In this document: piece after piece, positions 1 to 24,467 of the stretch
How the letters are laid out: the number at the start of each line of letters is the position of its first letter
Numbering within the stretch: the first letter of the stretch is position 1
Origin: a virus
Virus record (IMG/VR): IMGVR_UViG_3300008262_002934
Location: 1 to 24,467 of that record
Length of the DNA: 24,467 nucleotides
Direction: 5' to 3' (one strand)
Made by a program: the position numbers and the translations under genes
Notes under the pieces: model-generated
Seen by the model: only the letters and a program-made list of their open reading frames with translations
The model's database searches: none
What the model was told of the DNA's origin: nothing

Positions 1-2696
1 CCATGTTGTATACTACGAATATTTGTTTCTAATTCTGGAAAATGTCTAACGATACTATCCCACATGATAGCACTGTTCTTTTCATTTGCTTCAGCAGCCA
101 TACGTGCAAGGTCTGCTAATTGTGCAGCCGCTCTTGCTTTTCTATAACTTAATTTTCCTGGATTAAGTCCAGGAGGCATGACCATTGGATCGTTTGGATT
201 TTGCGGATCCATTTCAATTGGTGATTCTGAAATAGTTTTCTTAGCTGCCTTTGCTCTTTCTTTTTCCAACCATTTGTCAGATTTGGCTTTGTCTTTGGCA
301 ATTTGCTCTTCTGGTGACAATGGTTTATTTTCTTTACGTTTAGACAAACCTGCTCTCGCACTTGCTGTATTGGCACGAGCTTCGTTAGTCTCATCACCGG
401 CTGCTTTTATTGCGGCATTGCGTTGATTTAATCTTCCAATGGTACTATTTGGATTGACATCTAGTGTTCCTGATTGAAATTTATCTCTTACTGGTTGTAA
501 AGGTGATTTAGGGTAAGCAGTATCACCGTACTTTACTTTATCATTTACAGGACTTTGGCTTTGGAAAGCTGATTTTAATTTGTCTAAGAATGATTGTTGT
601 TCTTCAAAAACACCGTATGCGTGAACAATTGATTCAGACAGATTCATTTTCTTTGCTTCTTTTTCTAAAGAAGCTTTTCTTCTTGCTAGTTCTGCTTTTA
701 ATTCTGGATCTTTATGTGTATGCTTGTCCATCTGGATATCTTGCAGAGCCTTACGTTTTGCTGTTAAATCTTCTTTGTCTCGTAGTTTTGATTCATTCAT
801 AGAATCTACTTCCTTACTAATAGGAGCCTTTCCTGGAACTTTTTTAGTTACTTGAACATTTTGTTGTTGAGGTGCTTGAGGCTGTTGTTTAACAGGAGCT
901 GTTTGGGCTGTTGGTTTTTCATCTTTAATCCCCAAACCTTCTCTTGTTGCTTGATATAATGTTTTACCGTTTACAACGATATCAGGACCAACTCCTGTAT
1001 ATTGCTGGAATTTTTGCTCGTCACCATCGGTGGCTGCTTTTCGAGCTTTAGTTCCACTAAAGCCAGTCACTCCCTCTGAATCAGGATCACGCTGACCGGC
1101 ACTTTCAAATTTAATAACAACATGCTCTCTTGCACCAGCTGGATCAGTACTGCGTATGGGTCCACTGTTCCAACTGCTTAGTATTTTTTCAATGCTGCCT
1201 TTTTCTTTGCCTAATCTATCACTGCCTGCAACAAAAATCATGTTGCGATATCCTTTACTATATAACCAATTTGCCGCATATATTGGGTTTTGTACAAAAT
1301 CTTGAACAATATGATCTGCGGAGTTTGGATATATTTGTGAAACAAATTGTGCTTTTACATTTGGATCTAAAGGATCATCTTGTCCAACACTGTTACTCAA
1401 AAACACAAATGCTTGATCACCACCAAGTTCTAATGTTTTATTAATAACAAGTCCGTGTCCCATTGTTGGAGGGTTCATACGACCAAAACAAAACACAGCT
1501 AACGGCATTTTGCTCTTAGCTTCAATTTCTTCATCTGGTACACGATGTTTAGCAAAATTAGCACGACTAAAACCTAAACGATCAATTAATTTTAGTTTAT
1601 CTTTGCCTGAACCAAATACGTAACCTTCGTGTGCATTAACACCGTCAGTTATAGCAATAATTTCACTACCTTGTTGTTGTGTGTCAATTTGTTGTTTGAT
1701 ATGGGTTTTTAATTCTGTAATTGCGGCCCACATGGTCCAAATTCCTAATAGTCCTGGACCACCACCTTGTTCTTGATATAACCAACCGTCTTGTTTAGTG
1801 CCCAAAAATTTATTTTGTGCAGTGTCATTTAAACGCTCTTTTAGAAATTCTAAAAATCTTGGAACAATATTACCAGATATATCATCCTCTTCAAGCATAC
1901 GTGTGATAAAAGGTCCCATAGCAGTTATTACTGCTTTACCCTTCATTGCTGTTAGATCTGAAATAAATTTATCAACGGCTGTTCTGTGTTGACTAATAAT
2001 AGCTTTAGTTTGATTTAATAGAGCTGAATTAATTCCAACTTTTGGTTTGTCTTTCATTTCACCTACAAGAAAAACAATTCCTTCATTTTCTCTTAAACCT
2101 TTTAAGCCAATTAATGGTTGATCTGATTGACCAAGACCAGGAATAAAAGTATGTACCGCAATACCACCAATACTACGTGCAATCTGGTCGCTTAATGTAT
2201 TACCACGTCCAGGAGTATCATCAATTTTAACACGGTATTCTACAGTGTTAGGTTTAAAAACAAAGTATCCATCAGAAGTTTTAGGAGTACCAGTCCACAT
2301 TAGGTCTCCCATCCAATATTGGTCTTTTACATTGGGAATAATTTTATCTAATGTAGGACGTAATGCGCTTTCTGTTTCCCAAAGATTACCACGATTAGCT
2401 TCTCTAGATATATCATAATCTTTAATGGACATAAATTCCATAGCACCTTTGACTACTTTGTCATACATGTGCTTGTCCATGAAAACAAGTTTACCCGTAC
2501 TATCTCTACCAAATACTACTGCTGGAAATCCGTCCCATTTAACGCTAATTGTACTTGGATCTTTTTGTAAGCTGGATAAATCTGCCAAAACTCTGTCAGC
2601 ACCTGCACTACCTTGTGAAATAATAAGGTCTTCTGGATGGTCAATACCTTCCATAATAATATTTTTAGCAGGTTTAAACAGTTCAAATAAGTTCAT
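1..2696 (-). CDS. Ligase-like (KxDG) domain fused to HxGH-type nucleotidyltransferase, with capsid-targeting-like N-terminus; partial
   Basis: The frame is open from ATG at 2696 to the left edge (898 codons, C-terminus missing). Residues 1-16 look like a T4 capsid-targeting peptide (Glu5, hydrophobic pair, then I-M-E before Gly17). Residues 51-64 carry V-K-W-D-G with downstream F-G-R-D, matching motif I of covalent nucleotidyltransferases (ATP-dependent ligases and capping enzymes); K53 would be the adenylated Lys. Y-W-M-G-D-L at 127-132 resembles ligase motif III. Residues 404-414 read FGRMNPPTMGH, the phosphate-binding HxGH-type motif of cytidylyl/adenylyltransferases, and GFSGTKAR at 545-552 matches the family's second signature (ISGTxxR). 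After about residue 560 the chain is a charged, Gln/Lys/Ala-rich linker. The N-terminal region resembles the phage family DUF6267 from memory. It is the last visible gene of the 5654-1 cassette, 17 nt after its neighbour. Substrate is unknown; the ligase assignment is less secure than the HxGH one. Confidence 0.75.
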   Translation of the reverse strand, partial: MNLFELFKPAKNIIMEGIDHPEDLIISQGSAGADRVLADLSSLQKDPSTISVKWDGFPAVVFGRDSTGKLVFMDKHMYDKVVKGAMEFMSIKDYDISREANRGNLWETESALRPTLDKIIPNVKDQYWMGDLMWTGTPKTSDGYFVFKPNTVEYRVKIDDTPGRGNTLSDQIARSIGGIAVHTFIPGLGQSDQPLIGLKGLRENEGIVFLVGEMKDKPKVGINSALLNQTKAIISQHRTAVDKFISDLTAMKGKAVITAMGPFITRMLEEDDISGNIVPRFLEFLKERLNDTAQNKFLGTKQDGWLYQEQGGGPGLLGIWTMWAAITELKTHIKQQIDTQQQGSEIIAITDGVNAHEGYVFGSGKDKLKLIDRLGFSRANFAKHRVPDEEIEAKSKMPLAVFCFGRMNPPTMGHGLVINKTLELGGDQAFVFLSNSVGQDDPLDPNVKAQFVSQIYPNSADHIVQDFVQNPIYAANWLYSKGYRNMIFVAGSDRLGKEKGSIEKILSSWNSGPIRSTDPAGAREHVVIKFESAGQRDPDSEGVTGFSGTKARKAATDGDEQKFQQYTGVGPDIVVNGKTLYQATREGLGIKDEKPTAQTAPVKQQPQAPQQQNVQVTKKVPGKAPISKEVDSMNESKLRDKEDLTAKRKALQDIQMDKHTHKDPELKAELARRKASLEKEAKKMNLSESIVHAYGVFEEQQSFLDKLKSAFQSQSPVNDKVKYGDTAYPKSPLQPVRDKFQSGTLDVNPNSTIGRLNQRNAAIKAAGDETNEARANTASARAGLSKRKENKPLSPEEQIAKDKAKSDKWLEKERAKAAKKTISESPIEMDPQNPNDPMVMPPGLNPGKLSYRKARAAAQLADLARMAAEANEKNSAIMWDSIVRHFPELETNIRSIQH

Positions 2697-2713
2697 AATA
2701 TGTATTTATTTGT

Positions 2714-3547
2714 TTAACTTTGCGGGAAAACTTGACTTAACTTTGCTGGATCATTCTTTAGAGCGTCTCTAATTCCAGAAATGCTAGACATATCTCTTGC
2801 AGTGGCTTGTGGGCCTAATAGTATTTTTGCAATATCGTTTTTGTTGATAGCAACTACTTGATTGGTTTCTCTATCTACTAGTCCCCTGTCTGGACTGTAC
2901 TGTAGGCTTCCTTTTTCCTCTCCAGTTTTTGGATCTACAAAAGTAGATCTACTGGCTAGTTTAACTAATGTTGGATAAACGTCCGTGAATAGTTGTCCGC
3001 CTTTCATACCTGGGTCTCTAGTGAAATCGTGTGCGTGTAATTCCCATGCGCTCTCAGGACGAACAATCAAATCTACTGAATGACTTTTACCGTCAGCACT
3101 ATATTCTACAGTAAGTGTTCCTGGATCAGTCGGAAGCCCATTTTGAGTCATGTAAGATGCTAACGCCCATTTACTGGCAGCTAATTCTAATCTTGCTTTT
3201 TTATTTGGATCAGCTAAAGTGTTAGCCATGGCTTTTGGACCAAGTGGTTTGGGACTTGCTTTATTATATTCTTCTATGTTTGGTGGAAAACTTCTTAAAA
3301 GATTTTCTGGATCTATCATAATGTCAATGTCGCCGCTGTCATCTCTCCCACCGCCACCATACGGATGTTCAGGATCAAAACTACCAGCACCACCAGCAGT
3401 CCAACCGGCCTTTAGTTTAGCTTTTTTCAGTATTGGATCTAAAATAGATTTGGCTTTTAGAAAGGCAACTTTGTCTACTCTAGATATTTCAATACCTTGC
3501 TTGGCAAGCCTTTTTCCACTTTCAAATAATAGTTCAGTTATTTTCAT
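2714..3547 (-). CDS. Pol-beta-type nucleotidyltransferase with capsid-targeting-like N-terminus
   Basis: 277 aa. The start MKITELLFES fits a T4 capsid-targeting peptide, with L-F-E at 7-9 as a possible prohead-protease site. The catalytic signature of the DNA polymerase beta nucleotidyltransferase superfamily is visible: G-S at 55-56, then a Gly-rich stretch, D-I-D at 73-75 and a third acidic strand S-V-D-L-I at 157-161 (D159). Such enzymes transfer NMP from NTP to RNA, protein or small molecules; the target cannot be read here. The ATG overlaps the upstream stop as TAATG, so it is translationally coupled to the 125-aa gene. The second half (from about residue 165) has no domain I recognise. 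Confidence 0.78.
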   Translation of the reverse strand: MKITELLFESGKRLAKQGIEISRVDKVAFLKAKSILDPILKKAKLKAGWTAGGAGSFDPEHPYGGGGRDDSGDIDIMIDPENLLRSFPPNIEEYNKASPKPLGPKAMANTLADPNKKARLELAASKWALASYMTQNGLPTDPGTLTVEYSADGKSHSVDLIVRPESAWELHAHDFTRDPGMKGGQLFTDVYPTLVKLASRSTFVDPKTGEEKGSLQYSPDRGLVDRETNQVVAINKNDIAKILLGPQATARDMSSISGIRDALKNDPAKLSQVFPQS

Positions 3548-3924
3548 TATACACCGTACTTGTTCTTTTTAATTTTTGCCACAGGACTAACAGTATTGGT
3601 AGTTTTTAATTCTTGGCTCTTTAGATCTCCGTGTGTTAAATCTTTCCAATTTGCTCCCACTGCCTTATAGGCTTTTTTAAGCATTTCTTGTTCTTGAGAT
3701 GTATAAGGATGAGTAGTCTTGCTCTTATCAGTCCAACTTTTAGCATCTATTTCAGGATCGTTTGTTCCATCTGTACAGGCAAGCGCCATACCTAGACGAT
3801 ATGAAACATAATCGCTATTTCGTCTTTCACCATCAGTATATAAATTTATACCAGCAGCCGACTGGCCCTGTCTATTGGTGATTTTCTTTTCTGATACTTC
3901 AGTAATAAATTCTTTTGCTCTCAT
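3547..3924 (-). CDS. Small protein with capsid-targeting-like N-terminus, function unknown
   Basis: 125 aa. MRAKEFITEV opens it, with Glu5, the hydrophobic pair F-I, and I-T-E at 7-9 as a likely prohead-protease site. The rest is hydrophilic and Lys/Thr-rich, with a short central segment around YRLGMALACTDG and a basic C-terminus. No catalytic motif is visible. It sits between the two nucleotidyltransferase genes, joined to both by TAATG stop-start overlaps, which argues for co-translation and a related role. I do not recognise a named family; an internal head protein is the best inference. Confidence 0.7.
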   Translation of the reverse strand: MRAKEFITEVSEKKITNRQGQSAAGINLYTDGERRNSDYVSYRLGMALACTDGTNDPEIDAKSWTDKSKTTHPYTSQEQEMLKKAYKAVGANWKDLTHGDLKSQELKTTNTVSPVAKIKKNKYGV

Positions 3925-4937
3925 TAGAATAATCCCTTAACCATTTCAAGACCACTTAAAATCTTTTGTTTGTCTGCCTCAGCACGTGCCTGCGCCTCTG
4001 GTGTTGTTGCTTTATCACGCTTTTTGCCTTGTACATCTATCATAGCTTTTTCTTCGTATCGTTGTAAAAATTTATTTAAGAAATCCTGTCCTGATGAAAA
4101 ATTGCTTAAATCATTTTTACCAAACATGCCATTTGCTTGGGCACTGGCAGCAAAGCCTTTAACAGAGTTTACTAATGTAACAATTTTAACATCATTTATA
4201 TTATTGCCAGGAAATTTTGACAACAACGGATCAATTTTAGGATTATTAATACCCATTCTCTTTGCAAGATATTTAAATGTATCTAATACAAACGTTTCTG
4301 GTTCAATAGTAACAGTTATTAGTTGTGTTCCTTTTTGCTTACTAAATGGAACACGTTGATCATCAATAACTTTTAATTGTACTCCAGCATGTTGTATACT
4401 CATGTCTAATAATTCACCAAATACACTAAACATATTACCAAATAACATGCCTTTAACACCACGCTCTGGAGTTACACGTGCCGCACCCCATTTGGCTAGT
4501 TTACCTGGGTGCCACATAAAATCTACTTGGACATATTGATCACGTCCAACTTGTATGATAGGATGTCCTGGTTTACTTTCACTAGTATCTATATAATTAA
4601 CTTGACCACTTTTTGCAAATTGATCAGTTAAATCATTCCAGTAACTGGTAAATTGTGCATTTGTTTCGTTTTCTTTGATTGGCGCAATCATTTGAAGATC
4701 AATGTCGCCGTAAATGTTATCTGGTTTTTCTACTTCGTCTTGTTCATAATATGCAGTACTACCTGTTGGTTTACCACGCTGTATTGATGGTATACCTTGT
4801 GAATTAGTGTAATTATTGAAGTCCTTAACAAATTGATCTACCACACCAAGAGCCACACGTACTACAGCAGGTGTTAACTCTGTACTCTGTGTTTTTGTGG
4901 TATCCCACCCGCCTTCAAATAATTCTTTAATACGCAT
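3924..4937 (-). CDS. Pol-beta-type nucleotidyltransferase with capsid-targeting-like N-terminus
   Basis: 337 aa. The N-terminus MRIKELFEGG has Glu5, L-F and a short L-F-E (6-8) cleavage-type site. Residues 59-60 (G-S), 78-80 (D-I-D within Y-G-D-I-D-L) and 139 (D in V-Q-V-D-F) form the three-part active-site signature of the Pol-beta nucleotidyltransferase superfamily, better conserved here than in the 277-aa protein. The C-terminal half is probably helical and includes a charged Lys/Ala/Glu-rich end (about 295-330). It starts 8 nt after the peptidase gene. The two nucleotidyltransferases in this cassette differ around the catalytic residues, so they are not a recent duplication. Substrate unknown. 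Confidence 0.8.
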   Translation of the reverse strand: MRIKELFEGGWDTTKTQSTELTPAVVRVALGVVDQFVKDFNNYTNSQGIPSIQRGKPTGSTAYYEQDEVEKPDNIYGDIDLQMIAPIKENETNAQFTSYWNDLTDQFAKSGQVNYIDTSESKPGHPIIQVGRDQYVQVDFMWHPGKLAKWGAARVTPERGVKGMLFGNMFSVFGELLDMSIQHAGVQLKVIDDQRVPFSKQKGTQLITVTIEPETFVLDTFKYLAKRMGINNPKIDPLLSKFPGNNINDVKIVTLVNSVKGFAASAQANGMFGKNDLSNFSSGQDFLNKFLQRYEEKAMIDVQGKKRDKATTPEAQARAEADKQKILSGLEMVKGLF

Positions 4938-4945
4938 ATTGGACC

Positions 4946-5332
4946 TTATTCAAATACTTCTGGAAACTTCTGACCAAAATTACGCATTATTATTCCTGCC
5001 ATTGCATTGGCTTCATTTTCTTGTGGGCTACCAGTATCGCCTACATTATCATCTTCTAACTGTCCTTCTAAATCTTGTTTATAATGTGTTAGTTCGTGTG
5101 CTAATGTTCTAAAAATATCTACTGGGTGTCTATCTTTGGTTGCCAATATAATTGATTGTTTTCCTGGCTGATAACCCCCAAAGGACTTGTGATCAATTGA
5201 GTATTGTTTATCGTTAACAAGATTTATTTCAGGCAACGATTCAAGACCTAATTCTTCAGAACAATGTTTTAGAAACATGTTCAATAATTCAGGCTTTATA
5301 ATACTCTCAATCAGTAGTTCTTGAATTTTCAT
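4946..5332 (-). CDS. Small HExxH zinc metallopeptidase with capsid-targeting-like N-terminus
   Basis: 128 aa. After a leader MKIQELLIES (L-I-E at 7-9) comes a compact domain with H79-E80-L-T-H83 in the context TLAHELTHYKQ, a typical zincin helix, and downstream E-N-E-A-N-A (105-110) that can supply the third ligand Glu, as in gluzincins. This predicts a zinc-dependent peptidase of minimal size. The gene overlaps the upstream 115-aa gene by 26 nt. A protease in a group of probably packaged proteins could act on the host after injection or inside the prohead; the sequence does not decide. Metal site well supported, biological target unknown. Confidence 0.78.
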   Translation of the reverse strand: MKIQELLIESIIKPELLNMFLKHCSEELGLESLPEINLVNDKQYSIDHKSFGGYQPGKQSIILATKDRHPVDIFRTLAHELTHYKQDLEGQLEDDNVGDTGSPQENEANAMAGIIMRNFGQKFPEVFE

Positions 5333-5654
5333 CTTTCTTTGGGCCTTTGGTATTGATAGTTAATAAATTTCCTGCCAGTTCTTTTCGCATTTTAATTGGA
5401 AACATTTTGTTAGGATCTTTTTTAAACTCTTTTTCTTTATAGAACTTTAAGCATCCTTGATTGATTGCTTTCATGAAGTCTTCCGCTTCAACATCTTTGC
5501 CTTTTTTAATTTTTGACACAAGGGGAAGAATGTGTTCTTTGTATAGTTCATCATCGTCAAGAATAAAGCCCATTAAATCTTTTTGTAGATCGGTCTCAAT
5601 CTTAGCGTCATCATCATCCGAGTTTGCTTTGCTGAAGAATTCAAGTAATTTCAT
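5307..5654 (-). CDS. Small acidic/basic protein opening the capsid-targeting-like cassette
   Basis: 115 aa, first gene of the block. The start MKLLEFFSKA shares Glu5 and the following F-F with the other five proteins but has no clean (L/I)-x-E site after it, so cleavage is doubtful. An Asp run follows (12-16), then a helical, Lys-rich body. No known domain recognised. A weak AGAG ribosome site precedes the ATG. A late-promoter-like ATAAATA lies 56 nt upstream, so the cassette probably starts here. Confidence 0.7.
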   Translation of the reverse strand: MKLLEFFSKANSDDDDAKIETDLQKDLMGFILDDDELYKEHILPLVSKIKKGKDVEAEDFMKAINQGCLKFYKEKEFKKDPNKMFPIKMRKELAGNLLTINTKGPKKDENSRTTD

Positions 5655-5676
5655 TATTTTTCTCTACTGATTATAT

Positions 5677-5699
5677 AGCCGCAAATATACTTGACGGCT
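5677..5699 (-). other. Hairpin upstream of the cassette
   Basis: AGCCG and CGGCT (5 bp) enclose a 13-nt loop in the gap between the 5739-6200 gene and the 5654 start. A TATAAT hexamer (5670-5675, minus) follows directly, but no -35 match lies 17 bp upstream and no U-tract follows. It may be an mRNA processing or pausing structure; a terminator is not supported. Confidence 0.35.
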
Positions 5700-5709
5700 T
5701 TCCATCATG

Positions 5710-5716
5710 TATTTAT
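5710..5716 (-). promoter_or_regulatory. Candidate T4-type late promoter (ATAAATA)
   Basis: On the minus strand the intergenic sequence reads AAATAAATACAT, close to the T4 late -10 box TATAAATA, about 56 nt before the ATG at 5654. It is outside coding sequence, which distinguishes it from most TAAATA strings here that overlap TAA stop codons. The position suits late transcription of the 5654-1 cassette. Confidence 0.38.
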
Positions 5717-5738
5717 TTTAAAACCTACGGGATTGAAA

Positions 5739-6200
5739 TTAGTGATTAACTGCGATTTCGCTTAAAACACCGGCGGTTATCACTACTTTTGCACGTATCC
5801 ACACATAATTTCCACGGAAATTGTGTAGAATGTTGCCATAATTATTACTGTCAAACTCACTATACGTACTGCTAACGTCAAACCAATCATTGTCTGTTGG
5901 AGTAGTGGCCAATGTGGCTTGGATAACAACATTTCCCCTAAAGTTGTTTATTACAAGGATGTTGTTCACACCTTCCTGCCACCATGGGGAATATGTGGTT
6001 GTGTGAAGTCCTGATCCGTTATAGTATCCACTGCCCTCTATGGCTTCACTGTAGTAAGTCACTGCCCCTTGAGTCTGTGGCGGATATGTGATAGAAGTAC
6101 TCTTAATTTTGTTACCATTAGAATCAATCTCCCTAGTTGTAGGGTTTCCTAGGGAATCAACCCCAGTACTAAACAAAAATGTTTTACTGATTCTTGGCAT
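5739..6200 (-). CDS. Small beta-rich protein, probable virion component
   Basis: 153 aa, starting MPRISKTF. Composition is Ser/Thr/Asn/Tyr-rich with few charged residues, typical of a beta-sandwich virion protein. Two internal copies of a short motif are visible: N-F-R-G-N-V-V-I-Q-A near residue 92 and N-F-R-G-N-Y-V-W-I-R-A near residue 130, each probably an edge strand of a repeated unit. No signal peptide or membrane segment. It lies 10 nt after the 6211 gene. The structural role is inferred from composition only. Confidence 0.65.
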   Translation of the reverse strand: MPRISKTFLFSTGVDSLGNPTTREIDSNGNKIKSTSITYPPQTQGAVTYYSEAIEGSGYYNGSGLHTTTYSPWWQEGVNNILVINNFRGNVVIQATLATTPTDNDWFDVSSTYSEFDSNNYGNILHNFRGNYVWIRAKVVITAGVLSEIAVNH

Positions 6201-6210
6201 AATAGTATAT

Positions 6211-6918
6211 TTAAGTGTTTACTTCGCTTTTTAGTACAAATTCTTCTGACTTATTCAAATGATCGCCCATAATCATTAGAGCCATAGCAGCCATTTTTTG
6301 ATCTTTGGCATAAAAATAATTTCCATACATCATAGGATAAGTTTCACCTTCGAGTATTCTTTTGGTACTTTTTGGAATGTGTATCCTGCCATCCTCAAAA
6401 TTTTTAGCCCAATTTAAAAAAGAGTCCATATTTTCTTTTTTGAACTCACCATTTTTAAAATGTACTTTGTACCTGTAACCGGCTAAGGGAAGACGTTCAC
6501 AAATAATTTTATTTTTATTAGTTAATAGAAAATCTGCTTGCTCAGTGCCAGCAGGTCGATGTATTTCAACAACATATTTTTGTAATTGAATAGATACTTC
6601 TTTAATTAATTTCTCACTATTTGTAAAAATAGCTGTACTCCCGCCTTCAGTCCTAATTTGATTAGGAGCTAGAGTTAAGATGTCCTCAAGTTTATATGCT
6701 ATTTCAATTAAATTATGCCTATTAGAAATTATTGTCTGTGTTGAAGACTTAAGCCAAGTACTAGAACTATTGTACATTGGCTTAATAGTTTGTATGTATT
6801 CAATGCCACGCCTGTGGAGAGAACTCAACCCTCCACATTCTATGACAATTTTAAAAAGCCATTTTTTATAAAATAGCTTTTTAGTTGTACACTCTTTAAT
6901 CTTCAATGATTTCTTCAT
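6211..6918 (-). CDS. Protein of unknown function after clpA
   Basis: 235 aa from ATG at 6918. An upstream in-frame start at 6966 exists but would lie deeper in clpA, so 6918 (MKKSLKIKE) is preferred; it overlaps the clpA stop by 23 nt. The N-terminus is very basic. A central segment holds K-I-I-C-E-R-L-P-L-A-G-Y-R-Y-K-V-H-F, suggestive of a beta-hairpin with conserved aromatics, followed by a helical C-terminus. No known catalytic motif or family is recognised. Position suggests it rides on the dnaJ-def-clpA transcript. Confidence 0.65.
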   Translation of the reverse strand: MKKSLKIKECTTKKLFYKKWLFKIVIECGGLSSLHRRGIEYIQTIKPMYNSSSTWLKSSTQTIISNRHNLIEIAYKLEDILTLAPNQIRTEGGSTAIFTNSEKLIKEVSIQLQKYVVEIHRPAGTEQADFLLTNKNKIICERLPLAGYRYKVHFKNGEFKKENMDSFLNWAKNFEDGRIHIPKSTKRILEGETYPMMYGNYFYAKDQKMAAMALMIMGDHLNKSEEFVLKSEVNT

Positions 6919-9172
6919 CTTGAACTGGTAAACTTGGTGCAATTGGTAGTGGATCCATGTATTCAAATACTAGATCATTGTTTACATACGCTACCTGTAC
7001 AATACCACCGTTAATTAATCGACCAAATAAGATTTCTCTACTTAGAGGACGCTTAATTTTATCATCAATTACTCGTTGCATTGGTCTAGCACCCATCTTA
7101 GGATCAAATCCTTTTTCAATTAAGAATTCTTTAGTGCTATCAGTCAATTGTACAAACACATTTTTATCAGAAATTAGAGAATTCATTTCTTTGATAAATT
7201 TGTCTACTACCTTAATCATAACACTATGTTCAAGTTTCTTAAACTTAATAATGCCGTCCAATCGATTACGAAACTCTGGAGCAAAGAATTTATTGACAGC
7301 TTCGTCAGTTGCACCAAGTTTGTCTTGACTACCAAAGCCAATGTTCTTCTTTTCACCATCAGCGGCACCCAAGTTACTGGTCATAATAAGAATAGCGTTA
7401 CGTGCATCTGCTTTCTTGCCATTGGATCCAGTTACAAACCCGTTATCCATCAGTTGAAGTAATACGTTGCTTACATCTGGGTGTGCTTTTTCAATTTCGT
7501 CTAACAATAATACACAATTTGGATTTTCTTGTAGTGTAGTAATTAACTGTCCTGCGTTATCTTCGAAACCAACATATCCTGGAGGAGCACCAATAAACTT
7601 AGCAACAGAGTGCTTCTCTTGGAATTCACTCATATCAAAGCGAACAAGTTTAATACTCATTTTTTCAGATAGCACTTTGGCAGTTTCTGTCTTACCACAA
7701 CCAGTTGGGCCTACAAATAAGAAACTACCAATGGGTTTATTGTGTGATTTCAAACCAGCTTGTGCAATATAAATCTTGTCTAGTAATGATTCAACTGCTG
7801 TATCTTGTCCAAATACTTCAGACTTAATGCTTGTTTCTAAATCATGTAAGACTTTGGTTTCTTTTGCGGCAATCTGTTCTAACGGCAGACCTGTAATCTT
7901 TGCTACTTCAAATACGATCTCATCGTGATCAACTATACCACCTTCTTCATCTTTAACTTTAAAACGTGCTGATGCACAATCTATCAAGTCAATGGCCTTG
8001 TCGGGTAGCTTTTTATCACTCATATATTTGATAGAATATTTGACACTATCAACAATAGCTTGATTGGTGATTTTAACACCATGATGTTTTTCGTAATACT
8101 TACGAAGACCTTTTAAAATCTTAATACATGTTTCTTCATTAGGTTCGTCAATAGTTACACGTTGGAATCTGCGCATCAACGCACGATCCTTTTCAAAGTG
8201 TTTGCGATATTCTTCCCATGTAGTACTTGCAATAACCTTAAATCCGCCTTTGGCTAAAGCAGGTTTTAACATATTTGCCATATCATTACTTTGACCACTG
8301 CTTGCACCTGCACCGTTCATCATATGTGCTTCGTCAATAAACAAAATTGCTTTTTTACGTTTTTGGATAGCAGTAAGTACAGTTTTTAGTCGCTCTTCAA
8401 AGTCACCGCGATATTTGGAACCAGCAAGTAATGAACTAATGTCTAACGTGTAAACTGTGTGGTCTTGGATAAACTTAGGAACATTGCCTTCAACAATTTT
8501 ACGTGCTAATCCTTCTGCAAGTGCAGTCTTACCTACACCTGGATCTCCAATTAACATAACATTGGCTTTGTGACGTCTTGCAAGTACTAATTGCATCTCT
8601 TCAATTTCTTTGTCACGTCCAATAACTGGATCAATTTGTTTTTGCTTGACCTTGTTGTTTAGATTGGTACAGAAATTATTAATGATAGCTTCTAGTTTGT
8701 TCTCAGGAACATTTTCGTTTTCTTCGCTCAATTGATTTAAATTTTCTTTGTTTAAGTAATCAATAAATTTGTCTTTTTCAATGCCAGAACTACGTAGATA
8801 GAAGGCAGCATGACTCTTCTTTTCGTGCAATATGCTTAGGAAACAATCTAACGGTTCAATGGTAGTTCTTCCAGCAAATAGTGTTTGTGTAAATGCTCTA
8901 TTGAGCATTCTTTCTACGCTGTTTGTTTTCTTTGGCCTAGAATTTAAATTTACGTCAACAATACTAATAAGTTCGTTGTTAATATAGTTTTCTAATTTAG
9001 AAACTAGATCATCAACTTTGATGCCATAGTCAGTTAGAATACGATTAAAAGTTGGATTACGAACCATACTATAGAGAAAATGCTCTAATGTAATGTATTG
9101 GTGTTTATGGTTTATGGCTGTAAGTACAGCATTTTCAAAAATTTGTTCTAATTCTTCATTTGGTTCAAGCAT
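6896..9172 (-). CDS. clpA: ClpA-like AAA+ unfoldase
   Basis: 758 aa, equal in length to E. coli ClpA. An N-terminal Clp_N repeat domain (about 1-145) precedes two AAA+ modules. D1 has Walker A GDPGVGKT (209-216) and Walker B F-I-D-E (280-281). D2 has Walker A GPTGCGKT (488-495) and Walker B L-L-D-E-I-E-K-A (D558-E559). I-G-F at 611-613 in D2 matches the IGL/IGF loop that docks on ClpP, so the protein should couple to the host ClpP; no phage clpP is seen here. Its role would be unfolding chosen host or phage proteins for degradation. It overlaps def by 8 nt. Confidence 0.95.
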   Translation of the reverse strand: MLEPNEELEQIFENAVLTAINHKHQYITLEHFLYSMVRNPTFNRILTDYGIKVDDLVSKLENYINNELISIVDVNLNSRPKKTNSVERMLNRAFTQTLFAGRTTIEPLDCFLSILHEKKSHAAFYLRSSGIEKDKFIDYLNKENLNQLSEENENVPENKLEAIINNFCTNLNNKVKQKQIDPVIGRDKEIEEMQLVLARRHKANVMLIGDPGVGKTALAEGLARKIVEGNVPKFIQDHTVYTLDISSLLAGSKYRGDFEERLKTVLTAIQKRKKAILFIDEAHMMNGAGASSGQSNDMANMLKPALAKGGFKVIASTTWEEYRKHFEKDRALMRRFQRVTIDEPNEETCIKILKGLRKYYEKHHGVKITNQAIVDSVKYSIKYMSDKKLPDKAIDLIDCASARFKVKDEEGGIVDHDEIVFEVAKITGLPLEQIAAKETKVLHDLETSIKSEVFGQDTAVESLLDKIYIAQAGLKSHNKPIGSFLFVGPTGCGKTETAKVLSEKMSIKLVRFDMSEFQEKHSVAKFIGAPPGYVGFEDNAGQLITTLQENPNCVLLLDEIEKAHPDVSNVLLQLMDNGFVTGSNGKKADARNAILIMTSNLGAADGEKKNIGFGSQDKLGATDEAVNKFFAPEFRNRLDGIIKFKKLEHSVMIKVVDKFIKEMNSLISDKNVFVQLTDSTKEFLIEKGFDPKMGARPMQRVIDDKIKRPLSREILFGRLINGGIVQVAYVNNDLVFEYMDPLPIAPSLPVQDEEIIED

Positions 9173-9671
9173 AATGTTTTACCTTCTTTGATTTTTTAAC
9201 AGCCAGAGCCCATTTTAACTGACTAAGTCTATCTTTAAAAACTACTCCGTTTAAATGGTCCATTTCATGTAAGAAACAAACACAGTTATACCCTTCAAGT
9301 TTATCTGTTTTCTTTTCTCCATTCTTATCAAAGTACTCAGCAACTATCCATGATGGTCGCTTAACATTAGCGTAAACTCCAGGAAAACTCAAACATCCTT
9401 CTTCTAGCATACGTAAATCAGTACTGCAATCAACAATAACTGGATTGAATACTGCAAAACTATTTTCAGGCATAGAAACATGTCCCATGGTAAACATTCT
9501 AGTTTTGATACCTACTTGCGGAGCCGCAAGTCCAATCCCATTGTTAGCGAACATGCAAGCCAGCATGTCTATTTCTAATTCTTTAGGATCCATTATTGGA
9601 TTTTCAAAGTCAAAATCTGGCATGACTTCATCTAATATTGGATTTGGATATTTTATTATTGTTAATGCCAT
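9165..9671 (-). CDS. def: Peptide deformylase
   Basis: 168 aa. All three deformylase motifs are present: G-I-G-L-A-A-P-Q (45-52), E-G-C-L-S (91-95) and H-E-M-D-H (135-139), giving metal ligands C93, H135, H139 and catalytic E136. It removes the N-formyl group from nascent proteins. Unlike some short phage forms it keeps a tail of about 25 residues after the third motif, ending in a basic stretch. It sits between dnaJ (8-nt gap) and clpA, in what looks like a protein-maturation operon. Confidence 0.95.
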   Translation of the reverse strand: MALTIIKYPNPILDEVMPDFDFENPIMDPKELEIDMLACMFANNGIGLAAPQVGIKTRMFTMGHVSMPENSFAVFNPVIVDCSTDLRMLEEGCLSFPGVYANVKRPSWIVAEYFDKNGEKKTDKLEGYNCVCFLHEMDHLNGVVFKDRLSQLKWALAVKKSKKVKHYA

Positions 9672-9679
9672 ATTAATAT

Positions 9680-10546
9680 TTAAATTTTATTTTTTATTTG
9701 CTCAACTAAATCAAGAACTTCTGCTGACAAGTGTGTAGGAATTTGTATATTAACTCTTACATAAAGTTTTCCTACATTGCCTTTATTATCTTTCATACCT
9801 TCATTTTTTAATCCAAGGGTAGTTCCGGCTTGTATTCCAGGTGGAATAGTAACTTCAAGTCTTCTACCATCCAACGTGATAAATGCTATACTTGTACCTG
9901 TAATTGCTGAAAAACAATCTACCATTACATCTCTTAATAAATTCATTCCTTCTCTAACAAATGCAGGATGTGGCATGACATTGATATTTACTAAAAGATC
10001 GCCAGGCGGAAGCCCAGCATTTGACCTATCACCCATGCCCTCATATCTGATAGTTACCCCATTGTCTACACCTTTAGGGATTTCTATTTTAATAGACCTT
10101 ACGTTATTACCAGGATAAGTTAATTCTAACTCTTTAGTAACCCCTGTATAAACTTCTTCTAAACTAACATTTAGATTAATATTAAGAGATTTATTTTTTC
10201 TAGGAGGTTGGTTACCCCATTGCGGGCCACCAAAGTTAAATCCAAATCCTCTTAAAATATCATCCATGTGCGGATGACCACCAAAATGGAATTCAAAAGG
10301 ACTACCGCTACTATGGAAATGCTGTCCCTGTCGTTGGTTTGGATTGAGTGGATCAATTCCTTGATCTACCATCATACGTTTGTCATTGTCGCTCAATATG
10401 TCGTGAGCTTCGTTTATTTCTTTAAATTTACCTTGGTCGCCCCCGCGGTCAGGGTGATGTTTCATAGCCATTTTTCTAAAGGCTTTTTTTATATCATCCT
10501 GCGTTGCTGTTTTTGGTACGCCCAATATTCCATAATAATCTTTCAT
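9680..10546 (-). CDS. dnaJ: DnaJ/CbpA-like Hsp40 co-chaperone
   Basis: 288 aa from ATG at 10546; a TTG 18 nt upstream is in frame but falls inside the -10 element and is rejected. The J domain carries the H-P-D tripeptide at 31-33, followed by a Gly/Phe/His-rich segment (about 73-110) and two beta-sandwich substrate domains. There is no Cys-rich zinc finger, so it is type II (CbpA-like). It would stimulate host DnaK. No Shine-Dalgarno sequence precedes the ATG, and the promoter at 10553-10581 puts the likely transcription start at or next to the A of ATG. Confidence 0.93.
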   Translation of the reverse strand: MKDYYGILGVPKTATQDDIKKAFRKMAMKHHPDRGGDQGKFKEINEAHDILSDNDKRMMVDQGIDPLNPNQRQGQHFHSSGSPFEFHFGGHPHMDDILRGFGFNFGGPQWGNQPPRKNKSLNINLNVSLEEVYTGVTKELELTYPGNNVRSIKIEIPKGVDNGVTIRYEGMGDRSNAGLPPGDLLVNINVMPHPAFVREGMNLLRDVMVDCFSAITGTSIAFITLDGRRLEVTIPPGIQAGTTLGLKNEGMKDNKGNVGKLYVRVNIQIPTHLSAEVLDLVEQIKNKI

Positions 10547-10552
10547 AGCACT

Positions 10553-10581
10553 ATTATATAACAAAGAAAGGCAACTGTCAA
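10553..10581 (-). promoter_or_regulatory. Perfect-consensus sigma70 promoter for dnaJ operon
   Basis: Minus strand: TTGACA (10576-10581), exactly 17 bp, TATAAT (10553-10558). Both hexamers match the bacterial consensus at every position. ATG follows the -10 after 6 nt. The -35 lies inside the hairpin of the preceding transcript's terminator. Expected to be used early by unmodified host RNA polymerase. Confidence 0.85.
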
Positions 10582-10590
10582 GCTGCCTTT
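10560..10590 (-). terminator. Terminator of the lysis/envelope operon, fused to dnaJ promoter
   Basis: AAAGGCA (10567-10573 plus strand) pairs with TGCCTTT (10584-10590): 7-bp stem, 10-nt loop. On the minus strand it is followed by a T-rich run (TTTCTTTGTT). It lies 20 nt after the stop of the 76-aa gene. Confidence 0.65.
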
Positions 10591-10609
10591 TGAAAGTTAA
10601 AGAACATTG

Positions 10610-10840
10610 TTATGCTAATTGAGCAACTACATAGATAGCAGAAACTAACATAGTTTTCATTTCAATAGAACTTGATTGCTCGGTAACTTCATCTAACCGT
10701 GTCAAGTCTCTCATTAATTCTTGATACTCATCTGCGCTAATTTCTTGTCTATTAACTTGCTCAGTTAACTGTAAAGCAATTCTTGCCCTCTCACCAATTG
10801 GACCATTGTCTTGTGATAATGTAATCAAATCATTAATCAT
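10610..10840 (-). CDS. Small conserved-type protein, function unknown
   Basis: 76 aa, soluble and helical, with an acidic middle (E-I-S-A-D-E-Y-Q-E-L) and a hydrophobic C-terminus (V-S-A-I-Y-V-V-A-Q-L-A). No motif identifies a function. The ATG follows the lipoprotein stop directly (TAAATG), and an AGGGAG ribosome site lies in the end of that gene. Last gene before the 10560-10590 terminator. Similar small proteins are familiar from memory in T4-like cyanophages, which I cannot confirm here. Confidence 0.65.
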   Translation of the reverse strand: MINDLITLSQDNGPIGERARIALQLTEQVNRQEISADEYQELMRDLTRLDEVTEQSSSIEMKTMLVSAIYVVAQLA

Positions 10841-11233
10841 TTAAAATCTCCCTAATATTGCCGTTGCGGCTTTTTCAGCTTGAACTTTCATGACTTTCTT
10901 TTTGATTTCACAATATGCATCTGAACCTTGTTTTTCAGCAGTACTGCGTTTGTAAAATTCATCTACAGTTTCTTGCATTGGTTTAATCAATTTGAGAACA
11001 TCATTTTGACGCCATCCTTTACTTACAGAATATAATTCAAACCAATCTAAATTATCTTTGATTTTTTTAGCTTGTGGAGCATGAACTTGTTTGCAATCTA
11101 GTTGCTCCACACTCTGTCTTACATCAATAATCTTAGCAGATTGATTTGGATCTGAAAAGCTAGGAATCATTTCCTTAACACTAGCACAGCCTGTTAAACT
11201 AACAATACTGATTGCAATAAGGAATTTTTTCAT
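10841..11233 (-). CDS. Lipoprotein, envelope-associated
   Basis: 130 aa. The N-terminus has two Lys, a hydrophobic stretch and the lipobox S-L-T-G-C with C16 as lipidation site, so a signal-peptidase-II lipoprotein is predicted. The mature part is charged and helical with two further Cys. It overlaps the Lys-rich secreted protein by 4 nt (ATGA). It could be a lysis accessory or an entry-exclusion lipoprotein; location in the lysis block favours the first. Confidence 0.7.
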   Translation of the reverse strand: MKKFLIAISIVSLTGCASVKEMIPSFSDPNQSAKIIDVRQSVEQLDCKQVHAPQAKKIKDNLDWFELYSVSKGWRQNDVLKLIKPMQETVDEFYKRSTAEKQGSDAYCEIKKKVMKVQAEKAATAILGRF

Positions 11234-11478
11234 TTCTTAGCGGCGTCCTTTTTAGCTGGTTCAGCTTTTTTAGCTGGTTCAGCTTTTTTAACATCTTCAG
11301 GTTTTGTGCCTTCATGCTTTTTATGGATTTTTACGTTTTTACAAACTTCTTTTTCTTTTCCAGTTTTAGCATCTTTTTGCATTACACAAACTTTTTTAGT
11401 CTTAGGTGCTTCATCTGCGGCCTGCAATGGCATGGAAACCGCCAATGCTAGACCTGCTACAAATAATAAATGTTTCAT
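11230..11478 (-). CDS. Secreted Lys-rich small protein
   Basis: 82 aa. A classical signal peptide (MKHLLFVAGLALAVSMPLQA, cleavage expected after residue 20) precedes a very basic mature part with two Cys (K-K-V-C and E-V-C-K) and a C-terminal A-E-P-A-K-K repeat. It would be periplasmic. AGGAG precedes the start. Many bacterial small exported proteins have a similar Lys/Ala/Pro tail, so it may be host-derived. Function unknown. Confidence 0.68.
   Translation of the reverse strand: MKHLLFVAGLALAVSMPLQAADEAPKTKKVCVMQKDAKTGKEKEVCKNVKIHKKHEGTKPEDVKKAEPAKKAEPAKKDAAKK
11254..11289. repeat. Two tandem 18-bp units inside the Lys-rich gene
   Basis: AGCTGGTTCAGCTTTTTT occurs twice head to tail. It encodes the repeated A-E-P-A-K-K segment and is a likely site of slippage-driven copy change. 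Confidence 0.9.
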
Positions 11479-11490
11479 AATACTCTCCTT

Positions 11491-12030
11491 TTAGAGTTCT
11501 GGTTGATCAGGCTGTACTGGCATTGGTTTTCCAGTACTGCTAGTCATTACTGATGTTGGGGCACTATACGTTGGAGCACTTGCTGGTTTAGGTGCGCTTC
11601 CAAAGCTGCCTCCGCCAAAGCTACTTGGGGTGCTTGGTGCTCCGAAACTTGGCGTAGCTGGTGCGCTGAAACTGCTTGGTGCTGCCGGAGGTACGCTAAA
11701 GCCTGCTGTTGGTGCTGGTGTTTGTGCTCCGCCATTATTTGCTCCTGCTAATTTTTCTTGTGTACGACCTAATGCCGCAATACCTAGTACAGCACCCATT
11801 GCGATGTGGAATAGTCCAGCACCTTGTAATGTCAATGGTTGCCACTGTGTCATCTGACCTACATGCATCACTGCTTGTAATGCTGACCACATTACTGGGA
11901 ATAGTACAAAATCAAATGCACATACGCCCATGTATAGCCAGCCCATCATTGGACGCCATTTACTATTCATCCAATCTTCTTTTTTCTTTTCGCTATCACT
12001 CATTTTTTCATACTCTTCTGCTGTTGGCAT
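11491..12030 (-). CDS. Holin-like membrane protein (3TM/GTA-holin type)
   Basis: 179 aa. A charged N-terminus (E-K-K-K-E-D-W) leads into W-R-P-M-M-G-W-L-Y and a membrane segment at about 29-50; a second is at about 68-87. The WRPxxGW pattern is typical of the holin 3TM superfamily. From about residue 95 the tail is Pro/Ala/Ser/Gly-rich with repeated S-F-G-A/G-P units and no predicted fold, unusually long for a holin. AGGAG ribosome site. It lies in the lysis block, so inner-membrane pore formation is the most likely role. Confidence 0.7.
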   Translation of the reverse strand: MPTAEEYEKMSDSEKKKEDWMNSKWRPMMGWLYMGVCAFDFVLFPVMWSALQAVMHVGQMTQWQPLTLQGAGLFHIAMGAVLGIAALGRTQEKLAGANNGGAQTPAPTAGFSVPPAAPSSFSAPATPSFGAPSTPSSFGGGSFGSAPKPASAPTYSAPTSVMTSSTGKPMPVQPDQPEL

Positions 12031-12052
12031 AATCCGCTCCTAACTTAATTAT

Positions 12053-12616
12053 TTAGAACCAAAGGAATAAGCCATTTAGGCTTAAAACTAGTCCAATACC
12101 TGCTACTCCAAAACTTGCCCAAAACATGCCCATGCTAACTGCAAGAATACTTGCGGATAAAACTACAATGGCCAATTGATAGGCTGTACTTGCATATCCA
12201 ATCCATGGACTAGATTTTTTTGCTACTTCGCGATCGTGTTCCATCTTACGTGCATTGATAGCGATTTCTTTCTTGTCGCTGTCCATACGTTCTGCCTCTG
12301 CTTTAAACTCTTTCTTTAGAGCAGGATCGCTAGTTGTCTTGCTGGCAATCTCGTAACTAACTAAACGATTGTTCTTTGCTTGATACTGTGCCCAAGCATT
12401 GTTGGCACCTAGTGTATTGTTAAGAACTGTTGAACTTAACTTGCCGCCATACCAACTGTTGACTGCTAAAAATAATGCAAATACGGAAATGACCATACCT
12501 GCTTTGTCTTTAATTTTTGCTTCACGCTCTGAACGTGATCCTACTGGAGGCTTTGGTGCATCCGGATCTTTTGGTTCTTTATTAATCATCTTTAAAATGG
12601 TATCATGTAATGCCAT
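12053..12616 (-). CDS. DUF4337-like membrane protein
   Basis: 187 aa. A Pro/Lys/Asp-rich N-terminus precedes a membrane segment (about 40-58), a long helical central region with N-A-W-A-Q-Y-Q-A-K near 73-81, and two C-terminal membrane segments (about 140-160 and 165-186). This layout and the WAQYQAK motif match DUF4337 proteins, found in bacteria and some phages. Function unknown; placement between holin and spanin genes suggests an envelope role in lysis. AAGGAG ribosome site. Confidence 0.68.
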   Translation of the reverse strand: MALHDTILKMINKEPKDPDAPKPPVGSRSEREAKIKDKAGMVISVFALFLAVNSWYGGKLSSTVLNNTLGANNAWAQYQAKNNRLVSYEIASKTTSDPALKKEFKAEAERMDSDKKEIAINARKMEHDREVAKKSSPWIGYASTAYQLAIVVLSASILAVSMGMFWASFGVAGIGLVLSLNGLFLWF

Positions 12617-12637
12617 CTGTCGCTCCTTTATATGCTA

Positions 12638-12901
12638 CTATTTAATTGAATCGTAAATTTTCTTGTTTTCCTGATACCACTCGTTCCAAGCATCAACTTT
12701 AGATTTGCATTGATGATACTTGCTATAATTTTTCACTACAACTTCTAAAGTTTTGCTTAGTTGGGTAGTTCCTTCTGGAGTTTTTTCTAGATCAGGACAT
12801 GCTTCTGCAAGTTCTGGCGGAACGGTAGGAAATTTTAATGTTACTGGAACTGTAGTAGAACAGCCGGTCAAAAATACAAGCGAAACAAGCAAATATTTCA
12901 T
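12638..12901 (-). CDS. Outer-membrane spanin (Rz1-like lipoprotein)
   Basis: 87 aa. The signal peptide ends in lipobox F-L-T-G-C, lipidated Cys at 14. The short mature chain is Pro-rich at first (T-V-P-V-T-L-K-F-P-T-V-P-P), as in many o-spanins, with two further Cys. It overlaps the preceding membrane/coiled-coil gene by 4 nt, as expected for an i-spanin/o-spanin pair. It would link the outer membrane to the inner spanin for the last step of lysis. Confidence 0.75.
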   Translation of the reverse strand: MKYLLVSLVFLTGCSTTVPVTLKFPTVPPELAEACPDLEKTPEGTTQLSKTLEVVVKNYSKYHQCKSKVDAWNEWYQENKKIYDSIK

Positions 12902-13380
12902 TTTGTTTCTCCTGAGGTGGTTTCTGATTTAGTTGGATCACTGGCTGCTTTGTTAAGAATATCAATAGCAACAGGATCAACCTCGCACTTCGCATCAATT
13001 ACTTTTTCTACTTCTTTGATTCGATCAATGTACTCAATTTCTTTTTGTTTAATAACTTTGGTTTTATATACAATTTTTTCTTGTATAACGGTATTAACTT
13101 GAGCACTTTTTTCTTCTGCTATTCTAATTTTTTCTTCAAGTTGCTTTACCTTATCTCTCCAGCTCATCTCTACTCCGTAGCCACCAAATAGATATGTACC
13201 AGCTAATAATACTATAATGCCGATTAATTCCGCTGGGAGTTTATATTGTCCCATCAATGGAATCCATTTAACTAATTTGCTGGCTACGTATAATCCAGCA
13301 CCAATGATCATCAAAATGTAAGTAATCCAAACAAAAATACTATCTGGAATTAAACTCAACATCCATTGAAATTGCCACAT
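12898..13380 (-). CDS. Inner-membrane spanin candidate (membrane plus coiled coil)
   Basis: 160 aa from ATG at 13380, which has GGAG about 10 nt upstream and starts 1 nt after the endolysin stop; a longer start at 13434 would overlap the endolysin and is rejected. Two hydrophobic segments (about 13-35 and 48-66) are followed by a charged, Lys/Glu/Ile-rich coiled coil (about 72-135). An i-spanin normally has one membrane segment; two would change the topology, so the role rests mainly on the coiled coil and the overlapping lipoprotein gene. Confidence 0.68.
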   Translation of the reverse strand: MWQFQWMLSLIPDSIFVWITYILMIIGAGLYVASKLVKWIPLMGQYKLPAELIGIIVLLAGTYLFGGYGVEMSWRDKVKQLEEKIRIAEEKSAQVNTVIQEKIVYKTKVIKQKEIEYIDRIKEVEKVIDAKCEVDPVAIDILNKAASDPTKSETTSGETK

Positions 13381-13381
13381 C

Positions 13382-14020
13382 TTAGTGTGCTCCAAAAACG
13401 TGTAGTGCGTGATTGTAATGCTTGATACGGTCATCTAATCCAATGTAACCGCCGTTGATCTTTTTGGTCATTAATTTAATGTCGCCTGCATCTGCTTGAA
13501 CATTTAAATTATTGGTTTCCCAAAACCAGCAAGCACTTTGTACTGCCCCTTCAAATGTCTGCAAATATTCTGCGGCCTCTTCAACTGGTATTTCTAAACT
13601 GGCAGCAAACCAAGTATAGTTGTCTTTACCTGTTAACTGAATTAACCCACGTCCGCAGTAACGATATCCGTCACCGCTGGCCTCGTCGCCGTTACCCATA
13701 CGATTGCAATAAACACGATTAGCAATGGCTTCTTGTTTATTTGGCAAACTAGCGTAACGATTAGCTATTGCATCATCTGGAAAATACTTAGGAAAAATTT
13801 TACGCAATGTTGCGGCTTTGTAATTTAAATTTTCTTTCAAAGCTCGAAATCCGCCACTCTCATGAGCGCATTGTGCTAGAAATGCTGCCACACGTTGTGG
13901 AGTATTAATTTCATATTCTGGTAAAATTTCGTCTAAAGCATGAAACCAGTGATCCAAATAAGGATTACCAGGAATAATTTGTGCTAGTTGTTCTTTTTTA
14001 AAATCAAATGTAAAACTCAT
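13382..14020 (-). CDS. Glycoside hydrolase family 19 endolysin
   Basis: 212 aa. A-H-E-S-G-G-F (52-58) supplies the catalytic acid E54, E63 is a candidate second catalytic residue, and Y-C-G-R-G-L-I-Q-L-T-G-K-D-N-Y is the typical GH19 substrate-binding motif. In phages this fold cleaves peptidoglycan glycans rather than chitin. No signal peptide or membrane anchor, so it needs a holin to reach the wall. It heads the lysis block. Confidence 0.9.
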   Translation of the reverse strand: MSFTFDFKKEQLAQIIPGNPYLDHWFHALDEILPEYEINTPQRVAAFLAQCAHESGGFRALKENLNYKAATLRKIFPKYFPDDAIANRYASLPNKQEAIANRVYCNRMGNGDEASGDGYRYCGRGLIQLTGKDNYTWFAASLEIPVEEAAEYLQTFEGAVQSACWFWETNNLNVQADAGDIKLMTKKINGGYIGLDDRIKHYNHALHVFGAH

Positions 14021-14029
14021 TTTTCGCCC

Positions 14030-14767
14030 TCATAGTGGTTTGACTAGTATTGACTGATCGTTTCTTCTAATCATAAAATTTTCACCTAATTTAATTACTT
14101 CGTAATTTTTAAAAATTTTACTTAAGAAAACAGTCTGAGCATTAGATTGCTCGTCTAGTTTAATATCAGCATTGCTCTCATTCATAACTGTTTTGTAATC
14201 ACCAATGTTACGAACTTCAAATTTTAGCCCGTCAACGAACGGTCTATATATTGTCATAATGTTATTTTCAAAAACAACATCATCATACAATACGTCACTT
14301 AAAAAATTTTTCACTTCTTCGTTTTTAGACTCTTGAAGAAACATCAAGTATGCTTCAGGACTTGATGGAATAGTTTCAGCAATTAACGCCATACTATATG
14401 GTTTGCCTTGCCATTCTTTATGATATCTAAAACGCCAATTATCAATGCCTGTTAATTTAGTTACTCCAGTGATAATTTCCTCAATTCTTTCTGCAAGTTT
14501 TCGGTCACGTTCAATTTCAACAAATACACTATATTTGCCGTCTGCTTCTTCTCCGCTACTTATATCTGCATCTAATACAAAACCGTAACCTCTTTCAATA
14601 AATTCCATTAAATCTAAAGCAGGTAATCGATCCTTAACTTTGAAGCTTATTACAGAAACATCTTTGTCCTCGCCCATTTTACTTTTATAGGTGTCAACTA
14701 AAAATGTATCATTAACAAAATGTTCTAGATCTTTGGCCTTTAAGCCTTCATTAAGTTGTTCAGGCAT
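14030..14767 (-). CDS. Conserved-type phage protein of unknown function
   Basis: 245 aa from ATG at 14767 (GGAG lies 10 nt upstream); an alternative ATG at 14785 adds six residues. The sequence is acidic and alternates strands and helices: an N-terminal part with L-E-R-Y-like helices and D-A-D-I-S-S-G-E near residue 67-74, a central basic helix, and a C-terminal beta-rich part. No catalytic motif. It resembles, from memory, proteins conserved in T4-like cyanophages. Residues 5-7 (L-N-E before Gly) are a possible protease site but there is no clear targeting leader. Confidence 0.65.
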   Translation of the reverse strand: MPEQLNEGLKAKDLEHFVNDTFLVDTYKSKMGEDKDVSVISFKVKDRLPALDLMEFIERGYGFVLDADISSGEEADGKYSVFVEIERDRKLAERIEEIITGVTKLTGIDNWRFRYHKEWQGKPYSMALIAETIPSSPEAYLMFLQESKNEEVKNFLSDVLYDDVVFENNIMTIYRPFVDGLKFEVRNIGDYKTVMNESNADIKLDEQSNAQTVFLSKIFKNYEVIKLGENFMIRRNDQSILVKPL

Positions 14768-15287
14768 TTGGCTGTATCTCCGCATTTTGTTCTACATTTG
14801 CATCAGGCATTGCTTCTCCAACGGAGGATGATTGCATTCTCATATCATCTGCCATTTTATCATTTTCTTTTTTAACGTAGCCTTGATAAATGTCTTGCAT
14901 TAACTTTTTAGGCATTAAAATTGTTACTATCCAAACAGCGTGTTCGTCAATTTTTCCCTTTTTGCTACCTGGACGATAGTCATCAGGGCTTAACACCTTG
15001 CGTGGTTTCAATAGCTTGTCTTTTCTATAAAGTACTTTACAGTCGTAATCTAACAGACGCTTACCGCCGTCTGGATTAGGCATTTTATCATGTGGCCACA
15101 TAAAAGAGCATTCAACTGTATATCTATTGACAATTGGGCCTTCAACAAGTTCGCCATCTTCCCAGTTCTCAAAAACATACAAATCAAGCTCGTCCAGCAC
15201 CCTCTCGAAATCTTTCAAGATGCTGATACTGCTGTTTGCCCCATAAACCTCTTTAGTATTCTTAATTACGTCAATGATATCTAGCAT
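14760..15287 (-). CDS. Conserved-type phage protein of unknown function
   Basis: 175 aa. Helical N-terminus, then a Trp/Pro/Asp-rich centre (C-S-F-M-W-P-H-D-K-M-P-N-P-D-G-G-K-R) and a charged, low-complexity C-terminal tail rich in Met, Ser, Asn and Gln. No known domain. CGAGGAC precedes the ATG. It overlaps the next gene by 8 nt and opens the minus-strand block that runs on into lysis. Confidence 0.65.
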   Translation of the reverse strand: MLDIIDVIKNTKEVYGANSSISILKDFERVLDELDLYVFENWEDGELVEGPIVNRYTVECSFMWPHDKMPNPDGGKRLLDYDCKVLYRKDKLLKPRKVLSPDDYRPGSKKGKIDEHAVWIVTILMPKKLMQDIYQGYVKKENDKMADDMRMQSSSVGEAMPDANVEQNAEIQPNA

Positions 15288-15304
15288 TTTTTAGTCCTCG
15301 ATAA

Positions 15305-15311
15305 TATTTAG
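15305..15311 (-). promoter_or_regulatory. Candidate late promoter (CTAAATA)
   Basis: Minus-strand CTAAATATTAT lies 18 nt before ATG 15287 in the strand-switch gap and resembles the T4 late -10 TATAAATA. No sigma70 -35/-10 pair was found for this direction. Suits late expression of the lysis block. Confidence 0.33.
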
Positions 15312-15357
15312 CAAAAAATTTGGGTATATGAGCTAGGTTTTTTTCAACCCCCTTAAA

Positions 15358-15363
15358 TATAAT
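15358..15363 (+). promoter_or_regulatory. Candidate phoH promoter (-10 TATAAT)
   Basis: A perfect TATAAT lies 17 nt before the AAGGAGG ribosome site of phoH, but no good -35 lies 16-18 bp upstream (17-bp position reads AGGTTT). An activator-dependent (middle) promoter is possible. The 15288-15393 gap holds only this element, the late-promoter candidate and the ribosome sites. Confidence 0.35.
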
Positions 15364-15393
15364 TGCAGGTCGCGATTTACAAGGAGGTGTTCA

Positions 15394-16119
15394 TTGTCAA
15401 GAGCGAAACAGCGTGAACGTAATAGTTCACAAAACAGCAATCTCATTGAGATTAAAAAATTTCAGCACAAAAAACGTCAGGTTCATATAGTTCCTCGCAA
15501 CTTATCGCAGGAAACTTACCTAGAACTGCTCAAAAATCCACGAAAATATATAGTATTTGCTATCGGTCCTGCGGGAACGGGCAAAACTCTATTGGGTGTG
15601 CAAATGGCTATTAAATCATTGCAAGAAGGAACTGTCGAAAAGATAGTTATAACACGCCCAGCAGTTAGTGTTGACGAAGAGCATGGATTCTTACCTGGAA
15701 CGTTAAATGAAAAAATGGCTCCATGGACTAGGCCCATTTTTGATGTCTTTGAAGAACATTATACTCCGCAAGAAATTGCGGGAATGATGGAAGACGGAAT
15801 CTTGGAGATCAGCCCATTAGCCTATATGAGAGGGAGGACTTTTAAAAACAGTTTTATTATTGCTGACGAAATGCAAAACGCAACGCCAAGTCAAATGAAG
15901 ATGTTACTCACTAGACTTGGGGAAAATAGCAAAATGGCGGTCACTGGCGACCTGCAACAAGCCGACCGTCCTACAGCTAACGGCCTAGTTGACTTTATTG
16001 AAAAATACAAATCTACTAACACCCATAGAGCCGTAGATTTAGTTGAATTTAATGTTAAGGATATCGAAAGGCATGATGCTGTAAAAGAAATACTAGCACT
16101 TTACGGAGACACGTTATAA
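15394..16119 (+). CDS. phoH: PhoH-like P-loop ATPase
   Basis: 241 aa, the only plus-strand gene. Walker A GPAGTGKT (58-65) and Walker B I-I-A-D-E-M-Q-N (D158-E159) are those of the PhoH family, with TRPAV (88-92) and MRGRTF as further family motifs. The start is TTG (S-R-A-K follow), chosen because an ideal AAGGAGG ends 6 nt before it. PhoH proteins are SF1-type ATPases often found in marine T4-like phages; the role in phosphate stress or RNA metabolism is unproven. Inverted relative to all neighbours. Confidence 0.92.
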   Translation: MSRAKQRERNSSQNSNLIEIKKFQHKKRQVHIVPRNLSQETYLELLKNPRKYIVFAIGPAGTGKTLLGVQMAIKSLQEGTVEKIVITRPAVSVDEEHGFLPGTLNEKMAPWTRPIFDVFEEHYTPQEIAGMMEDGILEISPLAYMRGRTFKNSFIIADEMQNATPSQMKMLLTRLGENSKMAVTGDLQQADRPTANGLVDFIEKYKSTNTHRAVDLVEFNVKDIERHDAVKEILALYGDTL

Positions 16120-16142
16120 GAAAAGGGGCATTGCCCCTTTTC
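16120..16142. terminator. Bidirectional terminator between phoH and the clamp-loader operon
   Basis: GAAAAGGGGC (16120-16129) pairs perfectly with GCCCCTTTTC (16133-16142), loop ATT. The stem starts one base after the phoH stop and reaches the stop of the convergent gene. A-rich and T-rich arms give a U-tract in both directions. Confidence 0.88.
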
Positions 16143-16621
16143 TATTCTTTAACGTTGCCTTCTTCGTCTACTTCTAACCAAGTGTGGTCTCCCATATATT
16201 TTACACGAGTTTGATAGACATAATCTTCAGGAGCACCTGTACTCCAATCTTTTGGTCCGTTATGAGTCAATAACGTTTTCTTTTTTCTAGCATCCCATAC
16301 CAGCCAATAGCATTGTCCCATTACCACTTGAAATTGATACTCAGCGGCATGTACTGCATCAGTAACATCTAATCTTCTTTTAATAGACTCTGCTTGTTTT
16401 TGTAAAACTGTAACTAGTTCCATAATTCTGTTATACTCTTGCTGAGCATACATCCTAGCATGATTTATCATTATATCTTTTTGTTTAGATACAGGTATTA
16501 AATCAAAATTAGGAGCACCAACTTCTGTAGGATAAGGAGTTACATTGCGATTAAAAAAGGGGACAAGTGTATCCCCTATTTTTGAATCATAACTATCTTT
16601 TCCTTTGGCCGAATTACTCAT
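16142..16621 (-). CDS. DUF2452-like protein
   Basis: 159 aa from ATG at 16621, joined to the ferredoxin stop as TAATG; a start at 16663 inside the ferredoxin gene is less likely. A helical stretch (K-Q-K-D-I-M-I-N-H-A-R and the following Q-Q-E-Y-N-R-I-M-E-L) is followed by a beta-rich C-terminus with aromatic pairs (Y-W-L-V-W-D and H-T-W-L-E-V). This pattern matches DUF2452, a family of unknown function present in T4-like phages. Last gene of the operon. Confidence 0.7.
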   Translation of the reverse strand: MSNSAKGKDSYDSKIGDTLVPFFNRNVTPYPTEVGAPNFDLIPVSKQKDIMINHARMYAQQEYNRIMELVTVLQKQAESIKRRLDVTDAVHAAEYQFQVVMGQCYWLVWDARKKKTLLTHNGPKDWSTGAPEDYVYQTRVKYMGDHTWLEVDEEGNVKE

Positions 16622-16944
16622 TATGGTTCTAATAAATCTATTTTGTTTGGAGTCCCATTCCATTGATCTGCATCAGGCAATGGGTCTTTTTTCCTAGTTA
16701 TGACGGGCCATTGATTACTTAATTTTTTATTCAAATCACGCCAAAATGGAACGTCTACAGTTGCATCATTGTCTGCAACTATCGCATCAGCAGGGCATTC
16801 AGGTACACACACTCCGCAGTCAATACATTCGTCTGGATTAATAGCTAAGAAATTTGGTCCTTCATGGAAGCAATCAACTGGACAAACTGCAACGCAGTCT
16901 GTAAACTTGCATTTAATACAATTTTCTGTAACTAAAAATGTCAT
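16621..16944 (-). CDS. fdxA: 7Fe ferredoxin, FdxA type ([3Fe-4S][4Fe-4S])
   Basis: 107 aa. Cys 9, 17 and 50 match the ligands of the [3Fe-4S] cluster and Cys 21, 40, 43 and 46 those of the [4Fe-4S] cluster in Azotobacter FdI-type ferredoxins; the two non-ligand Cys (12, 25) are kept too. The C-terminal extension with [11 protein letters not shown] is also conserved, so this is a full-length bacterial-type FdxA, not a plant-type PetF. It would carry electrons at low potential for an unknown partner. It overlaps the clamp-loader gene by 4 nt. Confidence 0.93.
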
Positions 16945-17861
16945 GATAGTCTAGCCAATTTAATTAAAGTTGCGCTTAGATTAATTTCTGGATCTGCAAT
17001 TAATGTATGATCAACTAAGCCTTGTTTAATGATTAATACTGCTTGATCTTGTACTTCATCTTCTTTACTAAAAACATCTAAATTGTCATACATCCAACGA
17101 TAAACACTGCCTAATTCTTCTGGACGAGCATTTGAACAAATTAGTTTACGTGCGTCTTGTATCTTACCAGCTTTGAACAATTCTACCATTTTAATTTTCC
17201 AATCCTGCATCCCTGCATCACTGGAATTTGGTGCTACTAGTGAATTGTCTCTACAATTTTGTTGTACTAGGTTAATACATTTACGTAAGTCTGGATATGT
17301 TACTTTAACGTATGTGTCCAAAGTGTCTAAATCAAATTCAATATTTTCTTCAACAAGTATTGTTGCTACACGAGCAGTAAATTCTGTTTGATCAATTTTT
17401 TCAAAGTGAAATTGTTGGCAACGACTGTGTATTGCAGGTATAATTTGATTAGGATGATTACAGGTCAAAATAAATCGACTGGTACTTGCATATTCTTCCA
17501 TAACACCACGCATAGCGGCCTGGGCTTCTGGAGTCAGCATGTCTGCTTCATCTAGCAGAACTACTTTAAAAGGACCAAATGGCATCATGCTAATAAAATT
17601 AGTAATTCTATCTCTGACTTCTCCAATACCTCGCTCACGTGATGCATTGATCTCTAATACATCATAATCTGGAATTTCTAACTCATTAAGAAGAAGTTTT
17701 GCCAAAGTAGTTTTTCCAATGCCTGGACTACCACTTAAAAGTAAGTGTGGAATACTTCCTTGTTTGATCCAAGACTGTACCTGCATACGCTGGTTGTCGT
17801 CTCTAAAAACATAACCGTCAACTGTTTTTGGACGATATTTTTCTACCCATAATTGTTTCAT
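16941..17861 (-). CDS. Sliding-clamp loader large subunit (gp44-like)
   Basis: 306 aa AAA+ ATPase. W-V-E-K-Y-R-P-K at 5-12 is the RFC-box start; Walker A GSPGIGKT (44-51), Walker B L-L-D-E-A-D (D104-E105), sensor-1 N135 and the S-R-C arginine-finger motif (146-148) follow. T4 gp44 is 319 aa. It opens the sliding clamp (gp45) for the replicative polymerase; the clamp and gp62 are not in this window. It overlaps both neighbours by 4 nt. Confidence 0.93.
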
Positions 17862-18262
17862 TTATTAGCCTCTATAACTCGTTGTCTTAATTCGCTTGTT
17901 GAAAAACTGTGTTTACGTTGATTAAAATAAAATTCCATAGGAATGTCATGACCTGTGAATTCTTTGCCTGCGTACTCTTCGCCTAATATTCTAACATTAA
18001 TAGGAAATGAAAGTAAAATATCTCTAAGTTCTTTTTCAGTACTGTATGGGACTATTTGATCTACAAATTTACAAGCTCTTAGCTGTGCCCAGCGTTCAAA
18101 AAGTCCTTGTACAGGTTTATTTTTAATTCCTGGACGATCAATTGTGGGGTCACTTTGTAATCCCACGATCAAAAACTCGCATTGCTTTTTAGCTTCTTCA
18201 AGCATCATTACATGCCCTGCATGAAACAAGTCAAACGTACTACAAGTAAACCCTATTCTCAT
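17858..18262 (-). CDS. Cytidylyltransferase-like enzyme (TagD-type fold)
   Basis: 134 aa, the size of glycerol-3-phosphate cytidylyltransferase. H-A-G-H (14-17) is the nucleotide-binding HxGH motif, and S-F-S-T-S-E-L-R-Q-R (119-128) matches the second signature (I-S-T-T-x-L). It would join CTP or ATP to a phosphorylated small molecule; the substrate cannot be told. The gene follows a membrane protein and precedes the clamp loader, each by 4-nt overlap. Confidence 0.85.
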   Translation of the reverse strand: MRIGFTCSTFDLFHAGHVMMLEEAKKQCEFLIVGLQSDPTIDRPGIKNKPVQGLFERWAQLRACKFVDQIVPYSTEKELRDILLSFPINVRILGEEYAGKEFTGHDIPMEFYFNQRKHSFSTSELRQRVIEANK

Positions 18263-18642
18263 ACCATTTCTTCATAGACGCCAAGTAATTCAGCAACAAT
18301 AAACAAAACACCTGCTATAGCGAATTCACCAAAAAATAAAGTAGCACCCGCTAAAATTCTAAATCCACTTTTAATAAAACTAATATGTTTATGTTTTACT
18401 GGATCTGGATAATTGCTTTCATTTTCTGATAATGATGATTTTTCTATTTCCTCAACTTTCTTTTTTGTACTGTCAAGTTTAGGTATGAAACTTTCATCAA
18501 CAATTTTGTCGTAAGGTGTTGTTACTTTTTGATCTGTTTTAGTTTTTCTTGTACGTTTTGATTTTTTACCTTCAATCGCATCAAGTTTATCTTTTAAATC
18601 TTCTGCTAGTTCTATTTCTTTTTGTAGGCTGTTATTATTCAT
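18259..18642 (-). CDS. Small membrane protein, function unknown
   Basis: 127 aa. The first 85 residues are highly charged (K-K-S-K-R-T-R-K-T-K near 26-35). One or two hydrophobic segments lie at about 90-122 (I-L-A-G-A-T-L-F-F and I-A-G-V-L-F-I-V-A-E-L-L-G-V). AGGAGAG precedes the ATG and a perfect sigma70 promoter is 24 nt upstream. First gene of the cytidylyltransferase/clamp-loader operon; no family recognised. Confidence 0.68.
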   Translation of the reverse strand: MNNNSLQKEIELAEDLKDKLDAIEGKKSKRTRKTKTDQKVTTPYDKIVDESFIPKLDSTKKKVEEIEKSSLSENESNYPDPVKHKHISFIKSGFRILAGATLFFGEFAIAGVLFIVAELLGVYEEMV

Positions 18643-18665
18643 AAAGACTCTCCTATTTTCTCCTT

Positions 18666-18694
18666 ATTATATAGAAAATAAAAGGGCCTGTCAA
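18666..18694 (-). promoter_or_regulatory. Perfect-consensus sigma70 promoter for the clamp-loader operon
   Basis: Minus strand: TTGACA (18689-18694), exactly 17 bp, TATAAT (18666-18671), followed by an AGGAGAG ribosome site and ATG 18642. As at dnaJ, the -35 is in the loop of a terminator-like hairpin. Confidence 0.85.
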
Positions 18695-18700
18695 GACCCT
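18674..18700 (-). terminator. Terminator-like stem-loop of the GroES/MazG operon, fused to next promoter
   Basis: Minus strand: AGGG, a 10-nt loop holding CTTGACAG, CCCT, then TTTATTTTC. The stem is only 4 bp (18683-18686 with 18697-18700) plus one inner pair, but GC-rich and followed by a T-tract, 7 nt after the MazG-like stop. Confidence 0.5.
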
Positions 18701-18706
18701 ATGATT

Positions 18707-19078
18707 TTATTGCTTACTGATAAACGGTCGTAAATCTGGCGGAGCCCAACCTACTGGTTTAAGAACCTTACCATCTTCACGCTTACGCACCTTGCCAGTT
18801 TCTTTATCAATCTTGGCAAAGTTAGTTCGCATAACTTCTTTCCAGCCACCTTCTCCCTCAAAACCAGCTGAATGAATAGCACCAATTGTTACAACGATAA
18901 AATCTAACAATGCGTCTAAGGTTTCAACGTTGTCATTATTATCAATGGCAAGCTTCAATTCTTTCCATTCTTCTTCCATTAAATCAAGATATAATTTAAA
19001 TTGATCTTGATTAAAGCCTTCAACTGATTGGTCACAGGCCCGCATAAATTTTTCTTGATCTTTAAAAGGATTTGTCAT
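18707..19078 (-). CDS. MazG-like nucleotide pyrophosphohydrolase
   Basis: 123 aa, all-helical. E36-E37-x-x-E40 followed by E52-T-L-D55 is the metal-binding EExxE...ExxD signature of the MazG/PRA-PH superfamily. Members hydrolyse (d)NTPs or related nucleotides to monophosphates; in phages they may alter nucleotide or alarmone pools. The C-terminus (K-P-V-G-W-A-P-P-D-L) is of the type seen in phage homologues. It lies 2 nt after the GroES-like gene and ends the operon. Confidence 0.83.
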   Translation of the reverse strand: MTNPFKDQEKFMRACDQSVEGFNQDQFKLYLDLMEEEWKELKLAIDNNDNVETLDALLDFIVVTIGAIHSAGFEGEGGWKEVMRTNFAKIDKETGKVRKREDGKVLKPVGWAPPDLRPFISKQ

Positions 19079-19080
19079 AA

Positions 19081-19452
19081 TTATCCTGGAATGTTAAAAT
19101 TCATTGCACCAATGCTAACACGCATTGCGTCTTCTTCTGGTTTTTCATCACTTACTAATAGAAGTCCTTCATTATCCACCATATGGATTTTAATTTCTTC
19201 ACCTGTTTCTATTTCGTAAGCTATTGCTCTAGTCCAGCGCCCATGCTGAAGCAACACCCACTGACCAGGTTTGACATCTTTTTGATCATCACCTACAAAA
19301 ATAACTCTCGCCCATCTTGGATGTAGTCCGCTACTTTTTCCGTCATCAGATGTTAGTACAATGCCAGACTTAGTCTTGCTTTCACCAAAGTTCATGTCCG
19401 TAACAAAAATTTTGTCACCTAAAGGACGTAAATTGCCTTTAACTGCTGCCAT
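19081..19452 (-). CDS. GroES-like co-chaperonin (functional analogue of T4 gp31)
   Basis: 123 aa. R-P-L-G-D-K-I-F-V at 9-17 is the GroES beta-barrel start. The mobile loop (about 21-40) contains S-G-I-V-L-T with I31-V32-L33, the exact hydrophobic tripeptide GroES uses to bind GroEL. In T4, gp31 replaces GroES to fold the capsid protein; the same role is likely. At 123 aa it is longer than GroES (97), with extra sequence at the C-terminus. Ribosome site AGGAG. Confidence 0.88.
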   Translation of the reverse strand: MAAVKGNLRPLGDKIFVTDMNFGESKTKSGIVLTSDDGKSSGLHPRWARVIFVGDDQKDVKPGQWVLLQHGRWTRAIAYEIETGEEIKIHMVDNEGLLLVSDEKPEEDAMRVSIGAMNFNIPG

Positions 19453-19755
19453 TTATTTCTCCTGTGGCTTTTTCTTTTTGGACAAAATTTCTTGTGCCTG
19501 TTCTGGAGTAATTTCAGGTTCAGGTCCAAAGTCCTCGTTAAATTCAGTTTCCTGTATTTGTTTTATTTCTGTTTGATTTTTTTGCTCTGAAATTTCATCT
19601 CTTGATCTTACTATTTCCCCATTGGGACGTATTTCATCGCCTCGAGCGTTTACACGCATATTCCCTACAGCAGGAACTAGTTCATTAGATAGTCTTAAAC
19701 TATCAAAATCTATTTCTCTTCCCTGCATTGTTTTGTAAATCTTTCTTTCAGCCAT
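19453..19755 (-). CDS. Small hydrophilic protein with MRVN-G-RS motif, function unknown
   Basis: 100 aa. The first half holds K-T-M-Q-G-R-E and M-R-V-N-A-R-G-D-E-I (33-42) followed by I-V-R-S-R-D-E (48-54); the second half is Glu/Pro/Gln-rich and probably disordered. The MRVN...RS segment recurs at the N-terminus of the upstream protein. AAGGAGA precedes the ATG. Similar proteins occur in T4-like cyanophages from memory; function not known. Confidence 0.68.
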   Translation of the reverse strand: MAERKIYKTMQGREIDFDSLRLSNELVPAVGNMRVNARGDEIRPNGEIVRSRDEISEQKNQTEIKQIQETEFNEDFGPEPEITPEQAQEILSKKKKPQEK

Positions 19756-19776
19756 GGTATTCTCCTTGTCTTATAC

Positions 19777-20295
19777 TTATTTTAGAAACTCTCTGACATC
19801 TAAATTATATTTTATACTATCAATTTTGTGTAAACCTATTAGGTATAGACAGTAACTGGCAACACTACTGCCTCTACCAACACCCCAAACTAATTGATTT
19901 TTTCTAAATGTATCAACCAAATACTTTGCAATTATCAATATTTGTCGTAGATTGAATTGCTGATACAAATCTAATTCATCTTTTACTCTAAAAAACTCTT
20001 TTTCAGTTTGGCATTGTTCAAACAACCATGTTTCAATATCAAAGTTATTTGATTCATCTGGTATGAACCATTGCTGTTGATTATTTTTATCAAACTCTTC
20101 AATGCTAATGTCTATTTCTTTATTCTTTTTAATTTGAAGATTGATTCCGCAGACATTAGAAGAATTATTGAATTTTTCAACAACATTATTGCTGTCAAAA
20201 TCAATTATAGATATATCTAAATTTGGATTTTGAAAAAGGGCTTCGATTACTTCTTTTTCAGATCTGATAATTTGACCATACTGATTTACACGCAT
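19777..20295 (-). CDS. Truncated DNA polymerase III alpha-like palm protein
   Basis: 172 aa. Residues 100-172 resemble the part of bacterial DnaE around its dNTP-binding GRGS motif: F-F-R-V-K-D-E-L, then I-I-A-K-Y-L-V and G-V-G-R-G-S-S-V-A-S-Y (138-148), then L-H-K-I-D-S-I-K-Y-N-L-D-V-R-E-F-L-K. The protein stops at the point where DnaE goes on to its catalytic Asp pair (PDFDVDF), so it cannot be a polymerase by itself. No remainder lies downstream: the next ribosome site and gene follow at once. The N-terminal 95 residues are Asn/Asp/Ile-rich, starting MRVNQYGQII. Leaderless start predicted. Confidence 0.72.
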   Translation of the reverse strand: MRVNQYGQIIRSEKEVIEALFQNPNLDISIIDFDSNNVVEKFNNSSNVCGINLQIKKNKEIDISIEEFDKNNQQQWFIPDESNNFDIETWLFEQCQTEKEFFRVKDELDLYQQFNLRQILIIAKYLVDTFRKNQLVWGVGRGSSVASYCLYLIGLHKIDSIKYNLDVREFLK

Positions 20296-20301
20296 ACATG
20301 T

Positions 20302-20330
20302 ATTGTATTACATTTTACGTTTGATGTCAA
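20302..20330 (-). promoter_or_regulatory. Near-consensus sigma70 promoter
   Basis: Minus strand: TTGACA (20325-20330), 17 bp, TACAAT (20302-20307), one mismatch in twelve. The TGA inside the -35 is the stop codon of the upstream gene. ATG 20295 comes 6 nt after the -10, with no ribosome site. Confidence 0.82.
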
Positions 20331-20563
20331 CCAATATTGATTAGATCGTCTAGGTCTTTGCCTAGATCTTTGTTCATTGCTTCTATTTTTCTTTGCTCTC
20401 TAGATTCTTTTTCAATTTTATAATCTTCTAGGAGCATTAATAGTTGAGTGCTTGCTGAAGGACTTACCTGTAAAACGGTAGTGTATTTTTTAGTAAGATC
20501 TCTAATTTTTTCTTCTAAGTCGCTATCAGAGATCTTTGATAAATCTATCTGAAGTGGGTGCAT
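20327..20563 (-). CDS. Small helical protein, function unknown
   Basis: 78 aa from ATG at 20563, 2 nt after the preceding stop; a TTG at 20569 overlapping that stop is less likely. Two or three charged helices (E-E-K-I-R-D-L-T-K-K-Y and L-L-M-L-L-E-D-Y-K-I-E-K-E) suggest a small helical-bundle or coiled-coil protein. No catalytic motif. It ends the structural block. Confidence 0.65.
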   Translation of the reverse strand: MHPLQIDLSKISDSDLEEKIRDLTKKYTTVLQVSPSASTQLLMLLEDYKIEKESREQRKIEAMNKDLGKDLDDLINIG

Positions 20564-20565
20564 TA

Positions 20566-21183
20566 TCAAGCCTGTTGCTGATATACGCCTTCTAAATCTA
20601 CAAAGGTGTTGATACCACCATCTGGGCTAGAAATTTTAAAGACATATCGTTGCAGTTTACTATTTGCTTCTCTGATGCAATCTACATAATTGGTGTTACC
20701 AAATCCTTGTCCTAAATGTAGAAATTGTGTAGGGCTACCTAAACTATTATTAATAACGCCTTTTTGGAATTGTACTCTTTTAGTACCAGCCGCTGAAATA
20801 ACTTCTAGTCTAAATTCTGCGTAGCAGTCCACAGGCCAATTATCAATTTGAAAAGTATTTGTTGTATTGTTGACTGAATATTTTTTATATTGAAAATCGC
20901 TAAAAGTAATTACATTAACTGTACCAGCAGAATTTACGTCTGGACTGCTTCTTACTCCGTAATTTTTTAATATTAAATTACTTAGGGTATTATTACCCAT
21001 ATCGTTGTTGGTTGTTTTGTCAACAGAATTTGTGTTAAGATATGTGATCTCAGTTTGAGCTGTGCTCAAGGCTGTTTTAATCCTAGCAAAATTATCTCTA
21101 AAGCCTTGACTGTCATTATCCTGTCCAGCTGTAGGAAAATTTTCATTAATTGTGCTAAAAACGATTGCGCTTACGGCTGTCAT
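20566..21183 (-). CDS. Probable virion structural protein
   Basis: 205 aa. The N-terminus (N-F-P-T-A-G-Q-D-N-D-S-Q-G-F-R-D-N-F) is of a kind I associate with fibre or baseplate proteins of T4-like marine phages: a short helical segment before a beta-rich region. The rest is Asn/Thr/Val/Phe-rich with no catalytic motif. It overlaps the large structural gene by 4 nt (ATGA). Exact virion position unknown. Confidence 0.65.
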   Translation of the reverse strand: MTAVSAIVFSTINENFPTAGQDNDSQGFRDNFARIKTALSTAQTEITYLNTNSVDKTTNNDMGNNTLSNLILKNYGVRSSPDVNSAGTVNVITFSDFQYKKYSVNNTTNTFQIDNWPVDCYAEFRLEVISAAGTKRVQFQKGVINNSLGSPTQFLHLGQGFGNTNYVDCIREANSKLQRYVFKISSPDGGINTFVDLEGVYQQQA

Positions 21184-24100
21184 ATGATTTCCCTGTTAAT
21201 AAACTTAATATATTTATCCCCAGTGCTACCCTGTGGATTTTGAATTATAATTCTATCTATTGTAAAATTCAACTTCTTAAAGTCAAAGTTGCTCTTCTTT
21301 ATCAATTCTAATACTTTGGCGCCTTCTCCAGGCTTCAAATAGCAAATTGGCACGGCCTTTACGAACCCTATGATATTACCAGTTCCGTCTTGACTGGTAT
21401 TCATCCACAGAGGTCTATAATTATCGTCCTTTTTCAATGCTTCTGTAACAGACAAGAAGTCGTCAATTACAGCAACTCGTTCGTTGATCAATCCCCAATC
21501 TTCAAAAAGAGTAGGGGGATCTATATTACCAACTAATCCCCAACCTAATGGCTCGTCGCCAACATACGGGCCGTCATACGTTGGCTCTACTAATACACTT
21601 TCTATTTTTTGTGAACTTACATTTTCAATTCCCTTTTGCATCAGTGTAATACTGCTTGGATATACAGTATCTAATCCAGTGTCGTCAACTGTGTTTTCAT
21701 TAGTATCCATTCTAAGTTTAGTATAATCAGCAGTTAATAGGTCATATTCAAAACCTAACTTAATTGATTCAGCAACACTAACATTATTAATTTCGTAAGG
21801 ATCATTTATTTCAATATAAATTACTTCATATTCAATATTTGTTCCTTTTTTAGCAATAGCAGATTTTACTTCGCCAAAATAAAGTGGTCTGTCGTAATAA
21901 TTTCTTTGCACAGCACTGGCATATCGTTCAGCACTGGTACTTTCAATTCCGCCTAATAATAACATTTTTGGAACACGTTGCACACTAAAATTACTGTCTT
22001 CTAATCTATAAATGCTGTTCTGTGGAAAAATTACTGGGTCTGTTATAAAATTAAAGTATAAATCTCTTCCTTCTTTACTTAAGAATGGTTGTAGATAGAT
22101 ATTAGTTAGTGTTATATTAGTAGTGGATTGATATTCAATGTTAAAATCTTTGTCAACAAATCCAACATTTTGTGTGTCATTAGCTCTAACTCTAAATCTA
22201 AACAATTTGTCTATAGTAGTATTATCAGTACCATCTGGTCCTGCGATTGCAAACCTAGATGTGTCAGATGATATATTAGCATCTATGCTTGTAACAACTC
22301 TCTTAGGAAAGAAATAAGGTTGCCAATTAGTAATTTCATTTAACCAATTTCCTGAACTTCTATATTGATTTACACAGATATAAAGATTATTGTCAAAGGT
22401 GACAACATCATTTATTAGATATAGTCTATTTTCCGTGTAAAAGCTCTTATAAACTGATCCAGTATTTGGACTTATCTTTCCAATAATGTCTCCATCAAGA
22501 CCAACAGTAAGTTCTGTTGGTAAACTATCCAAGCTCTTTAATGTACATGTTATCTCTGAATCATTGCCGTCAAAGATTGAAGTGTATTTGAACCATACGT
22601 CGTATTGAAGATTAGTAACTGGTGTTTCTGCATCATATTTTGTATAAAATATGTTTGGATCAAATGCAGTCTTTACTCCGTTAGGTAATCTTTCTAAGTA
22701 TTTCCAAATTCCATTACTCTTCCTCATTACCTTAAAGGTTCCGTTTGATTTAACAACAATTAAATTATAATTTGAACCAAATGAATTTAATGGAACACTA
22801 TTCACTACATTTACCACTACCGGTGTCCATATACCAGCTAACCCTACATATCTAAAATCTAACAAACCAAAATTTGTTTCGCTAAGATCTACCCAGTAAT
22901 CACCATTGTTTGGTGTTGAAGGTTTGACTGTTGGGTAATTTTGTAATTCCCATTGAAAGGTATTAGGATTGTATCTTTTAATCTCTACTTCTACTTTGGT
23001 CCATTTAATAAAAACTGCAAGAGCGGACGAACCATTAGGAACTAAATTATATACACCAGAACCTGGAGCTCTTTCAACTTTATTAAACAGTTCTTTTTCA
23101 TAATAAGAACTTGCTTGATAATCATCATATACTGTTGGAAGATATTGTCTTTCCCAAGTTAAACTAATACTATTAAATCTTTTCACTGCAACTATCAAGC
23201 CATTCTTTTTAACATTTGTATAAACAATTCTAATTGATGCAACATCACTATATGGTGGGGTAAAGATATAATACCCTGACGACTTTTCTTGAGCTGCAAT
23301 TTCAACAGCACCAGTACTATGTCTTAAACCAAAATTATAATAGGTGTTATCACTGTTTCTAAAACTTATTGTAAAGTTACTAATAGAAACATTTATTTTG
23401 TAAGTTTGCCCTTTTTCTAGAGTTAGAAATGGATTTAATCCATATCCTTCCACATAAATTTTTCCATTTTGTTCATTGAAATCAAGTTCTATATAATTTG
23501 TTTTACTAGTTTTTCCATAACCAGGAACTAAAGAATAAAGTATAGAGCTGGAAGGAATAGTTGAAGTTGCTTCAACTTCAAATAATGATTGTTCGTTTGG
23601 ACTAATACTTCCCAATAATGAAGGACTATTAAATGTTATTTCGCCTTCAATATTTCCTTTAACAGTTAGTTCAAATTGTTTAAAAACACTGGCAACTTCA
23701 ACATCGTCTATCACTCGAACAGATTTAACTGTAAAATTATATGTTCTTGTAATACTAGGTTGATAAGGAATGAACCCACTTATTTCACCTCCATCAAAAT
23801 CTAAATTTAGATAATTTGATTGGAAACGTGCAAAGCCTGTGCCTGTAAATGGTGTATATAGTAACGCATCTATTGGATTTATTAAAAGTCTATCAGAAAA
23901 TAATTGATATTTGAAAGGATCAACTACTTTGACATAAAAAATTCCGTTGTTTAACTGAGTAGTTCCAGAAATTCCAGACAACTTAATTCTATCACCATCA
24001 TTAAAAACTCTAGATTGTGTAAGTGTTATTGATGCAGGTCTAGTTAAATCAATAGACACTATTTGATACTCAACTGCATTTTTTATTTCGTCAGCTGGCC

Positions 24101-24467
24101 CAAGTTGAGATTCTGTTCCATCAAAGTTTATATCCATCAAACTAAAATATATTTTTCCAATACTTGGAGTTGGATCAAATACTTCTAAATCGTATATAAA
24201 ATTATTATCACCCTTTATAGTAGGAAGAACATTTGGACTTATCCAAATTGGGGATTGTACATACGTTTTACTAGTGTCAAAATCTTCAGTATCAGAACTG
24301 ATAAATGTAGTGTCAACACGTAGAGAATCTTCACTCTTGACTAATATGGTATAATTTTTGGTATCAGTTTCTTCACCGTTGCTTACAGTAACAGCAAATT
24401 TATAAACTCTAGAAATAATTTTTGCGCCTGCTGTAGGTAGACCAAAACTTATTAGAGGTGGGGAAGA
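21180..24467 (-). CDS. Large repeat-containing virion/fibre-like protein; partial (N-terminus beyond right edge)
   Basis: The frame stays open from the stop at 21180 to the window edge (1095 codons and a stop). An ATG at 24137, and a TTG before it, are internal, since coding-type sequence continues upstream. Composition is Asn/Ser/Thr/Tyr-rich. Cadherin/Ig-like units recur: Y-K-F-A-V-T-V-S-N-G...Y-T-I-L-V near the edge, Y-N-F-T-V-K-S-V...F-E-L-T-V near 23700, and F-R-F-R-V-R-A-N-D...F-N-I near 22190. A shorter motif, G-x-I-S-P-N, occurs twice (near 23610 and 22470). Such proteins form fibres or adhesion surfaces. Receptor and name cannot be told. Confidence 0.78.
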   Translation of the reverse strand, partial: SSPPLISFGLPTAGAKIISRVYKFAVTVSNGEETDTKNYTILVKSEDSLRVDTTFISSDTEDFDTSKTYVQSPIWISPNVLPTIKGDNNFIYDLEVFDPTPSIGKIYFSLMDINFDGTESQLGPADEIKNAVEYQIVSIDLTRPASITLTQSRVFNDGDRIKLSGISGTTQLNNGIFYVKVVDPFKYQLFSDRLLINPIDALLYTPFTGTGFARFQSNYLNLDFDGGEISGFIPYQPSITRTYNFTVKSVRVIDDVEVASVFKQFELTVKGNIEGEITFNSPSLLGSISPNEQSLFEVEATSTIPSSSILYSLVPGYGKTSKTNYIELDFNEQNGKIYVEGYGLNPFLTLEKGQTYKINVSISNFTISFRNSDNTYYNFGLRHSTGAVEIAAQEKSSGYYIFTPPYSDVASIRIVYTNVKKNGLIVAVKRFNSISLTWERQYLPTVYDDYQASSYYEKELFNKVERAPGSGVYNLVPNGSSALAVFIKWTKVEVEIKRYNPNTFQWELQNYPTVKPSTPNNGDYWVDLSETNFGLLDFRYVGLAGIWTPVVVNVVNSVPLNSFGSNYNLIVVKSNGTFKVMRKSNGIWKYLERLPNGVKTAFDPNIFYTKYDAETPVTNLQYDVWFKYTSIFDGNDSEITCTLKSLDSLPTELTVGLDGDIIGKISPNTGSVYKSFYTENRLYLINDVVTFDNNLYICVNQYRSSGNWLNEITNWQPYFFPKRVVTSIDANISSDTSRFAIAGPDGTDNTTIDKLFRFRVRANDTQNVGFVDKDFNIEYQSTTNITLTNIYLQPFLSKEGRDLYFNFITDPVIFPQNSIYRLEDSNFSVQRVPKMLLLGGIESTSAERYASAVQRNYYDRPLYFGEVKSAIAKKGTNIEYEVIYIEINDPYEINNVSVAESIKLGFEYDLLTADYTKLRMDTNENTVDDTGLDTVYPSSITLMQKGIENVSSQKIESVLVEPTYDGPYVGDEPLGWGLVGNIDPPTLFEDWGLINERVAVIDDFLSVTEALKKDDNYRPLWMNTSQDGTGNIIGFVKAVPICYLKPGEGAKVLELIKKSNFDFKKLNFTIDRIIIQNPQGSTGDKYIKFINREII

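Follow-up and report, generated by a model that had tools for sequence, protein, structure and literature searches.

Candidate head-packaged polyproteins with prohead-protease-type joints in T4-like freshwater phages

Six adjacent genes in a 24,467-nt fragment of viral DNA (the whole stretch analysed, hereafter the window) encode proteins that begin with one kind of short leader, and in related contigs long open reading frames consist of the same modules fused, with the site that ends the leader retained at the module borders. The block probably encodes internal head proteins that also occur as modular polyproteins, cut by the prohead protease at [LIVM]-x-E joints. More broadly, it is likely that large T4-like freshwater phages deliver early effectors in this form, with one leader per chain, all joints cut in the head by the rule of capsid maturation, and modules shuffled freely into an injected arsenal that evolves fast and whose joints make it recognisable in sequence.

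A leader shared by six adjacent genes

The initial annotation had described six open reading frames with a common capsid-targeting start and no such start elsewhere in the window. All six were confirmed, all on the minus strand (Table 1), and the pattern M[KRN]..E[LF][LFI] is confined to them, matching 6 of the 34 called genes in one contiguous block against 0.04 expected when residues 2–13 are shuffled (1000 shuffles, highest count 2). Five of the leaders end in [LI]-x-E, as had been claimed (IME16, LFE9, ITE9, LFE8 and LIE9); that of gene 6, MKLLEFFS, has no terminal triplet. Glu5 itself lies within an [LI]-x-E in five of the six (LFE, ITE, IKE, IQE and LLE), a possible second cleavage site comparable to T4 Alt (MELITELFDE). 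Because codons and upstream DNA differ between the six leaders, their likeness is at the protein level, and a repeated DNA element at the gene starts was rejected. Within the block, the T4-late-like NATAAATA precedes gene 1 only; in the related contig G001, 25 of its 35 occurrences fall in the 60 nt ahead of a gene start, in many cases that of a structural gene.

Table 1. Features of the leader-gene block in the window (slash, predicted cut)
Feature	Positions	Strand	Details
Gene 1	3..2696	-	898 aa, incomplete, runs off window edge
Gene 1 leader	2649..2696	-	MNLFELFKPAKNIIME, aa 1-16; site IME/GIDHPED
Glu635 codon	792..794	-	internal site MNE/SKLRD; relatives MNE/T, LVE/S
Glu688 codon	633..635	-	internal site LSE/SIVHA; relatives LSE/S, IAE/S
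Glu824 codon	225..227	-	internal site ISE/SPIEMD; relatives in text
C4 module	3..224	-	aa 825-898, ends at window edge; from gene 1 border comparison
T4-late-promoter-like motif	2702..2710	-	AATAAATAC, in gap preceding gene 1
Gene 2	2714..3547	-	277 aa
Gene 2 leader	3521..3547	-	MKITELLFE/SGKRL; from orthologue contexts
Gene 3	3547..3924	-	125 aa, no function assigned
Gene 3 leader	3898..3924	-	MRAKEFITE; EFIxE core as in T4 IpII/IpIII MKTYQEFIAE
Gene 4	3924..4937	-	337 aa
Gene 4 leader	4914..4937	-	MRIKELFE/GGWDT; from orthologue contexts
Gene 5	4946..5332	-	128 aa
Gene 5 leader	5306..5332	-	MKIQELLIE/S; from homologues with leader, 10/10
Gene 6	5307..5654	-	115 aa, no function assigned

A nucleotide search with the window gave zero matches among annotated phages. 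Further leader proteins, whose search across the genome had been proposed initially, were found in the relatives L101, G001 and G006. In L101, the closest relative, with a gene 2 that is 99% identical to that of the window, the run of leader genes continues beyond the window end; three genes within the block in relatives have no leader (Dps-like, a ~97-aa protein and 5′-nucleotidase-like). Leader genes make up 12 of 269 in G001 (0.72 expected) and 15 of 340 in G006 (1.07 expected), and of 187 families, members with a leader account for less than 5% in 164 and for half or more in 11.

The nucleotidyltransferases and the peptidase guessed at in the initial annotation found support in a structure model and in motifs. 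The gene 4 model (pLDDT 88) leaves residues 1–11 unfolded, placing the leader outside the predicted fold, and Foldseek returned Pol lambda/beta (probability up to 1.00, best E 3e-3); D78, D80 and D139 are invariant and form a DxD...D metal-ligand pattern, supporting a predicted Pol-beta-fold nucleotidyltransferase. Gene 2, which has no Pfam family, carries the motifs GGAGS...GDIDIMID...VDL of a putative Pol-beta-type nucleotidyltransferase. Neither protein has a match among annotated phages, and a PDB sequence search with profiles of genes 1, 2 and 4 gave chance matches only. Gene 5 encodes a putative zincin-like metallopeptidase, with an HExxH-type motif (HELTH) and a match to phrog_87 (E 2e-5); its Pfam matches were under the cut-off.

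Conserved joints between exchanged modules

The leader site is retained while the leaders themselves vary. Among orthologues, leaders are exchanged, shortened or lengthened, and [LIV]-x-E still directly adjoins the domain: all 22 distinct gene 1 leaders end in [LI]xE right before GIDHPED, and [LIV]xE precedes GGWD in all 50 gene 4 contexts. For gene 2, Glu occupies P1 in 18 of 19 distinct contexts, with [LIVMF]xE in 17. A leader is present in all homologues of genes 3 (15/15) and 5 (10/10), and the leader pattern in 14 of 16 homologues of gene 6. The homologue of the DUF6267 domain of gene 1 in cyanophage P-HM2 starts MSKNTHLEHLED, without a leader, so this domain can work without one. In the cultured Kyanoviridae phage Melnitz, the DUF6267 homologue begins with MINFSKYITE/ and the cytidylyltransferase homologue with MKKFSEIIE/.

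The same modules are exchanged between genes consisting of leader and module and internal positions of longer proteins. Fusions of gene 2 to gene 1 have the joints IAE/GIDHPED and LME/GIDHPED, a gene 4–gene 2 fusion has VAE/AGKRL, a GNAT–gene 4 fusion in G010 has VIE/GGWA, and extra modules preceding GGWD end in VRE, VQE, LGE, LGE, VKE, LYE and VQE. The 57-aa module X4, which has no match in annotated phages, is preceded by Glu at P1 in 55 of 55 distinct upstream contexts, with a hydrophobic P3 in 46. In a systematic test of 92 contexts, 72% had Glu at the internal junction, against 2–16% at other offsets, and the joint word QGVAE occurred 57 times, against 0 for three control words. These junction-anchored tests replaced a border test from Blast ends, which was blurred (86/296 against 41 expected). 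That Glu is merely the first residue of each module was rejected: it is common to several unrelated modules, and P3, too, is hydrophobic. Additional modules in relatives include GNAT acetyltransferases, zeta-type kinases and peptidoglycan-cleaving enzymes; one module has 458 matches, and related contigs number in the hundreds.

Gene 1 has the look of a multi-piece precursor and not of a single enzyme. Its leader is followed by DUF6267 (aa 18–383, E 3e-33), a cytidylyltransferase (phrog_3041, aa 391–595, E 2e-32) and three C-terminal segments; it spans several domains in one polypeptide, as do L096, L234, L235 and L246. Cuts are predicted after residues 16, 635, 688 and 824. At the Glu824 border, relatives have LNE, VSE, LKE, IDE, ILE or VAE preceding [AS]PI, and in L238 a relative of the C4 module forms a gene of leader and module (MKINELLTE/APID, a 108-aa frame). 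The 'ligase-like' enzyme of the initial annotation stands as far as its motifs, with KWDG, EGYVF and KLK invariant in DUF6267; the fold was left unconfirmed by a poor model (pLDDT 63) and a fold search without a match.

The prohead protease and competing readings

A gp21-family (S77) protease was found in 15 of 24 related large contigs (7 and 8 in two sets of 12); the nine without a match may be incomplete. The homologue that the initial annotation proposed to look for is thus present in relatives and absent from the 24-kb window fragment. In related contigs, the major capsid protein (MCP) has an LxE/[STN] site at the position known from T4 gp23; for four further contigs, capsid proteins were not found within the stretches examined. 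P3 at the MCP sites seen is Leu and at many joints Val or Met, so tolerance of the protease for these residues is assumed.

The protease and capsid sites in relatives, the likeness to T4 leaders and, above all, the unvarying [LIV]xE where domains begin give good support to capsid targeting; the original interpretation as a whole is supported in part. We infer the following course of packaging, cleavage, injection and action on the host. The leader would dock the late-made precursor onto the prohead core, and the gp21-family protease would cut after [LI]-x-E and remove it, so that the mature enzyme would stay among the packaged DNA and be delivered at infection. In longer proteins, with effector modules in tandem and one [LIVM]-x-E joint per border, a single leader would load several modules, which the protease would separate inside the head. 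The modules predicted in the window comprise a cytidylyltransferase, a metallopeptidase, nucleotidyltransferases and a domain with the KxDG motif. These would probably have their effect on the host in the opening minutes of infection.

By itself, the motif is weak evidence. T4 leaders that fit the pattern are those of IpII, IpIII, Alt, gp24 and gp21, and a strict-pattern scan of T4 recovered IpII, IpIII, gp21, gp22, gp24, Alt and gp61.1, missed IpI and also matched about ten unproven or unrelated proteins. The same leader on a cytoplasmic protein, named in the initial annotation as evidence against its reading, was found in T4 for a loose version of the motif, lysozyme (MNIFEMLRIDE) being among the matches. 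Motif-only scanning was rejected as proof of packaging after this control.

It is unlikely, though the most serious rival, that the proteins are head-internal and processed with a structural job, as core filler or in DNA packing or capsid assembly, and no host action. T4 IpIII has a role in head morphogenesis (PMC9026906), X4 and C2 are among several short, basic modules, and gene 161 of G001 is hardly more than a leader and a copy of the mature N-terminal arm of its own MCP; the predicted catalytic folds and motifs are nevertheless kept, including Pol-beta with invariant Asp, HExxH, GNAT, zeta-type kinase and VanY. We find it improbable that an embedded or host protease, and not a gp21 homologue, cuts the joints. 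Some precursors do contain zincin-like modules (L096 and L246), and zincin autoproteolysis has been proposed for polyvalent proteins (PMC5512222), but no zincin was recognised in most joint-bearing precursors, the joint is similar both to the site in the MCPs and to the cleavage rule of T4 gp21, and gp21 homologues occur in the relatives. No peptidase domain was recognised in gene 1; gene 5, a separate zincin gene, lies nearby.

Similarly improbable is a leader that serves as a docking tag without proteolysis, with [LI]xE as part of the docking helix. Gene 6 has a leader and no site, and a T4 IpIII leader with Asp at position 10 still allows targeting while processing is blocked (PMC9026906); [LIVM]xE is, however, also kept at borders that lie hundreds of residues into the protein and follow unrelated sequences, where there is no N-terminal docking helix. 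Coincidence, with amphipathic starts favoured for translation and no packaging role, accommodates the loose matches in T4 and is scarcely credible given the shuffle controls, the bimodality of families and the internal junctions.

Implications and comparison with known systems

Virion proteomics has usually revealed injected phage proteins singly. If the joint rule is true, whole arsenals and the exact ends of mature pieces could be predicted from nothing more than metagenomic sequence, one protein may bring several host-acting enzymes along with the DNA, and environmental phages without cultured hosts would yield many candidate anti-defence and host-takeover enzymes. Tailed phages would gain a virus-style polyprotein strategy, with the capsid maturation protease as its driver; no published description of head-packaged polyproteins cut by a prohead protease was found in the literature searched.

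The polyvalent proteins of phages and conjugative elements, as set out in the available text of Iyer et al. 2017 (PMC5512222), have 2 to 15 domains per polypeptide, are thought to be packaged and injected, with release proposed through embedded zincin peptidases or autoproteolysis, and were likened operationally by those authors to RNA-virus polyproteins. They share GNAT, Pol-beta nucleotidyltransferase, zincin, zeta kinase and peptidoglycan enzymes with the group described here, which differs in its prohead-protease-type site at borders and in modules that are also separate leader genes; that text describes no leader. The phiKZ inner-body and SPN3US ejection proteins are head proteins that are ejected after cleavage by a diverged gp21-type protease; propeptides in several SPN3US proteins exceed 100 aa, compared with leaders of 8–20 aa here, and the proteins differ (PMC5694885).

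The closest parallel is T4. IpI–III and Alt, like five of the six window proteins, start with a short leader that has [LI]xE at its end, an EFIxE core recurs on both sides, and T4 shares with the relatives a gp21-family protease and gp23-type capsid sites, DNA-coupled delivery being predicted here. For the IpIII leader, packaging of leader–GFP fusions by T4 is an established assay. T4 gp61.1, in which the leader MKTFKEFIKE/ precedes a short stretch similar to the mature N-arm of gp23, resembles gene 161 of G001 and has no counterpart in the window. Whereas the four such genes of T4 are spread over three loci, the closest relative has a contiguous block with nine leader genes in 12 consecutive genes, and unlike T4 the group combines several enzyme types, tandem-fused modules with internal sites and far longer proteins.

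Leader genes in the window and its relatives

The window (24,467 bases) is the entire IMG/VR record, which extends no further, and gene starts were taken from a home-made caller. The six ORFs and N-termini described in the initial annotation exist, and the strict leader pattern (M[KRN]..E[LF][LFI]) occurs in 6 of 34 window genes, all adjacent, against 0.04 expected. Related contigs were scored with a slightly wider pattern, which marks 12 of 269 genes in G001 (0.72 expected), 11 of 245 in G002 (0.66), 9 of 205 in G010 (0.62), 15 of 340 in G006 (1.07) and 5 of 248 in G008 (0.56); G005 (9 of 398, 0.90 expected) and G007 (7 of 306, 0.86) likewise exceed expectation, although several of their matches look like chance. 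The syntenic block in G001 comprises genes 149–161, and L101, the closest relative, has the leader on 9 of 12 consecutive genes. A T4-late-like motif, NATAAATA, lies at most 60 nt upstream of gene starts, structural genes included, in 25 of its 35 occurrences in G001. It precedes gene 1 in both the window and G001, although its role there is uncertain because it lies very near the start codon.

Features in the window and related contigs and loci
Feature	Location	Observation
Chaperone/modification cluster beside leader block	window 6896–10564	ClpB-like ATPase, peptide deformylase, DnaJ-like protein
Same gene order	G001 104155–107784	
Zeta-toxin-type kinases	G006 62062–63015; L283 1531–3168	leader or internal joint (VSE↓GIHDP; LEE↓GVNDP)
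Peptidoglycan enzymes (VanY-like, GH19-like)	G001 115638–116309, 116596–117729; G006 23720–24724	leader
Three paralogues	G010 12785–13540, 171280–172053, 172050–172802	leader; shared P-L-[WF]-R-G-T
Small copy of mature major-capsid-protein N-arm	L003 18528–19340; L006 18348–19163; G001 118340–118576	own leader gene, or last (C-terminal) module in a longer leader-bearing protein
T4 gene 61.1	L226 18966–19130	54 aa; near-perfect capsid-targeting leader, then gp23 mature N-arm-like sequence

Cleavage-type sites at module borders

When all proteins from 106 related loci were clustered together with those of five stitched contigs, leader-bearing members made up <5% of 164 of 187 families and half or more of 11. 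Within families the type of leader is constant, though its sequence varies. Gene 4 orthologues carry MRIKELFE, MKSYEFLIE, MRAFEFIIE, MKIFEILRE or MKIHEFINE, each directly before GGWDT, and gene 2 orthologues carry MKITELLFE, MRAREFVRE, MNFREFFTE or a stump (for example, MTIQE) before [SA]GKRL. Counted over distinct contexts, which are not fully independent events because the loci are partly related to one another, the domain is directly preceded by [LI]xE in all 22 gene 1 contexts, by [LIV]xE in all 50 gene 4 contexts (one unrelated pattern match left out) and by Glu in 18 of the 19 gene 2 contexts. Some domain relatives have no leader (P-HM2). In the predicted gene 4 model (mean pLDDT 88), residues 1–11 are unfolded and the model is good from residue 12.

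Independent fusions retain the site where modules meet (↓, predicted cut), and [LIVM]xE bounds most modules common to different architectures. Gene 2–gene 1 fusions read KIIAE↓GIDHPED (L084) and VLME↓GIDHPED (L103), and a gene 4–gene 2 fusion reads QAVAE↓AGKRL (L099). Extra modules between leader and GGWD bring VRE (L043), VQE (L055, L045), LGE (L050/51/56, L072), VKE (L076) or LYE (L028), and in G010 a Pfam-recognised GNAT is fused to gene 4 (MKILDILSE↓...MVIE↓GGWA). The 771-aa protein of L096 runs leader, metallopeptidase, ISE, ISE, LTE, GNAT, LSE, LSE, VNE, basic tail. A comparable case of split and fused forms occurs among neighbouring genes: in L015 two leader genes stand side by side, and in L003, L006, L014 and L081 a single ORF takes their place, joined at PMFE↓, PLDE↓ or PIME↓.

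The strongest single test of the joint rule is X4, a basic module of 57 residues with 55 distinct upstream contexts among 80 loci, two of which (L096, L098) belong to contigs already used. These contexts range from 8-residue leaders (MKITDLIE↓NFADG) to >1000 residues of other sequence; P1 is Glu in 55 of 55 and P3 is hydrophobic in 46 of 55. More systematically, the mature N-termini of leader proteins were located inside other proteins. Of the 92 contexts obtained, 72% have Glu at the junction, versus 2–16% at neighbouring offsets; many contexts lacking it trace to the same two fusions, where the alignment start is misplaced. The ORF set contains 57 copies of the joint peptide QGVAE, mostly with Gly or Ala next, versus 0 for three control words; one 1340-residue ORF has five copies and one PGVAE. 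The (QG)VAE↓ joint recurs in giant ORFs of L234, L232, L233, L303, L278, L299 and L302, which suggests a copied linker.

By the joint criterion, window protein 1 has borders at 16, 635 (MNE↓SKLRD), 688 (LSE↓SIVHA) and 824 (ISE↓SPIEM), those at 635 and 688 being weaker than the other two because they are seen only in close relatives of gene 1. Its last module is preceded by LNE, VSE, LKE, IDE, ILE or VAE in relatives, and in L238 it forms a separate leader gene (MKINELLTE↓APID).

Predicted activities

Gene 4 is predicted to adopt a Pol-beta-type nucleotidyltransferase fold: the best fold matches of its model are Pol lambda and beta (probability up to 1.00, E 3e-3), followed at lower probability by MiD51, CdnC and cGAS, and D78, D80 and D139 are invariant. 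For gene 2, only motifs corresponding to this type were seen. Gene 5 contains HELTH. DUF6267, in gene 1, retains KWDG, EGYVF and KLK, motifs suggestive of a covalent nucleotidyltransferase, the model being too poor to decide. Leader-bearing zeta-type kinase, VanY, GNAT and GH19-like proteins occur in relatives, some below the curated cut-off. The leader on VanY-like and GH19-like proteins suggests wall-cutting enzymes carried in the head. The G010 paralogues are possibly ADP-ribosyltransferase-like; a Pfam search of one gave no match.

Head protease, capsid sites and T4

The T4 prohead protease gp21 cleaves at [LI]-x-E, and ten IpIII residues suffice for packaging (PMC9026906). T4 leaders read MKTYQEFIAE↓A (IpII and IpIII), MELITELFDE (Alt), MAKINELLRE↓S (gp24) and MNEPQLLIE↓T (gp21), and the gp23 site is FLTE↓AEIGG. 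A gp21-family protease is present in 7 of 12 related contigs and in 8 of 12 contigs bearing X4. At the gp23 position, capsid proteins of related contigs read YLAE↓SATAGSTSAGN, SLAE↓SATAGATSAGN, YLVE↓SPTAGATSAGN, ILFE↓SATPGSTSAGN, LLKE↓STAGTTTSGN, YLAE↓TASAGTTSAGN, YLSE↓SATAGATSAGN and YLKE↓NASSGSTVSGN; P3 is often Val or Met at joints, versus Leu in the capsid proteins seen. Packaging and cutting of the leader proteins in this phage group are predictions from sequence.

Gene 161 of G001 encodes a small leader protein (MKIQEIITE↓TATAGSTSASN; G006 counterpart, MKISELLGE↓TATAGATSAAN) in which a repeat of the mature capsid arm comes directly after its own site, and the S/A difference between G001 and G006 is identical in this protein and the capsid arm. 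T4 gp61.1 looks like the counterpart of gene 161, with MKTFKEFIKE↓DMVAGDSGGNPENISIGTTSGAVVNKGP compared with NIAAGQTSGAVTQIGP in gp23, and is a candidate for an internal head protein that has so far gone unrecognised.

Follow-up and report, generated by a model that had tools for sequence, protein, structure and literature searches.

Analysis of a 24,467-nt stretch of viral DNA (the window) indicated that it carries a 128-aa zincin-like metallopeptidase gene headed by a short N-terminal leader and placed among neighbours that start with leaders of the same type. The reading that we put forward tentatively, at somewhat short of an even chance, is that this protein is an accessory zinc protease of a T4-type phage, which would be packaged, ejected and active on a host protein after entry. 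Its late expression, packaging, leader cleavage, ejection and activity are all steps that we infer. The features on which the argument draws are listed below, with a slash marking the predicted cut.

5710..5717, minus strand: late-promoter-like octamer AATAAATA, 55 nt ahead of the first cassette gene; putative promoter
5307..5654, minus strand: first cassette gene, 115 aa, start MKLLEFFSK (half a leader, E/S site absent)
4946..5332, minus strand: zincin-like metallopeptidase gene, 128 aa, ORF open from ATG
5306..5332, minus strand: leader codons 1-9, MKIQELLIE; prohead-protease cut LIE/S predicted from the motif after residue 9
5084..5098, minus strand: HELTH, residues 79-83, in 72 of 72 rows; H79 and H83 putative zinc ligands, E80 putative base
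5009..5020, minus strand: ENEA, residues 105-108; E105 (72 of 72 rows) candidate third ligand, E107 in 64 of 72
3924..4937, minus strand: Pol-beta-type nucleotidyltransferase, 337 aa, leader MRIKELFE/GGWD
3547..3924, minus strand: 125-aa protein, leader MRAKEFITE/V, missing along with the zincin in loci L144 and L152
2714..3547, minus strand: 277-aa protein, nucleotidyltransferase-like motif GGAGS..DIDIMID by eye, leader MKITELLFE/S
1..2696, minus strand: DUF6267 and cytidylyltransferase protein that leaves the window, start MNLFELFKPAKNIIME/GIDHPEDL

Alignment of the zincin with its relatives gave 72 rows, most of them retrieved (among the matches listed) by the exact patterns DxxRTxxHE or ENEAxxxAG, so that conservation is inflated around these two patterns, and R68, D72, R75, H79, E80, H83, Q86, G98, G101, E105, A108, A112 and R117 were invariant. 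The relatives from B23, S-SRM01 and the Flavobacterium phages, which were found by tblastn and independently of the patterns, retain the same conserved residues. The dN/dS values against six orthologues were 0.03-0.10, dS exceeding 1 for all but one of them, and purifying selection on the gene is clear from these sequence comparisons. The preliminary description, which named no strand, had claimed a 128-aa zincin with H79-E80-x-x-H83, and this was borne out by the minus-strand ORF, the invariance of these residues and the predicted zincin core. Its claim of a downstream ENEA with a candidate third ligand also held, at residues 105-108, and could be narrowed: since position 105 is E in all 72 rows while position 107 differs in 8, E105 rather than E107 is the candidate.

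An AlphaFold2 model of the 128-aa protein constructed from the 72 rows (mean pLDDT 89.4) showed, in order, an N-terminal helix, three strands, the helix bearing HELTH and a helix bearing E105. The pLDDT averaged 56 over residues 1-10, and block means were 91-98 over residues 21-80; in this model the core is a confidently predicted minimal zincin and the leader lies outside the fold. The predicted core thus holds HExxH with a third-ligand candidate on the subsequent helix, as is expected of a zincin. Foldseek comparison with solved structures gave SprT-like proteins, abylysin/selecase and IrrE as the top matches, none reaching E 0.001 (6mdx, on the SprT/Wss1-like side, E 0.014). The top 50 VIA-align matches have Z between 6.5 and 8.6, are spread across many zincins and single out no family. 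SprT/Spartan, Wss1 and selecase are among the nearest solved folds, with Wss1 and SprT-like proteins (Z 8.2 and 7.9) tied with YbeY, ERAP1 and other zincins, and a sequence match to them is absent.

When ten window proteins were scanned against Pfam and PHROG, the zincin gave only matches below threshold (DUF6782, M91 and M78), and PHROG 87 'metallo-protease', at 1.7e-5, was likewise counted as sub-threshold. Membership of DUF6782 (17.8 bits against a gathering score of 27) and of Peptidase_M78 (IrrE/ImmA; 15.7 bits against 22, fold Z 6.8) was therefore rejected; these families and Peptidase_M91 share HExxH and a downstream E with the window protein, which falls under their curated cut-offs. 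The DUF6782 profile matches 40 of the 72 relatives at E <=0.01. A sequence profile search of solved structures returned 12 weak matches (E 0.035 to 0.26), ten of them on profile positions 18-61, which were read as chance.

Scanning with the window protein found 15 related loci; 12 other contigs carry relatives that are 79-100% identical. A search of viral contigs with an 11-row alignment identified a relative in at least 590 of 599 pattern stretches, whereas 83 such stretches from bacterial and archaeal genomes yielded one relative. Among isolate phages, tblastn matched seven records, three Synechococcus and four Flavobacterium phages. As far as these scans reach, the family appears essentially viral. 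The counts that follow use the best 80 of the at least 590 relatives together with the 15 loci (95 loci), of which 82 were entered, the remainder repeating a contig or being close copies; for six of the 82 the ORF boundaries could not be set, and the final set comprised 71 distinct zincin ORFs.

Among the matches listed, 28 of the 71 distinct ORFs stand alone (<=175 aa) and 43 are longer, so that the term 'minimal' in the preliminary description is apt for the window copy and does not extend to the domain generally. Pfam analysis of 38 longer ORFs, again among the matches listed, revealed cytidylyltransferase (8), zeta toxin (5), AAA_33 (5), DUF5661 (4), DUF6321 (3), amidoligase (3), ParB_N (2), NT5C (2), NTP_transf_2 (2), deaminase, LysM and SLT (1 each) and further domains besides. 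This repertoire, judged from the sequences, resembles that of polyvalent proteins. The zincins of those proteins (MPTase, Iyer et al. 2017), in the available text of PMC5512222, have the same minimal fold as our model, an N-terminal helix, three strands, the HExxH helix and a helix with E, and relatives of the window zincin are fused to ParB, nucleotidyltransferase, zeta-toxin and amidoligase domains. Polyvalent proteins need at least two disparate domains; many of the relatives qualify, whereas the window zincin is a single domain with its own leader. The phage-type MPTase clade has D three residues past HExxH, while the window family has Q86 in 72 of 72 rows.

Several relatives carry further features of their own. 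The NadR-annotated protein of Flavobacterium phage immuto (L019:4240-6960) has a second HExxH (RHEIEH) past the family zincin, and the IrrE-annotated gp108 of S-SCSM1 (L268:28373-28702) is a leaderless HExxH..ENEA protein with no virion label. A Cys motif, WSxKYKxSIxCxxPxGFSQxAHCxGxK, precedes the zincin in three different proteins (L255, L100:3450-4091 and L105:3005-5353).

In T4, according to the available text of PMC9026906, ten leader residues suffice for packaging, and the leader positions mapped in IPIII are 4, 7, 8 and 10. The zincin leader, one residue shorter, has the same residue types at positions 3, 6, 7 and 9 and matches the T4-spaced CTS pattern. We take these types in T4 to be hydrophobic, [FL], hydrophobic and E. 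T4-type CTS internal proteins are expected to start with a leader of 10-19 residues that has the mapped positions. At the DNA level, the zincin leader shares 26 nt with the 3' end of the ORF upstream, which puts a double constraint on this sequence. Four further cassette genes start in a similar manner: the DUF6267-cytidylyltransferase start MNLFELFKPAKNIIMEG is of the leader type, like MKITELLFES, MRAKEFITEV and MRIKELFEGG. The model of the 337-aa neighbour matched DNA polymerase beta with Z 10.7 over 180 residues (rmsd 3.7), and residues 1-9 were its sole segment with pLDDT below 50. In 78 newly fetched loci of this nucleotidyltransferase, 41 ORFs could be delimited and 35 of these start with a strict or lax leader. 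Because the leader recurs on unrelated neighbours, the 337-aa protein included, it is tied to no single fold.

In viral contigs, 114 stretches are related to the 337-aa nucleotidyltransferase, mostly with no zincin in the flanking sequence (loci L140-L217), and tblastn of the 337- and 277-aa proteins against isolate phages gave no match. A Flavobacterium phage fusion protein was considered as the two genes joined; direct blastp found no homology, and a make-up of that fusion from these genes is consequently not claimed. A 624-aa protein (L241:1951-3825) starts like the 337-aa nucleotidyltransferase (leader MLLRELFARNVTEGGWD) and also matches the 277-aa protein; it is probably, by these matches, the two types in one chain. 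Adjoining the cassette, window positions 6896-10546 encode a ClpA-like ATPase and, by eye, a peptide deformylase and DnaJ, which together with a GroES-like gene (19081-19452) would make a protein-handling set.

Three leader patterns (strict, lax and T4-spaced) were used for counting, all composed after the window and its relatives had been read. Of the 36 window ORFs that reach 60 aa, two have the T4-spaced pattern (0.09 expected), namely the zincin and the 277-aa protein; the pattern was also found in 3 of 227 ORFs of the 214-kb relative G003 (0.61 expected), 4 of 309 in S-SRM01 (0.92), 4 of 251 in S-SCSM1 (0.73) and 5 of 193 in S-CREM2 (0.43). With expectations from internal positions, strict leaders numbered 6 of 204 ORFs in G003 (0.38 expected; four lie in the zincin cassette) and 4 of 240 in S-SRM01 (0.35 expected). 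Among the matches listed, a strict leader begins 6 of 28 stand-alone zincins versus 4 of 43 longer ones, and a strict or lax leader 17 of 28 versus 11 of 43; of the opposite-strand ORFs in this count, 0 of 57 start with a strict leader. Many relatives are without a leader, among them 12 of the 30 stand-alone rows in the tree, and S-SRM01 gp257 is one such relative. The homologue in Synechococcus phage B23 does have a leader, with the start MNYKQFLRE/S and a predicted cut at RE/S. In a core tree constructed with the leader removed, the leader-bearing stand-alone rows require seven changes, at least five of them forced by well-supported branches; on this tree, both the leader and the fusion were acquired or lost several times.

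The virion proteome of S-CREM2 comprises 52 proteins in the available text of PMC10665884, and 51 were counted, one being split over two sequence pieces. Lax and strict patterns together, the lax one fixed before S-CREM2 was seen, matched 7 of 51 virion proteins versus 4 of 143 other ORFs (Fisher p 0.008), one of the seven being a baseplate protein whose start does not resemble a leader; the strict pattern by itself matched none in either class. The T4-spaced pattern, composed after the S-CREM2 leaders had been seen, matched 4 of 51 versus 1 of 142 (p 0.018). The virion matches include a SAM hydrolase (MKDFDSFLEE) and a cytidylyltransferase (MKNFSSFLTE), and a kinase start outside the counts, MKRFDAFLTE, is similar to the leader. 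Also outside the counts, the virion-listed and Cas9-annotated ORF12 (L269:7704-10313) has the leader-like peptide RFASFMAEAA some 18 residues from its start; packaging of a Cas9 would be a striking finding. In S-SCSM1 no enrichment was found among virion-labelled CDS, with either the strict (2 of 48 versus 2 of 203, p 0.17) or the lax pattern (4 of 48 versus 19 of 203, p 1), where labels were taken from the record, slightly above the 45 proteins in the available text of PMC9602691, and one CDS spanning two pieces was dropped. Its virion-labelled NMNAT starts MKSFLQFLKE and is related, by tblastn, to the DUF6267-cytidylyltransferase in the window. The S-SZBM1 virion likewise holds a cytidylyltransferase (PMC9146016, available text). 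These cyanophage virion enzymes, which are not proteases, thus have a leader-like start in S-SCSM1 and S-CREM2, and the authors of both studies warn, in the portions available, that such proteins might be carry-over on virions from purification (PMC10665884, PMC9602691).

Searches for the S77 protease (gp21 family) found it in 4 of 11 records, the four above 200 kb, and in 6 of 16 and 5 of 12 in further sets; Gp23 was found in 8 of 12 records, every one also with S77. The window itself is a fragment, and S77 is present in its large close relatives G003 and G006. In G003 the gp21 start is MSFLLRE/S, the scaffold start MLDAFKKLFE/S, and the capsid protein has LLE/G and LAE/S within its first 45 residues, so that by motif these head-protein sites are [LIF]xE/[SG] or near it and match LIE/S and LFE/G in the zincin leaders. 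The large zincin-bearing contigs G016, G019, G020 and G021 gave no detectable S77 or Gp23, and the G019 zincin protein bears a strict leader despite this. Taken together, the fold, the conservation, the leader calibration above and the matching cut sites lend good support to the earlier claim of a zincin that carries a packaging leader.

The zincin is optional. In L144 and L152 the gene order is a 118-aa gene, the 337-aa nucleotidyltransferase, a 279-aa protein and the DUF6267 protein, with the zincin and the 125-aa gene gone, and a profile search of these 30- and 74-kb, possibly incomplete contigs did not find a zincin elsewhere. The zincin profile matched 9 of 14 records, all possibly incomplete; G030 (216 kb) and G032 (179 kb), also possibly incomplete, have S77 and gave no zincin match. 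T4 internal proteins are poorly conserved, perhaps through an arms race with host restriction (PMC9026906, available text). Since these are likewise variable among relatives, an accessory zincin gene would by analogy fit cargo of the internal-protein kind better than a maturation enzyme. The window cassette shares with T4 IPI-III and Alt the [LI]xE cut motif, optional and varying cargo and, in its relatives, a gp21-type protease; the cargo differs, here being a zinc protease, and packaging, cut and ejection are predicted here from the genes.

In 11 of 12 loci, several of them near-copies, the first base of the octamer AATAAATA lies 62-70 nt ahead of the gene that opens the cassette, and this position is kept even where the flanks have diverged; we take the octamer to resemble T4-like late promoters. 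In G003, 24 of 28 NATAAATA lie within 150 nt before an ORF start (a raw count), and the genes behind them are probable virion genes and, by eye, also DnaK and DNA polymerase. In the window, NATAAATA occurs 3 times against 12.4 expected; all 3 copies lie near gene starts, which the shuffle test did not find significant (P 0.27). Since this test was not significant and the G003 genes are mixed, late expression of the cassette is only suggested.

According to the preferred reading, the zincin, encoded in the cassette of leader-tagged enzymes, would be produced late in infection, residues 1-9 would dock it on the prohead core, and a gp21-type protease of the phage would cut past E9 (LIE/S). The freed 119-aa protease would remain in the head alongside the DNA, be ejected into the next cell and cleave a host protein early in infection. 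Packaging via the leader is, on the sequence evidence, quite probable, and ejection, given packaging, would follow T4 precedent. Action after entry fits that precedent, by analogy, and the polyvalent-protein fusions. A host protein was chosen as the substrate because the zincin gene is present or absent independently of its larger neighbours; this is the least certain part of the explanation, to which we give slightly less than an even chance.

A serious rival, in our view rather unlikely, is that the packaged zincin acts inside the head, or directly upon entry, on multidomain phage enzymes packaged with it, trimming for instance the DUF6267-cytidylyltransferase. The domain is fused to cytidylyltransferase in 8 of 38 longer ORFs, to zeta-toxin/AAA in 5, amidoligase in 3, ParB_N in 2 and nucleotidyltransferase in 2 (among the matches listed), and autoprocessing by zincins has been proposed for polyvalent proteins, citing phage P1 DdrB (PMC5512222, available text); yet in the two syntenic cassettes that lack the zincin, the nucleotidyltransferases and the DUF6267 protein are retained. 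If the leader-like start were not a packaging signal, the zincin would act in the producing cell, as the leaderless relatives, the lack of enrichment among S-SCSM1 virion proteins and the four large zincin contigs with undetected S77 and Gp23 could suggest. We regard this as improbable, as the same leader type occurs on unrelated enzymes, leaders are enriched among S-CREM2 virion proteins and the head proteins of a relative have matching cut sites.

The preliminary description had also allowed for a head-maturation factor, that is, a protease for capsid or core proteins. The zincin would then reside in the prohead, where it is also predicted here, and a zincin of group 1 jumbo phages has been proposed for such a role (PMC7824862, available text). 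This option is disfavoured and very improbable, because the zincin is gone from two syntenic cassettes and was not found in the two S77-bearing contigs G030 and G032, and because close relatives already encode the gp21-type S77 protease. T4 itself is not known to need a head protease besides gp21. Least probable of all is that the zincin clears DNA-protein crosslinks on incoming or packaged DNA in the manner of Spartan/Wss1: the nearest folds include Wss1 and SprT-like proteins (Z 8.2 and 7.9; Foldseek 6mdx E 0.014), but they tie with YbeY, ERAP1 and other zincins, and a DNA-binding part is not seen in the zincin.

Both the leader route and zincins in injected proteins were known already; what is new is their union in a small stand-alone enzyme within a cassette of tagged enzymes, and searches of open-licence papers gave no title or abstract opening that names a leader-bearing stand-alone zincin in a phage head. 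A wider picture, which we hold to be doubtful, is a modular 'delivery cassette' of large T4-type phages in which one address peptide has repeatedly been joined to unrelated enzymes, the zincin being a mobile phage-specific module, either a tagged single enzyme or part of multidomain injected proteins, that would cut host targets and co-injected partners in the newly infected cell. If the proposed explanation is true, a readable N-terminal tag would tell, for the hundreds of unknown proteins encoded by large T4-like phages, which ones accompany the DNA into the cell. It would here single out an injected protease, a small enzyme whose target proteomics could find and which gives direct access to the first minutes of host takeover. 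It would also link a well-mapped packaging route to the polyvalent-protein zincins, which have been inferred from domain fusions.
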